Positions 1 to 64,000 of a stretch of DNA of 64,000 nucleotides are shown in pieces. A program made the position numbers and the translations under genes. The notes beneath the pieces are model-generated. The model had not been told where the DNA came from and ran no database searches. It saw only the letters and a list, made by a program, of their open reading frames with translations. This DNA comes from Celeribacter baekdonensis. GTDB lineage: Bacteria > Pseudomonadota > Alphaproteobacteria > Rhodobacterales > Rhodobacteraceae. The stretch lies in assembly GCF_900102315.1 (NCBI RefSeq), contig NZ_FNBL01000005.1, positions 124,001 through 188,000 on the forward strand, read 5' to 3'. Position 1 is the stretch's first letter. Every line of letters starts with the position of its first letter.

Positions 1-126
1 GCAATGGACGCCGCCAAAGCCAATGGCGAAGGCGCGACCGTGTACAAGGGCCGCCTTGTTGACATCGCGTCGATCAAACAGGCTGAGGTCATCGTCGCCC
101 AGTCCGAATTGATCGCCAATAGCTGA
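1..126 (+). CDS. HpcH/HpaI aldolase/citrate lyase family protein, C-terminal fragment
   Basis: Only the last 41 codons are in the window; the gene enters from the left edge and stops with TGA. The tail reads KGRLVDIASIKQAEVIVAQ, which matches the C-terminal end of CoA-ester lyases of the malyl-CoA/beta-methylmalyl-CoA lyase type (a glycine-rich turn, then GR-x-VD and a helix). These enzymes cleave or form malyl-CoA or related CoA esters in central carbon assimilation. With no active site visible, the substrate cannot be named. A strong intrinsic terminator follows within 50 bases, so this is the last gene of its transcript. Confidence 0.55.
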   Translation, partial: AMDAAKANGEGATVYKGRLVDIASIKQAEVIVAQSELIANS

Positions 127-172
127 TCTCCTCCGGGTGGGGCGGGGAGGCCCTGACTGTTGAGGTGACGCG

Positions 173-206
173 CGCCCTGGGGAGCAATCCCCAGGGCGTA
201 TTTTTA
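173..206 (+). terminator. Intrinsic terminator after the leftmost gene
   Basis: A perfect 11-base-pair stem (CGCCCTGGGGA with its complement) closes a GCAA tetraloop and is followed by TATTTTTA. It sits between the convergent lyase fragment and the AraC-family gene. The T-rich side is on the plus strand, so it mainly ends the plus-strand transcript. Confidence 0.9.
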
Positions 207-1049
207 CTGCAAAGGCACACAGATCAGCGTGACCAAATCCTCGGGTGCTGTGTCCATCGGCGTGTTTTCATAGAGTTCATAGGGCGGCGCATCGCGGGGC
301 ACTTCACCGCTTTGCGGCAACCACGACCCAAACAACGTGGCATAGGCCTTGGGCAAGCCCTCATAGGGGCCAACATAGCGTAAAACCGCATATTTGCCGC
401 CGACCAAAGCAATCTCCTCCAATGGCTCTTCGATCAAGGCCCCCTCCGGTACACTCATCCCCGCATAGGAGCGCAGCGCGTCCAAAGGCACCGATGAGGG
501 ATCGTCCAGATAGACGCCAATCATCGGCCCCGCCTGTTGCATCATCCCGCGCGCGCCGAGCACGGCACCGGCTTTGCCAAAGGCTTGATTCACTTTCATA
601 TAATCACCCAGATGCGCAATCGCGGCGAGGCGATGGGCGGGCATATCGCGGATGTCGATGTCGTACATTGTAAACTCCTTTTGTCGTGGCAGTGTCTCGG
701 ACAACGGCTGGGGCGTGACAAAGCCACGCTCCCGAAACGCGCCGGGGCTCATTGCATTTTGATCGCGAAAGGCGCGCGAAAAACTGGACAGATTGGGATA
801 GCCATGCCGGGCAGCGATTGCCTCAATCGGCTCACCCCCGCGCAACAATTCAGCCGCCGCAGCGCGCAACCGCACGCGCCGCACCGCCTGTGCGACGGTT
901 TCCCCGGTCATCGCGCGAAACACCCGATGAAAATGGAATCGGCTGAGCGCGGCCACCTCCGCCAATTGGTCCAGCGATAAATCCCCCTCCAAATTGGCCT
1001 CGATATAGGTGAGCACACGCAACAGTCGATGATCGTAATCTTGTGCCAT
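204..1049 (-). CDS. AraC family transcriptional regulator with GyrI-like effector domain
   Basis: A 281-residue cytoplasmic DNA-binding protein. Residues 1-115 hold the two helix-turn-helix units of the AraC/XylS family ([19 protein letters not shown], then an [20 protein letters not shown]-type second unit). Residues 125-281 match the GyrI-like small-molecule-binding fold of the Rob/SbmC/BltR group, so a ligand-responsive regulator is likely. The start was placed at MAQDYD because AGGGG lies about 8 bases upstream; the reading frame extends 31 codons further but without a ribosome site. It is divergent from accA, with a gap of about 110 bases that must hold both promoters. The ligand and targets cannot be read from the sequence. 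Confidence 0.85.
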
Positions 1050-1162
1050 TCTTTGCCCCTTTCGCTCCTCGTCCTCGCATAGATGCGCTTTGCAAATCTT
1101 GCCGAGTTGCACCGGCGCGCGAAAATCGCCATATACAGACAAGACCAGTGTCGGAGTACAGC

Positions 1163-2125
1163 ATGACCCATTATCTCGAATTCGAAAAACCCCTTGCGGA
1201 AATCGAAGGCAAAGCCGAAGAACTGCGCGCCTTAGCGCGGGCCAATGCGGAGATGGATGTGGAAAAAGAGGCCGCGGGCCTTGATAAAAAAGCTGTCGAC
1301 ATCTTGAAAGACCTCTACAAAGGTTTGAGCCCCTGGCGCAAATGTCAGGTCGCGCGTCACCCGGATCGTCCGCATTGCCGCGACTATATCGAGGCGCTTT
1401 TTACCGAATACACCCCCTTGGCGGGCGACCGCAATTTCGCCGATGACCATGCGGTGATGGGCGGGCTGGCCCGGTTTAATGATCAACCCGTTGTGGTGAT
1501 CGGTCAGGAAAAGGGCCATGACACCAAGTCGCGCATCGAACGCAATTTCGGCATGGCCCGCCCCGAAGGCTACCGCAAAGCCATCCGTTTGATGGAGCTT
1601 GCGGATCGGTTTGGCCTTCCGGTCATCACTTTGGTCGACACCCCCGGTGCCTACCCCGGCAAAGGCGCCGAAGAACGCGGTCAATCCGAAGCCATCGCCC
1701 GCTCCACGGAGAAATGCCTGCAACTCAAAGTGCCGCTGATCTCAGTAATCATTGGCGAAGGCGGTTCTGGCGGGGCTGTGGCGTTCGCCTCGGCCAATAA
1801 GGTCGCGATGTTGGAACATTCGGTCTATTCGGTGATCACCCCGGAAGGCTGCGCCTCGATCCTTTGGAAAGACGCGGAGAAAATGCGCGAAGCGGCTGAG
1901 GCTCTGCGCCTGACCGCGCAGGATTTGCAAAAGCTCGGCGTGATTGATCAGATCATCCCCGAACCTTTGGGCGGTGCGCAGCGCGACCCGCAAGCAACCA
2001 TCGCCGCCGTTGGCAAAGCGATTGAAGCCCTGCTTGCACCGCTGAAAAAGAAAAAACCCGATGCGATCCTGAAAGAGCGTCGCAAGAAGTTCCTGGACGT
2101 GGGGTCAAAAGGGCTCGCGGCCTAA
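1163..2125 (+). CDS. accA: Acetyl-CoA carboxylase carboxyltransferase subunit alpha
   Basis: The alpha subunit of the carboxyltransferase half of acetyl-CoA carboxylase, which with AccD moves the carboxyl group from carboxybiotin to acetyl-CoA to make malonyl-CoA, the first committed step of fatty acid synthesis. The 320 residues match the usual length. The crotonase-like core shows [17 protein letters not shown] and [11 protein letters not shown], the glycine-rich oxyanion region. The start [10 protein letters not shown] is the family-typical one. It is transcribed alone and ends in a bidirectional terminator. Cytoplasmic. Confidence 0.97.
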
Positions 2126-2141
2126 CACATTTATTTCAGAC

Positions 2142-2169
2142 AAAAACGCCGCCTTCACGCGGCGTTTTT
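2142..2169. terminator. Bidirectional intrinsic terminator between accA and the PPOX gene
   Basis: AAAAACGCCGC, a six-base loop, then GCGGCGTTTTT. A run of A on one side and of T on the other lets it end both convergent transcripts; the stop codon of the minus-strand gene lies inside its right arm. Confidence 0.92.
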
Positions 2170-2773
2170 ACCACATGCTGTTCGCGGCGCGCTCCGGCCA
2201 TTCTTCGTCATAGGCTTTGCCGCCGACACGGCCCTCGGTCAGCGCCGCCAAAATATCGCCCACACTCGGCAGTCCCGCGCTTTCGTCCCCCGCGGCCCAA
2301 AGCCCGGAGCGCATCAAAGCGCGCGCGCATTGGGTGTAAATCTCAGCAATCTCGATCACGATCACTGTCCGGGGATGGCGTCCGCCTTTTTCAAAAGACC
2401 GACACAGATCGTCATCGCCGGTGACAAACGCCCGGCCATTGATCCGCACCACGTTGTTGGACCCCGGCACAAAAAACATCAAAGAGACCCGAGGATCGCG
2501 AACGATATTGCGCAGGCTGTCGATCCGGTTGTTGCCGCGCCAGTCCGGCAAAGCCAGCGTTCCGGCGTCCAATTCACGCACCACAGCGCCATCGTCGCCG
2601 CGCGGCGAGGCATCGGTGCCTTCTGGTCCCACCGTTGAGAGAATGCAAAACCGCGACCGGGCAAGCCAGATGCGAAACTCCGGTGTGACGCGACGCGCCA
2701 CCTTTTGCGTGGCGGCGGGTCCGGGCGCGCCATAAAGCGCCTCAAGGTCTTCGATGGTTTTGATCGGCGTCAT
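2168..2773 (-). CDS. Pyridoxamine 5'-phosphate oxidase-like FMN-binding protein (MSMEG_1061-like)
   Basis: A 201-residue cytoplasmic protein of the split-barrel flavin-binding superfamily. The segments FCILSTVGPEGTDASPRGD, LALPDWRGNNRIDSLRNI and VSLMFFVPG are the characteristic strands and phosphate-contacting residues of the PPOX-type flavoprotein family. No specific reaction is assigned; members reduce or bind cofactors such as F420, FMN or haem. The start MTPIKTIEDL was chosen because GGAAG lies 8 bases upstream. It is downstream of nothing on its strand and probably has its own promoter. Confidence 0.8.
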   Translation of the reverse strand: MTPIKTIEDLEALYGAPGPAATQKVARRVTPEFRIWLARSRFCILSTVGPEGTDASPRGDDGAVVRELDAGTLALPDWRGNNRIDSLRNIVRDPRVSLMFFVPGSNNVVRINGRAFVTGDDDLCRSFEKGGRHPRTVIVIEIAEIYTQCARALMRSGLWAAGDESAGLPSVGDILAALTEGRVGGKAYDEEWPERAANSMW

Positions 2774-2830
2774 CTTGCATCTTCCTTTTACAGGCGGCCT
2801 AACCCGAAAGGATGACACAACAATGACGGA

Positions 2831-3574
2831 TTATGTCGCACGCGATGGCAACGTAAATCCAGCCTCAGCCATCAATTGATCCGAGGCGGTTTCAATCACC
2901 TCTTCCAGCTCTTTCATGACCTCTTTGATCGGCTTTCCCGGCGTGATCCGAGGCAAGAACTCGACCACGGCCAAACCGCGCGCGCGATACACGCCACGGC
3001 GCGGCCAGAATACGCCCACATTGGTGGCGGCGGGCACGATGCCTTGCCCGGTTTGTTCATACAGAACACCCGTGCCCACTTTGTACGGCATATGCACCCC
3101 CGCAGCCACTCGGGTGCCTTGTGGGAAAATGATCAGTTGCCCCGGCAAAGATGATCCGGATTTCACATCCGCGACCATCTTTTTGATCGCCTGCCCGCGC
3201 TTGCCACGATCCACCGCGACACAGCCGATCCGCTTGGCGTAATAACCAACGATCGGGGTCAAGGTGAGTTGCTTTTTCATGATGAATTTTGGCCGCGGGA
3301 CGACCGAAACGATCATGATGATGTCGAAAAAACTTTGGTGTTTGGAGGCGATCAAAACCTCATCCGTAGGGATGTCGCCCCGAATTTCGGAGCGCAGCCC
3401 AACCAACCAGCGCGCCGAAAACCGCACCCAACGGCAATAGGTCCGACACGCCGCATAGGCATAGACCCGGCTGATCATCGCAAAGGGTGCAAAGACAAGC
3501 GCCAGAACGATCATCGCCAGATACATCTGAACCACGAAGATCAAAGAGAGGAACCATTGAATCGGATAGGGCAT
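2831..3574 (-). CDS. plsC: 1-acyl-sn-glycerol-3-phosphate acyltransferase (PlsC family)
   Basis: A 247-residue membrane-associated acyltransferase that adds the second acyl chain to lysophosphatidic acid. The N-terminal hydrophobic segment (residues about 5-30) anchors it. HQSFFD is the HX4D catalytic motif, and FPQGTR is the substrate-binding motif that is usually FPEGTR. Its ATG overlaps the ftsX stop codon as TGATG, so it is translationally coupled as the third gene of ftsE-ftsX-plsC. The coupling links phospholipid supply with division and envelope remodelling, an inference from context. Confidence 0.9.
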   Translation of the reverse strand: MPYPIQWFLSLIFVVQMYLAMIVLALVFAPFAMISRVYAYAACRTYCRWVRFSARWLVGLRSEIRGDIPTDEVLIASKHQSFFDIIMIVSVVPRPKFIMKKQLTLTPIVGYYAKRIGCVAVDRGKRGQAIKKMVADVKSGSSLPGQLIIFPQGTRVAAGVHMPYKVGTGVLYEQTGQGIVPAATNVGVFWPRRGVYRARGLAVVEFLPRITPGKPIKEVMKELEEVIETASDQLMAEAGFTLPSRAT

Positions 3575-4473
3575 CACATCAATCTCCGTAGGGTTTGCAG
3601 AGCAGCAAACCGTGTGGCCAGAAACGCCACAAAACCCGCCAGCGGCGGGATCACACAGGGCCAGAACCACTGTAGCCCGGAAAAGCCGAGCCCGGTGAGA
3701 AATCCGCCCTCCAGCTGCGCACTTGGCAAAAGCGCTACGGCAACGGTGCCAAAAAACGCACCGATCACAGCCCCGGTAAAGCCACGCAGCGTAAAGCGGC
3801 GCTCAAAGGCGCGGGCGATATAGCTGTCCGTGGCCCCGACAAGGCGCAGGGTGCGGATCACTTGGGCGTTGGCGGCAAGTGCGGCATTGGCGGCCAGGGT
3901 GATCATCCCCGCCGTCACCCCTGCTATCAGGATCAAGGACACATAGCCTAAGAACCGAAGCCGACTTGCCGCCTTGATCAGAGGACGGCGCCAGCGGCTA
4001 TGGTCATCGAGAACAGCGCCGGGGGCTTCTCCGGCCAAGCGCAACCGCAGGCCTTCGCCATCATACCCCTCCGCCGTTTCGATCACTTCAATCAGTGCGG
4101 GCAAAGGGAGGGTATCGACTGGCAAGGACGGGCCGAACCATGGCTCAAGCAGCGCCATCTCTTCGTCCCGGCTCAAAACCCGCGCCGAGGCGACGCCCGG
4201 TGTGGTGTTCAACACATCAAGCGCGGCTTTGATCTGAGCGTCAACCTGATCTTCGGGCGCGGAAATGCGCACCGTGGAAGCGCGGGCCAACTCATTGCCC
4301 CAACGTTCGGCCAAACGTCCGGTTGCCAAAGACAAAGCCAGTGCAAACACTGCCAAAAACGCCATCGCCGCCGCGGTCAGCACCGTCAGGCGCGCGGTAA
4401 AACCCGAAGGCGGCACAACGCGGCCTTGCGCGCTTTCGGAAAAGGTAAGGAACGGCAAAAGAATGGTTTTCAC
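3574..4473 (-). CDS. ftsX: Cell division protein FtsX
   Basis: A 299-residue inner-membrane partner of the FtsE ATPase. One transmembrane helix lies near residues 28-52, followed by a periplasmic loop of about 110 residues and three C-terminal helices in the permease-like FtsX domain. FtsEX relays ATP hydrolysis across the membrane to activate peptidoglycan hydrolases or their activators at the septum. The start overlaps the end of ftsE as ATGA, the normal arrangement. The periplasmic loop is the likely contact for a peptidoglycan hydrolase regulator, but the partner is not in this window. Confidence 0.92.
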   Translation of the reverse strand: MKTILLPFLTFSESAQGRVVPPSGFTARLTVLTAAAMAFLAVFALALSLATGRLAERWGNELARASTVRISAPEDQVDAQIKAALDVLNTTPGVASARVLSRDEEMALLEPWFGPSLPVDTLPLPALIEVIETAEGYDGEGLRLRLAGEAPGAVLDDHSRWRRPLIKAASRLRFLGYVSLILIAGVTAGMITLAANAALAANAQVIRTLRLVGATDSYIARAFERRFTLRGFTGAVIGAFFGTVAVALLPSAQLEGGFLTGLGFSGLQWFWPCVIPPLAGFVAFLATRFAALQTLRRLM

Positions 4474-5147
4474 AGATCTGCCCCCGCCTGTTGAATGCGG
4501 CGATTGGAAATCCGCAACACCCGTGCGGGCACCTGAGATTTCGCCTGCCGAATCAAATGCATATCATGGGTCGCAATCACCACGGTTTTGCCCATGCGAT
4601 TGAGTTCGATCAGCAATTGCAACAACCGCAATGACATCTCCCAATCGACATTCCCCGTCGGTTCATCGGCCAAAATCACATCGGGGGACATGATCACCGC
4701 TCGCGCCAAAGCCGCGCGCTGGCGTTCGCCGCCGGAGAGTTCGGGCGGCTTGGCTTTGATCTGTTCGGTCAATCCGACCCAGGCCAAAAGGTCCACCAAA
4801 TCCTGATCGTCGCGCGGCCGGTCGGCCACCGTCAAAGGCAGGGCCACGTTTTCGCCCAGACTCAAATGATCCAGAAACTGGCAATCCTGATGCACCACCC
4901 CGATCTTGCGTCTGAGCTGTGCCACCTCATCACGCCCCATATCGCGGGTATCCTGACCAAGGATCGAAACCCGCCCCGCCGTCGCCTGTAGCTCGCGGTA
5001 GCATAGTTTGAGAAACGTGGTTTTGCCCGTCCCCGACGGGCCGGTTAAAAAGTGAAACGACCCCGGCGCAAGCGAGAGCGTCATCTCCGTAAGAAGCTCT
5101 CGCCCCCCGTAGCCGTAGCCAGCATCATGAAACTCGATCACACCCAA
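4470..5147 (-). CDS. ftsE: Cell division ATP-binding protein FtsE
   Basis: A 225-residue ABC ATPase with Walker A GPSGTGKTT (about residues 36-44), signature LSGGERQRAALARA and Walker B VILADEPTG. It works with FtsX at the division site. It is the first gene of ftsE-ftsX-plsC and is divergent from the zinc-ribbon protein gene across about 150 bases, where the promoters must lie. Confidence 0.94.
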   Translation of the reverse strand: MGVIEFHDAGYGYGGRELLTEMTLSLAPGSFHFLTGPSGTGKTTFLKLCYRELQATAGRVSILGQDTRDMGRDEVAQLRRKIGVVHQDCQFLDHLSLGENVALPLTVADRPRDDQDLVDLLAWVGLTEQIKAKPPELSGGERQRAALARAVIMSPDVILADEPTGNVDWEMSLRLLQLLIELNRMGKTVVIATHDMHLIRQAKSQVPARVLRISNRRIQQAGADL

Positions 5148-5297
5148 ACCCCTGTTCTCTGTCGCGACAGTTTTGCCTCACTGGTCAAAAGCTTTCAATG
5201 CAACTGTCGCAAAAACATGGACAATCTGGCTTGGGACGTTAACAATTCCGTCAAACTAAACGTGCTAAGCACGGATTTTGCTGTGGCAGGGGAAAAA

Positions 5298-6269
5298 ATG
5301 CGGCTTATTTGTCCCAATTGCGGAGCGCAATACGAAGTTGACGCACGTGTCATTCCCGACACGGGGCGCGATGTTCAATGCTCAAACTGTGGTCACACTT
5401 GGTTTCAACAGCCCGCGCATCAGGACAAGGATCTGGCCGAAGAGCTGGGATACGAGCATCCTGAAGAGGCCCCGGAGCAACCCGGTTTCGACGCCACGGC
5501 ACCAGCCGCCGCCGAGATGCCCAATTTTGACACGGAGCCTGAGCCCGAAGTCGAGGCAGAGCCAACACCAGAACCGATTGCCACTCCTGCGCCAGAGGTC
5601 ACACCCGAGGCTGAGCTAGAACCTGAGCCGGACATCGACGATGGCGCGGATGACACAGCCCCGGAAGATGAAACCACTCCAATCGACGAGGCCCGGCGGA
5701 GTTCTGTGCTCAAAGACAGCGTGCGCGACATCCTGCGCGCCGAGGTCGAATTTGACCAAACCATGCGCCGCCCGGAAAGTGATCCGCTTGAATCCCAACC
5801 TGATTTGGGACTGGAAGAGCCATCCCAAGACGCCGCCAAAAAGAGCCTTCGCGACCGCATGGCGCGGTTGCGCGGACTTGATCCGGCGGATTCGGGGATC
5901 ATTGCAGGGAGTGCCGCCGCTGCCACCGGCAAACGCCGCGATCTGTTGCCTGACATCGAAGAAATCAACTCCACCCTCAGCGCCTCATCAGACCGAGACG
6001 AAGACGGCACAGTGCCCGACGAAGACACCCGCCGCGCCCGCGCCGAACGTTCCAGCTTTCGCACGGGCTTTGGGCTTTTGGTGCTTCTCACCGTGGTCTT
6101 GGTCGGGCTCTATCTCTTTGCGCCGCTGATCGCGCAAAAGATCCCGTCGCTTGCGGGCGTGATGGACGCCTATGTGACGGTGGCAAATGGGTTCCGCGCC
6201 TGGCTGGATCGCGCCATGTCGGCGGCAAGCACGCGCCTCAACGCGCTTTTGAGCCAACTCAACAGCTAA
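5298..6269 (+). CDS. MJ0042-type zinc-ribbon membrane protein with acidic disordered region
   Basis: A 323-residue protein. Residues 1-35 form the MJ0042-type zinc ribbon with CPNC at 5-8 and CSNC at 28-31. Residues 45-165 are extremely rich in Glu, Pro and Asp (many P-E-P and E-P-E steps), so probably disordered. Residues 170-250 are charged, and a single membrane helix lies at about 258-282 with a short C-terminal amphipathic tail. The start has AGGGG directly upstream. Homologous genes commonly sit beside ftsE in alphaproteobacteria. Topology predicts a cytoplasmic zinc ribbon, tail-anchored to the inner membrane. Function unknown; a role in envelope or division control is only a guess from its neighbours. 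Confidence 0.8.
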   Translation: MRLICPNCGAQYEVDARVIPDTGRDVQCSNCGHTWFQQPAHQDKDLAEELGYEHPEEAPEQPGFDATAPAAAEMPNFDTEPEPEVEAEPTPEPIATPAPEVTPEAELEPEPDIDDGADDTAPEDETTPIDEARRSSVLKDSVRDILRAEVEFDQTMRRPESDPLESQPDLGLEEPSQDAAKKSLRDRMARLRGLDPADSGIIAGSAAAATGKRRDLLPDIEEINSTLSASSDRDEDGTVPDEDTRRARAERSSFRTGFGLLVLLTVVLVGLYLFAPLIAQKIPSLAGVMDAYVTVANGFRAWLDRAMSAASTRLNALLSQLNS

Positions 6270-6270
6270 A

Positions 6271-6313
6271 GCGTTCCGCCATAAACCTGTTTCACGGGTT
6301 TATGACGGAACGC
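6271..6313. repeat. Long imperfect inverted repeat without a T tail
   Basis: Two 17-base arms (GCGTTCCGCCATAAACC and its complement with one mismatch) flank an 8-base loop directly after the zinc-ribbon gene. No T run follows either arm, so it is not a textbook terminator; it resembles the REP-like palindromes that recur between genes in proteobacterial genomes. A transcript-end or mRNA-stabilising hairpin is also possible. Confidence 0.7.
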
Positions 6314-6402
6314 CCACACCATGGATATGTCTGGCAGCATCACTCCTTTCCCCTGTCTCAGGTTAAAGGCGTGACGCTTTAAGTGAGATCAACACTCTCG
6401 CC

Positions 6403-8946
6403 TCAAAACCGATCCAAAAGACGGTTGAGATAGTCACGTTCGTCTTCTGGGCGGTCTTGTTCGGCAGAGCGGCGGCGGATTTCATCGGTGAGTTCTTCTG
6501 CTCGGCGATAGACGTCCTCGCCTTCGTGAAGCGGCTCGTCTGACCCAAACTGCCCAGTGTCCCCAGCCGCGCGCCCAAGCGGATCACGCCGCATTGGATC
6601 ACTGCCAGATTGTCCGCCCGCTTCGCCCTGCTGGCCCTCTTGCTCCTGCTGCGATTGCGCCTGTTGTTCGCCAAGCTGGCGCATCCCGTCGCGCAGGGCT
6701 TCCATCGCCTCGGCCTGACTGTCGAGCGCGCCGGACAAATCGTTTTGGCCAAGCGCCTCTTCGGCCTCATCCATCGCCCGATCCGCCCGATCCAAAGCGC
6801 CGCCAAGCCCCTCCTCGTCGCCACCACCTGCACCATCCATCGACTGACGTTGGCGCGCCAGTTGATCGCGCAAGGCCTGTTGACGCTCGGCCAAAGACTG
6901 ACCATTCGGCTCCGTGCCCTGCCCTTCGTCTTCCTGTCCTTCGCCCCCCTGACCTTCACCCGTCTGGGGTGGCTCGCCCTGATTCCCCTGTTCACCTTGG
7001 GGCTGACCACCGCCGAACTGTTCTTGCAGGTCAGAAAACGTATCATCATTGAGCTGTTGTTGGTCGCGCAGCATGTCTTGCAAGCCTTGCATGCTCTCGC
7101 CGCCTTGGCCCTGCCCCTCGCTTTGCGTCACACGCATATTTTCAAGCATTTCGGCCAGCATGTCCAAAAGCTGCTGCGCCTCGGCCATCCGGCCCTGCTC
7201 CATCAATTCCTGAATGCGGTCCATCAATTGTTGCAACTGATCGCCGGTGATCTGCTGGCCGTCTTGCTCGCCTTGATCGGGCATATCGGTGTCATCACCC
7301 TGCTCGCCCTGTTGCTCGGCCAATTGCTGCATATAATCGCGGGTCGCCTCGCGCAGCTCTTGCATCAGCTTTTGAATTTCCTCCGGCGTCGCCCCGTCGC
7401 GCATGGCTTGACTCAGCCGTTCCTGGGCCTGGTGCAGCCGCTCAAGTGCGTCTTTCAACTGTCCATCTTCGAGCAAAAGCGCGACTTCCCAAAGCGCGTC
7501 CGTCACCTCACCAAGCTGTGCATCAGACATCGGGTCCTCGCGCCCCTCGATCATACCGACCACCTCGCGCAGGCGGAAATAATGGCGCATATCATCGAAC
7601 ATTTGCGTCGGATCAACCGTGACCGCGCGGATCACCTGGGCGGCGCGCGCGGCGTTTTCGCGGTTCCACAACAACTCTTGGCGGACATCAATCAAAGCCG
7701 CGGCCAGCGGGTCAAAAAACCGCCGCGTCGGCAGGATGGCCTCGCCAATGGCCTCTTCGCTGGCCTGCCCGGCCTCATCCCACGCGGTGAGGGAAATCTG
7801 AACCGGCAAGCCCGCAAACGGATGTTGAGCCAGATTTTCGCCGATCATGCCTTCGATCTCGTGCCGATCCCCGATCTGCGGCAGCGGCACCGTGACCTCA
7901 AGCACCGGACGATCCTCAGGCGGCAACACATAGCCATAGCGTTTTTCCACCGCCTCCGGGTCGCGCGTGATCGTCAGCACCGCGCGCGCCACACCGAAAT
8001 CATCGGTGAGGCGGAAATTTTGCCGGGTTTCACCCGACGGCGCACGGGTCATCGGACCGATCAATTCGGCTGTGGGGGCCGCGTCGGGCTGTAGCGCCAC
8101 ATCCCACAAACGCCCCGTTGGCCCATCAATTTCGATCTCGCCCGGTTGACGCACGGCAAAATCCGGCACCGCACTTGCACCCGTAATCGGCTCGCCGGAC
8201 ACGGTTTCGGACAGGGTTAAAACCCCGTCCTCACCATAAAAGCGCACGGTCACGTTGGAGCCTTTCGGCACATCAAACTGGTCTTTCAGATCCCCCAGAT
8301 ACAGCGTCGGCTTGCCCGAATAGGCCGGGGGTTGCACCCAACCTTCCCAATTTGGTCCAGCAGCAATGTTCGACCCGGAAGCGCCCAAATCGGTGGTCGT
8401 GCGGGCCTGTTCAAGAGAGCCAAACAGGCCCCCCATGCCCAGCGCGGTCAGCGCCATCAAACGCAGCGCGTAGGGATCGGCGGCAGACAGGCGCAGGGTC
8501 GGACCGACCGCGCGCACATCTTTGAGACGCATCAGCATACGGGCGCGATGCGCGGCCCAAAGCCCTTTTGACGCCGGATCATTGGCTCCGACCAAGGGCG
8601 TATCGGTGAGCGCCTGCAACGGTTGTCCCGGTAGCGCGGCATCCACCCGCGCCAAGGCCGCATGCGGCGCGGGACGGCGGAACCGCCAGAGACCTAAGGC
8701 AAAACTGCCAATCAGCGTCAGCGCCGCCAACGCCAAAACAACGATCCGCGCCATAGTCGGCAAAAGGTCATGCAGCCCCAAAAGGGCAAGCCCGCACATC
8801 GCCATCAAGACGGAGAAAAACGGCCAAAAGACCTGCCCGATACGTTCCAGCCAAAGCCCGACAGCCGTGGCAGTCAAAGCAAAACGCACCCGGCGCGCCA
8901 AAGGCCCGTTCAGGTTGAGGGTTCGTTTTTCTTGGTCAAATCCCAT
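6403..8946 (-). CDS. DUF4175/TIGR02302 low-complexity membrane protein
   Basis: An 847-residue protein of the alphaproteobacterial TIGR02302 family. The first 75 residues contain two or three membrane helices. Residues about 180-480 form a predicted periplasmic or extracytoplasmic beta-rich region. Residues about 510-800 are very rich in Gln, Glu and Gly and helix-forming (LAEQQGEQGDD, MLAEMLENM, repeated QGEQG steps). The C terminus ends NRLLDRF. The function is unknown. It lies 48 bases downstream of lysA in the argH-lipoprotein-lysA run and is probably co-transcribed with it, an order seen across Rhodobacterales. Confidence 0.85.
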   Translation of the reverse strand: MGFDQEKRTLNLNGPLARRVRFALTATAVGLWLERIGQVFWPFFSVLMAMCGLALLGLHDLLPTMARIVVLALAALTLIGSFALGLWRFRRPAPHAALARVDAALPGQPLQALTDTPLVGANDPASKGLWAAHRARMLMRLKDVRAVGPTLRLSAADPYALRLMALTALGMGGLFGSLEQARTTTDLGASGSNIAAGPNWEGWVQPPAYSGKPTLYLGDLKDQFDVPKGSNVTVRFYGEDGVLTLSETVSGEPITGASAVPDFAVRQPGEIEIDGPTGRLWDVALQPDAAPTAELIGPMTRAPSGETRQNFRLTDDFGVARAVLTITRDPEAVEKRYGYVLPPEDRPVLEVTVPLPQIGDRHEIEGMIGENLAQHPFAGLPVQISLTAWDEAGQASEEAIGEAILPTRRFFDPLAAALIDVRQELLWNRENAARAAQVIRAVTVDPTQMFDDMRHYFRLREVVGMIEGREDPMSDAQLGEVTDALWEVALLLEDGQLKDALERLHQAQERLSQAMRDGATPEEIQKLMQELREATRDYMQQLAEQQGEQGDDTDMPDQGEQDGQQITGDQLQQLMDRIQELMEQGRMAEAQQLLDMLAEMLENMRVTQSEGQGQGGESMQGLQDMLRDQQQLNDDTFSDLQEQFGGGQPQGEQGNQGEPPQTGEGQGGEGQEDEGQGTEPNGQSLAERQQALRDQLARQRQSMDGAGGGDEEGLGGALDRADRAMDEAEEALGQNDLSGALDSQAEAMEALRDGMRQLGEQQAQSQQEQEGQQGEAGGQSGSDPMRRDPLGRAAGDTGQFGSDEPLHEGEDVYRRAEELTDEIRRRSAEQDRPEDERDYLNRLLDRF

Positions 8947-8994
8947 AACATTTGCCCGATCCAGCCCGTTTTGCCGCGCCGGATCGCGCGGGTG

Positions 8995-10260
8995 TCAAAG
9001 CCATTGAGGAATGGTATCGCGATTTATCATCTCGTCAAAGCTCGGACGCGGGCGGATGACAGCGAATTGATCGTCTTTCACCAAAACCTCGGGAATGAGC
9101 GGGCGGGAATTATATTCCGACGCCATCACCGCGCCATAGGCCCCCGCCGAACGGAAAGCGACCAAATCGCCCTCCGCCAAAAGCGGCATGTTGCGCGCCT
9201 TGGCAAATGTATCGCCGGTTTCGCAAACCGGACCAACAATGTCATAGGGCAATTGCTCAACCCCTGCACCGGGTTCGATCACTGGAATGATGTCGTGATG
9301 AGCGTCATACATCGACGGCCGCACGAGATCGTTCATCGCCGCATCGAGGATGAGAAAATCGCGGCCTTCGCCATGTTTGAGATAAATCAGCGAGGACACC
9401 AAAATCCCGGCATTGCCAGAAATCAGCCGCCCCGGCTCGATCTCGATCTCACAGCCCAGATGACCGACGGTTTTGCGGATCACATCGCCATATTCCACCG
9501 GCAGCGGCGGAGCCTCATTTGAACGCTCATAAGGAATGCCCAGACCGCCGCCGAGATCAAGCCGGCGGATGTTGTGACCATCGGCGCGCAGGGCTTCGGT
9601 CAGTTCCGCCACCTTGGTAAAGGCCAATTCAAACGGCGCAAGCTCGGTCAATTGCGAGCCGATATGAACATCAATACCGACCACATCGATGCCCTGCATT
9701 TGGCCCGCGCGGGCATAGACGTCGCGGCATGTGGCAATCGGAATACCGAATTTGTTTTCGGATTTCCCAGTGGCAATTTTTGCATGGGTTTTGGCGTCCA
9801 CATCCGGGTTCACCCGCAAGGCAATCGGGGCTTTGACGCCCAAAGACATCGCCACCTCATTGAGCGCCTCAAGTTCGGGTTCGCTTTCAACATTAAACTG
9901 ACGAATGCCGCCAATCAAAGCCTGACGCATTTCATCACGGGTTTTGCCCACGCCGGAAAACACGATCCGATCCCCCGGCAGGCCCGCCGCCTTGGCCTTG
10001 AGATACTCCCCGATCGACACCACGTCGATCCCCGCGCCCAGCTCACCCATGAGTTTGAGCACGGCAAGGTTCGAGTTCGATTTCATCGCGAAACAGACCA
10101 GATGATCCATCCCGCCCAAGGCCTCGTCGAACAGATTGTAATGGCGCGTCAATGTGGCGGTGGAATAGACATAAAACGGCGTGCCAACCTGTGCCGCGAT
10201 GTCAGACACGGGCACGTCTTCGGCGTATAAAACACCGTCTCTATAAAGGAAATGATCCAT
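8995..10260 (-). CDS. lysA: Diaminopimelate decarboxylase
   Basis: A 421-residue PLP enzyme that decarboxylates meso-diaminopimelate to L-lysine, the last step of lysine synthesis. CFAMKSNSNLAVL carries the PLP-binding lysine near residue 60. HIGSQ, the glycine-rich LDLGGGLGIPY phosphate loop and GPVCETGD (the cysteine and glutamate from the second subunit) are all present. Length and start are typical. It follows a tiny lipoprotein gene after a 37-base gap and argH before that, so one arginine-lysine transcript is likely. Confidence 0.96.
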   Translation of the reverse strand: MDHFLYRDGVLYAEDVPVSDIAAQVGTPFYVYSTATLTRHYNLFDEALGGMDHLVCFAMKSNSNLAVLKLMGELGAGIDVVSIGEYLKAKAAGLPGDRIVFSGVGKTRDEMRQALIGGIRQFNVESEPELEALNEVAMSLGVKAPIALRVNPDVDAKTHAKIATGKSENKFGIPIATCRDVYARAGQMQGIDVVGIDVHIGSQLTELAPFELAFTKVAELTEALRADGHNIRRLDLGGGLGIPYERSNEAPPLPVEYGDVIRKTVGHLGCEIEIEPGRLISGNAGILVSSLIYLKHGEGRDFLILDAAMNDLVRPSMYDAHHDIIPVIEPGAGVEQLPYDIVGPVCETGDTFAKARNMPLLAEGDLVAFRSAGAYGAVMASEYNSRPLIPEVLVKDDQFAVIRPRPSFDEMINRDTIPQWL

Positions 10261-10297
10261 GTAGGGTCTTTCAGATGCCGGGCCAGAGGGCCCTCAG

Positions 10298-10462
10298 TCA
10301 GTTCAGCGGAATGTGAATGTTAACCGAAGTGTCAGTGTAACTTCCGCGTTTGGAATTCACGCCCACGGTGGTCGACACGCCCACCTCCGGCTTGACAGGG
10401 TCGCCATCCACACCACACCCCACAAGGCCGATCATCGCCACAGCACATATAAAACGGATCAT
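10298..10462 (-). CDS. Small lipoprotein between argH and lysA (LptM/LppL-like)
   Basis: A 54-residue lipoprotein. The hydrophobic leader [16 protein letters not shown] ends in a lipobox with the acylated cysteine at residue 16, followed by [11 protein letters not shown]. The C-G-x-x-G-x-P pattern directly after the lipid-attachment site resembles LptM (YifL) and LppL, small lipoproteins encoded next to lysA/dapF in gammaproteobacteria. LptM promotes LptD/LptE maturation in the outer membrane. The start overlaps the argH stop as ATGA. Similarity covers only a few residues, so the link rests on the motif plus context. Confidence 0.75.
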
Positions 10463-11850
10463 CCGAGCACCTCTTTCCAACGCGCAATTTGTGCACGGAC
10501 CTGCGAGGGCGCCGTGCCTCCGTAGCTTGTGCGAGACGCGACCGAATTTTCAACTGTTAAGACATTATAAACGCCTTCGGTGATCGCTTCGTGAACGGAT
10601 GTCATCTCCTCCAAGCTCAAATCAGGCAAATCACAGCCCTTTTTCTCGGCCATCGCCACCAAAGCGCCAGTGACATGATGTGCATCGCGGAACGGCAGGC
10701 CCGCTTCGCGCACCAACCAATCGGCAAGATCAGTCGCAGTGGAGAACCCAGAGGCGGCGGCAGCGCGCAGATTGTCGGTGTTCGCGTTCATATCCGACAC
10801 CATCCCGGTCATCGCGGCGAGGGCCAACATAAGGTTGTCGGCGGCGTCGAACACCTGTTCCTTGTCTTCTTGCATGTCTTTCGAATAGGCCAAAGGCAGG
10901 CCTTTCATCACCATCATCAACGCGACATTGGCGCCAAAAATCCGCCCCACCTTGGCGCGGATCAACTCAGCGGCGTCGGGGTTTTTCTTTTGCGGCATGA
11001 TCGAAGAACCGGTGGAGAACCGATCCGAAAGCGCGACAAAGCGGAACTGCGCCGAGGACCAGATCACCAATTCCTCGGCAAAGCGCGACAGGTGCATGGC
11101 GGTGATGGACGCGCAGCTCAGAAATTCGAGACCGAAATCGCGATCCGCCACAGCATCCAAAGAGTTGGCGGTCGGACGGTCAAAGCCCAAAGCCTCGGCG
11201 GTCATGTGGCGATCAATCGGGAAACCCGTCCCCGCCAGAGCCGCAGAGCCCAGCGGGCTTTCGTTCATCCGGGCGCGCGCGTCTTTGAACCGGGACATAT
11301 CGCGGCCAAACATTTCGACATAGGCCATCATGTGATGACCCCAGGTCACCGGCTGCGCGGTTTGCAGATGAGTAAAGCCGGGCATGACCCAATCCGCGCC
11401 TTTTTCGGCCTGCGCCATCAACGCGCGGATCAGCGCCTCAAGGCCGGAAACCGCCGCGTCCATTTGATCGCGGGTCCAAAGTTTGAAATCGGTGGCAACC
11501 TGATCGTTGCGCGAGCGCGCCGTGTGCAACCGCCCGGCCGGTTCGCCGATGATCTCTTTAAGCCGGGATTCGACGTTCATGTGGATGTCTTCAAGCGCTG
11601 TGGAAAAGACGAACTCTCCGGCTTCAATTTCTGACAATACCGTGAGAAGGCCTTCCCGAATGGCCTGCGCATCGCTATCGGTAATGATGCCCTGTTGCGC
11701 AAGCATCAAAGCATGGGCGCGCGAACCTGCAATATCTTGGGAGGCCAGTCGTTTGTCGAAACCAATGGACGCATTGATCGCCTCCATAATCGCGTCAGGT
11801 CCGGCGGCGAAACGCCCGCCCCACATCGCGTTTGATTTCTTATCGGTCAT
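10459..11850 (-). CDS. argH: Argininosuccinate lyase
   Basis: A 463-residue enzyme that splits argininosuccinate into arginine and fumarate. The fumarase/aspartase signature [11 protein letters not shown] is present, with [13 protein letters not shown] and the H-containing [15 protein letters not shown] segment. The start [14 protein letters not shown] is the family-usual one; the open frame extends far upstream only because the opposite strand is coding. The start is 12 bases from that of the divergent thioredoxin gene, so its promoter must lie within that gene. Confidence 0.95.
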
Positions 11851-11862
11851 GGACACACCCAC

Positions 11863-12459
11863 ATGTTGAAAAATCTGATTGCCGCCACCCTTTATACGGC
11901 CCTGAGCCTTGGTGCAATTCCTGCTGCCGCACAGGACATGCAAAGCGTGATGGAGCTGCGCGAGGACAGCTTGCAAAAATTGGGGTTTCACACTGACCCC
12001 AAAGAGGTGAGTGCGTTGCCGTTCACGGCGATGGATGGTGCTGAGGAAACGCTTGCGGACTATGCGGGCAAACTTGTCCTGCTCAATTTCTGGGCCACTT
12101 GGTGTGCGCCGTGTCGCAAAGAGATGCCAGCGCTTGATGCGCTCTCCGCCGAGTTTGGCGACAAAGGGTTTGTGGTTCTGCCCATTGCGACCGGACACAA
12201 CCCCACACCCGCGATCGAAAAATTCTTTGAAACCGCTCAGATCAAGGGGCTGACGGCGCGGCTTGATCCCAAAGGCGCAATGGCGCGCGATATGGGAGTG
12301 CTTGGCCTCCCTGTCTCGATCTTGATTTCTCCGCAAGGCCAGGAAATCGCACGTATGACCGGAGATGCGGACTGGTTCTCGCCCTCCGCCCAAGCGATTG
12401 TGACCGAACTGTTGAACAAATACGACCTCACGAATGATAGCAGTGCAGTGACCCATTAG
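11863..12459 (+). CDS. Periplasmic TlpA-family thiol-disulfide oxidoreductase
   Basis: A 198-residue exported thioredoxin-like protein. The signal peptide is residues 1-23 ([20 protein letters not shown], cleavage after AAA). The redox motif WCAPC lies at 80-84 within [17 protein letters not shown], followed by the cis-proline region LGLPVSI. Relatives keep cytochrome or copper-site cysteines reduced in the periplasm; no maturation genes are adjacent, so the substrate is open. Only a weak GGA ribosome site precedes the ATG. The last 32 bases overlap the end of the convergent PAS gene. Confidence 0.88.
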
Positions 12460-13705
12460 TGGTGCGCGGCATCGCCGCCTCAACCAGTGTTTTCACCCGC
12501 TCCGAAAGATGCATGATCCGCTCCAAAGTCGCATCAATTTCGATGTGGAATTTATCGAGTTGATCAATGACAGGCATGAGCGACACCGAATTCGCCCCAA
12601 GACGCCCAGCTTCGACGCGACACAGCACCCGGATGGAATCAAGCCCCGTCACAAGTTGGCGCAGATCCTTTGCAGAGCGCGTGAGCCCGGTCACATCGTT
12701 GAAGACGGACACCAAAACTGCCCCCGAATCAATGGAATAGGCGTCGAGTAAAGTGGTGAGAACCTCCACCTCATGTTTGAAATCGTCACCTTCTGCCGCT
12801 GTCAAGAAAGCCTCTAGCGCAACCATTTTCACTTCACGTTGTAGCCGTGCCGCGGCCATCATGAAAATACCATGGTGCACTCGCGACAGGACCGATTCGG
12901 TCATACTTTGAGCGCCGTTTTCGACCCTGAATCCTCCAAGATGGTTGGTCACTTCGTCCGACATCAACCTATAATTTTGAGAGATTGCAGAGATCGGCCC
13001 TCCCGCAGGTTCCAACCGCGATGCAACAATGCGCATATTCGAGGGAATCCCACGAATTTTGGCAAAAGCCGTGAACAGTTTCTGTTGCTCTGCTTCAAGG
13101 TCATGCAGCCGCGGCAAAAGCTCTTTCATACTGCGCAAACGCCCGTCTTCGACCCGAGCGAGTGCGGCGTCGCGGGCCGCCATCTCTTGTGCAATCGCAA
13201 ACGAACTGAAAGCCGCATAGGTTGGGAACCCGAGACCCCGCAATACTTCGCGAATTTTCGCAGCACTTTCTTCGGGAGTAAGCCCTTCATTTTCTTCTAA
13301 TTTTAAAGCCTCCGCATAGGCGACCTGAGCCTGAGAAAAGACTTTCGAAGAGGGTTTCATCCGTACGGAAACATAGCCGCCCTCAATCGGCGAAATGACC
13401 GCGTAGACCCAATAATATCGGCCATCTTTCGCACGGTTTTTCACATAAGCGCCCGTGGCCAGCCCTTTTTTGAGCCGCTCCCACAGAATATAGAAAATCC
13501 CTTTCGGCATATCGGGATGTCGAATGATCTTATGGGGGGCACCAACAAGTTCTTGCCAGGAATATTCGGAAATCCGGCGAAAAACTTCGTTCCCGGCCGC
13601 GATCACACCGCGCTCATCTGTCCGTGAAAAGAACAGTTCGTCGATTGAGAACGGTGCCTCTTCACGGTTTGAGGAAAAGGCTGTTGCAGAGTTTTGAAAT
13701 GACAT
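12428..13705 (-). CDS. Aer-type PAS-domain redox sensor without a recognisable output domain
   Basis: A 425-residue cytoplasmic protein. Residues about 18-120 are a PAS domain closely matching aerotaxis receptor Aer: [14 protein letters not shown], the LKKG segment and [12 protein letters not shown] are the FAD-binding-region residues. The rest is mainly helical. A short stretch at about 230-265 ([11 protein letters not shown] then LMSDEV) looks like a much degraded chemoreceptor tip, but no functional MCP signalling module is evident and there is no membrane segment. ATG at MSFQNS was preferred to an upstream TTG. It is divergent from an EAL phosphodiesterase gene, so a redox-to-c-di-GMP link is plausible but inferred. 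Confidence 0.75.
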
Positions 13706-14060
13706 GTTGTGCCCAATTGTCTGATTTGATCGCAGTTGAGCAAAGGTTACTTTCAATATGGTTAAGCCGTTTCAAATCGATCCTGTTTTGTCATTCGATA
13801 TTTATGCGACATTTATGCGACGGCAGTTTTTGCCTTGGCCCGCAAACCCGCGCCCTTTTAGAAAGAAAAATTCAATGTAAATACCCCGGATTTTTGGACA
13901 ATTTCACGTTTTCCCTTAAATTTACAAATCGCATCAATGCTTTATGCAATTGTTCAAAATTTCTCTAAAGTCTTGGACAAATTTGAAAGTTTACCTGCCG
14001 TTATCCCAACTCTTTCAAAGTCGGTCTCACAATACGGATGCTTTAAGGCAAGGTGACGGG
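13706..14060. other. AT-rich divergent intergenic region, PAS sensor / EAL gene
   Basis: About 355 bases with clearly higher A+T than the flanking genes and no convincing open frame. It must contain the promoters of both divergent signalling genes. AAGGTG just before the EAL start is its ribosome site. I found no palindromic operator that I would trust. Confidence 0.6.
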
Positions 14061-14888
14061 ATGAATGCCTCTTTCTATGGCCACGATGATTTTGGTAGCC
14101 CACTGTCGGCTGCGGTCGCAGAGCGCGATCAAAACACAATGGATATGGTGCATTCGGCCCTGCGTAAAAAACAGGTGATGCTGGCGTATCAACCTATTGT
14201 CCAAACGTTGCGCCCGGACCGTCCCGCCTTTTTCGAAGGCCTCATTCGTGTTTTGGATCAAACCGGACGGGTGATTCCAGCGCGCGAGTTTATGGAAGTT
14301 GCCGAGACCACTGAGACCGGTCGCCAACTCGACTGTCTCGCGCTTGAACTTGGGCTTACGGCCCTTAACGAACACCCGACATTGCGCCTTGCGATCAACA
14401 TGTCGGCACGCTCTATTGGCTATCCCCGCTGGAAAGAAACGCTTCACCTTGGTTTGGCCAAAAACGCAACCGTCGCCGAACGTCTTATTTTGGAGATCAC
14501 CGAAAGCTCCGCCATGGTGATGCCTGATCTTGTGTCTGTCTTCATGAAAGAGCTGCAATCTATGGGCATTTCCTTTGCTCTTGATGATTTTGGCGCGGGC
14601 TATACCGCCTTCCGCTATCTCAAAGAATTCTATTTCGACATTGTCAAAATTGATGGCAGCTTTATCCGCGGCATTGCAACAAACCCCGACAATCAGGTCC
14701 TGACACAGGCGCTCGTCTCTGTCGCCAAACATTTCGACATGTATACGGTGGCCGAATTTGTCGAAACCGAAGCAGATGCCCAATACCTGAGTTCAATCGG
14801 GATCGATTGCATGCAGGGCCACTACTTCGGCGCGGCCACAATTGATCCAGCGTGGCAAACCAAAGAAACACCCCGAAAAGCCAGCTAG
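14061..14888 (+). CDS. EAL-domain c-di-GMP phosphodiesterase
   Basis: A 275-residue stand-alone EAL protein that hydrolyses cyclic di-GMP to pGpG. Catalytic residues are visible: Glu59 in FFEGLIR (the EAL position reads EGL), Asn113 in NMSA, Glu145 in LEITES, Asp175-Asp176 in ALDDFGAGY, Lys196 in VKIDGS, Glu232 in AEFVET and Gln252 in MQGHYFG. All metal and base positions appear intact, so it should be active. No GGDEF, sensor or membrane segment is fused. Divergence from an Aer-like PAS gene suggests control by redox state, by inference only. Confidence 0.9.
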   Translation: MNASFYGHDDFGSPLSAAVAERDQNTMDMVHSALRKKQVMLAYQPIVQTLRPDRPAFFEGLIRVLDQTGRVIPAREFMEVAETTETGRQLDCLALELGLTALNEHPTLRLAINMSARSIGYPRWKETLHLGLAKNATVAERLILEITESSAMVMPDLVSVFMKELQSMGISFALDDFGAGYTAFRYLKEFYFDIVKIDGSFIRGIATNPDNQVLTQALVSVAKHFDMYTVAEFVETEADAQYLSSIGIDCMQGHYFGAATIDPAWQTKETPRKAS

Positions 14889-14970
14889 CCGGGCGTCAAA
14901 CCGCCTCATCCTGGGATTGATGGTTGAAAATGCTGCGCGCGCAGCCTACTGCTTTGGTGGGGAGCCGCGC

Positions 14971-14981
14971 AATATTGTTGC
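14971..14981 (+). promoter_or_regulatory. Shared AATATTGTTGC motif upstream of phaA
   Basis: The 11-base sequence AATATTGTTGC lies 57 bases before the phaA start and recurs exactly 61 bases before the phaB start. The TTGC core recalls the TGC-rich sites bound by the PHB regulator PhaR in related bacteria. It may equally be part of a shared promoter. Confidence 0.45.
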
Positions 14982-15037
14982 AAAAAATCCAGCCATTGGG
15001 CAATCTCCCCACAACCATTCTGGGAGAGAAGACCATC

Positions 15038-16213
15038 ATGACCAATGTCGTTATCGCATCCGCAGCACGAACTGCCGTCGGCAGCTTTTCGGGCGCTTTC
15101 GCCAATACCCCGGCCCACGACCTCGGCGCCGCAGTCCTTGAAGCGCTGGTTGCGCGTGCCGGGATTGAAAAAGGCGAGGTGTCTGAAACCATTCTTGGTC
15201 AGGTGCTGACTGCGGGTCAGGGTCAAAACCCGGCACGCCAAGCCCATATCAACGCCGGTCTGCCGCAAGAATCCGCCGCATGGAGCATCAACCAAGTCTG
15301 TGGCTCGGGCCTGCGCACCGTCGCCCTCGCCACCCAACACATCATGTTGGGGGATGCCGATATCGTCTGTGCCGGCGGCCAAGAAAACATGTCCATGTCT
15401 CCCCATGTCGCCAACCTGCGTGCTGGCCATAAAATGGGCGATATGAAATTCATCGATTCGATGATCAAAGACGGCCTTTGGGACGCTTTTAACGGCTACC
15501 ACATGGGCATCACCGCCGAAAACGTTGCCAATCAATGGCAGATTTCCCGCGACATGCAGGACGCCTTTGCCCTTGCCTCGCAAAACAAAGCCGAAGCGGC
15601 GCAAAAGGCTGGGAAATTCTCTGATGAAATCATCCCTTTCGCGGTGAAAACCCGTAAGGGCGAAATCATGGTTGATGCCGACGAATACATCCGTCACGGC
15701 GCGACGTTGGAGTCCTTGCAAAAACTGCGCCCGGCCTTTGATAAAGAGGGATCTGTCACCGCAGGCAACGCCTCGGGGATCAACGATGGTGCGGCTGGCG
15801 TGCTTTTGATGTCGGCAGACAACGCGGCCAAACGCGGCATCCAACCGCTGGCCCGCATCGCCTCCTATGCAACCGCCGGTCTCGACCCGTCGATCATGGG
15901 CGTCGGCCCGATCCATGCCTCCCGCAAAGCGCTCGAAAAAGCGGGCTGGAAGGCTCAGGATCTTGATCTGGTCGAAGCCAACGAAGCCTTTGCCGCACAG
16001 GCCTGTGCCGTGAACAAAGACATGGGCTGGGATCCGGCCGTGGTGAACGTAAACGGCGGGGCGATTGCCATCGGCCACCCGATCGGCGCCTCTGGTGCGC
16101 GTATCCTCAACACGCTTTTGTTTGAGATGCAGCGCCGCGATGCCAAGAAAGGCCTCGCCACACTTTGCATTGGCGGCGGCATGGGCGTTGCCCTCTGCGT
16201 CGAACGGGATTGA
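15038..16213 (+). CDS. phaA: Acetyl-CoA acetyltransferase (beta-ketothiolase)
   Basis: A 391-residue thiolase that condenses two acetyl-CoA to acetoacetyl-CoA for polyhydroxybutyrate synthesis, or runs in reverse. The nucleophile Cys88 is in NQVCGSG, His347 in [10 protein letters not shown] and the general-base Cys377 in CIGGGMG, all at the expected places. GGGAGA precedes the start. It is followed by a terminator and then phaB, so the two pha genes are separately promoted yet share an upstream motif. Confidence 0.96.
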
Positions 16214-16223
16214 TAGCCAATCT

Positions 16224-16260
16224 GGGAGGGGCCTCTTCGGGGCCTCTCCCCTCTTGCTTG
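16224..16260 (+). terminator. Intrinsic terminator after phaA
   Basis: GGGAGGGGCC pairs with GGCCTCTCCC (one G-U pair) around a 7-base loop; a weak pyrimidine tail CTCTTGCTT follows. The rest of the phaA-phaB gap, about 250 bases, shows no gene apart from the shared regulatory motif. Confidence 0.7.
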
Positions 16261-16441
16261 TCTCAAACAAGCCCAAAGCCTACAAAATGGTAGCGCAAAC
16301 ACCCCCTTTGCAAAATAGCTCTTGATCCCGCACCGCATTCAGTTTGTCATGAATGGGCGGTACAGTGTTCATGTCCAAAATATCGGGAGCCATGTCATGG
16401 GACGATGCCGTCACGCCAAAAAATTTCTGCATCGGCTAAGT

Positions 16442-16452
16442 AATATTGTTGC
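16442..16452 (+). promoter_or_regulatory. Shared AATATTGTTGC motif upstream of phaB
   Basis: This is an exact copy of the phaA upstream motif, here followed by GACTGCAGAATATT, which gives TGC and GCA half-sites nearby. It lies 61 bases before the phaB start, almost the same spacing as at phaA. Confidence 0.45.
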
Positions 16453-16512
16453 GACTGCAGAATATTTTGGATAACAAGATTTCCAACAGAAGATTTGATA
16501 GGGAGGAGTATC

Positions 16513-17235
16513 ATGTCCAAAGTCGCAATCGTGACCGGGGGAACGCGCGGGATTGGCGCCGCCATTTCGAAGGCCCTGAAAGACGCAGGCTACACCGTGG
16601 CTGCAAACTATGCGGGCAATGACGACGCCGCTGCGAAATTCACCGAGGAAACCGGCATCAAGACCTTTAAATGGTCCGTGGCAGATTACGATGGCTGTGT
16701 TGAGGGCATTGCCAAGGTCGAGGCCGAGCTTGGCCCGGTCGACATCCTTGTCAACAACGCGGGCATCACCCGCGACGCGCCGTTCCACAAGATGACCCGC
16801 GAGCAGTGGCAGCAGGTGATGGACACCAACCTCTCCGGCGTGTTCAACATGACCCATCCGATCTGGCCGGGCATGCGCGAGCGCAAATTTGGCCGGGTGA
16901 TCAACATTTCCTCGATCAACGGTCAAAAAGGTCAGTTTGGGCAAGTGAACTATTCGGCGGCGAAAGCGGGCGACATCGGGTTCACCAAAGCCCTGGCCCA
17001 AGAAGGCGCGCGCGCTGGCGTCACCGTCAACGTGATTTGCCCCGGCTATATCGCGACCGAAATGGTCATGGCCGTGCCGGAAAAAGTCCGCGAGTCGATC
17101 ATTTCAACCATCCCGGTCGGACGCCTTGGCGAACCCGAAGACATCGCCCGCTGTGTGGTGTTTTTGGCCTCTGATGAGGCTGGCTTCATCACCGGCTCGA
17201 CCATCACGGCCAACGGCGGCCAATACCTCGCCTAA
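16513..17235 (+). CDS. phaB: Acetoacetyl-CoA reductase
   Basis: A 240-residue NADPH-dependent short-chain dehydrogenase that reduces acetoacetyl-CoA to (R)-3-hydroxybutyryl-CoA, the monomer for polyhydroxybutyrate. The cofactor motif TGGTRGIGAA lies at residues 7-16. NNAGITRD, the catalytic Ser in INISSINGQ and the YxxxK in VNYSAAKAG are intact, with IATEMVMAVP typical of PhaB. GGGAGGAG sits 4 bases before ATG, a very strong ribosome site. The synthase phaC is not in this window. Confidence 0.95.
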   Translation: MSKVAIVTGGTRGIGAAISKALKDAGYTVAANYAGNDDAAAKFTEETGIKTFKWSVADYDGCVEGIAKVEAELGPVDILVNNAGITRDAPFHKMTREQWQQVMDTNLSGVFNMTHPIWPGMRERKFGRVINISSINGQKGQFGQVNYSAAKAGDIGFTKALAQEGARAGVTVNVICPGYIATEMVMAVPEKVRESIISTIPVGRLGEPEDIARCVVFLASDEAGFITGSTITANGGQYLA

Positions 17236-17254
17236 GGCGTTGAGATAAAGTTTG

Positions 17255-17282
17255 AAAGGGGTCACAGGCGTGGCCCCTTTTT
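17255..17282 (+). terminator. Intrinsic terminator after phaB
   Basis: AAAGGGG-T-CAC pairs with GTG-G-CCCCTTT around AGGC, followed by TTTTTA. It ends the phaB transcript 20 bases after the stop. Confidence 0.88.
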
Positions 17283-17320
17283 ATATTGCGCTGCTTCAAA
17301 ACTTACGGCTATCTCGCGCA

Positions 17321-18184
17321 ATGACACGTCAAACCGCCACATCCATCGGCTTTCTCGCCGTCCTTCTCTGGGCGCTTTTGGCGCTGTTCACCGTGGCCAG
17401 CACGCCGGTTCCGGCGCTGCAACTCAATGCGATCAGCTTTGCCATTGGCGGCGGGATTGGCCTGATCTGGATCGCCAAAAACCGCGCATGGCGGGATTTG
17501 AAACGCGTTTCGCCCTTGGTCTATGGCTTTGGAACGCTTGGCATTTTTGGCTACCACTTCCTGTATTTCTCCTCCTTGCGCCTCGCCCCTCCGGCGGAAG
17601 CGGGATTGATCAACTACCTCTGGCCTTTGCTGATCGTGCTGTTTTCCGGTCTTTTGCCCGGCGAACGTCTACGCCCGCTGCACATCTTGGGGGCCGTGCT
17701 TGCGCTGGTGGGGGCCGTCCTCGTCATTGCGCGTGGTACGTCCTTTGCGGGGGACGCGGGGCTTGGCTATCTTTTGGCCTTGGCCGGGGCCTTCACATGG
17801 GCCGGATATTCGGTGATCTCGCGCCGGATCGGCCATGTCACCACCGCCTCTGTCGCGGTGTTTTGCCTTTTGGCCGCACTGCTGTCACTGATTTCGCATT
17901 TGGCCTTTGAACAAACCGTTTGGCCCGCAACTCACATAGGATGGGGGGCGCTGATCGCATTGGGACTGGGTCCCGCAGGCGGTGCGTTTTACTTGTGGGA
18001 TGTGGGGATGAAAAAGGGCGACATTCAACTGCTTGCAACAGCGGCATATGCCGCGCCGCTTTTGTCAACGGGGGCTTTGATCCTTGGAGGGGTGACTGAG
18101 CCGCGTTTGCTGCTTTTGCTCTCGGCGGGAATGATCACCGCCGGTGCCGGACTGGCCGCTTTTGCAAGCCGCCAGACCGAATGA
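17321..18184 (+). CDS. EamA/DMT family transporter
   Basis: A 287-residue inner-membrane protein with ten predicted helices arranged as two EamA repeats (about residues 8-135 and 145-280). The pattern of APPAEAGLINYLWPLLIVLFS and GPAGGAFYLWDVGMKKGD resembles YddG-type aromatic amino acid exporters of the drug/metabolite transporter superfamily. The substrate cannot be assigned. The ATG at MTRQTATS was chosen because the upstream codons overlap the phaB terminator. Monocistronic. Confidence 0.85.
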   Translation: MTRQTATSIGFLAVLLWALLALFTVASTPVPALQLNAISFAIGGGIGLIWIAKNRAWRDLKRVSPLVYGFGTLGIFGYHFLYFSSLRLAPPAEAGLINYLWPLLIVLFSGLLPGERLRPLHILGAVLALVGAVLVIARGTSFAGDAGLGYLLALAGAFTWAGYSVISRRIGHVTTASVAVFCLLAALLSLISHLAFEQTVWPATHIGWGALIALGLGPAGGAFYLWDVGMKKGDIQLLATAAYAAPLLSTGALILGGVTEPRLLLLLSAGMITAGAGLAAFASRQTE

Positions 18185-18215
18185 TGATCCGTATAGGGAC
18201 GCTTGATGGCCCTCT

Positions 18216-18383
18216 TTAGGTCGTACTCAAACGGGCGATCTCTTCCTTGATCCGAAGTTTTTGCTTTTTCAGGTCTGCGATCCGAAGGTCGTCTGCGCTT
18301 GGCGAGCGTTGCGCAATTTCGACGGCTTCAGAGAGGGATTTGTGCTTTTTCTTCAATTCCTCAATGTGGGAAATCAAGCTCAT
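18216..18383 (-). CDS. YdcH-like small helical protein (DUF465)
   Basis: A 55-residue, almost wholly helical charged protein: MSLISHIEELKKKHKSLSEA, then DLRIADLKKQKLRIKEEIARL, the signature of the YdcH/DUF465 family. AGGAG lies 6 bases before the ATG. Members are short coiled coils of unknown role, often encoded in multiple copies. It stands alone between two unrelated genes. Confidence 0.88.
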   Translation of the reverse strand: MSLISHIEELKKKHKSLSEAVEIAQRSPSADDLRIADLKKQKLRIKEEIARLSTT

Positions 18384-18520
18384 GTCTTCTCCTCTTCGTT
18401 TGATTTAGCTTCAATGTAAAAGCTATGTAACAAGTGCACCATAGATTTTGAGTCGTGTCACGGGTTTGTTTTGGAACAAAATGGCGTGATCAGGGTTGCG
18501 CGCGAAATATTGCCAAAGGA

Positions 18521-19282
18521 TTAATGCCCCCAGGGCAAATCCCCACCTTCGCGCAAAATGGTTAACACCTGAGCCGTGTAGCTTTCGCCATCGCGCAGGT
18601 GTCGCTCGCCCTCATGCAGGATCAGCGGCGGTTCCATCACAAACGCCGCCCGCCCGCCCTTGCGCGCCTGAACAATCACCAGTTCGGCCAACCGCCCCAC
18701 ACGCGGCTGAATGGCCCGCACCCGGACAGAGCCAAGCCGCGCCATCAGCGGTGTCAAAATATCCGGGAGGCGATCCGCCTTTTGGATCATCGTCAGATAA
18801 CCTTTGGGCGCAAGCCGTTTCGCGGCCACATCAATCCAATCGCTCAGCGGCGTGTCACCCGCAAGGGCCATATCCCGCCCGGCATTGATGGAGGACGTCG
18901 AACGGGCGCGGTCATAATAGGGTGGATTGGCGATCACATGATCAAATCCGCGCGCCTTTATATCCGACGGCAGATGCCGCAAATCGGCGTCCACAATCCT
19001 CATATCAGCACCGTTCAGAACCGCATTGCGGCGAGCAAGATCGGCGTAGAGTGGCTGCATCTCGACCCCGGTCAGCGACAGCCCTGTCACCCGCGCATGC
19101 AAACACAGCGACGCGGCCCCGGCACCACACCCCAATTCCAACACCGTCTGGCCCGGCTGCGCAGGCGTTGCCGCCGCCAACAAAACCGGATCGACGCCGG
19201 CACGATAGCCGTCTGCCGGTTGGTAAAGTTGCACCCGCCCGCCCAAAAACGCGTCACAGGTCTCCGTCGCCTCCGAATTCAC
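18521..19282 (-). CDS. tRNA1(Val) (adenine(37)-N6)-methyltransferase-like protein
   Basis: A 253-residue class I SAM methyltransferase. ELGCGAGAAS is the SAM-binding loop and NPPYYDR is the N-[PD]-PY adenine-N6 active-site motif. Family length and the QLYQPADGYRAGVDPVLLA entry match the TrmN6/YfiC group, which methylates A37 of tRNA1(Val). The start is GTG, sharing GTGA with the stop of the DUF2007 gene, so the two are translationally coupled. Confidence 0.85.
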   Translation of the reverse strand: MNSEATETCDAFLGGRVQLYQPADGYRAGVDPVLLAAATPAQPGQTVLELGCGAGAASLCLHARVTGLSLTGVEMQPLYADLARRNAVLNGADMRIVDADLRHLPSDIKARGFDHVIANPPYYDRARSTSSINAGRDMALAGDTPLSDWIDVAAKRLAPKGYLTMIQKADRLPDILTPLMARLGSVRVRAIQPRVGRLAELVIVQARKGGRAAFVMEPPLILHEGERHLRDGESYTAQVLTILREGGDLPWGH

Positions 19283-19497
19283 AGATCTTCCAATTCAAAA
19301 TCATGATCGCGCAAAATCCGCCGCGCCTGATCAAGATCATCATCCAAAACCATCAAACGACGCGGCAATATGCCAAGACTGCCTTCAAGGACGCTCATAT
19401 GGACGTCCATTTCAAAGCAGTCTATATCCTCCCCGGACAAGATGGCTTTGGCATAGATGATCTGGGTCAGGTCGGTTGTGCGCAGGAGCTGTTTCAT
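19279..19497 (-). CDS. DUF2007 family small protein
   Basis: A 72-residue protein, MKQLLRTTDLTQIIYAKAIL, with VLEGSLGILPRRLMVLDDDLDQARRIL. This is the alpha-beta fold of DUF2007, a proposed signal-transducing or ligand-binding domain. It sits upstream of, and overlaps, the tRNA methyltransferase gene, and is divergent from the polyprenyl synthase. Function not established. Confidence 0.82.
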   Translation of the reverse strand: MKQLLRTTDLTQIIYAKAILSGEDIDCFEMDVHMSVLEGSLGILPRRLMVLDDDLDQARRILRDHDFELEDL

Positions 19498-19547
19498 CAC
19501 TTGATTTAAAGACAGACCGAGGGGTTTGTCGAGACAAGGAGTGTCCC

Positions 19548-20558
19548 ATGAGTTTGGGTGAGGCGACAAAACAAGCGGCGATCAAACCGCATGAGCAATT
19601 GGCCGCGTATCTTGCGCCCGAGCTTGCGGCCGTCAACGCCCTGATCCGCGAACGCATGTCCTCTGAACACGCGCCGCGCATTCCCGAAGTCACCGCGCAT
19701 TTGATCGAGGCCGGCGGCAAACGGCTACGCCCAATGCTGACCTTGGCGGCGGCCAAGGCCTGTGGCTACACGGGCCCCTATCACATTCACCTCGCCGCCA
19801 CGGTCGAATTCATCCACACCGCCACGCTGTTGCATGACGATGTGGTCGATGAAAGCGCGCAGCGGCGTGGGCGCCCCACGGCGAACCTGTTGTGGGACAA
19901 CAAATCTTCGGTGCTGGTGGGCGATTACCTTTTTGCCCGCGCATTTCAGTTGATGACAGATGCCGACAACATGCGTGTGCTGCAAATCCTTTCCAACGCC
20001 TCCGCGACCATCGCCGAGGGCGAAGTGTTGCAACTGACTGCGGCGCAGGATTTGAAGACCGACGAAGGCGTGTACCTGCAAGTCGTGCGCGGCAAAACCG
20101 CAGCGCTGTTTTCGGCGGCGACCGAAGTCGGTGGCGTTTTGGCCGATGCCGATGACGCGGTGATCAAGGCGCTGTTTGACTATGGCGATGCGCTTGGGAT
20201 TTCGTTTCAGATCGTCGATGATCTTTTGGATTATTGGGGCTCGGCGCAGACCGGAAAAAACATCGGCGACGATTTCCGCGAACGCAAACTGACCCTGCCG
20301 TTGATCAAAGCGATTGCCAAGGCGGACGAGACAGAGCGCGCCTTTTGGGTGAAAACCATCGAGAAGGGCAAGCAGGACGACGGCGATCTGGACCATGCCA
20401 TCGCGCTTTTGAACCGCCACAACGCACTCGAAGAGACCCGCGACGTGGCACTGGACTGGGCGGAAAAAGCCAAGGCGGCACTGTCTGTGCTGCCTGCGAG
20501 CGAGGTGGTTCAGATGCTGTCGGACATCGCGGATTATGTCGTGGCAAGGCTGCGCTAA
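19548..20558 (+). CDS. ispB: All-trans polyprenyl diphosphate synthase (ubiquinone side chain)
   Basis: A 336-residue cytoplasmic synthase that elongates isoprenoid diphosphate to the long ubiquinone tail, decaprenyl in most alphaproteobacteria. The first aspartate-rich motif LLHDDVVDESAQRRGRPT and the second QIVDDLLDYWG are intact. AGGAG precedes the ATG. The last five codons (VARLR and stop) are duplicated downstream as a tandem repeat. ispE is convergent next door and ubiA is further along, so three steps towards ubiquinone are encoded in this window. Product chain length cannot be read from the sequence. Confidence 0.93.
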   Translation: MSLGEATKQAAIKPHEQLAAYLAPELAAVNALIRERMSSEHAPRIPEVTAHLIEAGGKRLRPMLTLAAAKACGYTGPYHIHLAATVEFIHTATLLHDDVVDESAQRRGRPTANLLWDNKSSVLVGDYLFARAFQLMTDADNMRVLQILSNASATIAEGEVLQLTAAQDLKTDEGVYLQVVRGKTAALFSAATEVGGVLADADDAVIKALFDYGDALGISFQIVDDLLDYWGSAQTGKNIGDDFRERKLTLPLIKAIAKADETERAFWVKTIEKGKQDDGDLDHAIALLNRHNALEETRDVALDWAEKAKAALSVLPASEVVQMLSDIADYVVARLR

Positions 20559-20607
20559 CATAAACATGTGGCAAGGCTGCGCTAATTTAGCATGTGGCAA
20601 GGCTGCG
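20541..20607 (+). repeat. Tandem repeat duplicating the 3' end of the polyprenyl synthase gene
   Basis: GTGGCAAGGCTGCGCTAA and following bases occur twice in full (27 and 26 bases, from 20541 and 20568), and GTGGCAAGGCTGCG a third time from 20594. The first copy contains the stop codon of the gene; the extra copies lie in the gap to ispE. Replication slippage is the simplest cause. Confidence 0.85.
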
Positions 20608-20624
20608 AGAAACGATAGCGCGCC

Positions 20625-21455
20625 TTAGCCCGGCAGCGTACTGGCCGATTTGACCCACCACCACGGATTGCTCGCGGCCATTTGCGCCGCCGCTGCATCC
20701 GCAGACAAACGATCCGCAAACAGGGCAAAACAGGTCGCACCGGACCCCGACATCCGCACCATTTGCGCCTTTGGAGCCAGCGCCAAAGCCGCCAACGCCG
20801 CCGCAATCTCAGGCACAAGTTTCACCGCAGGCCGTTCAAGATCGTTGCGCTGGGTGCTCAGCCAATCAACAAAGGCCAAACTGTCCGGCCAGCGCGGCAG
20901 CTTATCGGGCATCGGCATATTGTCTTTGCGCTCAAGGCGGGCAAACACATCCGGCGTCGACACTTCGACCCGAGGGTTGACCAACACCAGATGCAGCGCG
21001 GGCATGACGACGGGGGTCAGCGCCTCGCCAATCCCCAACATGCGCACCGGTTTAGAACGCAAACAGGCCGGGACATCCGCGCCCAGCGACAGCGCCTGAT
21101 CGGCGGTCACCGGCTGAGTCCCCAAACGGGCCGCCGCACGCAATGTCGCCGCCGCATCCGCCGATCCGCCACCAATGCCGGAGGCTGGCGGCAGATGTTT
21201 ATCAAGCGTCAACGCCATCGGTCGCCCAGCCAAAGCCGCCGCTTTCAACACAAGGTTGGTGCCATCGGTGGGCACGCCCTCGGCAAAGGGACCCGTCACG
21301 GTCAGGGACGATTGCACGGCAGGCTCAGCGATGATCTGATCGCCGAGATCGACAAAGGCCACAAGGCTGTCCAACAGGTGATAGCCATCCGACCGCTGCC
21401 CGGTGACATGCAGGGCAAGGTTGATCTTGGCCGGAGCAAAAATCTTTGTGATCAT
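20625..21455 (-). CDS. ispE: 4-diphosphocytidyl-2-C-methyl-D-erythritol kinase
   Basis: A 276-residue GHMP kinase that phosphorylates CDP-methylerythritol in the MEP pathway to IPP and DMAPP. FAPAKINLALHVTGQRSDGYH is the N-terminal substrate loop and PPASGIGGGSADAAA is the glycine-rich ATP loop; MSGSGATCFALF is the third GHMP motif. It starts 6 bases after the TPR gene stop, so it is co-transcribed with that gene, and converges on the polyprenyl synthase gene. Confidence 0.94.
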   Translation of the reverse strand: MITKIFAPAKINLALHVTGQRSDGYHLLDSLVAFVDLGDQIIAEPAVQSSLTVTGPFAEGVPTDGTNLVLKAAALAGRPMALTLDKHLPPASGIGGGSADAAATLRAAARLGTQPVTADQALSLGADVPACLRSKPVRMLGIGEALTPVVMPALHLVLVNPRVEVSTPDVFARLERKDNMPMPDKLPRWPDSLAFVDWLSTQRNDLERPAVKLVPEIAAALAALALAPKAQMVRMSGSGATCFALFADRLSADAAAAQMAASNPWWWVKSASTLPG

Positions 21456-21461
21456 AGGGTA

Positions 21462-23168
21462 TTAGCCGTCATCCAAGGGGCGTGTGGGCGTTAGCCCCTC
21501 CTCACCCAACACCCGGTCCAGCCCGACCTCCAATTTGCGGCGAATACGCTTGGCCTCATCCTCTTCGGGATCAAAGGACAGCGCGCGTTCCCATTGAAAC
21601 CGTGCTTCGCGTTCGCGCCCCACGGCCCAATAGACATCCCCCAGGTGATCGTTCACCACCGGATCGACCGGCATCAAAGCAGCGGCGCGTTCCATTGGAT
21701 CGACGGCTTCATCATAGCGACCCAAAAGATAAAGACCCCAGGCAAGACTGTCGGTAATATAGCCATCATTCGGACGCGCGGCAGAGGCCTTGCGGATCAT
21801 CCCCATGGCTTCATCAAGGTTGGTTTTCATCTCAAGGAAAGAATAGCCAAGGTAATTCAGCACCTGTGGCTGATCCGGTTCCAACGCAAGCGCCTGACGC
21901 AGATCGGCCTCGGACTTGTCCCAAATACCTTCGCGTTCATAGGCGATGCCACGGGTGAAATAGAGCGGCCATTGCGCCCGGCTGGGCGGCTGATTGAGAT
22001 CAATTGCAACAGTGTAGGCCTCGGCCGCTTCCGCATAGCGTTCATGACGGCGCAACGCATCGCCAAGCGCGATATGCCCGTCATCCAGCTCAGGATGGGA
22101 TTTCGTCAACTGACGCAAAACCTCAAGCTCGGCATCGTCTTTGCCCCCCGCCCGCAGCGCTTCGGCGCGGCCAAGCGTTGCCATCGGATAGGCCGGATCA
22201 TCGACGGCGATCGCGTCAAAGGCGGTGGTGGCAAGATCGTAATTGTCGAGCCTCTCCAAAAGCGCGGCGCTAAACAGGGCGTAATTGGCCTCATCCGGGC
22301 GCAATTCCTGGGCAATGCGCGCGTACAAAAGCGTGTAGCCATCATCAAGCCCGCCATCGAGAGCGGACGCCACGGCGAAAAACACATCGGCCATACCATC
22401 GCGCGCGCTGCGCACCATGGTGAAGGGTACGCTTTCGCCCGCACTCAGGGCGGCTTTGAGCGCGTCGATTTCCGCATCGCTGGCCGGGCCGAAACTGTCA
22501 TTGATCAGGGTAAGCGCTTCGTCATTGCGCTCCAATTGGCTAAGAATCTGGGCTTGTGCGATGACGGCAGAGCGGGTGGCGGGCATGCCGACCGAAGACA
22601 GTGTTTCAAGCGCCCCTTCGTAATCCCCCACGAGGGCGAGGGCCAAGGCTTTGTTATAAGGGCCAAAAAACTCAAATCCCTGCCCCGCATCAACCGTGCT
22701 GTCAAACAGGGCCAGAGCACTTGACATATCGCCTTTGCCGACGAAAGCCCAAGCATGCACCATCCCGTCGACGACGGTAGAAATGCTTTGTCCCTCATCA
22801 AGGGCCGCAATCACACCGTCATAATCTTCATCGCGGGCCAGTCGCGTCAGGGTGCCCATGGCCGCAATTTGATTGCCGGGTTCAAGGTCGCGCAACACGG
22901 TGATATAGCCTTTGATCTGATCAAAGTTGCCCATGGAGATATGGCCCGAGATCACGGATTCGAGCAGGACCGGGTTTTGAGGATCAGAGGCCAGCGAGCG
23001 CGTGGCATAGCTGACGAGATCACGAAAGCTGCGATCCATTGTCGCCTGGCGCGCCGCAAGATAGGCCCCGGCATCCGCCGAGACAGGAGACGGGTTGAAA
23101 AGCCCGACGCCTAAAATCAGGCCGATGGCGGTCAGGGCGGAAAGCGAAAAACCCGCGCGGTGTGTCAC
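21462..23168 (-). CDS. Exported tetratricopeptide repeat protein
   Basis: A 568-residue protein with a signal peptide (residues 1-31, ending near VSADA). The mature part consists of helical TPR units, clearest in the C-terminal half (FTRGIAYEREGIWDKSEADL, VLNYLGYSFLEM, VNDHLGDVYWAVGREREARF). It probably acts as a periplasmic or outer-membrane-associated scaffold. The GTG start is supported by AAGGAG 7 bases upstream. It is coupled with ispE, but no functional link is known to me. An N-terminal lipobox is not seen. Confidence 0.85.
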   Translation of the reverse strand: MTHRAGFSLSALTAIGLILGVGLFNPSPVSADAGAYLAARQATMDRSFRDLVSYATRSLASDPQNPVLLESVISGHISMGNFDQIKGYITVLRDLEPGNQIAAMGTLTRLARDEDYDGVIAALDEGQSISTVVDGMVHAWAFVGKGDMSSALALFDSTVDAGQGFEFFGPYNKALALALVGDYEGALETLSSVGMPATRSAVIAQAQILSQLERNDEALTLINDSFGPASDAEIDALKAALSAGESVPFTMVRSARDGMADVFFAVASALDGGLDDGYTLLYARIAQELRPDEANYALFSAALLERLDNYDLATTAFDAIAVDDPAYPMATLGRAEALRAGGKDDAELEVLRQLTKSHPELDDGHIALGDALRRHERYAEAAEAYTVAIDLNQPPSRAQWPLYFTRGIAYEREGIWDKSEADLRQALALEPDQPQVLNYLGYSFLEMKTNLDEAMGMIRKASAARPNDGYITDSLAWGLYLLGRYDEAVDPMERAAALMPVDPVVNDHLGDVYWAVGREREARFQWERALSFDPEEDEAKRIRRKLEVGLDRVLGEEGLTPTRPLDDG

Positions 23169-23230
23169 CAGAAATCTCCTTCGCGTTATCTGCGCAAAGC
23201 CTATCGTTCAAACCGGGCGGCTGCAACGCA

Positions 23231-23255
23231 AACGGGGACCGCCTGGGCCCCCGTT
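23231..23255 (-). terminator. Candidate terminator downstream of the ETF-QO gene
   Basis: Read on the minus strand, AACGGGGGCC pairs with GGTCCCCGTT (one G-U) around a 5-base loop, followed by TGCGTT. It lies about 35 bases after the ETF-QO stop. The stem is strong but the T tail is poor. Confidence 0.55.
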
Positions 23256-23289
23256 CTTTCATTTACGTCAACACGTTGGCGTGAGAGCC

Positions 23290-24942
23290 TTACATATTCG
23301 GATAGTTCGGGCCATCGCCGCCCTGCGGCACGGTCCATGTGATATTTTGGCTCGCCTCTTTGATGTCACAGGTTTTGCAGTGCACGCAGTTTTGGAAGTT
23401 CACCACAAATTTCGGCTCTTCGCCCTCAGGTGTCAGATACTCGTAGACCCCTGCCGGGCAATAGCGCGCGGACGGGCCGCCGAATTGTTTGTAATCCACA
23501 TCAATTGCGACCTTCGGGTCTTTGAGTTTGAGGTGGCTGGGCTGGCTTTCTTCGTGGTTGGTCGCGGCAAAAGACACATTGGTCAGCCGGTCAAACGAGA
23601 TCACGCCATCGGGTTTCGGATAGTCGATCGGTTTGAATGTATCGGCCTTTCCGGTCGATTGTGCATCGGTTTTGCCATGTTTCACCGTGCCAAACAGCGA
23701 GCCACCAAACAGGGTGTTGGTCCACATATCAAAACCGCCCAACATCAAAGATGCGGTCAGGCCATATTTCGACCAGAGCGGTTTGACATTGCGCACACGT
23801 TTCAGGTCCTTGCCGACAGCGCCGGTGCGCAGCTCGGTTTCATAGCCTTCCAACGTGTCGCCAGATCGGCCCTCTTTGAGTGCCGCCACAACATGCTCGG
23901 CCGCCGCTTTGCCGGACAGCATGGCGTTGTGGTTGCCTTTGATCCGCGGCACGTTCACCAGACCAACGGAACAGCCAAGCAGGGCACCACCGGGAAAGGC
24001 CGCTTTCGGCATCGACTGATAGCCGCCCTCGGAAATCGCGCGCGCGCCATAAGCCACGCGTTTGCCGCCCTTCAAAAGCTCCGCGACGAGCGGATGATGT
24101 TTAAAGCGTTGGAACTCCATATAGGGGAAGACATAGGGATTTTTGTAATTCAGATGGACCACAAACCCAATGAAAATCTGATTGTTTTCCGCGTGATAGA
24201 TAAATCCACCGCCGCCCGCATTTGAATTCAAAGGCCAGCCCATCGAGTGCCACACCTTGCCCTCTTTGTGCTTGTCCGGGTCGATTTCCCAGATTTCCTT
24301 CATGCCGAGACCGAATTTTTGAACGTCACGGCCTTTTTGCAGGTCGTATTTGGCGATGATCTCTTTGGCCAGCGAGCCACGCACGCCTTCAGAAATCAAA
24401 ACATATTTACCGTGCAACTCCATACCCGGCTCATAGGCCTCAGTCGGCTCGCCATCCGGCCCACGGCCAAACTCGCCCGCAACCACGCCTTTGACTTCGC
24501 CATTCTCACCATAAATCAGTTCAGAACAGGCCATGCCGGGGAAAATCTCGACGCCCATTTCTTCGGCCTGCTCCGCCATCCAGCGGCAGACATTGCCCAT
24601 GGAGACGATGTATTTGCCATGGTTCGACATGAACGGCGGCATCGGCGTATTTGGGATACGAATGGAACCCGCTTCCCCCAAAAGGTGGAAATGGTCTTCG
24701 GTGACCTTGGTGGAAATCGGCGCACCGCGCTCTTTCCAATCCGGCATCAGCGCGTCAAGACCACAGGGATCGAGCACCGCACCGGACAGAATATGCGCGC
24801 CCACTTCGGAGCCTTTCTCCAACACAACAATGTTGAGATCCTCATCCAGCTGTTTGAGGCGGATCGCAGCGGAGAGACCCGCAGGTCCGGCACCAACGAT
24901 AACGACGTCATATTCCATCGCCTCGCGTTCGACATTCGACAT
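23290..24942 (-). CDS. Electron transfer flavoprotein-ubiquinone oxidoreductase
   Basis: A 550-residue membrane-associated flavoprotein that passes electrons from reduced ETF, and so from acyl-CoA dehydrogenases, to ubiquinone. The N-terminal FAD fold VVIVGAGPAGLSAAIRLKQL follows the start MSNVEREAMEYD. The C-terminal part holds the single 4Fe-4S cluster: CPAGVYEY, then NCVHCKTCDIK supplies the other three cysteines. It is monocistronic, with its terminator just after. It is the natural acceptor for the acyl-CoA dehydrogenase encoded at about 30-31.7 kb, although ETF itself is not in the window. Confidence 0.95.
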   Translation of the reverse strand: MSNVEREAMEYDVVIVGAGPAGLSAAIRLKQLDEDLNIVVLEKGSEVGAHILSGAVLDPCGLDALMPDWKERGAPISTKVTEDHFHLLGEAGSIRIPNTPMPPFMSNHGKYIVSMGNVCRWMAEQAEEMGVEIFPGMACSELIYGENGEVKGVVAGEFGRGPDGEPTEAYEPGMELHGKYVLISEGVRGSLAKEIIAKYDLQKGRDVQKFGLGMKEIWEIDPDKHKEGKVWHSMGWPLNSNAGGGGFIYHAENNQIFIGFVVHLNYKNPYVFPYMEFQRFKHHPLVAELLKGGKRVAYGARAISEGGYQSMPKAAFPGGALLGCSVGLVNVPRIKGNHNAMLSGKAAAEHVVAALKEGRSGDTLEGYETELRTGAVGKDLKRVRNVKPLWSKYGLTASLMLGGFDMWTNTLFGGSLFGTVKHGKTDAQSTGKADTFKPIDYPKPDGVISFDRLTNVSFAATNHEESQPSHLKLKDPKVAIDVDYKQFGGPSARYCPAGVYEYLTPEGEEPKFVVNFQNCVHCKTCDIKEASQNITWTVPQGGDGPNYPNM

Positions 24943-25283
24943 AAAATTTCTCCCTGATCCGAAAGCTCTCCGGCGCTTACCTAACCGCTAAGGCATGGCC
25001 GGGTCAATTTCAGATGGTGTTTTCCGTCGCGTCTGTTGGACACAACCGTCACGAAAACGCCGCAGCGCCGCATCAAAAGGAACCGAAAGCCCAGATCATC
25101 GCTCAAATACCGCCAAAAGGTACAGGCACGGCGGGCAAACCTGGACCCAAAGAATCGCCCCCTTCAACCATGCCAAACCACCCAAAACCACGCCATGCCA
25201 GGCATCATGTCGGGCACCGCGCAACTGAGCCCTTGCAATCTGCCCCTATTCCGGGTCAGTTGGGACTATAAATTGTGATAACC
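24943..25283. other. Intergenic region upstream of greA and ETF-QO
   Basis: About 340 bases between the divergent ETF-QO gene and the greA leader. Short open frames exist on the plus strand but they have no ribosome site, are rich in Pro and Lys and resemble no protein family, so I do not call them. TATAAA at 25267-25272 is a possible -10 element for greA, but I see no matching -35. Confidence 0.5.
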
Positions 25284-25320
25284 AAAGCGCGCGGAGGGTC
25301 CGACCTCGCAGCGCTTTTTT
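25284..25320 (+). terminator. Terminator-like leader hairpin directly upstream of greA
   Basis: AAAGCGC-GC and GAGG pair with CCTC-GC and GCGCTTT around GTCCGA, and the right arm runs into TTTTTT. The T run ends only 20 bases before the greA start. It is either the terminator of an upstream short transcript or an attenuator within the greA leader, like the GraL-producing leader of Escherichia coli greA. Confidence 0.75.
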
Positions 25321-25339
25321 CGTGCAGATGAGTGGCCTG

Positions 25340-25810
25340 ATGGAAAAAATTCTCATGACGCGCGCGGGCAACACCGCGTTGAGCAGCGAGCTGAAAAAAC
25401 TCAAGTCGGTGGAACGCCCGGCTGTCATTCAGGCGATTGCCGAAGCCCGCGAGCTTGGCGATCTGTCAGAGAATGCCGAATATCATTCTGCGCGTGAAAA
25501 ACAGAGCTTTATCGAAGGCCGGATCAAAGAGCTCGAGGGCGTGTTGTCCCTGGCCGAAGTTGTTGATCCAAAAACACTTTCCGGTGCTGTGAAATTCTCC
25601 GCCACGGTGACAATCGTGGACGAAGACACTGACGAAGAGAAAACCTTTCAGATCGTTGGCCAACACGAAGCCGATATCGAAAACGGGCTTTTGAACATCG
25701 CATCGCCTTTGGCGCGCGCTTTGATCAATAAGGAAGAAGGCGACAGCGTCGAAGTGCGTACGCCCGGCGGTGAAAAGAGCTACGAAATCCTCAAGATCGC
25801 GTATATTTAA
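25340..25810 (+). CDS. greA: Transcription elongation factor GreA
   Basis: A 156-residue factor that enters the RNA polymerase secondary channel and stimulates cleavage of backtracked transcripts. The N-terminal coiled coil carries ARELGDLSENAEYHSAREKQ with the acidic tip residues; the C-terminal FKBP-like domain ends VRTPGGEKSYEILKI. The start at MEKILMT was chosen as the family start; ATG 12 bases upstream is possible. Directly upstream is a terminator-like hairpin. Confidence 0.95.
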   Translation: MEKILMTRAGNTALSSELKKLKSVERPAVIQAIAEARELGDLSENAEYHSAREKQSFIEGRIKELEGVLSLAEVVDPKTLSGAVKFSATVTIVDEDTDEEKTFQIVGQHEADIENGLLNIASPLARALINKEEGDSVEVRTPGGEKSYEILKIAYI

Positions 25811-25838
25811 CCTTATAGACGCGGTCGTGGAGGCCCCT

Positions 25839-26843
25839 TTGGCAGACGAAGGTCCCAAAAAAATTGAACTCGGCGTGTATCAACGTCCTGATGACGCCCC
25901 TCGGATCACTGCGACAGAAATGATCGCGGCGGTCCTGTCGTTGTTTTGGCTGGCGCTGACCATTGGCTATTTCCTGATCGTCGGCAAAGGCACGGATGAT
26001 TTTGACAGCATCCGCTTTGTGATGATGTTGATCGCGATCTTCATGCCCGTGGCGATGATTTGGGTCGGCGCCTTGGCGGTGCGGGCCTCTGTCACGATGC
26101 GTGAAGAGAGCCGTCGCCTTCAGGCGGCGATTTCCGCCATGCGCCAATCCTATCTGGCGCAACAACACGGCGGCACGGCATCCAGCAGCGTTGAGAAAAA
26201 ACTCGAAGAGATTGTCGCGGCTCAGCGCAAGACCGAATCCACTCTCGCGATGTTCACCTCAATCCGCCCCGGCACCACGCCGCCGGAGGACAAATTGGCG
26301 ATCCCCTCGCCCGCGCTGATCGAAGAACAGGCCTCGCTGGCGCTTGGCACCCCCTCCGAATCCCTCGCGCCGCCCCTTTCGGTCGCGGATTTTATCAAGG
26401 CATTGAATTTCCCCGAAACCGCCGAGGACAAAGAGGGCTTTCGTGCCCTGCGCCGCGCCTTGTCTGACCGTAAGGTCAGCCAATTGGTCCACGCCGCACA
26501 GGACGTTTTGACCCTGCTGTCACAAGACGGGATTTACATGGACGACCTGCGCCCTGACCGCGCCAAGCCGGAAATTTGGCGCCGCTTTGCCACTGGCGAA
26601 CGCGGCCATACCGTCGCACCTTTGGGCGGCGTTCGCGATCGGTCGTCCTTGGCTTTGGCTTCGGGTCGAATGAAACAGGATGCGGTGTTCCGCGATGCGG
26701 TGCACCATTTCCTGCGCAAATTTGACAAGACCTTTGCCGAGTTTGAACACACCGCTACAGACGAAGAAATCTCCGCCCTCTCCGACACCCGTACCGCACG
26801 CGCCTTTATGCTTTTGGGGCGGGTTACGGGGACGTTTGATTGA
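25839..26843 (+). CDS. Two-helix membrane protein of unknown function
   Basis: A 334-residue protein that I do not recognise. Two membrane helices lie at about residues 25-48 and 57-80, followed by a charged helical, probably coiled-coil segment (residues 85-140), a Pro/Ser-rich linker, and a helical C-terminal domain (residues 190-334). GGAGG is 5 bases before a TTG codon giving MADEGPKK, so I take TTG as the start; a GTG 12 bases upstream is the alternative. It lies 28 bases after greA and may share its transcript. Topology suggests both ends are cytoplasmic. Confidence 0.7.
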   Translation: MADEGPKKIELGVYQRPDDAPRITATEMIAAVLSLFWLALTIGYFLIVGKGTDDFDSIRFVMMLIAIFMPVAMIWVGALAVRASVTMREESRRLQAAISAMRQSYLAQQHGGTASSSVEKKLEEIVAAQRKTESTLAMFTSIRPGTTPPEDKLAIPSPALIEEQASLALGTPSESLAPPLSVADFIKALNFPETAEDKEGFRALRRALSDRKVSQLVHAAQDVLTLLSQDGIYMDDLRPDRAKPEIWRRFATGERGHTVAPLGGVRDRSSLALASGRMKQDAVFRDAVHHFLRKFDKTFAEFEHTATDEEISALSDTRTARAFMLLGRVTGTFD

Positions 26844-26872
26844 TCGACCCCGCCTGATTGATCGACCCAGTC
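26837..26872 (+). repeat. 18-base tandem repeat spanning a stop codon
   Basis: TGATTGATCGACCCCGCC is followed by TGATTGATCGACCCAGTC, then a partial third TGATCACC. The first copy includes the TGA stop of the membrane-protein gene, so extra copies add stop codons in the intergenic region. Confidence 0.75.
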
Positions 26873-26966
26873 TGATCACCATTTGCAAAACCCATATTCA
26901 CAAATCGACATTGGTCATGCGCGAACACATGCCTTAGGCTGGCATGACCCCAAAAGTGACAAATCC

Positions 26967-27683
26967 ATGTTTAAATCTCCCGCGTCGCGACAGTTCCTCA
27001 TTGGCATCAAAGACGGTTTGCCGTTTCACATCGTACTCTGGCCCTTTGCCGCGATTTTTGGCGCAATTGCCACGCAAGCCGGGCTGAACATCGTTGAAGT
27101 CATGGGGTTTTCCGTGCTTGTCATCGCCGGATCGGCGCAATTGGCCGCCTTGCAGTTGATGACGGAAAACGCCCCCACGGTGATCGTCATCGCCACCGCT
27201 TTGGCCGTCAATCTGCGCATGGGGATGTATTCCGCCTCGATCACCCCGCATATTGGCAAATCCTCGCTGCTGACCCGCGCCTTTGCCGCCTATATGCTCT
27301 ATGATCAACCCTATGCGCTCTCGACGATCAAATTCGAAAAAGAACCCGACCTGACCGTCTCTGAAAAGCTCGGCTACTTCTTTGGTGTCGCCATCCCGCT
27401 TGGCATTGGCTGGTATGCGCTGACCTTTACCGGCGCGGTTTTGGGCGAGAAAATCCCCACCGATCTCGGCGTCGATTTCGCTGTCCCAATCACCTTTTTG
27501 GCCGTGGTCTCACCGATGTTGAAAACACTGGCGCATTTGGCGGCGGCGCTCACCTCTGTCGTGTTGGTGCTGGCCCTGAGCTTTATGCCCTTTGGCTCCG
27601 GGCTTTTGGTCGCTGCGGCGGTTGCTTTGGTCGTTGGCGCACAGGTTGAGATTTGGATGGAAAAACGAAAGGCCGCATTATGA
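26967..27683 (+). CDS. azlC: AzlC family permease
   Basis: A 238-residue inner-membrane protein, the large component of the two-subunit AzlCD branched-chain amino acid exporter. GIKDGLPFHIVLWPFAAIFG and the NLRMGMYSASI segment are typical of AzlC, with about seven hydrophobic helices. The start MFKSPASRQ is used because upstream codons are out of family. It shares ATGA with azlD, so the two subunits are coupled. Confidence 0.9.
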   Translation: MFKSPASRQFLIGIKDGLPFHIVLWPFAAIFGAIATQAGLNIVEVMGFSVLVIAGSAQLAALQLMTENAPTVIVIATALAVNLRMGMYSASITPHIGKSSLLTRAFAAYMLYDQPYALSTIKFEKEPDLTVSEKLGYFFGVAIPLGIGWYALTFTGAVLGEKIPTDLGVDFAVPITFLAVVSPMLKTLAHLAAALTSVVLVLALSFMPFGSGLLVAAAVALVVGAQVEIWMEKRKAAL

Positions 27684-28006
27684 TCGAAGCCACGACAGGT
27701 CAAATCTGGACCATCATCCTGTCTATGGCGGCGGGTACGTTTTTGATCCGCTTTGCGTTTTTGGGCTTTGTCGGTGACCGTCCTTTGCCCGATTGGCTCT
27801 TGCGCTTGCTGCGCTATACGCCTGTGGCGGTGCTGCCCGCCGTGGTCGCGCCAATGCTATTGGGGCATGGTGAAAACGCCTTTGACCCACTCCGGTTGGG
27901 CTGTGCAGCGGCCACCATTGCCGTGGGCATTTTAACCCGCAATGTGCTTTGGGCGATTTTGATCGGGCTTGGGCTGTTTTTCGGCCTTGGCGCGTTGATA
28001 GGGTGA
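27680..28006 (+). CDS. azlD: AzlD domain-containing protein
   Basis: A 108-residue membrane protein with three or four helices, the small partner of AzlC. TFLIRFAFLGFVGDRPLPDW and LRYTPVAVLPAVVAPMLL are the family core. Overlap with azlC by ATGA supports a fixed stoichiometry. Together they probably export branched-chain amino acids or analogues; the substrate in this organism is not proven. Confidence 0.9.
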   Translation: MIEATTGQIWTIILSMAAGTFLIRFAFLGFVGDRPLPDWLLRLLRYTPVAVLPAVVAPMLLGHGENAFDPLRLGCAAATIAVGILTRNVLWAILIGLGLFFGLGALIG

Positions 28007-28007
28007 C

Positions 28008-28634
28008 TCAGGCACCCTGCCTGTGACGTAGCAACAGCGGCGGGGCTTCAATGAGGCGGCCGTTCTCATCCGGGCTGTCGTCATAATGCTTTTTCTCGGT
28101 GACGCCTTGCAGTTCACCGAACCAAGTCATCAGCTTTTTCGGGAACATCGTGTTGGGCGCACCGGCAAACCCCGGCAGATCAGACAAAATACCCGAAATA
28201 CTATCGGTACAATGTGCCTTTGCCACCGCGCCATGGGCCTGAATTTTTGACAGTGCGAGCTGCGCGACTTCAGGGCTGACCACAATGGTCTGTTCAACCA
28301 CATGGTACGTCACGCGCGCATGGTAATCTATGTAAAAGGCCATGGCGGCGTCACTCATGCCATAATGCACATCGTTACGCTCGGGCAAATGCGGGTGGTA
28401 AAACGTGCCTGCAGGGTCAAAAATCGCACGCTCGGACGGCGCATTGACCAACAAGGCGGAATGTGCCCCGCCGCCGCCGCGATTGCCAATCACCGTGAAC
28501 AGGGTCAGCGTGTAGGGCGCGCCATGCACATAATGCGCGCGCGCGACCTCATCGTCAGGTGCCCATTTGGGCTCGGCGGCTCCACAGGCCGTCAGGATCA
28601 AAAGGCTCAGGAGCCAGAAAACGCGAGAGAACAT
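28008..28634 (-). CDS. Putative lipoprotein, unknown function
   Basis: A 208-residue lipoprotein with leader MFSRVFWLLSLLILTAC, the acylated cysteine being residue 17. The mature part contains APYTLTLFTVIGNRGGGGAHS, FDPAGTFYHP and HCTDSISGIL, conserved-looking but not matching a family I can name with confidence. An H-S and a late C-T-D-S could suggest a cysteine-peptidase-like fold, which is a guess. ATG is preferred over a TTG two codons upstream. It converges on azlD with one base between the stop codons. Confidence 0.75.
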   Translation of the reverse strand: MFSRVFWLLSLLILTACGAAEPKWAPDDEVARAHYVHGAPYTLTLFTVIGNRGGGGAHSALLVNAPSERAIFDPAGTFYHPHLPERNDVHYGMSDAAMAFYIDYHARVTYHVVEQTIVVSPEVAQLALSKIQAHGAVAKAHCTDSISGILSDLPGFAGAPNTMFPKKLMTWFGELQGVTEKKHYDDSPDENGRLIEAPPLLLRHRQGA

Positions 28635-28662
28635 CCGCAACTGTCCGACTCCTAAACAGGGC

Positions 28663-28797
28663 TTAGCTGTTGAAAACAGCCATAAAAATCAGAGCGAAAA
28701 TCGAAGCGCCTGCCACCCAGGTGGACCATTTGATAAAGCCTGCAAAGGTCTTTTCCTGAACCGAAGTATCCATTTCGCCGTGTTTATACTCAGCCAT
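28663..28797 (-). CDS. aa3-type cytochrome c oxidase subunit IV
   Basis: A 44-residue single-helix protein: MAEYKHGEMDTSVQEKTFAG, then FIKWSTWVAGASIFALIFMA. This is the bacterial CoxIV family (small fourth subunit of aa3-type cytochrome c oxidase) known from Paracoccus and Rhodobacter. The helix spans residues 22-42. AAAGGA lies about 10 bases before the ATG. It is encoded alone, away from other oxidase genes. The subunit is not needed for catalysis in the Paracoccus enzyme; its role is probably structural. Confidence 0.93.
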   Translation of the reverse strand: MAEYKHGEMDTSVQEKTFAGFIKWSTWVAGASIFALIFMAVFNS

Positions 28798-28915
28798 TGT
28801 GCGTGTCCTTTTATCTTCTTTGGCATTGAATTAGACGATTCAGATCGCCCTGTCACCCGTTGCTTGCATCCAGAGGGTGCGATCAGGGCACAACCTGTTT
28901 CAGATCAGCCACAAG

Positions 28916-29950
28916 TCATTCCGCTTTCGCCTGCCACAGGATCGCCCCATCCTCGCGCAGATGTCCGATGGCCAATCCCTGAGCTTCAAGATGGCGGCAA
29001 TGGGCCATGGCTTCGACCATCGCAAGGCCGTATTCACCCTCTTTGATCTTGCGACGAAACAGCGCATCGAAACACTCGCAAGCGGTATGTGGATCTTTCA
29101 ACGTCTCGATCAGACGCGCAAGCGCATGATGGTGATTGTCAAGCAATTGCCGCATCCGTGCAGGCAGGCCCGTGTAGGGCAATTTATGCCCGGTCATCAC
29201 AAGGTGGCTGTCCCGCGCATGGGGCACGAAGCTCTCACACGATGTGATCCACTCCCCCACGGGATCGGCCAAAGGTTCAGTGGCGGAAGCGCCGAGATTG
29301 GGGGAGATCGCGCCCAAAAGTTGATCCCCGCCAATCACCAAATCCCCTTCCCGGCTCCAAAATGTCGCATGTTCCGGCGCATGGCCATTGCCACAGCGCA
29401 CGTCCCAGATCCGTCCGCCAATTTCGATTTCATCGCCCTCACGCAGGCGGGTATACCCAAGTGGGATTGGCGTCACCGCATCGGCGGTGTTGAACGGGCG
29501 TTCGTTCAGGCGTTTGTCATAGACCTCGGACGCCATGCCGCAAGACCGCCAAAAGGCACACATTTCAGGCGTCGGAGCCTCTTGCACATCAAGCTGAAGC
29601 ATCCGCGCCATCAGATAGGCGGTGCGGGTGGTGGTCAGGCCCGCGCCATGTTCGGACATGAACCAGCCCGCAAGACCGATGTGATCCAGATGATGATGGG
29701 TGGCGATGACGCGGTGGATCGGCTTGCCACGCAGCGCCCCGTCGATCAGCCCCTGCCACAGGCGCCGCGTTTTGGCGGTATCGACGCCGGTGTCGACCAG
29801 AGTCCAGCCATCGCCCTCATCAAAGAGGTAGCAATTCACATGCGCCAAAGGGATCGGCAAAGGCATCCGGGTCCAAAGCACGCCTGCCGCAATCTCAACC
29901 ACCTCGCCCATCTCAGGCGGGTCAAACGGCGTGCGTATGGGGGCAATCAT
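28916..29950 (-). CDS. MBL-fold metallo-hydrolase
   Basis: A 344-residue metallo-beta-lactamase-fold hydrolase. THHHLDHIG is the HxHxDH zinc motif, GNGHAPEH gives the next histidine, GGDQLL the bridging aspartate, and MTGHKLPYTG the last histidine, so a two-zinc site should form. The C-terminal ~80 residues are a helical domain typical of the thioesterase-like LACTB2/glyoxalase II group. Its start overlaps the acyl-CoA dehydrogenase stop (TGATG), so a CoA-thioester or related hydrolytic step linked to that enzyme is possible, an inference. Confidence 0.88.
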   Translation of the reverse strand: MIAPIRTPFDPPEMGEVVEIAAGVLWTRMPLPIPLAHVNCYLFDEGDGWTLVDTGVDTAKTRRLWQGLIDGALRGKPIHRVIATHHHLDHIGLAGWFMSEHGAGLTTTRTAYLMARMLQLDVQEAPTPEMCAFWRSCGMASEVYDKRLNERPFNTADAVTPIPLGYTRLREGDEIEIGGRIWDVRCGNGHAPEHATFWSREGDLVIGGDQLLGAISPNLGASATEPLADPVGEWITSCESFVPHARDSHLVMTGHKLPYTGLPARMRQLLDNHHHALARLIETLKDPHTACECFDALFRRKIKEGEYGLAMVEAMAHCRHLEAQGLAIGHLREDGAILWQAKAE

Positions 29951-31659
29951 CAGGCGGTCAAATCCTCAGAACTCAAAGCATAGACATCCGCCGCGCCAAG
30001 GCGCGCCTGCGCCAAAAGAGCGGTGTGTTCGGGCAGCATACGTTTAATGTAGAAGGCCGCAAGACGCGAGCGCTTGCCCTCGCCGCCCTCGGCAATCGCC
30101 GCTTTAAGGTGATAATGACCGCCGAGAACGCGCGCAAAAGCCCGCAAAAACGGCACAGCGCCGGCAAAACGGTCATTCATCGGCAGCGCCAACATGGTTT
30201 CCACCCCTTCGCGCAGGGTCTCCGCCGCATTCCACACCGCAATTGCACGACGCGGCAACACCGCGCGCGCCTCTTCGGCAAAGGCTTCGATCTCGTCCAA
30301 AATGGCAAAGGCTGCATCGCCCCCATCCATCAACTTACGCCCGACAAGGTCCATCGCCTGAATGCCGTTCGTGCCCTCATAAATCGAGGTGATGCGGGCA
30401 TCGCGGGCATATTGCGCCGCACCGGTTTCTTCGATGTAGCCCATGCCGCCATGGACCTGAACGCCGGTTTGGGCGACCTCATGACCAATGTCGGTGGAAA
30501 ACGCCTTGGCGATCGGGATCAAAAACGCCCCGCGCGCCTGTTGGTCCGGCTCCGTGCGCCCAAGATCGAGCGCCACGCCACAGGCCAACGAAATGCACCG
30601 CGCCACAAAGGTCTCGGCGCGCATCGTGGCCACCATCCGGCGCACATCGGCGTGATCCAGAATGGGGCCATTTTCGCGCCCGATCGGGGACGCGCCTTGC
30701 ACCCGGTCCTGCGTGTAGGCCAGCGCCTTTTGCGTTGCGGCCTCGGCAATGCCGACACCCTGAACGCCAACGCCCAGACGGGCGTTGTTCATCATGGTGA
30801 ACATGCATTTCATACCTTCGTGCTCGCGCCCAACAAGCCAGCCTTTGGCCTCTTCATAGGCCATCACACAGGTCGGAGAACCGTGAATGCCGAGCTTATG
30901 CTCAAGGCTCACAACCTTGAGGCTATTGGCCTCACCCAACGTGCCATCGTCATTGGGGATGATCTTTGGCACCATGAACAGCGAAATGCCCTTGGTCCCC
31001 TCAACCCCGTCCGGCAAGCGGGCCAACACAAGGTGACAGACATTTTCGGAAAAATCATTGTCGCCCCAAGTGATAAAAATCTTCTGACCGGTGATGGCGT
31101 ATGACCCGTCCTCATTGCGCGTCGCCTTGGTCCGCAGTGCGCCCACATCAGAGCCCGCCCCGGATTCGGTGAGGTTCATCGTGCCGCACCATTCGCCCGA
31201 AATCAATTTCGGCAGGTAAAGCGCTTTGATGTCGTCACTGGCGTGATGTTCCAACGCCTCGATTTGCCCCTGTGTCATCAGCGGATAGAGCGACAAAGAC
31301 AGGCACGCGCCCGACATCATTTCATTCACGGCGGTCGCCACCGTAAGCGGAAGACCCATCCCGCCATTTTCCGGGTCGGCCAACATGCCGATCCACCCGC
31401 CTTCGGCCACTTGCGTCAAGGCATCGCCAAACCCCGGAGAGGTTTTGACCACCCCATCCACCAAAGTGGCGGGCGTCACATCCCCGCCCCGATCCAGCGG
31501 TGCAATCACATCGCTGGTGAGATTGGCCGCTTCATTCAGAATGGCCGCAACCGTGTCGGCATCAATCTCGGCAAAGGTGTCCGTTTCCAGAACAGTCGCA
31601 AAATCAACGATGTGATCAAAGATAAACTGATACTCTGAAACCGGGGCGCGATAGGTCAT
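29950..31659 (-). CDS. Acyl-CoA dehydrogenase with C-terminal extension (DmdC-like family)
   Basis: A 569-residue FAD enzyme that introduces the alpha-beta double bond in an acyl-CoA. MNLTESGAGSDVGALRT is the N-terminal flavin segment, ITGQKIFITWG the FAD loop and SIYEGTNGIQAMDLVGRKL the catalytic-base region. The extra ~130 C-terminal residues place it in the long subfamily that includes 3-methylmercaptopropionyl-CoA dehydrogenase DmdC; chain specificity cannot be set from sequence alone. AAGGAG precedes the ATG. A perfect 16-base palindrome lies about 60 bases upstream. Electrons would pass to ETF and ETF-QO. Confidence 0.9.
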   Translation of the reverse strand: MTYRAPVSEYQFIFDHIVDFATVLETDTFAEIDADTVAAILNEAANLTSDVIAPLDRGGDVTPATLVDGVVKTSPGFGDALTQVAEGGWIGMLADPENGGMGLPLTVATAVNEMMSGACLSLSLYPLMTQGQIEALEHHASDDIKALYLPKLISGEWCGTMNLTESGAGSDVGALRTKATRNEDGSYAITGQKIFITWGDNDFSENVCHLVLARLPDGVEGTKGISLFMVPKIIPNDDGTLGEANSLKVVSLEHKLGIHGSPTCVMAYEEAKGWLVGREHEGMKCMFTMMNNARLGVGVQGVGIAEAATQKALAYTQDRVQGASPIGRENGPILDHADVRRMVATMRAETFVARCISLACGVALDLGRTEPDQQARGAFLIPIAKAFSTDIGHEVAQTGVQVHGGMGYIEETGAAQYARDARITSIYEGTNGIQAMDLVGRKLMDGGDAAFAILDEIEAFAEEARAVLPRRAIAVWNAAETLREGVETMLALPMNDRFAGAVPFLRAFARVLGGHYHLKAAIAEGGEGKRSRLAAFYIKRMLPEHTALLAQARLGAADVYALSSEDLTA

Positions 31660-31719
31660 GTGGGTCTCCTTCTGCACGCAAATCACCGACAGGTTGCGGC
31701 AGATTTTTGTCAAGCCTAG

Positions 31720-31735
31720 GTCGGGATATCCCGAC
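31720..31735. promoter_or_regulatory. Perfect 16-base palindrome upstream of the acyl-CoA dehydrogenase gene
   Basis: GTCGGGATATCCCGAC reads the same on both strands and lies about 60 bases before the dehydrogenase start, between it and the convergent end of yqgE. Position and symmetry suit an operator for a dimeric repressor such as a TetR or GntR family fatty-acid regulator. Confidence 0.5.
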
Positions 31736-31788
31736 GATTGACGAGAAGCGTAACGAAGCCGATGCCGGCACCCAACCCAAACGCTGCG

Positions 31789-32370
31789 TCACGCGCGGCC
31801 CGCATTTGATGACAAAACCGCCGGGCTCACGCCAAGTGACTTCAGCGCCGCCTGCCATTTGGCCCAATCCGGCGTAGAAAACACAATCTCCGGGTCCGCA
31901 TCACAGGCCAGCCAGCCGTTTTTGACAATCTCCTCCTCCAACTGGCCCGGCCCCCAACCCGCATATCCCAGACACAGCAAGCGCTCATCCGGCCCGGCAC
32001 CGCGCGCCATATCGCGCAAAATCTCGCGTGAGGCCGTCATGGAAAACTGTTCCCCCACATGCATCGAGGCATGATCGGCGGCATAATCCGTACTGTGCAA
32101 CACAAAGCCACGGCCCAGTTCAACCGGGCCACCAAAATAGACCGGGATCGGTTGCATTTCAGGTGTGGCGCGAATGTCGAGTTGCTCAAACACATCGGAG
32201 ACGTCGATCTCGGTTGAGGTCTTGTTGATGATCAACCCCATCGCGCCATCAGACGAATGAGCACAAAGAAACACCACGGCATTCTCAAAGCGCGGATCGC
32301 CTATTCCCGGCATCGCGATCAAAAGCTTTCCAGTCAACTCTGAGGTCTCTATGGGAGCGGGGTGTACCAT
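31789..32370 (-). CDS. YqgE/AlgH family protein
   Basis: A 193-residue protein of the YqgE/AlgH family. SELTGKLLIAMPGIGDPRFENAVVFLCAHS is the family start, followed by GAMGLIINK, PVYFGGPVELGRGFVLHS and CLGYAGWGPGQLEEE. The fold is known, but no biochemical role is established; in Pseudomonas it was first tied to alginate regulation. It is transcribed alone and divergently from the DsbD-like gene. Confidence 0.93.
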   Translation of the reverse strand: MVHPAPIETSELTGKLLIAMPGIGDPRFENAVVFLCAHSSDGAMGLIINKTSTEIDVSDVFEQLDIRATPEMQPIPVYFGGPVELGRGFVLHSTDYAADHASMHVGEQFSMTASREILRDMARGAGPDERLLCLGYAGWGPGQLEEEIVKNGWLACDADPEIVFSTPDWAKWQAALKSLGVSPAVLSSNAGRA

Positions 32371-32523
32371 GCCCCCACCTCACCTGAACCCAGCCCTGAA
32401 CGCAAGTGGGCGCGGGGCATTCCCCGCCAAAATCGCGGTTGCGCAGCAACACAAAGCCGCGCGAGCGGTGCTGTCTCTCAAATGTGAGTTTGTGTGACCG
32501 CATCCCGTGTCTATATGGGTGCC

Positions 32524-33360
32524 ATGACACACCCGATCTCAAACACATTCGCAGCCGCCTGTTTTGGTTTGGCCAGTCTTGGTTTTGCCAGTCTTGGATT
32601 TGCACCTGCCGCCGTGGCCGAAAGCCCGGCAGATATGGCGCGGATCGAGGTTCTGCCCGGATGGCAAATGGACAATGGTCATCAGATGGCCGCCATTCGC
32701 ATCACATTGGCCCCCGGCTGGCACACCTATTGGCGCGCGCCCGGCGAGGCGGGTATCCCGCCGCAATTTGATTGGAGCGGGTCTGAAAATATCTCTGCCG
32801 TCACTGTGCACTGGCCGGTGCCCGAACTCTTTTCCGAGAATGGCATGTGGTATCTGGGCTATGAGCGCGAGGTGGTTTTGCCCATCGAGATCACGCCAAA
32901 CGCGGCGGGAGACATTGCTCTGGATGGGGTGATGGACCTTGGTGTGTGCAACGATATTTGTATGCCCTTACAGGCCGCAATCGGCGCAACATTCGCGCAG
33001 AATGCCCGGACTGGTTCTATTGCGGACAGCGGCCAGATCCGCAAAGCGCTGGCCGATCAGCCGCAAAAGGTCACGGGCGCGCGCTGTAACGCGACCCCCC
33101 TTTCCGACGGGATGCGCCTGACCGCAACGCTCAATGTGCCGCATTTGGGCACGCGCGAAGTGGCGATTGTTGAACACCCGGACCGCTATATGTGGGTGTC
33201 GGAGGCGATGGTCACCCGCACCGGTGGTTCGGTTTCGGTGCAAAGCGATCTGGTCCCATCTGACACGCAACCGTTTATGGTGGACCGCTCGGCCTTGACC
33301 ATCACCGTCATCGGCGGCGGGCAGGCCTATGAGGCACAGGGCTGTACCGGCGGATCATAA
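32524..33360 (+). CDS. DsbD N-terminal-domain-like secreted protein
   Basis: A 278-residue exported protein. A signal peptide covers about residues 1-32 and contains a 15-base tandem duplication giving ASLGFASLGF. GWHTYWRAPGEAGIPPQFDW and the cysteine pair in LGVCNDICMP match the DsbD alpha (N-terminal, periplasmic) domain of the thiol-disulfide interchange protein, but the transmembrane beta and gamma domains of DsbD are absent. So it is probably an electron acceptor for a separate CcdA-like membrane protein. ATG at MTHPIS is chosen; another lies 9 bases upstream. Confidence 0.8.
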   Translation: MTHPISNTFAAACFGLASLGFASLGFAPAAVAESPADMARIEVLPGWQMDNGHQMAAIRITLAPGWHTYWRAPGEAGIPPQFDWSGSENISAVTVHWPVPELFSENGMWYLGYEREVVLPIEITPNAAGDIALDGVMDLGVCNDICMPLQAAIGATFAQNARTGSIADSGQIRKALADQPQKVTGARCNATPLSDGMRLTATLNVPHLGTREVAIVEHPDRYMWVSEAMVTRTGGSVSVQSDLVPSDTQPFMVDRSALTITVIGGGQAYEAQGCTGGS

Positions 33361-33364
33361 GCGA

Positions 33365-36300
33365 TCAGCTCGCTTTATGCCGACGCAGCATCAGCCCCGC
33401 GATACCGACATAAAGCAGCGCGAAGCTTACACATAATCCGCCAAGGAACAGCGTCAAAGCCGCGCCAATCCCGCCACCGCCCAAGAGCGGTGACAGCGCA
33501 CCAAAGACCATCACCTGTCCCAGCGTCAGCGCGAACCACAAAGCCGCGAAAGCCCCCGCAGCCAAGATCGCAGAGCCCACAAGCCCCGCCCGGCGCGGAT
33601 GGCGCACAGCGCGGCGCAGGGCCGCCATTTGCCGCGCCACATCCAGTTGCATCGCAAGAATCGCAGGCACCAGCATCAACACAACCACCATGCCAAACCC
33701 AAGCCCATAGGACAGTGTGACCACCGTCGGTTTGAGAAACTGCGCATCGGCGGAGCGTTCGTACAAAAGCGGCGCAAGGCCCAAAACCGTGGTCATGGTC
33801 GTCAACATGACGGGGCGCAAACGATCGGTTGCGGCGTCAATGATCGCCGGAAACAGGCCGCGTTCTTTGGCATATTCATCCACGGTCGAGACCAAAACAA
33901 TCGAATCGTTGATGATGATCCCGGTCATGCCAATCAGGCCGACAACGGAGAACATCGACAGGGGAATGCCCCAAATCGCATGGCCATGAATGGCACCGAT
34001 GAGGCCAAAGGGAATGACCGACATGACCACAACAGGCCGCGTCCAGCTTGAGAAAATCCACGCCAGCGTCAGGTAAATCCCGATCAACACGCCGCCCAGA
34101 CCCAACATCGCATCGGAGAGGAATTGGTTCTCTTGCTCTGAGAGGCCAGAGACCCGATGGGTGATGCCGAACTCTTCGTCCAAGGTGGGCAAGATCTCAT
34201 CAGTGATCGCCGCTTGGATGTCTGAAGCGCGGGCCGGGTTGTCTTCGCTCAAATCACCTGAAACCGAGACAAGGCGCAGACCGTTTTCGCGTTGTACCGT
34301 GGAAAACCCGGTCTGGCGCGTCACCGAGACAATATCAGACAGCGGCACATAAACGCCCGAACTGGCGCGCATTTGGGTGCGGTCCATGAAATCGGCGGTC
34401 AGCTCGCCTTCGGGCAATTCGACCCGCACCGCCGCGGTGCGCACGCCTTCGGGATAGGTCGCGGCCTCGATCCCGCCCAAACGATGGGTCAAGGTCGTGC
34501 CCAATGTGTCGATGGAAAACCCAAGCGCCTCGCCCTGTGGCGTCAACTCCAAGATCAACTCTTCCTTGTCATAGGCGAGGCTGTCCTCCAATGCCGAAAC
34601 TTCCGGGAACTGTGCCAGCCGGGTTTTGAGCGCCTCTGCCGCCGCCTTGAGTGTGGCCGAATCCGCACCATAAAGATCAACATCAATCGCGTCACCTCCG
34701 GGGCCAAAATGGCCACGCCGAAAGGACACGGTTTCCGCCAAAGGATGGTTCACCACCTCGGCTTGCAGGTCCTCAACAAAGGCATAGGACGAATAGGGCC
34801 GCAGGTCCGCGTCGATCAATTCGATCGACAATCCGCCAAGCTGATAGTCCTCTTTGGTGTCCGTCCCAGACAATCCTCGCCCGGCATTCGACCCGATTTG
34901 CGCCACGGCATAGGCGACGGGATTGGTGCCATATTGCTCTTCATAGCGTTTGCCTACGGCCTCGGTGGCGCGTTGTAATTCGCGCATCATGGCAAATGTG
35001 TCAGCGCGCTCCGCCGCCGGGGCCATGGCGAAATTGCCAGAGATCAACGGCTGTTCCGGCGAATTGAAAAACCGCCATTGAACCTGTCCGGTGATCACCA
35101 AAGACACCTGCATCGCCAGCAAAAGCACGATCCCGGCAAGCAGCGGATAGCGCAACTTGACGGACCAACCGACCAAGGGCCGGAACAGACGTTCGCGAAA
35201 GACACGAAAACCCTTGTCGACCTGACGCGAGGGCCAATCATACCAATGCGATTTTGCAGTGGAAGCGATGGAATGGCTGAGGTGATTGGGCAGAATGATG
35301 AAACATTCCAAAAGCGAGGCCATCAAAACCACGATCACCGTAAAGGGAATGTCAGAGATCATATCGCCAAAGCGACCGGAAATCACCGTCAGGCCAAAAA
35401 AGGCGATCACCGTGGTGATGGTTGAGGAAAACACTGGCGCAAACATCCGTCGCGCGGCATTTTCCGCCGCCTCAATCGGTCCTTCTTTCAACCGCCTGAC
35501 GCGAAAATCCGCATGTTCGCCAACGACAATCGCATCATCGACGACGATACCCAAGGTTATGATCAGCGCGAACAGCGAGATCATGTTGAGCGTCAGCCCG
35601 GCCAAATACATCATCGCAATCGCCGACAACATCGCCACAGGAATGCCCGCCGCCACCCAGATCGCCGTGCGCGCGTTCAAGAACAAGAACAACAAGATCA
35701 CGACAAGCCCAAGCCCCATCGCACCATTGGACAACAACAGATCAAGCCGTGCCTGGATTGCATCGGCGCGGGTCCGAAACAGATCAAGCGTCACCCCGTC
35801 GGGCAGGGTCAGCCCCATCTCGGCGCTGACCTCTTCGACGATCCGTTGAATTTCAATCGAATCCCCTTGATCCGAACGCGCGACTTGCACCGAGACCGAG
35901 GAATTGTTGCCAACAAAAAACGCCTCATTGCGGTCAACGCCATTGACCCGGACCGTCGCCACATCGCCGATGGTCAATTCCGACCCATCCTCATTGCGGC
36001 GCAACACGATGGCGGAGATGTCAGAGGCCTCACGTTTCTCAACCCCCGCACGCACCCGCGCACCGCCATTGCCGACATTGCCCGCCGGGCTTGTGTCGGT
36101 CTCGGCCGCAATCGCGCTGGCGATCTCGGCCATGGAAATGTCGTGCTGGATGAGATTGAGGGTCGGCACTTCGACAATCATTTCGGAGGCGGCGACACCC
36201 GCAATGCTGGTTTTCGTTACACCGCGGGCAAAAAGCCGCGCCACCAATTCATCGGCAAACCGCGCCAGTTGATCAAGCCCGACAGGCCCGGTGATCACCA

Positions 36301-36739
36301 CATCGGTGACCGAATCCGTCCACCCGCCCCAACGAATGACCGGATCGTCCGCGCCCTCGGGCAAATCGGTCTCGGCATCAATCGCGGCCTTCACATCGTC
36401 GGCGGCGCGCTGCATGTCCCAGCCGGGTTCGAAATCTAGGCTGATCGACGCGCGGCCCTCGGTTGAACTCGCGCTGCTTTCAGTGACACCTTCGACGGCC
36501 AAAAGCGTGGGTTCCAAAAGCTGGACGATGGCATTGTCGACGTCTTCCGCCCCCGCCCCTTTCCACGCAACAGAAACCCGCACCGTATCGACCACAACGT
36601 CGGGAAAATACTGCGCTCGCATCCGCGGCAGCGCGGCCAGACCCGCAACGATCAAGATCACCAAAACAAGGTTCGCGGCCGTACCGTGACGGGTGAAATA
36701 CGACAGGATGCCTTTGGCTTTGCCCAATGTGGCGCTCAT
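33365..36739 (-). CDS. RND efflux transporter permease
   Basis: A 1124-residue inner-membrane proton-driven pump of the AcrB/HAE family with twelve helices and two large periplasmic loops. TLGIVVDDAIVVGEH holds the paired transmembrane aspartates for proton relay, and the second half repeats the fold (MTGIIINDSIVLVST). The first residues RHGTAANLVLVILIVAGLAALPRMRAQ form helix 1. It starts two bases after the adaptor gene. The substrate is unknown; no outer-membrane channel gene is adjacent. Confidence 0.94.
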   Translation of the reverse strand: MSATLGKAKGILSYFTRHGTAANLVLVILIVAGLAALPRMRAQYFPDVVVDTVRVSVAWKGAGAEDVDNAIVQLLEPTLLAVEGVTESSASSTEGRASISLDFEPGWDMQRAADDVKAAIDAETDLPEGADDPVIRWGGWTDSVTDVVITGPVGLDQLARFADELVARLFARGVTKTSIAGVAASEMIVEVPTLNLIQHDISMAEIASAIAAETDTSPAGNVGNGGARVRAGVEKREASDISAIVLRRNEDGSELTIGDVATVRVNGVDRNEAFFVGNNSSVSVQVARSDQGDSIEIQRIVEEVSAEMGLTLPDGVTLDLFRTRADAIQARLDLLLSNGAMGLGLVVILLFLFLNARTAIWVAAGIPVAMLSAIAMMYLAGLTLNMISLFALIITLGIVVDDAIVVGEHADFRVRRLKEGPIEAAENAARRMFAPVFSSTITTVIAFFGLTVISGRFGDMISDIPFTVIVVLMASLLECFIILPNHLSHSIASTAKSHWYDWPSRQVDKGFRVFRERLFRPLVGWSVKLRYPLLAGIVLLLAMQVSLVITGQVQWRFFNSPEQPLISGNFAMAPAAERADTFAMMRELQRATEAVGKRYEEQYGTNPVAYAVAQIGSNAGRGLSGTDTKEDYQLGGLSIELIDADLRPYSSYAFVEDLQAEVVNHPLAETVSFRRGHFGPGGDAIDVDLYGADSATLKAAAEALKTRLAQFPEVSALEDSLAYDKEELILELTPQGEALGFSIDTLGTTLTHRLGGIEAATYPEGVRTAAVRVELPEGELTADFMDRTQMRASSGVYVPLSDIVSVTRQTGFSTVQRENGLRLVSVSGDLSEDNPARASDIQAAITDEILPTLDEEFGITHRVSGLSEQENQFLSDAMLGLGGVLIGIYLTLAWIFSSWTRPVVVMSVIPFGLIGAIHGHAIWGIPLSMFSVVGLIGMTGIIINDSIVLVSTVDEYAKERGLFPAIIDAATDRLRPVMLTTMTTVLGLAPLLYERSADAQFLKPTVVTLSYGLGFGMVVVLMLVPAILAMQLDVARQMAALRRAVRHPRRAGLVGSAILAAGAFAALWFALTLGQVMVFGALSPLLGGGGIGAALTLFLGGLCVSFALLYVGIAGLMLRRHKAS

Positions 36740-36741
36740 GT

Positions 36742-38211
36742 TTAGCTCCCCATCCGGTCTTCGAGGCGGGTGATCAGCTCAGTCGGCACTTCGTCGGCGG
36801 CCAGTTGTTCGGTGATCCGGGCGCGCACCTCTTCGGGCATCCGCGTGTTGCTTGCGACATAGGCCAAAAGTTTTTCTCGGTGTTCCGGGGTGAGTTTGAC
36901 CATCGTGGCCTCCTCTCCCGTTTGCGGCGCGGAGGCCCCGCTTTGCGCGCCATTGACTTTGACGCGGATGCCCGCGCCCAAAAGCGGCGAACGCTCCAAA
37001 ACGACCTGACGCCCGGCAACCCCACGCGCATCGACGATCACATCGTCGCCCTGACGGCGCAAAATGGGGGCGGACACCTCTTCGAGACGGCTTTGATCCG
37101 TAACGGCAAGCACCGTGCCATTGGCCGCAACCGCACTTGCGGGGAGGAGCGCAACATCGCTCACATCAGGCTCCTGCACCTGAACCGTCACGAAATCACC
37201 GGGCCGAAATCCGGGGGCCGTATCCAAGCGTGCGTAAAGCATCCGCCCGGTTTGCCCCTCGGCCACGGCGGCACTTTCACGCGTGACCGTGCCCATGGCA
37301 ACCAGATCAAGCCCCGACACATCAAGCGTCGCGGTCACGGCCATATCGGGCAGCGCACCGCGGTCTTGCACAAGGCGGGCATATTGTTCGGTGGAGATGC
37401 GAAAGGCGACTTCAAGCTCATCCGGGGCAATCAGCGTGGCGAATTGTTCATTGCTGCTCAACAACGTGCCCAATGCACCGGAAACATCGCTCAGAACCCC
37501 GTCAAAGGCGGCAGTGACGGTGGTGTCATCCAAGCGACGGCGGGTTTCGTCCAGATCAATCTGGGCGCGCAAAACGGCGGTATGCGCCCGGTCCACGCTG
37601 GCCTCGGCATCGGCCAAAGATTGACGTTTGGACAAAACCGACTGACCCGCAGAGGCATGGGCCAAGGCCGCATCTTCGACGCCGCTCGGGCTGCCAACAC
37701 CACGCTCCAACAGGTTTTGTTGCCGCTCAAGCGCGGCCAATCGCAAATCGCGCTGTGCCTCGGCTGCGGCCAAATCATCCACTGCCAAAAGCTGCGACCG
37801 CTCGGCCTCGCGCAGGCCCGCTTCGGCCTCGACAAGATCGGCTTCGGCCACACGCACCGCCGCCTGTGCATCCGCCGGATCAATGCGCAAGATCACGTCG
37901 CCGGCCTTGACCGCACCGCCCTCTTGAAACCCATCGGCCAAGGCGACGATCCGCCCCGACACCGGCGCGCGCAACTCCAAGGTTTGCCGGGCCGCGATTT
38001 GGCCATAGCTGGTCAAAACCGGGCTCACCGTGGTCGGCACCACCTCGATCACATTGACCGAAAATTGCCGCTCGCGCGCCTGTGGCGGTACGTTTTCCGC
38101 CGCAAGCCGGGCCTGAAAGGCCGCATAAAACCGATAGCCCGCCCCGGCCAGCAAGGCCAGCGTTAGGGAGACAAGGAAAAGACCGATCAAAGAGCGGCGG
38201 AAAAAGCGCAT
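36742..38211 (-). CDS. RND efflux periplasmic adaptor (membrane fusion protein)
   Basis: A 489-residue adaptor with one N-terminal membrane anchor (residues 8-30), a lipoyl/barrel-sandwich region (PVSGRIVALADGFQEGGAVKAGD), a long helical hairpin at about residues 120-230, and beta-barrel and membrane-proximal domains. The C-terminal ~70 residues after the barrel are an unusual helical tail (MVKLTPEHREKLLAYVASN). The ATG at MRFFRRSL was chosen because of the basic run before the anchor; another ATG lies 21 bases upstream. Operon partner of the pump. Confidence 0.9.
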   Translation of the reverse strand: MRFFRRSLIGLFLVSLTLALLAGAGYRFYAAFQARLAAENVPPQARERQFSVNVIEVVPTTVSPVLTSYGQIAARQTLELRAPVSGRIVALADGFQEGGAVKAGDVILRIDPADAQAAVRVAEADLVEAEAGLREAERSQLLAVDDLAAAEAQRDLRLAALERQQNLLERGVGSPSGVEDAALAHASAGQSVLSKRQSLADAEASVDRAHTAVLRAQIDLDETRRRLDDTTVTAAFDGVLSDVSGALGTLLSSNEQFATLIAPDELEVAFRISTEQYARLVQDRGALPDMAVTATLDVSGLDLVAMGTVTRESAAVAEGQTGRMLYARLDTAPGFRPGDFVTVQVQEPDVSDVALLPASAVAANGTVLAVTDQSRLEEVSAPILRRQGDDVIVDARGVAGRQVVLERSPLLGAGIRVKVNGAQSGASAPQTGEEATMVKLTPEHREKLLAYVASNTRMPEEVRARITEQLAADEVPTELITRLEDRMGS

Positions 38212-38353
38212 TCCGTAAAACCTTTGGTTCATGCCCCCGAGAGGCGGATTTTGAATAAAGTCAGGCCTTGGTCCGGCACAGTCCACGACACATTAATCAT
38301 ACGCACAAACGATAAAAACCCGTCGCGCTCATTTGTCACTTTTCTGTCAGGGC

Positions 38354-38896
38354 TCATTTGCGTCGCAGATGTTCATCCAAACGCGGCAGGATCTGCACGA
38401 AATTGCAGGGCTTGTGACGATAATCGAACTGCCATTTCAGGATCTCGTTCCACGCGTCTTTGCAGGCCCCTGTCGAACCTGGAAGCGCAAACAAATAGGT
38501 GCCGCCCGCAACCCCGCCCGTGGCGCGCGATTGCACGGCGGAAGTGCCAATTTTTTGCATCGACACAATGGTAAAGACCGTCGCGAAGGCGTCGATTTCC
38601 TTTTCATAGACATCGCGGTGCGCCTCAACCGTGACATCGCGCCCGGTCAGTCCCGTTCCGCCGGTAGAGATCACCACATCGACCTCTGGACTGTCGATCC
38701 ACGCCTGAAGCTGATCGCGGATCAGGGGGCGATCATCGGTGACGATTTTGCGATCCGCCAAAATATGCCCGGCCTCGGTGATCATCTCGACCAAGGCGGC
38801 ACCGGACCGATCGTCCTCAATCCCGCGCGTGTCTGAGACGGTCAAAACCGCGATGCGGATGGGGATAAAGTCAAGGCTGTCGTCAATGCGGCTCAT
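38354..38896 (-). CDS. moaB: Molybdenum cofactor biosynthesis protein B
   Basis: A 180-residue MogA/MoaB-fold protein that adenylylates molybdopterin or binds it before metal insertion. AVLTVSDTRGIEDDRSG, VVISTGGTGLTGRDVT and LFALPGSTGACKDAWN are the three conserved loops. The start MSRIDDSLDF is used; the upstream frame overlaps the LysE gene. It is third in the run uracil-DNA glycosylase, LysE, moaB. moaD and moaE are 13 kb away in this window. Confidence 0.93.
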   Translation of the reverse strand: MSRIDDSLDFIPIRIAVLTVSDTRGIEDDRSGAALVEMITEAGHILADRKIVTDDRPLIRDQLQAWIDSPEVDVVISTGGTGLTGRDVTVEAHRDVYEKEIDAFATVFTIVSMQKIGTSAVQSRATGGVAGGTYLFALPGSTGACKDAWNEILKWQFDYRHKPCNFVQILPRLDEHLRRK

Positions 38897-38918
38897 GCGC
38901 GGCGCTCCATGGTGAAAT

Positions 38919-39548
38919 CTAACGGGTAAAATCGAGACCAAGTTTTAAGGCGAGGCCACCAAAGATGCTGGCCGAGACATAGCGTAACACACGCTCCATC
39001 ACGCGGCTCCGTGCCAAAACGCCGCCCAACCCGACCGCGAACCAGCCAACAAGGCCATTGATCACAAAGCCCCCGAGCCCGATCACCGCGCCAAAAATGA
39101 GGAATTGCCCCAATACGGACCCACGTGTTGGATCGACGAATTGTGGGACAAAGGCGAGGATAAACAGGATGACCTTGGGGTTCGATACATTGACGATCAC
39201 CCCGTCACGAAAAGCACGCGCATGGCTTTTGAGGGTGATGTTGGAGCGCATCTCGGGCAGCGGGGTCATCATGGTCTTGAATGCAAGCCAAAGCAGATAT
39301 GCGACCCCAATCCAGCGGATGACCCCAAAAATCGCCGGGCTTGCCGCAACCAACGCGCCGAGGCCAAGCCCGGCTAAAGTCACATGGATCATGCCACCGA
39401 CAGAAATCCCGGCACTGGCGGCCACAGCGGCGCGCCGATCGCCGCGCAGACCTTGGGCCAGACAAAACATCATATCTGCACCCGGCGTCAGATTGAGCGC
39501 CAAAGCCGCTGGTACAAAAGCCGCGAGGGTCAGCGGATCGACGATCAT
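38919..39548 (-). CDS. LysE/RhtB family amino-acid exporter
   Basis: A 209-residue inner-membrane protein with about six helices. FVPAALALNLTPGADMMFCLAQGLRG is the family N-terminal helix pair, and VNVSNPKVILFILAFVPQFVDP is the central signature. Probably exports an amino acid such as homoserine, threonine or a lysine analogue. The ATG overlaps the glycosylase stop as ATGA; moaB follows after 22 bases. Confidence 0.9.
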   Translation of the reverse strand: MIVDPLTLAAFVPAALALNLTPGADMMFCLAQGLRGDRRAAVAASAGISVGGMIHVTLAGLGLGALVAASPAIFGVIRWIGVAYLLWLAFKTMMTPLPEMRSNITLKSHARAFRDGVIVNVSNPKVILFILAFVPQFVDPTRGSVLGQFLIFGAVIGLGGFVINGLVGWFAVGLGGVLARSRVMERVLRYVSASIFGGLALKLGLDFTR

Positions 39549-40345
39549 GTGAGGCTACGAAGCCGCGCCTGGATGTCCAAAAGATCGGCCCATGCCTCGC
39601 GTTTGGCCACGGGTGTGCGCAGCAAATAGGCCGGGTGGGTCATTGGCATGGCGGGCTTGCCCAAAATGGTTTGCCAAGTGCCCCGCAGCCGGGTGATCCC
39701 GGCCCGACCCAACAGCGCCGTGCAGGCCCAATTGCCCATCAACACGATCACATCCGGGTCGGCCAATTCGATATGGCGGATCAAAAACGGTTTGAGCATG
39801 GCAATTTCCGCAGGCGTCGGATCGCGGTTTTCCGGCGGACGCCACGGGATCGGATTGGTGATGTAGAGCGCATGTTCAGTGTCGGGCGAGGTCCGGTCCA
39901 TGCCGATGGCAGCAAACATTTTGTCCAAAAGCTGGCCTGAGCGACCGACAAAGGGTTTGCCCTGCTGATCCTCTTCGCGCCCCGGCGCCTCGCCGATGAT
40001 CATCACCCGCGCCTTGGGATTGCCGTCGGAAAACACCAAATTGCGCGCGCCGCGTTTGAGATCACATAGATCGAACCCCGCCATCGCCTCACGCAAAGCA
40101 TCCAGGCTTGTGGCAGATTTGGCCAGCGCCATTGCCGCCTCAATCGGATCGACCTCCTTGGCCGCCACCACAACGGGCGGGGCGGGGCGGCGGGCCGCAG
40201 CGGGCGCGTCAGGCACAGGCGTGGGCGCGGCGGCCGCAACCTCATAGCGATTGACAGGCACCTCCGCGATCGCCTCGGTTGCGCCGAGTTCGATCTGCCA
40301 CTCCAAAAGAGCATGTGCTTGCCAATAGTCGATCTGAGTCTCCAT
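39545..40345 (-). CDS. Uracil-DNA glycosylase (family 4-like, iron-sulfur cysteines missing)
   Basis: A 266-residue glycosylase that removes uracil from DNA. Motif A reads GEAPGREEDQQGKPFVGRSG and motif B lies in HPAYLLR, both as in family 4. Of the four cysteines that hold the 4Fe-4S cluster in family 4 enzymes only one is left: the first of the CxxC pair is absent, KCRPP is PWRPP and the fourth is lost (LKPFL). The N-terminal ~75 residues are a low-complexity Ala/Pro linker. It leads a three-gene run with lysE-like and moaB. A cluster-free variant of the family seems likely, probably shared by related alphaproteobacteria. Confidence 0.85.
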   Translation of the reverse strand: METQIDYWQAHALLEWQIELGATEAIAEVPVNRYEVAAAAPTPVPDAPAAARRPAPPVVVAAKEVDPIEAAMALAKSATSLDALREAMAGFDLCDLKRGARNLVFSDGNPKARVMIIGEAPGREEDQQGKPFVGRSGQLLDKMFAAIGMDRTSPDTEHALYITNPIPWRPPENRDPTPAEIAMLKPFLIRHIELADPDVIVLMGNWACTALLGRAGITRLRGTWQTILGKPAMPMTHPAYLLRTPVAKREAWADLLDIQARLRSLT

Positions 40346-40468
40346 CCGCCCACGCTACAATGCGCGAACGCCAAGGTAAATCGGTGACAGAGCCACAGCA
40401 GCCATTGCCCGCCCGCGCCCCCTTTTCTATAAGCACTGCAAAGGCGCGATCAACTGGGAGAGGGCATC

Positions 40469-41431
40469 ATGGCATTCCGGCAAAAACACCTTTTGGGGAT
40501 CGAGCCGCTTCATCCCGAAGAGATCAAAACCGTTCTCGATGTGGCGGATCGCTATGTTGAGCTGAACCGTCAGGCCAATAAGCATTCCGATGCGCTCAAG
40601 GGCCTCACCCAAATCAACATGTTCTTTGAAAATTCGACCCGCACGCAGGCCTCATTCGAATTGGCGGGCAAGCGGCTTGGTGCCGATGTGATGAACATGG
40701 CAATGCAGGCCAGTTCGATCAAAAAGGGCGAGACGCTGATTGATACGGCGCTGACATTGAACGCCATGCATCCCGACCTGTTGGTGGTGCGTCATCCGCA
40801 TTCGGGGGCTGTCGATCTTTTGTCACAAAAGGTCAATTGCGCGGTGTTGAACGCCGGTGACGGGCGGCATGAGCACCCGACACAGGCGTTGCTCGACGCG
40901 CTGACCATTCGCCGCGCCAAAGGGCGGTTGCACCGCCTGAACATCGCGATTTGCGGCGATATCGCCCATAGCCGCGTGGCGCGGTCTAACCTGATCCTTT
41001 TGGGCAAAATGGAAAACCGTGTGCGCTTGGTCGGCCCGCCGACCTTGGTGCCCGAACAGTTCCGCGAATTTGGCTGTGAAATTTACGACGACATGCGCGA
41101 AGGCCTGAAAGATGTCGATGTGGTGATGATGTTGCGGCTGCAAAAAGAGCGGATGGATGGCGGGTTTATCCCGTCCGAGCGCGAATATTTCTATCGCTAC
41201 GGATTGGACGCCGAAAAACTGGCCCATGCCAAACCCGACGCGATTGTCATGCATCCTGGCCCAATGAACCGTGGCGTCGAGATTGACGGCACCATCGCCG
41301 ATGACATCAACCGCTCGGTGATCCAGGAACAGGTCGAAATGGGCGTGGCGGTGCGCATGGCGGCAATGGACCTTTTGGCGCAAAACCTGCGCGCCTCACG
41401 CGAAACCTCTGACCAAGGGGTGATGGTGTGA
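40469..41431 (+). CDS. pyrB: Aspartate carbamoyltransferase catalytic subunit
   Basis: A 320-residue enzyme that joins carbamoyl phosphate and aspartate in pyrimidine synthesis. The carbamoyl-phosphate site [26 protein letters not shown] and [17 protein letters not shown] are intact, as is [21 protein letters not shown] precedes the ATG. It heads an operon of four overlapping genes ending in a dihydroorotase-like pyrC, plus plsY. In Pseudomonas a catalytically inactive dihydroorotase homologue is required by the ATCase, and the same may hold here. Confidence 0.96.
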
Positions 41432-41949
41432 GCGACCCCTTTGAGATCCCCGGCGGTGAGACGCGGCGTGTTTGGGTCTTTGCCTTTGACGGGCCGCTCG
41501 ACGAGCTTGATGCCCTCACGCCCGAGGCCTTGGCCGAGGCTTTGGGGCTTTGGAGCGCGCCTAAACTGGAGGCGATGGAGCGGTTTGATCTCTCAAACCT
41601 CGAAGACTACGGCTTTGCGCGTTACCTCAGCGAAGCCAATGGCATGGCCGTGGGCAACGATATGGCGATGTTGAATGCGCTCACCGGCCCGGTCTTGGTG
41701 GTGTTTTCCCAAGGTCTGGCCGAGGCCGAGCGCCGTTTTGACCCCGATGCACCGTTCCGTTTGATCGGGCGCTATGGCTTGACCACGGATCTGACCTTGC
41801 CCGAGGACATCACATCCAAGAGCGCCCTTGGCCAATTACCCGAAGGCAAAGCTCCGATGTCGTCTGCGCGCATGTCGGGCATGGTTGCGACTGTTGTGTT
41901 GCTGTTCCTGGCGGTGTTTGTCGCCGCCTTTGTCTGGGTCGGCAAATGA
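41428..41949 (+). CDS. C-terminally anchored protein of unknown function in the pyr operon
   Basis: A 173-residue protein with a soluble N-terminal domain and one membrane helix at about residues 149-171 ([21 protein letters not shown]), so tail-anchored with its domain in the cytoplasm. The soluble part ([30 protein letters not shown]) is not a family I recognise. It starts with GTG sharing GTGA with the pyrB stop. Its overlap on both sides with pyrB and the next gene indicates tight co-expression. A membrane tether for ATCase is one possibility; there is no direct evidence. Confidence 0.8.
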
Positions 41950-42461
41950 TGAATGGTTGGCAGGATATTCTGGCACCCGGCGAACATGTGCTATGGCAGG
42001 GACAGCCGTCTGTGCCGCCCCGCCTGTCGCCGCGACAGATTCCGGTCTTTTTGTTCGGCATGATGTTCGCGGGATTTGCGGTGTTTTGGATGTCGATGGC
42101 GATGCGGGCGGGGACGATTTGGGTCTTTGGCCTGATCCATCTGTTTGCCGGGCTGGCCGTGGCGATCGGGCCGATTTTCGTCATGCCGTTTGTGGCCTCG
42201 CGCACATGGTATTCGCTGACCAATCGTCGGGCGTTTTTTGCCACGCACCTGCCCTTTGTCGGCCCCACCCTCAATGCGCTGGACCTGACGCCCGCGCTTG
42301 GGATCGAATTCGACGGCAAGGACCCCGGCACATTGCGGTTTCAAGACAAAGCCACACCGCTTGTAGGCACGCGTTTTGATGGCGCGCCCATGTTTACCAA
42401 AATTCAAAACGCCCGAGATGTGTTTGGGCTGATCCGCGACATCCAAAGAGGCAAAGCATGA
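41946..42461 (+). CDS. Bacterial PH-like membrane protein in the pyr operon
   Basis: A 171-residue protein. The segments GEHVLWQGQP and TWYSLTNRRAFF are characteristic of bacterial PH-like (bPH2) domains, here split by two membrane helices at about residues 28-50 and 57-80. Domain strands continue after the helices (residues 85-170). Overlaps of ATGA type join it to both neighbours. Similar domains occur in many bacterial membrane proteins of unknown role; why one sits in a pyrimidine operon is not clear. Confidence 0.8.
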   Translation: MMNGWQDILAPGEHVLWQGQPSVPPRLSPRQIPVFLFGMMFAGFAVFWMSMAMRAGTIWVFGLIHLFAGLAVAIGPIFVMPFVASRTWYSLTNRRAFFATHLPFVGPTLNALDLTPALGIEFDGKDPGTLRFQDKATPLVGTRFDGAPMFTKIQNARDVFGLIRDIQRGKA

Positions 42462-43723
42462 CGATTTTCACCAATGCGCGTCTGATCAATCCCGAAACCC
42501 TGACCGATGATCTGGGCTGGCTCCGCATGGAAGGCAATGTGATTGCAGAAACCGGCACGGGCACACCACCACGGGGCGAAAGCATTGATTGCGGCGGCAA
42601 ATGTCTTGCGCCAGGGATCGTGGACCTTGGGGTGAAAGTGTCGGAACCGGGCGAGCGTCACAAAGAAAGTTTCGCCTCCGCCGGACGCGCGGCGGCGGCA
42701 GGCGGTGTGACCACGATGATCACCCGCCCCGACACCCAAAGCGCGATTGATACCCCCGAAGTGTTGGAATTTGTCAGACGCCGCGCGACGGAAGACGCCA
42801 TTGTGAAGGTCAAACATATGGCCGCGCTGACCAAGGGCCGCGCGGGCCGTGAGATGGTTGAAATCGGTTTTATGTTGGATGCGGGCGCCGTGGCCTTTAC
42901 CGATTGCGATCATGTGGTTGAGGATACCAAAGTATTGCAGCGCGCGCTGACCTATGCCCGCTCCTGTGGCGCGCTGGTCATCGGTCATCCCCAAGACCCC
43001 GGCCTCTCAAAAGGGGCCGCCGTGACATCCGGCAAATTCGCCACCCTGCGCGGCCTGCCCGCCGTATCGCCCATGGCCGAACGGATGGGATTGGACCGCG
43101 ATCTGGCGCTGATCGAGATGACCGGCGTGCGCTATCACTTTGATCAATTGACCACGGCACGCGCCCTGCCCGCTTTGGAGCGAGCGAAACACAACGGGCT
43201 TGATGTGACGGCGGGGGTGTCAATCCACCACCTGACGCTCAATGATCTCGATGTTGGCGACTACCGCACCTTTTTCAAAGTCAAACCGCCGCTCAGATCC
43301 GAAGATGATCGTTTGGCGATGGTCGAGGGTGTCGCCTCCGGGCTGATTGATGTGATCTCGTCGATGCACACACCGCAGGATGAGGAAAGCAAACGCTTGC
43401 CGTTTGAAGAGGCCGCGTCCGGTGCTGTGGCGCTTGAAACACTGCTGCCCGCCGCGCTTCGCCTCTATCATTCGGGTCAACTCAGCCTGCCGCAGTTGTT
43501 CCGCGCGATGGCGCTCAATCCCGCCACTCGCATGGGGCTTGCCTCGGGGCGGCTCTCGGAGGGCGCGCCCGCCGATCTTGTGCTGTTTGATGCGGATGCG
43601 CCTTTTGTACTGGATCGGTTCAAACTGCGCTCGAAATCGAAAAATACCCCCTTTGACGGCGCGCGGATGCAGGGCAAAGTCATCGGCACCTGGGTCGAAG
43701 GGCTGCGGGTGTTTGAAGGCTGA
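42458..43723 (+). CDS. pyrC: Dihydroorotase-like protein lacking metal ligands (PyrC'/PyrX type)
   Basis: A 421-residue amidohydrolase-fold protein aligned with type I dihydroorotase. The usual D-x-H-x-H zinc motif reads [21 protein letters not shown], so both histidines are gone. HCED is replaced by VIGHPQD, and the catalytic aspartate of IATDHAPH is a methionine in ISSMHTPQ. The later histidine region SIHHLTLND is kept. It is therefore almost certainly not a catalyst. Inactive PyrC' homologues in Pseudomonas are structural partners of aspartate carbamoyltransferase, and the operon position supports that role. An active dihydroorotase must be encoded elsewhere. Confidence 0.9.
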
Positions 43724-43764
43724 AACGCCGCCAAGCGATCCCTAATTTTCCACGGAGAACACCG

Positions 43765-44358
43765 ATGACGCTATTGATGCTGATTGTCACCGCGCTTGTC
43801 GCCTATCTTTTGGGGTCGATCCCCTTTGGCATTGTCATGGCGCGCCTGTTTGGGCTTGGCGATTTGCGTCAGATCGGGTCGGGCAACATTGGTGCCACCA
43901 ATGTTTTGCGCACGGGCAATAAATTGGCCGCCTTCCTCACACTTTTGGGCGACAGCGGCAAAGGCGCTTTGGCGGTGGTTCTGGCGCGTCTTTTGGTGGG
44001 TGAACAGGCCGCCGGGATCGCCGGGCTTTGCGCGATGTTGGGGCATCTCTACCCGCTTTATCTGCGCTTCAAGGGCGGCAAAGGCGTTGCCACTTTCCTT
44101 GGGACCCTCTTGGCGCTCTCGCTCCCGGTCGGGCTTTTGGCCTGTGTCACATGGCTTTTGGTCGCCGTTGTGACGCGCTACTCCAGCCTGTCGGCCTTGG
44201 TCGCGGCCCTCATGGCCCCGATTTACACGGCGGCCTTTTACCACCTGCACGGCGCGATCCTTGTTTTGGTGCTCACCGCGTTGATTTTCTACAAACACCG
44301 CGAAAACATCACCCGCCTGAAAGCCGGTACAGAAACAAAGATCGGCAAAAAGGGCTGA
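43765..44358 (+). CDS. plsY: Acyl-phosphate glycerol-3-phosphate acyltransferase
   Basis: A 197-residue inner-membrane acyltransferase that uses acyl-phosphate to acylate glycerol-3-phosphate, the first step in phospholipid synthesis. [25 protein letters not shown] and [12 protein letters not shown] are the three conserved loops. GGAGA lies before the ATG. It follows pyrC' by 41 bases, probably in the same transcript. With plsC and pgsA it makes up a large part of the glycerophospholipid pathway encoded in this window. Confidence 0.95.
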
Positions 44359-44436
44359 TTTCCATGAAATCGGACCCATTCTTGTTCCTATTTGGCGTCA
44401 ATTTAACCATGATGGCATCGGGTTGGGACGACCAGT

Positions 44437-44603
44437 ATGGCTCGACCCTTAAAAGCAATTGAGAACGGCTATTTCTGGGCCTTCACCATTTCGGGGCGTG
44501 CATCGCGGATGTGGGCGGCGGCACGTCCGAGGAGTTTGAAGACGCCCGCCGCCGGGACATCCAAGAGTATTACAAAACGCGGGTTTTGGGCAAAGCCGGG
44601 TAA
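44437..44603 (+). pseudogene. Frameshifted remnant of a DUF805 family gene
   Basis: Reading from ATG at 44437 gives MARPLKAIENGYFWAFTISG RASR, the N-terminal helix of a DUF805 protein, but the reading then leaves the family. A different frame restores a protein-like end, ...SEEFEDARRRDIQEYYKTRV, stopping with TAA at 44601. The central membrane core is missing, so a deletion plus frameshift is likely. The intact DUF805 gene lies 75 bases downstream, suggesting an old tandem pair. Confidence 0.55.
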
Positions 44604-44678
44604 ACAGGCGCATTTTTCCCCTTGTTGGGCCAAGTCAGATCAGAAAAAGTCACGTCAGGCCCTATTTGGAAAGATGAC

Positions 44679-45104
44679 ATGACTTTTTTAACTGCAATCA
44701 AAACCTGTTTCTCGAAATACATCACATTGCAAGGCCGTGCCCGCCGGGCGGAGTATTGGTGGTGGGTCTTGTTCACCATCATCGCCGGCATCATTCTTGG
44801 CGGCGTTGACATGATCTTTTTCGGTGTGCCAGAACTCACCGGACCGACCTCTGGACTGTTCTCGCTCGCCACTTTGCTGCCCGGCTTGGCCGTGTGGGTG
44901 CGCCGTTTGCATGATGTCAACCGCTCCGGCTGGTGGGTGTTTTTGATCCTTATCCCGTTGATCGGCTGGCTGGTCCTGCTCTATTGGGCGGTCACCAAAG
45001 GCACATCCGGTCCGAACCGGTTTGGCCCTGACCCGATCACGGGCGAAGAGGCTCCGCTGAGCTACACAGATAGTGCGATCCCGCCGGTCAACCGCGGCGA
45101 ATAA
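44679..45104 (+). CDS. DUF805 domain-containing membrane protein
   Basis: A 141-residue inner-membrane protein. FSKYITLQGRARRAEYWWW is the DUF805 signature, followed by about three or four hydrophobic helices with VRRLHDVNRSGWW in between, and a polar tail FGPDPITGEE. The function of the family is unknown. GGAAAG precedes the start. It ends with a bidirectional terminator. A damaged relative lies directly upstream. Confidence 0.9.
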   Translation: MTFLTAIKTCFSKYITLQGRARRAEYWWWVLFTIIAGIILGGVDMIFFGVPELTGPTSGLFSLATLLPGLAVWVRRLHDVNRSGWWVFLILIPLIGWLVLLYWAVTKGTSGPNRFGPDPITGEEAPLSYTDSAIPPVNRGE

Positions 45105-45118
45105 GCCCCCCAACCAAC

Positions 45119-45155
45119 AAAAAGGCGGCAGACCCATCCGGTTTGCCGCCTTTTT
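45119..45155. terminator. Bidirectional intrinsic terminator between the DUF805 gene and gshA
   Basis: AAAAAGGCGGCA with GAC pairs with GTT and TGCCGCCTTTTT around a short loop. It can end both convergent transcripts. Confidence 0.93.
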
Positions 45156-45177
45156 CATGTTTGAAACCTCAGAGGCC

Positions 45178-46548
45178 TCAGTAGGAATATTCGCCAAACA
45201 CTTTGGTCACATCGCCATCCCACTCGCCTTCGAACTTCTCAATAAGTTCGTCGGCCGGAGCATGTCCGGTCTCGATGCTCTCTTTGAGCGCGTTCAGGAA
45301 ATGGGTCTCATCCGGCACCAATCCGCCCGCACCGGGGCAAGCGCGCGCCTTCAGCCCCGCTTCGGCAATCGACACGCATTCCCGCGCGAGATCAAGCATT
45401 TTGACCCCATCCACCTCGGCCTGAAGCCCCTCAACAGAGGAGGCCACCCGCAGGTTTTCACGGAACTCAGTAGTCCAACCTTTGATCAGGTCGGTGGTCG
45501 CATCCAGCGCATTTTGATCATACATCAAGCCGACCCAGAAGGCAGGCAGGGCACATAAACGCCGCCAAGGCCCACCATCGGCACCACGCATTTCCATATA
45601 TTGTTTGATCCGCGCCTCGGGAAACAGTGTGGTGAGGTGATCCGCCCAATCGGAGAGCGTCGGTTTTTCACCCGGCAGCGCGGGCAATTTGCCCTTCAAG
45701 AAATCGCGGAAGGACATGCCCAGCGCGTCGATATATTTGCCATCGCGGTAGACGAAATACATCGGCACATCGAGGGCATATTCGGTGTAGCGCTCAAAGC
45801 TCATCCCGTCTTCAAACACAAACGGCAACATGCCGGTGCGCGACGGGTCGAGATGACGCCAAATATAAGACCGCCACGATTTATGACCGTTGAGTTTGCC
45901 TTCCATAAAGGGCGAATTGGCAAACAAGGCGGTGGCGACGGGTTGCAACGCCAAGGCCGTGCGGAATTTTTGCACCATATCGGCCTCAGAGGAGAAATCG
46001 AGGTTCACCTGAACTGTACAGGTGCGGCGCATCATCTGGGTGCCGGTGGTGCCGACCTTGCCCATATAAGTGTCCATCAATTTGTAGCGGCCCTTGGGCA
46101 TCAACGGCATCTGGTCATGGGTCCAATGCGGTGCCATGCCCAGACCGATAAAGCGCGCACCAAGGTCGTCGGAGACCGATTGCACTTCGCGCAGATGTTC
46201 GTTCACCTCGTCACAGGTCTGGTGGATGGTGTCCAAAGGCGCGCCGGACAATTCCAACTGCCCGCCCGGCTCAAGCGAGATATTCGCGCCATTCAATGTC
46301 AGACCAATCAGATGTTCGCCCTCAAACACCGGGTCCCAGCCAAACCGGTCCTGCAAGCCCTCAAGCAGCGCTTTGATCGAGCGATCGCCTTCGTAGGGCA
46401 AAGGCTTCAGCGTGTCTTTGCAATAGCCGAACTTTTCATGCTCGGTGCCGATTTTCCAATTTTCACGGGGTTTACAGCCCTCTGCGAAAAAGTTGACCAG
46501 ATCGTCATGGCTTTCGATCAAACCTCCGCCGGATTGGGGAATGGACAT
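45178..46548 (-). CDS. gshA: Glutamate-cysteine ligase (GCS2 type)
   Basis: A 456-residue ligase that makes gamma-glutamylcysteine, the first step of glutathione synthesis. KIGTEHEKFGYC, ISLEPGGQLELSGAP and MMRRTCTVQVNLDFSSE are typical of the plant/alphaproteobacterial type II enzymes. The single open frame is full length. It lies in a minus-strand run after rsmE and an unknown membrane protein. gshB is not in the window. Confidence 0.95.
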   Translation of the reverse strand: MSIPQSGGGLIESHDDLVNFFAEGCKPRENWKIGTEHEKFGYCKDTLKPLPYEGDRSIKALLEGLQDRFGWDPVFEGEHLIGLTLNGANISLEPGGQLELSGAPLDTIHQTCDEVNEHLREVQSVSDDLGARFIGLGMAPHWTHDQMPLMPKGRYKLMDTYMGKVGTTGTQMMRRTCTVQVNLDFSSEADMVQKFRTALALQPVATALFANSPFMEGKLNGHKSWRSYIWRHLDPSRTGMLPFVFEDGMSFERYTEYALDVPMYFVYRDGKYIDALGMSFRDFLKGKLPALPGEKPTLSDWADHLTTLFPEARIKQYMEMRGADGGPWRRLCALPAFWVGLMYDQNALDATTDLIKGWTTEFRENLRVASSVEGLQAEVDGVKMLDLARECVSIAEAGLKARACPGAGGLVPDETHFLNALKESIETGHAPADELIEKFEGEWDGDVTKVFGEYSY

Positions 46549-46640
46549 ATGGGGCTACTCCGGAGCGTTGAATTCAGTGCGGTAGACTTGGGTCAAGAGG
46601 ATCATGAAGTCAATGCGAAGGCCATCATTCGGTTCGCATC

Positions 46641-47147
46641 TCAGCGCAGAAGCGCTGTGCGTTTCCGCCAGATCACAACTGGATGATCGGGCGTCTGTTT
46701 GATTTGTCGCAGCATTTTTTCGGTCTCAATCCCATCGAGCGTGACGAATACGTCAAACAACCTGTCCGCGCCGAACGCATCCAGAGGGATCAAAAGCGGC
46801 GGCTGCCCGGGTGCGTCAAATTGCCAATGGGCCGGGCCTTTGACGGCGGGAATCAAGGTCACGCTGGTCATCGCATCAATCTCGACCTGACCGCCGGTGT
46901 AGGGGGTGAAATAGCTCACCACGCCCTCGTCCACCTCGACCGAGCCATAGCCATCGCCCTTATGGGCAAATCGCGCGCGCTGCACGGCGGCGACGGCGAA
47001 AATCCCGGCAAGCCCGGTAAATCCCAAGGCGATCCACCGCATCACACCAAAGGACGCCACCGACCACCAGCCCAAAAGCGCCACAACGGCGAGCGCCACG
47101 GCGACCTCGCGCCAGCGCCACAACATCGCTTTGACCTCGGGTCGCAT
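46641..47147 (-). CDS. Conserved membrane protein of unknown function
   Basis: A 168-residue protein with two membrane helices at about residues 15-35 and 40-60. A basic N terminus (MRPEVKAMLWRWRE) and a C-terminal beta-rich soluble domain (GYGSVEVDEGVVSYFTPYTG, then LIPLDAFGADRLFDVFVTLDG) follow. I do not recognise the family. ATG overlaps the rsmE stop as TGATG and is preferred over a TTG three codons earlier. The rsmE-this-gshA order points to co-transcription. Confidence 0.75.
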   Translation of the reverse strand: MRPEVKAMLWRWREVAVALAVVALLGWWSVASFGVMRWIALGFTGLAGIFAVAAVQRARFAHKGDGYGSVEVDEGVVSYFTPYTGGQVEIDAMTSVTLIPAVKGPAHWQFDAPGQPPLLIPLDAFGADRLFDVFVTLDGIETEKMLRQIKQTPDHPVVIWRKRTALLR

Positions 47148-47884
47148 CAGGACCAATCCCCAAGATGGGTTTGCCAGATCGTCAAGGCGGCGACGGCGGC
47201 GGTATCTGCGCGCAAGATGCGCGGACCAAGCGAGACGGCATGGCTGAAGGGCAGCGCATGAAGGCGTTTGCGCTCGGCCTCGGAAAATCCGCCCTCAGGC
47301 CCAATCAAAATTGCCCATTTGCCGCTTTCCACCGCTTGCAAAGTCTGCGCCGCCCCCACGAGGGTTTCGTCACAAAACATGATCTGGCGCTCCGGGTCCC
47401 AATCGGCCAAAATTCGGTCCAGACGATGAAGCCCCGCCACTTCGGGCACATAGGTCCCACCGCATTGTTCGGCGGCCTCAATGGCATGGGCTTGCAGACG
47501 ATCCTGACGGATGCGCTCCGAATTGGTGAATTCGGTCTGTACCGGTACAATCCTCTGCGTGCCCATCTCGGCGGCTTTTTCGACGATAAAATCGGTCCGC
47601 GCCTTTTTGATCGGCGCGAACAACAACCAAAGATCGGGCGGCAGGCGCAAAGGTTTGCTCTGAACCCGACAGGTCAGTTCCCCGCCGCGTTTGCCCGCCT
47701 GCGTGATCTCGGCCACATATTCGCCATCGCGCGAATTGAACAACGCGACATACGCCCCCTCGGCTAAGCGCATCACCCCAAAAAGGTAATGCGCCTGATC
47801 CCTCTCAAGAGGAATGGATTGCCCCTCGGCCAGAGGGTGATCTACATAGAGGCGGATCTTCGCCTGAAACTGTTCTTGGCTCAT
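47147..47884 (-). CDS. rsmE: 16S rRNA (uracil(1498)-N3)-methyltransferase
   Basis: A 245-residue SPOUT-class enzyme that methylates U1498 of 16S rRNA. The N-terminal PUA-like part contains RDQAHYLFGVMRLAEG. The knotted C-terminal part has IERPVPVQ-like TEFTN, then EQCGGTYVPEV, LIGPEGGFSEAE and LGPRILRADTA, all family motifs. Its start is 12 bases from that of the divergent ubiA. No clear ribosome site is visible before the ATG. Confidence 0.92.
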   Translation of the reverse strand: MSQEQFQAKIRLYVDHPLAEGQSIPLERDQAHYLFGVMRLAEGAYVALFNSRDGEYVAEITQAGKRGGELTCRVQSKPLRLPPDLWLLFAPIKKARTDFIVEKAAEMGTQRIVPVQTEFTNSERIRQDRLQAHAIEAAEQCGGTYVPEVAGLHRLDRILADWDPERQIMFCDETLVGAAQTLQAVESGKWAILIGPEGGFSEAERKRLHALPFSHAVSLGPRILRADTAAVAALTIWQTHLGDWS

Positions 47885-47895
47885 GGAGCAAACAT

Positions 47896-48861
47896 ATGAT
47901 CGACACACCGAAAGCACCAGAGACGAGTGGACAGGTTTTTGACGCTGTCAAAGGCAATTGGGTCGATACCCGTGCGCCCGCCTGGACCCGGCCCTATTTG
48001 CGCCTCTCAAGGGCGGATCGGCCTGTTGGCACATGGTTGCTCCTGCTCCCCTGTTGGTGGGGCGCGTTGTTGGCGGCGGCGCAAACCGGAACGTTTGGGC
48101 TGCGCACGTTGTGGATCATGATCGGCTGCGCTTTGGGCGCGTGGTTGATGCGTGGCGCGGGGTGCACCTGGAACGACATCTCAGACCGCAATTTTGACGG
48201 CAAAGTCGAACGCACCAAAAGCCGCCCGATCCCCTCGGGTCAAGTCACCGTCAAACAGGCGGCGATCTGGATGGTCCTTCAGGCTCTGATCGCCCTTGTG
48301 ATTCTGTTGAGCTTTGGTGAGTTGGCGATCCTTCTGGGAATACTCTCGCTTATCCCGGTGATGATTTACCCCTTCGCCAAGCGATTCACATGGTGGCCAC
48401 AGGTGTTTTTGGGCCTCGCCTTCAACTGGGGCGCGATTTTGGCCTATGCCGCCGTATCCGGCCGCCTGACCCCCGCACCGTTCTTTTTCTATTTTGCCGG
48501 GATCGCGTGGACGATTTTCTACGATACGATCTACGCTCACCAAGACAAAGAGGACGACGCGATGATCGGCATCAAATCCACCGCACTCCTGTTTGGCGAC
48601 AACACCGCCCTTTGGCTCAGACGGTTTTTGGTCATCACCGTTGTGTTGATGGGCGCGGGCGTGGTTGAGGCGCTTGTGGACCGTTCAATTTTGGCGCTTG
48701 TCGTCGCCTTGGGTGCGCCTTGGGCGATGGGGCTTCATATGACGTGGCAAATGACCAAACTTGACACCGCGAATCCGGACATGTGCCTCAAACTGTTCCG
48801 CGCAAACCGCGATACAGGGCTTCTGGCTGCGCTGTTTCTTGCCGTATCTGTGTTCCTTTGA
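47896..48861 (+). CDS. ubiA: 4-hydroxybenzoate polyprenyltransferase
   Basis: A 321-residue inner-membrane prenyltransferase that attaches the polyprenyl tail to 4-hydroxybenzoate in ubiquinone synthesis. The diphosphate-binding aspartates are in NDISDRNFD and in DTIYAHQDKEDD. About nine helices are predicted. GGAG lies 8 bases before the ATG. The tail substrate would come from the polyprenyl synthase gene at about 20 kb. Confidence 0.94.
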   Translation: MIDTPKAPETSGQVFDAVKGNWVDTRAPAWTRPYLRLSRADRPVGTWLLLLPCWWGALLAAAQTGTFGLRTLWIMIGCALGAWLMRGAGCTWNDISDRNFDGKVERTKSRPIPSGQVTVKQAAIWMVLQALIALVILLSFGELAILLGILSLIPVMIYPFAKRFTWWPQVFLGLAFNWGAILAYAAVSGRLTPAPFFFYFAGIAWTIFYDTIYAHQDKEDDAMIGIKSTALLFGDNTALWLRRFLVITVVLMGAGVVEALVDRSILALVVALGAPWAMGLHMTWQMTKLDTANPDMCLKLFRANRDTGLLAALFLAVSVFL

Positions 48862-48925
48862 TTGCAGCAAAGGCCATATGCCCCTAAGACAAAGGCCGAA
48901 TTGAAAAAATAGGCCAGCGCAGCCC

Positions 48926-50899
48926 ATGCGGATTACACAGTTTTTACCCATCCTCGCCGCCATTCTCACCGGAGCCGTCCTAAGTCTGGCGGCCGCTGCC
49001 GTTGGGGCCCGTACGATTGAAACGATGTCGGCCCATGCGGTTGAAAATCAAATGAACCTGCGTGGCTATGAATGGGTGGATGTGCAAGGCGATGGGTTGC
49101 AAATCGTCCTGACAGGCACCGCCCCCGACGAGCAAACCCAATTGGCCGCACAGAGGGCCGCAGGCCATGTGGTCGATCCGGCGCGGGTGATGAATGTGAT
49201 GAGCGTGGTTCAAAAAGAAACCATCCCAGCCCCGCGATTTTCCATTGAAATCCTGCGCAATGACGATGGGATTTCTCTGATCGGGCTGGTGCCGTCGTCC
49301 TGGGATCATCCCGACTTCATCGAACAGTTGAAAAAGGCCGGCGGCACGGGGTCGATCGCTGATTTCCTCGAAAAGGCAGATTATCCAAGCCCCGAACATT
49401 GGGACGTAGCGATGGAATTTGGACTGGAGGCCATCGGCCTTTTGCCACGGTCCAAAATTTCCTTGGCCGCAGACAAAATCACCGTCACGGCCCTTGCCGA
49501 CAGCAAGACGCAAAAGGCGTCGTTTGAAAAAACCCTCAAAGAGGAACGCCCAAAAACCATCCCCGTGACGATTGAAATTTCGGCCCCGCGCCCGGTGATC
49601 ACGCCGTTCACAGTGCGGTTTTTGATGGATGAGACTGGTCCGCGTTTTGACGCCTGTGCTGCTGAAACCCCGCAAGGTCACGCCCGGATCATCGCCGCCG
49701 CGCGCGCCGCAGGCATTGCCGATCCTAATTGCACCATCGGGCTTGGTGCCCCTTCGGCGCAATGGGCGCAGGCGGTCGAAACCGGGATGCGCGCGCTACA
49801 AGAATTGGGCAGCGGATCGGTGACCTTCTCGGACGGCGATGTCAGCCTGATCGCGAGTCAAGGCACCTCAGAAGCACTGTTTGACAAAGTGGTTGGCGAA
49901 TTGGAAGCGGACCTGCCGCCGACCTTCACCTTGCACAGCATTTTGCCAGAACCGGAAGTAGCCGAGGCAGAAAACGCCCGCCCCGAATTCACCGTGACCC
50001 GTTCGCCCGAAGGGCAAACCCAATTGCGTGGGCGGATCGCCGATGAACGCAGCAAATTGGCCACCGAAGCCTTGGCCCGTGCGGCCTTTGGGGCACAGTC
50101 CGTCTATTCGGCGATGCGCGTGGATGACAGCCTGCCAGAGGGCTGGTCCGTGCGCGCGATGGCCGCCATCGAAGCGCTCTCGCAACTCAGCCAAGGTGCC
50201 GTGACCATGACCGCCAATACCGTTGATGTGCGTGGTCAAACCGGCGACCCCAATGCCAAAGCCGCCATCGCCGGGCTGTTGTCGGAGAAGCTGGGCGAGG
50301 GGCAGAATTTCAACATCTCTGTCGACTATATCCGCAAACTCGATCCGGTCCTGAACCTGCCGACACCTGCGGACTGCGTCGCAAACGCGAACCAAATTTT
50401 GGCGGCCTCAAAGATCGTGTTTGATCCAGGCTCCACTGAATTGAACGCCGCCGCCAATGAGACGGTGGATCGCATCGCCGAGACGCTGAAAGATTGCGAA
50501 AACGTCGACATGGAAATCGGCGCCTATAGTGACAGTCAGGGCGGTGAGGAAATGAACCTCAACCTGTCAGCACAGCGCGCAAACGCCGTTTTGGACGGGC
50601 TATTGATGCGGCGCGTGGCCGGGGTGAGCTTTACCGCCAAAGGCTATGGTGAGGCCAATCCGATTGGCGACAATGAGACCGAAGAGGGCCGTGAGGCAAA
50701 CCGGCGCATTGAGTTCAAACTCATCGGCGATGAGGCCGCAGAAGCACCGACAGTGGGCGCGGATGCGACAGATGAGACCCCCGAGGCGGCCCCTGACGAC
50801 GCCCCCACAGACGAGACTGCGGGTGAGGCCCAGGCCGATACAACGGACGAGACAACGGACGACACAGCGGACGACACAGCGGACGGAACAACCGAATGA
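48926..50899 (+). CDS. OmpA/BON-domain envelope protein
   Basis: A 657-residue exported protein. Residues 1-27 are a signal sequence or anchor. Residues 30-440 contain several beta-alpha-beta units of BON type. Residues about 470-600 form an OmpA C-terminal domain with peptidoglycan-contact pattern AYSDSQGG, LSAQRANAVL and GREANRRIEF; the pattern differs slightly from the usual GHTDS. The last ~50 residues are a Thr/Asp/Glu-rich tail encoded by 12-base repeats. Overlaps a small coiled-coil membrane gene by ATGA. It probably links the envelope to peptidoglycan. Confidence 0.85.
   Translation: MRITQFLPILAAILTGAVLSLAAAAVGARTIETMSAHAVENQMNLRGYEWVDVQGDGLQIVLTGTAPDEQTQLAAQRAAGHVVDPARVMNVMSVVQKETIPAPRFSIEILRNDDGISLIGLVPSSWDHPDFIEQLKKAGGTGSIADFLEKADYPSPEHWDVAMEFGLEAIGLLPRSKISLAADKITVTALADSKTQKASFEKTLKEERPKTIPVTIEISAPRPVITPFTVRFLMDETGPRFDACAAETPQGHARIIAAARAAGIADPNCTIGLGAPSAQWAQAVETGMRALQELGSGSVTFSDGDVSLIASQGTSEALFDKVVGELEADLPPTFTLHSILPEPEVAEAENARPEFTVTRSPEGQTQLRGRIADERSKLATEALARAAFGAQSVYSAMRVDDSLPEGWSVRAMAAIEALSQLSQGAVTMTANTVDVRGQTGDPNAKAAIAGLLSEKLGEGQNFNISVDYIRKLDPVLNLPTPADCVANANQILAASKIVFDPGSTELNAAANETVDRIAETLKDCENVDMEIGAYSDSQGGEEMNLNLSAQRANAVLDGLLMRRVAGVSFTAKGYGEANPIGDNETEEGREANRRIEFKLIGDEAAEAPTVGADATDETPEAAPDDAPTDETAGEAQADTTDETTDDTADDTADGTTE
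50846..50893 (+). repeat. 12-base tandem repeats in the tail of the OmpA-domain gene
   Basis: Four head-to-tail units of the form GACGA-CACAGCG (two exact, two diverged) encode the Asp/Thr-rich C terminus and stay in frame. Unit number is likely to vary between strains. Confidence 0.85.
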
Positions 50900-51222
50900 A
50901 CAGAATTGAATTGATCATCGCCACGGCGATTGTGCTTTTTATCGCCTTTTTGATGGGATGGTTTGCGCATTGGCTGATCCACCGTTTTGTGCGCGTTGGC
51001 CAAGGCGAAATGAGCGATCTCGACACAATGGCGCAGCAACTTCACGAAGCCGAAGAGGTCCGCGACCAAGCGATCACCTATTACCAGCAACGTGAATCCG
51101 AGCTGATCAATCAACAAAACCAGACCGAAGCGGAGCTGCGTGCGGCGATGGACGGGCTGCGCGAGGCACGGCAAGAGGCCGAAGAACTGCGCGCCTATAT
51201 CGAAAAACACAGCGCAGGTTGA
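50896..51222 (+). CDS. Small anchored coiled-coil protein
   Basis: A 108-residue protein with an N-terminal membrane helix (residues 5-26, LIIATAIVLFIAFLMGWF) and a charged helical region at about residues 37-105 (QQLHEAEEVRDQAITYYQQR, then EAELRAAMDGLREARQEAEEL), strongly coiled-coil in pattern. It is coupled by ATGA to the OmpA-domain gene, so the two may act together at the envelope. Family unknown. Confidence 0.78.
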   Translation: MNRIELIIATAIVLFIAFLMGWFAHWLIHRFVRVGQGEMSDLDTMAQQLHEAEEVRDQAITYYQQRESELINQQNQTEAELRAAMDGLREARQEAEELRAYIEKHSAG

Positions 51223-51252
51223 TCTTTCACAGAAAAGCCTATGCGCCGTCTT

Positions 51253-51702
51253 CTACCAACGGGTCAGCGCGTTCTCGTCACTGTCTTTGGCGGCGACCCA
51301 TTCGGCCCCTTCGCGGGTGACTTCTTTTTTCCAAAATGGCGCGCGGGATTTGAGATAATCCATCAAAAATTCAGCGGCGGCAAAGGCCTCTGATCTATGT
51401 CGTGCGGCAGTGGCGACCATCATGATCTGCTCACCTGGAACAAGGCGGCCGTAGCGGTGGATCACCAGACAATCGGTGAGCGCCCAGCGGTTTGCAGCCT
51501 CGTCGGCGATCTTGCGGATCGCGTCCTCGCACATGCCGGGGTAATGTTCAATTTCCATGTGCTGCAACGCGCCCGTGTCATCGCGCACCAGCCCGGTGAA
51601 ACTCACCGTTGCGCCGGTGTTGGGCGTTCGACCAAAGCCACTGAGTTCTGCGGCAAGGTCGAAATCCTGCGTCTGAACCGAAATGCGCACCGGAACTGCC
51701 AT
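51253..51702 (-). CDS. moaE: Molybdopterin synthase catalytic subunit
   Basis: A 149-residue subunit that, with MoaD, inserts sulfur into precursor Z to make molybdopterin. HYPGMCEDAI, IHRYGRLVPGEQIMMVATAA and YLKSRAPFWKKE, with the two catalytic lysines, are present. It starts two bases after moaD and ends the uvrC-pgsA-moaD-moaE run. moaB lies at 38.4 kb. Confidence 0.96.
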   Translation of the reverse strand: MAVPVRISVQTQDFDLAAELSGFGRTPNTGATVSFTGLVRDDTGALQHMEIEHYPGMCEDAIRKIADEAANRWALTDCLVIHRYGRLVPGEQIMMVATAARHRSEAFAAAEFLMDYLKSRAPFWKKEVTREGAEWVAAKDSDENALTRW

Positions 51703-51704
51703 GC

Positions 51705-51956
51705 TCAGCCACCCGTCATTGGCGGGAAAAACGCCACTTCGCGCACGCCTTCAAGCGGCGCATCAAACTCCGCCAATTCCTGATCCAACGCCACCCTAAG
51801 GGAGGCCAGATCGGAGAAGGCCAAATCATAGCGCGGCTCACGGGCTTTCAACTCGGTCACAAGGTCCATCACCGTCGCGGCTGAGGTCTCGATGGTCTCG
51901 CGTGGCAAACCGATGCGTTCGCGCACCCATGCGAAATAGAGCAGATTAAGCGTCAT
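51705..51956 (-). CDS. moaD: Molybdopterin synthase sulfur carrier subunit
   Basis: An 83-residue ubiquitin-fold sulfur carrier. It ends in the Gly-Gly that is adenylylated and thiocarboxylated (AFFPPMTGG). LNLLYFAWVRERIGLPRE is the family N terminus. I place the start at the second of two closely spaced ATGs, which has GAG at a usable distance; the first would add two residues (MT). Either start overlaps the end of pgsA. Confidence 0.94.
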   Translation of the reverse strand: MTLNLLYFAWVRERIGLPRETIETSAATVMDLVTELKAREPRYDLAFSDLASLRVALDQELAEFDAPLEGVREVAFFPPMTGG

Positions 51957-52512
51957 GGTCATCTCGCAAATAGGGCAGAGCTTTGCTTAGGTAATCCCAT
52001 CCCGTCAACAGGGTCAAAACAGCCGCAACCCACAGAATCAAAATCCCTAAGGTGAACAGCGGCGGGACATCCAAAGCACCATAGCCAAACAGCGCCGCAA
52101 TCGCCACCATCTGTGCCGTGGTTTTCCATTTGGCCAGTTTGGTGACTTTCAATGTGCCCGCCGTATCGCCTAAAAATTCGCGCAGCCCGGAGACAAAGGT
52201 TTCGCGCAACAGGATAAAGGCCGCCGGGATGACAACCAACGCGTTGATGCCATGCAACATGGTCAAGACCGCAAGGGCGGTGACCACCATGGCCTTATCG
52301 GCAATCGGGTCCAACATCGTACCGAACTTCGACATCTGGTCCCATTTGCGCGCCAAATAGCCGTCCAGGAAATCGGTGGTAGAGGCCGAGACAAACAGGA
52401 TCAGCGCCGCCCAATCGGCCAGCGGGCGCGGCAGGATCAAAAACACCAAAGCCACGCCGGGGGCGCAGAGCAGGCGAAACACAGTGAGAATATTGGGAAT
52501 GTTCCAGGTCAT
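51946..52512 (-). CDS. pgsA: CDP-diacylglycerol-glycerol-3-phosphate 3-phosphatidyltransferase
   Basis: A 188-residue inner-membrane enzyme that makes phosphatidylglycerol phosphate. FLDGYLARKWDQMSKFGTML followed by DPIADK is the CDP-alcohol phosphotransferase motif, with its aspartates intact. IPNILTVFRL is the usual N-terminal start. Lies 18 bases after uvrC and overlaps moaD. Confidence 0.95.
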   Translation of the reverse strand: MTWNIPNILTVFRLLCAPGVALVFLILPRPLADWAALILFVSASTTDFLDGYLARKWDQMSKFGTMLDPIADKAMVVTALAVLTMLHGINALVVIPAAFILLRETFVSGLREFLGDTAGTLKVTKLAKWKTTAQMVAIAALFGYGALDVPPLFTLGILILWVAAVLTLLTGWDYLSKALPYLRDDHDA

Positions 52513-52530
52513 AGATGTCTCTTTATCCGC

Positions 52531-54420
52531 TTAGCGCTGTTCATGGAAGAAGTCATAGATGGTTTGGGCGATGGTCTCGGAAATGCCAGTGACGGCTTTG
52601 AGATCTGCCAGATTGGCCAGTGACACCGCCTTGGCCGAGCCGAAATGCGCCAAAAGCGCGCGTTTGCGCGTGGCACCGACGCCGGGGACATCGTCAAGTG
52701 GCGTGGCAGAGATGGCTTTCGACCGTTTGGCGCGGTGGGTGCCGATGGCAAAACGGTGCGCCTCATCGCGCAGACGTTGGATGAAATACAGCACCGGGTC
52801 ATTGCGTTGCAGCGCAAAGGGGCGTTTGCCCGTGCGGTAGAATTCCTCTTTGCCTTGGTCACGATCAATACCCTTGGCCACACCGACCATCGGGATGTCG
52901 GTCACGCCCTGCTCCACCATGATTTCGCGCACCGCAGACACCTGCCCCGCGCCACCGTCGATCAACAACAGATCGGGCCAAAGGCCTTTGCTGCGATCCG
53001 GGTCGTCTTTACGCAGCCGTTTGAAGCGCCGCGTCAGCATCTCTTTCATCATGCCAAAATCGTCGCCCGGCGTGATCTCATCACCCTTGATGTCGAATTT
53101 GCGGTACTGATTTTTCATGAATCCTTCGGGACCTGCCACGATCATCGCGCCCACCGCATGGGCGCCTTGAATGTGGGAGTTGTCGTAGACCTCAATGCGG
53201 GCGGGTAGGTTCGGGAGATCAAACGCCGCCTGCACCCCGGCCAAAAGTTTGGCCTGCGCCGCCGTTTCCGACATTTTGCGGCCCAGACTTTCGCGCGCAT
53301 TGCGCACGGCCCCCGCGACAATCTCGGCCTTTTCGCCCCGTTGCGGCACAAGGATTTCGACCTTTTTCCCGGCCTTTTCCGACAGCGCCTCCTGGATCAG
53401 TTCCCGCTCTTCGAGATCATGCGACAGGATGATTTGGCGCGGCGGTTCCTTTTGATCGTAAAACTGACCGATGAAGGCGCTGAGCACCTCTTCGGCCTCT
53501 GCCCCATTGGTTCTCGGGTAAAAATCGCGGTTGCCCCAGTTTTGATGCGCGCGAATAAAGAACACCTGAACACAGGCCTGCCCGCTTTCCATATGCAAGC
53601 CGATCACATCCGCCTCGCTGATGGTGCGTGGGTTGATGCCCTGCGCGGTCTGGACTTGGGTCATGGCGCGGATGCGATCACGCAGACCGGCCGCGACTTC
53701 AAATTCCATCGCATCAGACGCCACTTGCATCTCTTCCGCGAGGCGCTTTTGCATCCCCGAATCCTTGCCCTGCAAAAACCGCTCGGCGTCATTCACCAGG
53801 GTGGCGTAATCCTCTTTCGAGATTTTGCCAACGCAAGGCGCGGTGCAGCGTTTGATTTGATATTGCAGGCACGGCCGGGTGCGATTGGCAAAATCACTGT
53901 CGGCACAGGTGCGCAGCAAAAACGCCTTTTGCAATTGATTGAGCGTGCGATTGACCGCTGTCGCATTGGCAAAGGGGCCGTAATAGGCACCTTTGCTGGA
54001 CTTGGCACCGCGATGTTTGGTGATCTGAGGAAAGTCGTGATTCTTGGTCACGAGAATATTTGGGAAAGATTTGTCGTCGCGTAACAGCACGTTGTAATGC
54101 GGTTTGAGTTGCTTGATCAGGTTTTGCTCAAGCAGCAGCGCTTCGGTTTCCGTGCGCGTGGTGAGAAACATCATTTGCGATGTTTCCGAGATCATTTTGG
54201 CAATGCGCGCGGAATGGCCACTTGGCCGCGCATAGTTCGACACCCGGTTTTTCAGGTGCTTGGCCTTGCCAACATACAGCACCCGATGATCGGGATCGAG
54301 CATCCGGTACACACCGGGGGACCCATCCAACATCCGTAGATAGCCCTCGATCACGGCATGACCGCGCGGGACGTCTTTGTGGGGGTCGCTCAGGGCGGTT
54401 ATGTCGTCTTTTTCGCTCAT
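52531..54420 (-). CDS. uvrC: Excinuclease ABC subunit C
   Basis: A 629-residue nuclease of nucleotide excision repair. The N-terminal GIY-YIG domain shows GVYRM and [13 protein letters not shown], and the RNase H-like C-terminal domain carries [20 protein letters not shown] and LLIDGGAGQ. The UvrB-contact UVR motif region and the C-terminal helix-hairpin-helix pair ([20 protein letters not shown]) follow. It heads the uvrC-pgsA-moaD-moaE transcript. An AT-rich gap precedes it. I see no clear SOS box upstream. Confidence 0.96.
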
Positions 54421-54720
54421 GTGACTCTTTGTCTGATTCCTACCTCTGGCTGCAATCTTATCGCTTTAAGGGCAAGAGGAAACTCATCCACCATTTCTGT
54501 GGATAACTGTGCTTATAACTTTTCGTGAACAGGAGTTTTCCTTTGAAAACGGGCTGCTTCGCCCAAATGCATAAAAAATAGTCAATTTATCAAGGCGCTG
54601 TTTTTGTTGTATTTTTTTTCAAACACCGTGCAAATCATTGAATTTATTTACATTTTGGTAACAAAGCTGAAACAAATCAGCGCCCCGTGCAAAACTTTTG
54701 TCGCACCCGTTTGATTTGGA
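54421..54720. other. AT-rich intergenic region with a consensus DnaA box
   Basis: This is the most AT-rich stretch in the window, about 300 bases upstream of uvrC and downstream of the SDR gene. TGTGGATAA at 54498-54506 is a perfect match to the DnaA box (reverse of TTATCCACA). Long A and T runs occur at about 54575-54660. No open frame of note. Only one good box is visible, so a replication origin is doubtful; a promoter region with a DnaA-controlled site is the simpler view. Confidence 0.6.
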
Positions 54721-55506
54721 TCACTCAGGCCCCATAACATCTGGCGTTTCCCAAGCCAAATGTTGTCCGCCGTCAACGCAGATCAACTGTCCCGTCACCG
54801 CCTCGGCGGCGATGAAATACGCGAGCGCTGCGGTTACGTCGGCGGGCGCAGATCCCCGGCGCAAAACTGTGGCATCCTGTTGGGCGGCAAAGCCTTCGGG
54901 CGACTGGCGCGCGCCTTTGAGGGTCGGCCCCGGACCGATGGCATTGACCCGAACACGCGGAGCAAGCCCCTGCGCCGCCGTTTGGGTCAGGGTCCAAAGC
55001 GCGGATTTGGCCAGCGTATAGGACATGAACTGCGGCGTGAGTTTGCGCACGCGCTGGTCGATCATATTGACCACAAGCGCCTGTGCAATGGGATGGCCTG
55101 CGTCGTCCATGACCGGATCAGGTGCCTGTGCCGCCAAGTCTTGGATCAACACAAACGGCGCGCGCAGATTGCTTTCGAAATGCCGATCCCAACTGTCGCG
55201 CGTGGCGGTGTCAATCTCATCGGGTTCAAACACAGAGGCGTTGTTGACCAAAAGCGTCACCGGCCCGCCCAGGACTTCGCGCGCCCGCGCCATGAGGCCC
55301 TCCACCTCGGCCTCCAACAAAAGATCGGCCTGAACCGCCTCGGCCCGCACATCCATCGCGCGCAATTCGGCAACAACCGCGTCGGCCTCCTCTTTTGAGC
55401 GATGGTAATGCACGGCAACGTCATAGCCCGCCTGCCCCAGCGACAGCGCAATCGCCCGACCAAGCCGTCGAGCCGCACCCGTCACAAGCGCTTTTTTCAA
55501 AGCCAT
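54721..55506 (-). CDS. Short-chain dehydrogenase/reductase (pteridine reductase-like)
   Basis: A 261-residue NAD(P)-dependent oxidoreductase. TGAARRLGRAIAL is the cofactor loop, with the Arg of the TGxxxRxG variant that also marks pteridine reductase and FolM. NNASVFEPDE, the YxxxK in MSYTLAKSALW and the end VDGGQHLAW support this reading. A dihydromonapterin- or folate-type substrate is possible but unproven. It follows the antiporter gene by about 55 bases. Confidence 0.85.
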   Translation of the reverse strand: MALKKALVTGAARRLGRAIALSLGQAGYDVAVHYHRSKEEADAVVAELRAMDVRAEAVQADLLLEAEVEGLMARAREVLGGPVTLLVNNASVFEPDEIDTATRDSWDRHFESNLRAPFVLIQDLAAQAPDPVMDDAGHPIAQALVVNMIDQRVRKLTPQFMSYTLAKSALWTLTQTAAQGLAPRVRVNAIGPGPTLKGARQSPEGFAAQQDATVLRRGSAPADVTAALAYFIAAEAVTGQLICVDGGQHLAWETPDVMGPE

Positions 55507-55561
55507 GATCCTCTCCTCTGTCGCCTGCGGCCCTCTCGTATCAGGCCTTTCCTGAGCCGCG

Positions 55562-56521
55562 TTAGTTCAGCACAGCCAATATGTAGAGGACATATAGGGC
55601 GGAAAGGACAATGCCCCAGAGCCGCGTGATATTGATCCGGCGCAGCACGAAAATCCCAAGCAGGACCGACACGGACAACATCACCCAAATGTCAAACTTC
55701 ATGATTTCGACATCGACGGGGATTTTGCCAATAAGGCTTGATATGCCGATAATGCCCAGCAAGTTGAACATGTTAGACCCAATGACGTTGCCAAAAGCCA
55801 CATCCGCCTGTTTGCGCAGCGCCGCCATCACAGTGGTCGCAAGCTCCGGCAAAGAGGTCCCCAGCGCCACCAAGGTCAGCCCGATCACCGTCTCAGACAC
55901 GCCATAGGCGCGGGCGATATTGGTGGAGGCGTCCACCAGAAGCTGCGCGCCAATAGGCAGACCGATCAAGCCAACAATAAGAAAAGTGATGACTTTCCAC
56001 CATGGCATGTCGGGGTCGGCGCCTTCGACCTCTGAGGGTTCACAGGCAACAGACGCCGCCTCTTTGACCGCAACCCGGTGACAGCGCGCTTCATAGACCG
56101 CATGGCCAAGCATGGCGGCCAGTGCCGTCAACAGGATCACACCGGCGATCCAATCAAACTCGCCGCGCAGCGCGAGCAGGATGAACAACACCGTCGCAGC
56201 AAGCATTTGAAGGTATGACGCACGAGTGGAATTGTCGATCACATGCAGCGTTGTGATCATCGCCGGAATGCCCAAAACCAACAGAATATTGGCCGTGTTC
56301 GACCCGATCACGTTGCCAAGCGCAAGTCCGGGTGCGCCATCTAGAATGGCGGACACGGAAACCAGCAACTCAGGCGCGGAGGTGCCAAAGGCCACAACAG
56401 TCAGAGACACGATCAGCGCCGGAACACCGAGGCGCAAGGACAGGTTGACTGCTCCGCGCACCAAAAGGTCGCCCGCCACCAACAACAGAACCAGCCCGAC
56501 TACGGCCATCAAAAAATCCAT
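55562..56521 (-). CDS. Calcium/sodium antiporter (YrbG family)
   Basis: A 319-residue inner-membrane exchanger with ten helices and two inverted alpha repeats: GTSAPELLVS with GNVIGSNTANIL in the first, and GTSLPELATT with GNVIGSNMFNLL in the second. These hold the acidic cation-binding residues. It exchanges Ca2+ for Na+ or H+. The ATG overlaps the upstream zinc-ribbon gene as TGATG. Confidence 0.93.
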   Translation of the reverse strand: MDFLMAVVGLVLLLVAGDLLVRGAVNLSLRLGVPALIVSLTVVAFGTSAPELLVSVSAILDGAPGLALGNVIGSNTANILLVLGIPAMITTLHVIDNSTRASYLQMLAATVLFILLALRGEFDWIAGVILLTALAAMLGHAVYEARCHRVAVKEAASVACEPSEVEGADPDMPWWKVITFLIVGLIGLPIGAQLLVDASTNIARAYGVSETVIGLTLVALGTSLPELATTVMAALRKQADVAFGNVIGSNMFNLLGIIGISSLIGKIPVDVEIMKFDIWVMLSVSVLLGIFVLRRINITRLWGIVLSALYVLYILAVLN

Positions 56522-56688
56522 CAGCGTCTACCTTTTCCACAGGCGCACGCGCCTTTGCCAATTTTATAACGCCCGCACCGTGGACATTTCATATTTTTGA
56601 GTTTGTCTTGTCCGGGGAAACGCAAGCGCCCGAAAATGGCCAGAACCATCATGAAGATCAAAAAGACCGTGATGATTTTAAACACCAT
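56521..56688 (-). CDS. Small membrane-anchored zinc-ribbon protein
   Basis: A 55-residue protein with an N-terminal membrane helix (MVFKIITVFLIFMMVLAIFG) and a basic C-terminal ribbon with cysteines in CPRC and GACACGKGRR. It is sandwiched between the S49 peptidase and the antiporter, with overlaps or near-overlaps on both sides, so it is co-expressed with them. I do not recognise the family. Confidence 0.8.
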   Translation of the reverse strand: MVFKIITVFLIFMMVLAIFGRLRFPGQDKLKNMKCPRCGRYKIGKGACACGKGRR

Positions 56689-56689
56689 G

Positions 56690-57484
56690 TCAGAGCCCGA
56701 ACCGTGACCAAAGCGCCTGTTCTTCGACCGAAGCGACAAGCCCCGCCGACAATTCGGCCCCAAACCGGCGCAACAGCGGACGTTTTGGGCCAAAAACTGA
56801 CAGGCGCAGTTTATCGCCATAGATGTCTTTGAGCGTCGGGACCAAATGACCGATCCCATCGGCCAGCCCCAAATCCACGCCTGTTTTGCCGGTCCAGAAG
56901 GAGCCATCAAACAGGTCGACCTCTTTGCTCAGCCGCTCAGAGCGCGCGGCGCTGACATGGGCGATAAAGGCGTGGTGAATCTCTTCTTGCAAGGCTTTGA
57001 TCCGCACCACATCTTCGGGGTTTTCCGGGCGAAACGGGTCCAGCATGGATTTCGAACGCCCAGAGGTATGAACCCGCCGCTCGACCCCATGTTTGGCGAT
57101 GAATTGATCAAAGCCAAACCCCGCAGAAATCACCCCGATGGAACCGACAATCGAACTTGGATCAACGAAAATCTTATCGGCCGCACAGGCCAGCCAATAG
57201 CCACCCGAAGCCGCCACATCTTCGACAAAGGCATAAACGGGCAACTCCTTTTCCTTTGCCAACCGCGTGATCCGCGCGGCAATCAGCGAGGATTGCACCG
57301 GCGAGCCACCGGGCGAGTTGATCGACAGCGCCACGGCCACAGGTTTGCCTTTGCGAAAGGCGCGCTCAATGGAGGAGGCGAGGCTTTGGTCATTCAATCC
57401 GCCCTGACGGGTCATGATTGCGCCATTGAGGCGCAGAACATTGACCCGCGGAGGGGTGTTGAGAAAGGGGATGCGTGTTTTCAT
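56690..57484 (-). CDS. S49 family signal peptide peptidase-like protein (SohB/SppA short type)
   Basis: A 264-residue serine protease with the Ser-Lys dyad. The nucleophile serine is in DVAASGGYWLACAA and the lysine base lies in GRSKSMLDPFRP. The strand pattern (NVLRLNGAIMTRQ, ALSINSPGGSPVQSS) matches short SppA forms. It degrades cut signal peptides or membrane-protein fragments. ATG at MKTRIPFLN was chosen because the earlier TTG lies in the terminator region of the preceding gene. Confidence 0.88.
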   Translation of the reverse strand: MKTRIPFLNTPPRVNVLRLNGAIMTRQGGLNDQSLASSIERAFRKGKPVAVALSINSPGGSPVQSSLIAARITRLAKEKELPVYAFVEDVAASGGYWLACAADKIFVDPSSIVGSIGVISAGFGFDQFIAKHGVERRVHTSGRSKSMLDPFRPENPEDVVRIKALQEEIHHAFIAHVSAARSERLSKEVDLFDGSFWTGKTGVDLGLADGIGHLVPTLKDIYGDKLRLSVFGPKRPLLRRFGAELSAGLVASVEEQALWSRFGL

Positions 57485-57514
57485 GCCTTGGGATGTAAAT
57501 CCCCGAGGCCAGTC

Positions 57515-57552
57515 AAACAAGGGCGCGGCCCCATGCGCCGCGCCCTTTTTTT
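57515..57552 (-). terminator. Intrinsic terminator after znuA
   Basis: On the minus strand, AAGGGCGCGGC and GCCGCGCCCTT form an 11-base-pair stem followed by TTGTTTG. It separates znuA from the downstream S49 peptidase gene. A run of seven T on the plus strand would also end any plus-strand transcript. Confidence 0.8.
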
Positions 57553-57553
57553 A

Positions 57554-58585
57554 CTATTCTGCGGCGCAGCTGGCAAAAGCCGCCGCAACCTCTTTGATCA
57601 AATCGCCGTAAAACCCCGCACCGGGGGTGATTTCAACGCCAAGCGGGTCGATCACGGCGGATTTGGCCGACGTACCGTCCAACACGGTTTCGACCAAAGC
57701 GGCGCTAAATTGCGGCTCAGAAAACACGCAGGTGACGTTTTGCGCTTTGATCTCGTCCTGAATCTCGCGGATGCGCGCGGGGCTTGGCGCCGTGGCATCG
57801 CCCAGTGAAATCGCCCCGGCGGCAGAGAGGCCAAACCGGTTTTCGAAATACTGGTAGGCATCGTGGAACACGATAAAGTTCATGTCCTGCAAAGGCATCA
57901 TCTCGGTAGAAATGGTTTGGATCATCTCATCCAACTGCGCTTGCGCTGCGGTGGCATTGGCGCGATAGGTCTCGGCATTGTCCGGGTCGAGGGCCGCCAG
58001 TTGCGTGGCAATTTCGCCCAACCAAATGCGGCCATTCATCGGGTCCAACCAGCTGTGTGGATCATGGCTTTCGCCCGCGTGGTCATCGTCTGCATGGTCA
58101 TGATCCGCGTGGTCATCGTCTGCATGGTCATCGTCTGCGTGGTCATCATGTGCATCGTGGTCGTCGTGATCCGCATGATCATCATGCCCCTCTTCCCCAT
58201 GCACATGCTTTTCAAACGTCGCCCCCTCGCGGAACGGCAACTCAACAGCCCCGTCAAGTTCCGCCAAAGGCACAGACACGGCTTCCGGCGCGACCTTTCC
58301 GACCATTTCTGCCAGCCAGGGCGCAAGCTCCGGCCCGGTCCAAAGCACCAGATCGGCGGATTGCAACGCCTCTGCATCAGAGGGACGCAGGGCGTAATCA
58401 TGCGGCGAGGCCCCTTGGCGCATCAACGCGACGGGCGCACCAAGATCGCCCATGACCAGCGCTGCAAGCGACTGGATCGGGGCGATGTCAGTGACAACAT
58501 TGGGAACCTCGGCCTGCGCGGCCGTGGTGGTCACGGCGGCGGTGGAGCAAAGCGCCAAAGCAAAAAGGGAGGGGCGAAGGGTCAT
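57554..58585 (-). CDS. znuA: Zinc ABC transporter substrate-binding protein
   Basis: A 343-residue periplasmic zinc-binding protein with a signal peptide (residues 1-25, cleavage after AQA). A histidine/aspartate-rich loop at about residues 126-176 is built of DDHAD units and captures zinc. The metal ligands lie around SPHDYALRP, DPHSWLDP and FHDAYQYFE. It is divergent from zur-znuC-znuB with two Zur-box-like sites between. Partner of ZnuBC. Confidence 0.95.
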   Translation of the reverse strand: MTLRPSLFALALCSTAAVTTTAAQAEVPNVVTDIAPIQSLAALVMGDLGAPVALMRQGASPHDYALRPSDAEALQSADLVLWTGPELAPWLAEMVGKVAPEAVSVPLAELDGAVELPFREGATFEKHVHGEEGHDDHADHDDHDAHDDHADDDHADDDHADHDHADDDHAGESHDPHSWLDPMNGRIWLGEIATQLAALDPDNAETYRANATAAQAQLDEMIQTISTEMMPLQDMNFIVFHDAYQYFENRFGLSAAGAISLGDATAPSPARIREIQDEIKAQNVTCVFSEPQFSAALVETVLDGTSAKSAVIDPLGVEITPGAGFYGDLIKEVAAAFASCAAE

Positions 58586-58598
58586 AATAGCCTCAAAC

Positions 58599-58615
58599 GT
58601 TATGTTATTACATTC
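58599..58615. promoter_or_regulatory. Zur-box-like site 1, znuA/zur intergenic
   Basis: GTTATGTTATTACATTC has the ATGTTAT...AACAT-like half-sites of Zur operators. It lies 14 bases before the znuA start codon on the minus strand, where bound Zur would block transcription or initiation. Confidence 0.6.
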
Positions 58616-58631
58616 TTCGCCTTGATAAAGG

Positions 58632-58650
58632 CCATGCTATAACATATCAA
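58632..58650. promoter_or_regulatory. Zur-box-like site 2, znuA/zur intergenic
   Basis: CATGCTATAACATATC contains TATAACAT, the complement of the ATGTTATA half-site, and lies 36 bases before the zur start. Together with site 1 it would let Zur repress both znuA and its own operon. Confidence 0.6.
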
Positions 58651-58685
58651 GCCCTCACAGCCAGATTCTTAGAAAAGACCGCGCC

Positions 58686-59174
58686 ATGGACCCGAACACC
58701 GTTGGATTTACCAAACACGATCACAGCCATTGTATCAGTGATGCGATCACCGCCGCCGACCGGATGTGCCGCGACGCCGGATTGCAACTGACGCCTGTGC
58801 GCAAACGTGCACTTTCCATCTTGTTGGAAGAGCATCGTGCGCTTGGGGCCTATGATGTGTTGGCGCGCCTCTCCGAAGAGGGATTTGGCGCGCAGCCTCC
58901 GGTGGCCTACAGAGCGTTGGATTTTTTGACCAAACATGGCTTGGCGCATAAAATCGAGCGCCTGAATGCCTTTATCGCCTGCGCCCATCCCAACGAATTG
59001 CACACGCCTGCCTTTTTGATCTGCACGACCTGTCACGCCGTGGCGGAGGCGGAAACCGACCCGTCTCACAGCCTGCTCAGCCAGATCGCCGAAACCACCG
59101 GGTTCACGATTGCGCGCGCCGTTTTGGAGGCCGAGGGCACCTGTCCAAACTGCCGTGAAAAGTCCGCCGCATGA
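58686..59174 (+). CDS. zur: Zinc uptake regulator, Fur family
   Basis: A 162-residue Fur-family repressor. The winged helix spans about residues 15-90 (MCRDAGLQLTPVRKRALSIL, PVAYRALDFLTKHGL) and the dimerisation part carries CTTCHAVAE and CPNC, the structural zinc site. Its position between znuA and znuC, with Zur-like boxes in the divergent gap, identifies it as Zur. The start of znuC overlaps its stop by ATGA. Confidence 0.95.
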   Translation: MDPNTVGFTKHDHSHCISDAITAADRMCRDAGLQLTPVRKRALSILLEEHRALGAYDVLARLSEEGFGAQPPVAYRALDFLTKHGLAHKIERLNAFIACAHPNELHTPAFLICTTCHAVAEAETDPSHSLLSQIAETTGFTIARAVLEAEGTCPNCREKSAA

Positions 59175-59950
59175 GCCTGATCACCCTTGTGAACGTCAAT
59201 GTGCGCCTTGGCGGGCGGACGGTGTTGGAAGACGTGTCTCTGGCGCTGGAACCCGGCGAGATTGTCACCATCGTTGGGCCGAATGGGTCGGGCAAGTCGA
59301 CGCTCTTGCGGACCATCATTGGCGCGATAAAGCCCTCTGGCGGCACGGTTTTGCGCAAAAAAGGGCTGAAAATCGGTTATGTGCCGCAAAAGCTGCATAT
59401 TGATCCCACCTTGCCCCTCACCGTGCGGCGGTTTTTGTCGCTGCCCAAACGTGTCAGCAATGATGCGGCTCACGCAGCACTTCACGACGCGGGCGCCGGG
59501 CATCTGTGTCACCACCAAATGACCGATCTCTCCGGCGGGCAATTTCAACGTGTCTTGCTGGCCCGCGCGCTCCTCTCAAAACCCGATTTGTTGATCTTGG
59601 ACGAGGCCACGCAGGGGCTTGATCAACCGGGATCGGCGGATTTTTACACCCAGATCGAATCTGTGCGCCGTGACAAAGGCTGTGCCGTTTTGATGGTCAG
59701 CCACGAATTGCATGTCGTCATGGCGGCCTCGGACCGGGTGATTTGCCTCAATGGCCATGTCTGTTGCCACGGCACCCCCGAACATGTGGCCTCTGCCCCG
59801 GAATACCGCGCACTCTTTGGCAACGGAACCCATGGCGCGCTGGCCCTTTATCGCCATGAGCACAGCCATGATCATTGCGATCACGACCACGCCCATCAGA
59901 TCGGCGCCCACCAGATCGGCGAACACGCACATGAGGACCAAAGCGCATGA
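59171..59950 (+). CDS. znuC: Zinc ABC transporter ATP-binding protein
   Basis: A 259-residue ATPase with Walker A GPNGSGKST, signature LSGGQFQRVLLARAL and Walker B LLILDEATQ. The C-terminal tail after about residue 225 is histidine-rich (HEHSHDHCDHDHAHQIGAHQ), as in some ZnuC proteins, perhaps for zinc sensing. It sits between zur and znuB with ATGA overlaps. Confidence 0.95.
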   Translation: MSLITLVNVNVRLGGRTVLEDVSLALEPGEIVTIVGPNGSGKSTLLRTIIGAIKPSGGTVLRKKGLKIGYVPQKLHIDPTLPLTVRRFLSLPKRVSNDAAHAALHDAGAGHLCHHQMTDLSGGQFQRVLLARALLSKPDLLILDEATQGLDQPGSADFYTQIESVRRDKGCAVLMVSHELHVVMAASDRVICLNGHVCCHGTPEHVASAPEYRALFGNGTHGALALYRHEHSHDHCDHDHAHQIGAHQIGEHAHEDQSA

Positions 59951-60753
59951 GCCTGCTTGATGATTTTATGGTCCGCGCCATCCTTGCGGGTCTCGGCCTT
60001 GTGATCGCAGCCGCGCCTTTGGGCTGTTTCGTGGTCTGGCGGCGGATGGCCTATTTTGGCGACGCCACAGCCCACGCCGCCATTCTGGGCGTCGCCTTGG
60101 CACTGGCATTCAACGTGTCGATTTTCGCCGGTGTTTTGGTGGTGGCCCTGATCATGGCCCTGGCGGTCTCGAGCCTGAATGGCCGCGGCTTTGCCATGGA
60201 CACACTCCTGGGCGTGATGGCGCATAGTTCCTTGGCCTTTGGCCTTGTCGCCGTGTCCTTTGTCCATGGCGTGCGGGTCGATTTGATGGCCTATCTGTTT
60301 GGCGATATTTTGGCCGTGGGGCGGAGCGATTTGGCGGTGATCTGGGTCGGGGCCGCTTTGGTCAGCGGGCTTTTGTATTGGCGTTGGTCGGCGCTTTTGA
60401 CCGCAACGCTGAACCCCGATCTGGCGATGGCCTCCGGCGTCTCGCCCAAACGCGAACAATTGATCCTGTCTCTGGCGCTTGCCCTTGTCGTGGCGGTGGC
60501 AATCAAAGTGGTCGGCACTCTGTTGATTGCGGCCATGTTGTTGATCCCGGCCGCCGCCGCCCGCCCTTTCGCGCGCACGCCCGAACGCATGGCGGTGATC
60601 GCCATGGTGATCGGCGGCATCGCGATTTTTGGCGGGATCGAAGGGGCCTTTGCCTTTGATACACCAACAGGGCCAACCATCGTTTGCGTGGCGGCCCTGT
60701 TGTTTGTCTTGGCAAATCTGGTGCGTGTCTTGCGCACTTACTCCGCGAGATAG
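59947..60753 (+). CDS. znuB: Zinc ABC transporter permease
   Basis: A 268-residue inner-membrane permease with about eight helices. PLGCFVVWRRMAYFGDATAH is the typical N-terminal segment of metal ABC-3 permeases, and GTLLIAAMLLIPAAAARPFA lies near the C terminus. It overlaps znuC by ATGA. The last 16 bases overlap the end of the convergent mtlK. Confidence 0.94.
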   Translation: MSLLDDFMVRAILAGLGLVIAAAPLGCFVVWRRMAYFGDATAHAAILGVALALAFNVSIFAGVLVVALIMALAVSSLNGRGFAMDTLLGVMAHSSLAFGLVAVSFVHGVRVDLMAYLFGDILAVGRSDLAVIWVGAALVSGLLYWRWSALLTATLNPDLAMASGVSPKREQLILSLALALVVAVAIKVVGTLLIAAMLLIPAAAARPFARTPERMAVIAMVIGGIAIFGGIEGAFAFDTPTGPTIVCVAALLFVLANLVRVLRTYSAR

Positions 60754-62207
60754 GTGGCCAAGGCCGCCTCTGTTCCTGCGTTATAAATCAGCGTCAGCCA
60801 ACGGGTGAAGGCCTCAGCAAACCGGGGGGCCCCGCCCAGAACGCCATAAATATGGCGCATCGACAGCCAGACCGCCGGGTCAGATTTCGCCTTGGCCGCC
60901 ATGGCGGTGAGATCGGCCCAGAACGGATCATTCGCGGCGATCTCCGACCCGTCTTCGCGGGTGCCAAGGCAATAGCGCGCCCAGAGAGCGCTGACGAGGG
61001 CAAGGCCATTGACCGGGGTGCCCTTGGCCAAACCATCGCGGATCGAGGGCACGATAAAGCCCGGATGCCTTGAGGAGCCGTCAAAGGCCACGCGCCGGGT
61101 GGTGTCGATGATTTTCGGGTTGGAAAACCGCGCTTTGATCAGATCGACATAGGCTTCAGGCGTGAATTCCGGCACCGCATGGACATGCGGCATGATCTCC
61201 TCGCGCTCGACTTTTTCAAACAGCGCCGAGATCAGCGGATGGGCCATACAGCCGGAAATCGTCTCAACCGAAAGCAAGTCTCCGGGGTCTGAAATCACCT
61301 GATGACCGCCATTGAGAATGCGGATTTTCATCGTCTCATAGGCATGAACATCCTCGGAAAACGTCGCCCCCGCACGGTCCCAATCCGGGCGTCCGGCGCA
61401 AAACGCATCTTCGATCACCCATTGGCGGAAATTTTCGTGGCTGACCGGCACGGCATCATCGACGCCAAACCCCTGCGCCAGTGCGATCTCCTTTGGTCCG
61501 GTCGCGGGCACGATGCAATCGACCATGGCATTCGGAAAGGTGCAGTGGGTGTTGATCCAATCCGCCAGCGCCGGGTCAGACAGGCGCGCCAATGAGACCA
61601 CCGTTTGCCGCAGCACATGACCATTGCCTTGCAGGTTGTCACAAGATTGCCCGGTGAAAGGGCCAATCCCACGATCCCGGCGCAGTTTCAAAGCGGCGAC
61701 CATCGCCCCAAAGGCCGTGCGCGGATGCCGCGGGTTGGCGGCGTCATGGACGATGTCGGGATGGCTGGCGTCAAAGCCCTTGGTTGCCGGGTCGATGAAA
61801 TAGCCGCCCTCTGTGACTGTCAGCGCCACGATGCGAATGTCTGACTGCGCCATGCGTTCGATCAAGGCGCCATTGCCCTCTTCAATTGGCACATAGTCGA
61901 TCATCGCGCCAACCACCTCTGCCGACGACCCGTTCGGGTCCAGTTCGATCAGCGTGGTCAGGTAATCCTGCGCCGCCAATTTACGCCGCATGTCTTCGTC
62001 ATAGGGCCGCACGCCCGCGCCGACGATGGCCCAAGAATGCGCCAAGCCCTGTTGCATCAAACGATGCAGATACCACGACTGATGTGCGCGGTGAAAATTA
62101 CCCAGACCAATGTGAACGATCCCGGCCGACAGGCGCGCGCGATCATAGGTCGGGACCGTGATCGCATCTGGCAAAGTGGCAAGCGTTGCGTTTGAAAGTT
62201 TCTTCAT
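60738..62207 (-). CDS. mtlK: Mannitol 2-dehydrogenase
   Basis: A 489-residue polyol dehydrogenase of the long-chain mannitol dehydrogenase family. HIGLGNFHRAHQSWYLHRLM is the NAD-binding start, and KIRILNGGHQV holds the catalytic lysine and neighbouring Asn/His. It oxidises mannitol to fructose. It lies 7 bases after smoS; the order smoK-smoS-mtlK matches the Rhodobacter sphaeroides polyol cluster. Confidence 0.92.
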   Translation of the reverse strand: MKKLSNATLATLPDAITVPTYDRARLSAGIVHIGLGNFHRAHQSWYLHRLMQQGLAHSWAIVGAGVRPYDEDMRRKLAAQDYLTTLIELDPNGSSAEVVGAMIDYVPIEEGNGALIERMAQSDIRIVALTVTEGGYFIDPATKGFDASHPDIVHDAANPRHPRTAFGAMVAALKLRRDRGIGPFTGQSCDNLQGNGHVLRQTVVSLARLSDPALADWINTHCTFPNAMVDCIVPATGPKEIALAQGFGVDDAVPVSHENFRQWVIEDAFCAGRPDWDRAGATFSEDVHAYETMKIRILNGGHQVISDPGDLLSVETISGCMAHPLISALFEKVEREEIMPHVHAVPEFTPEAYVDLIKARFSNPKIIDTTRRVAFDGSSRHPGFIVPSIRDGLAKGTPVNGLALVSALWARYCLGTREDGSEIAANDPFWADLTAMAAKAKSDPAVWLSMRHIYGVLGGAPRFAEAFTRWLTLIYNAGTEAALATYLAE

Positions 62208-62214
62208 CTGGACC

Positions 62215-62988
62215 TCAACTCATCCATTGGCCGCCATCGACGTTATACGTCTGGGCGACAATGTAATCGGCCTCTTTCGAGGCGAGGAAAATCGCCATTC
62301 CGGTCAAATCAGAGGCCCGGCCCATACGTCCATAAGGCACCGCATCGCCGACCTCTTTTTTCTTTTGACCCAAAGGCTTGCCCTCATATTTGGCAAAGAA
62401 TGCATCAACCCCGTCCCAATGCTCGCCGTCAACCACGCCGGGGGCGATGGCGTTGACGTTGATGCCATGGGAAATCAGATTCAGCCCCGCCGATTGGGTC
62501 AGCGAAATCACCGCCGCTTTGGTGGCGCAATAGGTGGCGACAAGCGCCTCACCGCGCCGACCAGCTTGCGACGCCATATTGATGATCTTGCCGCCTTTAC
62601 CGCGCGCGATCATATGTTTGGCGACCGCCTGCATGGTGAACAACGTACCGCCAACATTGATGTCAAACAGGCGGTGAAAATCGTCGCGGGTGATCTCGAC
62701 CAAGGGCGCGGCAGAAAACAACGCAGCATTGTTGATCAGGATGTCGATCCCGCCCAGCGCCTCAGCTGCCTGTGCGACCGCCGTGTCAATGCTGCCTTGC
62801 GAAGCCACGTCCATTTCAACCGCCACGGCCCCCTGCCCTAACTCTGTGGCGGCCTCACGCGCGCGGGCGATGTTGATGTCCGCAATGGCAACGCGCGCGC
62901 CCTCCGCCAGATAGGCCTTGGCGAATTCATAACCGATGCCGCGCGCCGCCCCGGTGATCAGCGCGGTTTTTCCAGAGAGCCTGTTCAT
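62215..62988 (-). CDS. smoS: Sorbitol dehydrogenase (L-iditol 2-dehydrogenase), SDR family
   Basis: A 257-residue NAD-dependent short-chain dehydrogenase that oxidises sorbitol to fructose. [20 protein letters not shown] is the cofactor region, [10 protein letters not shown] the loop, and YCATKAAV the YxxxK. The long insert [20 protein letters not shown] is typical of SmoS. The start shares ATGA with the smoK stop. Part of the smo operon. Confidence 0.93.
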
Positions 62989-63989
62989 GCGATGCGAAGC
63001 CCCTGTGCGTCAAACCGATGCAGATGGGTCAGATCCGGCGTCAGATAAATCGTATCGCCATAATAAAGCGCCACTTCGCCCGACGCCCGCACGGTCAACG
63101 GATCATGGAACCCCTCAACCGTGACGTGGAAAAACGTATCCGACCCCAAATGTTCCGACACGCCGACGGTGCCTTTCCATGTGCCAGAGTCCGATGAAAT
63201 CGCGATATGTTCCGGGCGGATGCCGATGGTGGTTGCGCTGTGTTTCTCTGCCTCAAGCCCGGTCAAAAGGTTCATCTTGGGCGAGCCGATAAAGCCCGCC
63301 ACAAAGACGTTGCGCGGGGTGCGGTACAGCTCCATCGGCGAACCGACCTGTTCGATCCGCCCCGCTTGCAGCACGACGATTTTATCGGCCATGGTCATGG
63401 CTTCGACTTGGTCATGAGTGACGTAAACCATGGTTGTGGTCAGACGTTTGTGCAACTCAGAGATTTCCAGCCGCATCCCGACCCGAAGGGCTGCGTCCAA
63501 GTTGGACAGCGGCTCATCAAACAAAAACGCATCCGGTTCGCGCACGATGGCGCGGCCAATGGCAACACGTTGGCGTTGACCACCGGACAATTGCCCCGGC
63601 CGACGGTCGAGATAATCGGTGAGGTTGAGCGCCTTGGCCGCCGCTTCGATCCGGCGGTCCTGTTCGTCCTTTGGCATGCTGGCCATGCGCATCGGAAAGG
63701 CGATGTTTTTGCGCACCGACATATGCGGGTAAAGCGCATAGCTTTGAAACACCATCGCCAGACCGCGTTTGGCCGGAGGCGTTTGCGTGGCGTCCTGACC
63801 GTTGATGCGGATCTCGCCGCCAGAGACATCTTCAAGCCCTGCGATCAGGCGCAAAAGGGTGGATTTGCCACAGCCGGAGGGTCCGACAAAGACCACAAAT
63901 TCGCCGTCTTCAATCGTCAGATCCAGTGGCGGAATGACTTCGACATCGCCAAAGGCCTTGCTGACTTTATCAAGTGTAATGCGTCCCAT
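62985..63989 (-). CDS. smoK: Polyol ABC transporter ATP-binding protein
   Basis: A 334-residue ATPase of the carbohydrate-uptake (UgpC/MalK) type with Walker [10 protein letters not shown], signature [14 protein letters not shown] and Walker [13 protein letters not shown]. The C-terminal TOBE region contains [10 protein letters not shown]. It powers uptake of sorbitol/mannitol with the SmoEFG components, which should lie just beyond the right edge. The start is complete inside the window. Confidence 0.93.
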
Positions 63990-64000
63990 ATGTCCGCTCC

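Follow-up and report, generated by a model that had tools for sequence, protein, structure and literature searches.

Between argH and lysA of Celeribacter baekdonensis lies a small gene that is very probably the LptM ortholog of core Rhodobacteraceae, at the locus argH-lptM-lysA, and its product would dock on LptD via a charge-inverted contact. LptM is a small partner of the machine that places lipopolysaccharide on the cell surface. The gene is found in the window, i.e., the 64,000 nt stretch of DNA that was analyzed; the gene, its position, its relatives and the paired residues are directly seen here. Curated LptM models miss this probable charge-inverted form. That LptM is present in Alphaproteobacteria, under a shared genomic context, was proposed in the initial annotation and holds, but it is already published: the available text of Yang et al. 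2023 (PMC10567701) reports that about 57% of Alphaproteobacteria have lptM-like genes, and that the neighbours of these are conserved. New is the charge inversion at the third residue after the lipobox cysteine (Cys+3), together with a counterpart at position 275 of LptD. No report of the Rhodobacteraceae LptM branch, of the inverted residue or of its LptD counterpart was found among the open-access papers searched, supplements excluded.

Translation of the open reading frame gives 54 aa and a stop codon, and the neighbours match TIGR00838 and TIGR01048 (Table 1), which confirms the earlier description of a 54-residue lipoprotein between argH and lysA. The product displays a short signal peptide and the lipobox LVGC, and Cys16 is followed by GVDGDPVKP; the C-G-x-x-G pattern that had been pointed out right after the lipobox is thus present. 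The three genes argH, the small ORF and lysA are all on the minus strand. The ATG of the ORF overlaps the argH stop codon as ATGA, and 37 bases separate its own stop from lysA. An alternative in-frame TTG, 18 bases upstream of the ATG, is likewise open, and the usual start in relatives is the ATG at the argH stop. The ORF is matched in all 20 of the genus genomes searched (G000-G019, own genome included), always between argH and lysA, and the pooled pairwise pN/pS of 14 genus ORFs is 0.35. Thus it is a real, constrained gene and not a chance ORF. Both prolines of the mature N-terminal segment are invariant in 39/39 aligned core sequences; Cys and Gly are also invariant in 39/39, but these two are required by the ORF-picking rule. 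The window ArgH is 80-86% identical to the ArgH of named Rhodobacteraceae.

Table 1. The small lipoprotein gene and its surroundings, with positions in the window.
Feature	Position	Strand	Basis
LptM-like lipoprotein, 54 aa	10298..10462	-	translation; 20/20 genus genomes; pN/pS 0.35
Mature N-terminal segment Cys16-Pro25	10388..10417	-	alignment of 39; equivalent to E. coli LptM residues 20-29
Asp19 codon (Cys+3), equivalent of E. coli LptM Lys23, charge-inverted	10406..10408	-	
argH (argininosuccinate lyase), upstream neighbour, ATGA overlap	10459..11850	-	TIGR00838, E 3.5e-183
lysA (diaminopimelate decarboxylase), downstream neighbour	8995..10260	-	TIGR01048, E 5.7e-138
TlpA/thioredoxin-like protein, WCAPC motif, divergent from argH	11863..12459	+	PF00578/PF08534
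DUF4175 protein, downstream of lysA	6403..8946	-	PF13779, E 2.5e-245

Class-wide matches to the curated LptM model NF047847 were used to compare loci. Among 30 loci (L031-L060) kept from the best matches over the cut-off, six of them shortened by a contig end, 23 are flanked by argH and lysA with the same orientation, 3 adjoin one of these genes and 4 adjoin neither. With a fixed rule (lipobox plus Cys-Gly), an LptM-like ORF is found after argH in 75/78 family genomes, or in 64/67 when 11 genomes picked via a match to the window protein are omitted, and in 65/74 genomes of a class-wide draw. E. coli lptM adjoins dapF. In P. aeruginosa the small lipoprotein gene lppL is PA5276 and lysA is PA5277 (available text of PMC2577666), an adjacency taken from the locus tags, and LppL is likened to the window protein by gene context only. 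Since LptM-like ORFs are mostly argH-flanked throughout the class, and in view of the lppL/lysA and lptM/dapF contexts, the window gene, with its argH and lysA flanks, occupies the usual alphaproteobacterial lptM locus and shares the conserved chromosomal neighbourhood of LptM. The comparison with LppL made in the initial annotation holds as context.

Several other genes are found at these loci. A TlpA-like gene is divergent before argH in 76/80 named alphaproteobacterial loci; a protein of the thiol-disulphide type thus regularly accompanies the lptM locus, and a part in the mechanism is not implied. A DUF4175 match, as seen downstream of lysA in the window, is present in 41/80 named loci, the flanks of these loci being limited. 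In many other Rhodobacteraceae (e.g., L064 and L079), the argH-lysA gap contains an extra gene after the lipoprotein, with the conserved C-terminal end IPATFCIGVSCGLPLYLFLR and similar. This end mimics a lipobox, and the inserted gene is excluded by the ORF-picking rule.

According to the available text of PMC10567701, a 2023 AlphaFold model displays a salt bridge between Lys23 of E. coli LptM and Glu275 of LptD; the term E275 is absent from the main text of two 2025 structure papers. Lys23 is the Cys+3 residue, and the window protein has Asp at this position. The residue pair 23/275 was chosen from the E. coli model and recorded before LptD was aligned. The LptD of the same genome (735 aa; PF04453, E 3.0e-33) has Arg269 as the equivalent of E. 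coli Glu275. The register at 275 is firm, because an Arg equivalent to E. coli Arg277, two residues further on, is present in 205/207 sequences.

Genome-matched pairs were available from 207 genomes, i.e., those with both LptM and LptD. K or R at LptM Cys+3 is accompanied by D or E at LptD 275 in 97/118 genomes, and D or E at Cys+3 by K or R at 275 in 68/73; the other 16 of the 207 genomes carry other residues at Cys+3, with LptD 275 mixed. Where both residues are charged, the charges are opposite in 165/167 pairs, the exceptions being G433 (D/D) and G259 (R/R). Other misfits (LptM/LptD 275) are G073 (N/E) and G458 (L/D), and LptM K/R with a neutral LptD 275 is seen in 19 genomes outside Rhodobacterales and in 1 inside. 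All 73 genomes with D or E at Cys+3 are within a Rhodobacterales clade of 91. The ten basal family members have LptM Lys with LptD Glu (9) or Gln (1), and in six of these ten Cys+2 is V, I or L with Cys+3 still K. The covariation, with its few independent events, may bear indirectly on the predicted binding of LptM at the taco/barrel hinge of LptD.

A scan of LptD columns shows that clade history alone makes many of them correlate, and weight is therefore put on the residue named from the E. coli model. Of 503 columns that vary in charge, none is more negatively correlated with LptM Cys+3 than column 275 (r -0.89), and the runner-up is column K204 (r -0.83). Out of 659 well-filled LptD columns, only these two are predominantly acidic where LptM has K/R and predominantly basic where it has D/E. 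E. coli departs from the K204 pattern, having Lys204 in LptD together with Lys23 in LptM; K204 may possibly belong to the same interface. At other LptM positions the correlation with LptD 275 is r -0.66 (Cys+2) and r -0.18 to 0.27 (Cys+4 to Cys+11). Outside Rhodobacterales (116 genomes), 275 is D or E in 87/107 genomes with K/R LptM vs 2/9 with other residues (Fisher p 4.8e-4, relatedness ignored; p 7.3e-3 with five Caulobacterales, one of which has Asp, taken as one acid-less lineage). Seven of these nine neutral-LptM genomes (5 Met, 2 Ala) are without the acid, and the Leu and Asn ones keep it. The evidence is in the pre-named residue, the column rank and the scattered neutral cases, and not in many replicated swaps.

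The number of separate exchanges is small. In an LptD tree (207 rows, columns around 275 removed), the ten basal members fall outside a supported clade of 81 that has the D/R genomes; acid and base were therefore exchanged little more than once, on the branch leading to core Rhodobacteraceae. G033 (K/E) is inside the clade of 81, on a long branch. In an ArgH tree (131 rows), the basal G380 is within the core and G441 (D/R) is outside it, neither placement being fully supported. Independent pairs on supported branches number 2 in the ArgH tree and 5 in the LptD tree, where 3.3 agree, about 0.1 oppose and 1.6 show no difference; with acid/base coding the LptD tree gives 6 pairs, with 1.5, 0.3 and 4.2, respectively. 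None of the independent-pair tests reaches significance (median p 0.25 to 1). In a reverse test with 18 pairs differing at LptD 275, LptM changes along in 3.5, against in 0.0 and not at all in 14.5. LptD 275 often changes alone while LptM stays basic.

These counts bear on a reading in which the gene is a true LptM ortholog by position and the 23/275 exchange arose by chance on a single deep branch, with separate drift of LptD and LptM in the ancestor of core Rhodobacteraceae, e.g., with a different lipid A. The few independent switches and the independent LptD 275 changes that occur without an LptM change agree with such drift, as does LptD K204, which flips on the same branch; moreover, when the ten basal genomes are compared with 72 core genomes, the majority charge is reversed to some degree at 8 of the 659 LptD columns. 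However column 275 was fixed in advance from the E. coli model and ranks first of 503, and the loss of the acid in seven of the nine neutral-LptM genomes lies outside Rhodobacterales. A coincidence is unlikely, but it should be considered.

LptM was called by several rules. A first rule, which asked for a start codon and for a lipobox near residue 18, yielded 128 pairs and lost 24/152 genomes, several of which do carry an LptM-like ORF. A start-independent rule gave 138 pairs, of which 137 were used for the first tree, G411 being omitted as a wrong pick, and this rule was slightly loosened for the final 207 pairs. No LptM is called in 15/228 genomes with the locus. Three of these 15 loci are without argH and lysA, and a looser look at the 15 finds a plausible LptM in G396, G158 and G062, outside the counts. 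Six genomes with an LptM call have no LptD in the table, five being without a PF04453 match and G043 having a weak partial one.

A PF04453 LptD match is found in 116/120 family genomes, and LptD is in the same genome as LptM in the case of the window genome (G000). LptM-like ORFs without a PF04453 match are seen in G030, G054, G084, G134, G340, G460 (L114) and G473 (L143), and by the looser look also in G365, which has no such match. LptM call and PF04453 match are jointly absent in G102 (complete) and in G110 and G124 (incomplete). Joint absence of LptM and LptD gives no uniform picture and does not speak for the LptM-ortholog reading. In the complete 5.4 Mb alphaproteobacterial genome G102 (L444), lysA is 12 bases after argH, with no LptM ORF between them. 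The 98% complete Rhodobacteraceae genome G030 (L365) has an LptM-like ORF with CGVDGEPERP and no PF04453 match.

The gene could also be an LptM ortholog whose function has changed in Rhodobacteraceae, e.g., one encoding a free outer-membrane lipoprotein off LptD. G030, which keeps the ORF with no LptD found by PF04453, would agree with this, as would the loss of the basic residue and the scores below the model cut-offs. Against it, D or E at Cys+3 is followed by G or A, with Pro at Cys+6, in 73/73 genomes while the tail varies, and LptD covaries with Cys+3. Such a change of function is improbable.

Curated LptM models do not recognize the window protein. A Pfam search with the 54 aa sequence gave no matches at E<=10, PF13627 included; E. 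coli LptM scores 33.9 bits against PF13627 (cut-off 27.3). NF047847 gives E 0.11 and 12.6 bits, below its cut-off of 27.7. The significant LptM profile match that the initial annotation had looked to as a check did not materialize, and the protein is not a member by curated profile score; the LptM homology it had proposed is supported by the conserved locus and by the covarying LptD residue, but not by profile match. The window protein has the signal peptide and the lipobox of LptM, and also its Cys-Gly-x-x-Gly and its Pro at Cys+9, and the basic residue at Cys+3 is replaced by Asp19. In a six-frame NF047847 search of its own genome the window ORF ranks 10th of 24, with none over the cut-off; thus C-G-x-x-G following a lipobox does not carry much weight on its own. 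At E<=1, NF047847 matches 282/289 class genomes (80/289 over the cut-off) but also 12/14 control genomes, Gram-positives and archaea included (2 over the cut-off). Little can therefore be concluded from a weak match to the N-terminus of a lipoprotein, and identification as LptM by profile only was dropped as evidence, given no PF13627 match, the sub-cut-off NF047847 score and the rank of 10/24.

The sequences themselves form a gradient from recognized LptM to core Rhodobacteraceae. Products outside the family commonly have CGRKG or CGKKG followed by xLxxP or xPxxP, and NF047847 matches 40/40 of the non-family sequences at E<=1 (best 1.6e-11). Those family members whose Cys+3 is Lys have CG(R/V/I)KGDP and similar, and ten of these, a set that includes G033 and excludes G020, are matched in 10/10 cases (best 1.8e-8). 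Core members have CG(A/V)DGEPxxP and similar, with 35/39 matched (best 3.7e-4). A profile-profile comparison of the 39 core with the 40 non-family sequences, the only two sets compared, gives a probability of 95.8% and E 7.4e-9 over 26 columns, which span the signal peptide and the CGxDGxPxxP segment. The tail beyond this segment varies among lineages; the LptM tail outside Enterobacteriaceae likewise differs, as reported in the available text of PMC10567701. An unrelated small lipoprotein at the argH-lysA junction, with C-G-x-x-G by chance, would agree with the rank of the ORF among lipoprotein-like matches of its own genome and with the matching of the LptM model to control genomes, but it is very improbable given that the position is the same as that of recognized LptM genes (23/30), that Lys-bearing family members bridge both sequence types and that LptD covaries.

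The preferred reading, an LptM ortholog with an inverted contact, can be compared with the systems already described. E. coli LptM (formerly YifL; PF13627 LptM_cons/NF047847) is likewise a small lipoprotein with Cys-Gly-x-x-Gly and Pro at Cys+9 (C-GLKGPLYFP in E. coli, Cys16 plus GVDGDPVKP after the lipobox in the window), its gene is beside a diaminopimelate/lysine gene (dapF in E. coli, lysA here), and in both cases the LptD of the genome has Cys at the 173 and 724/725 columns. In contrast, the window protein scores below the cut-offs, has Asp for Lys23, is 54 aa long with an unlike tail, and is encoded at argH-lysA; in its LptD, Glu275 is replaced by Arg and Cys31 has no counterpart. As for the alphaproteobacterial LptM-like genes reported by Yang et al. 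2023, recognized members in this class are mostly at the same locus (23/30 of the best NF047847 loci) and share the motif region, and according to the available text the 2023 survey used PF13627, which misses the window protein (PMC10567701).

From the available text of the LptM papers, E. coli LptM is lipidated and in the outer membrane, has its N-terminal segment at the LptD hinge and its acyl chains at the lateral gate, and aids LptD assembly and oxidation; residues 20-29 are resolved at the taco/barrel interface (PMC12644819). The P. aeruginosa LptDE structure mentioned in the same source was made in E. coli (available text of PMC12644819), and PMC10567701, as far as its available text goes, suggests on grounds of conservation that LptM may have a role outside Enterobacteriaceae. 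A maturation role of LptM in Rhodobacteraceae is what we infer from E. coli. The product would be exported, lipidated at Cys16 and taken to the outer membrane, as suggested by the lipobox and by Gly and Val after the Cys. By analogy with E. coli, the first about 10 mature residues would bind LptD where the beta-taco meets the barrel, and the acyl chains would sit at the lateral gate. LptM Asp19 would face LptD Arg269, equivalent to the modelled Lys23-Glu275 salt bridge of E. coli with the charges exchanged. Binding may then steady the LptD hinge, as is known in E. coli, such that native, oxidised LptD leaves BAM more readily.

The cysteines of LptD place a limit on this analogy. A Cys is within two columns of E. 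coli Cys173 in 204/207 sequences and of Cys724/725 in 202/207, and a counterpart of E. coli Cys31 is found at its column in 0/207. A C-x(1-6)-C pair is near Cys173 in 201/207, and at least two C-terminal cysteines are present in only 98/207. The LptD of the window genome has Cys164, Cys167, Cys688 and Cys730 (ATG numbering). Since Cys31 has no counterpart at its column, the disulphide/oxidation route cannot be identical to that of E. coli in detail. Alphaproteobacteria thus retain LptD as the target, and with it cysteines at the 173 and 724/725 columns, but Cys31 is missing from its position.

The probable Rhodobacteraceae LptM adds a diverged branch that is missed by current LptM models. A natural charge exchange at a predicted contact would constitute sequence evidence for that contact in a distant class, and it offers a two-mutation test in E. 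coli K-12. On the whole we lean towards the view that core Rhodobacteraceae carry an orthogonal LptM-LptD pair, in which the docking salt bridge was inverted as a unit, from Lys/Glu to Asp/Arg. If this is true, LptM from Rhodobacteraceae would be expected to work with E. coli LptD only after an exchange of residue 275, and LptM would long have been under selection as a subunit of the LPS translocon throughout Proteobacteria, and would not be an enterobacterial accessory.
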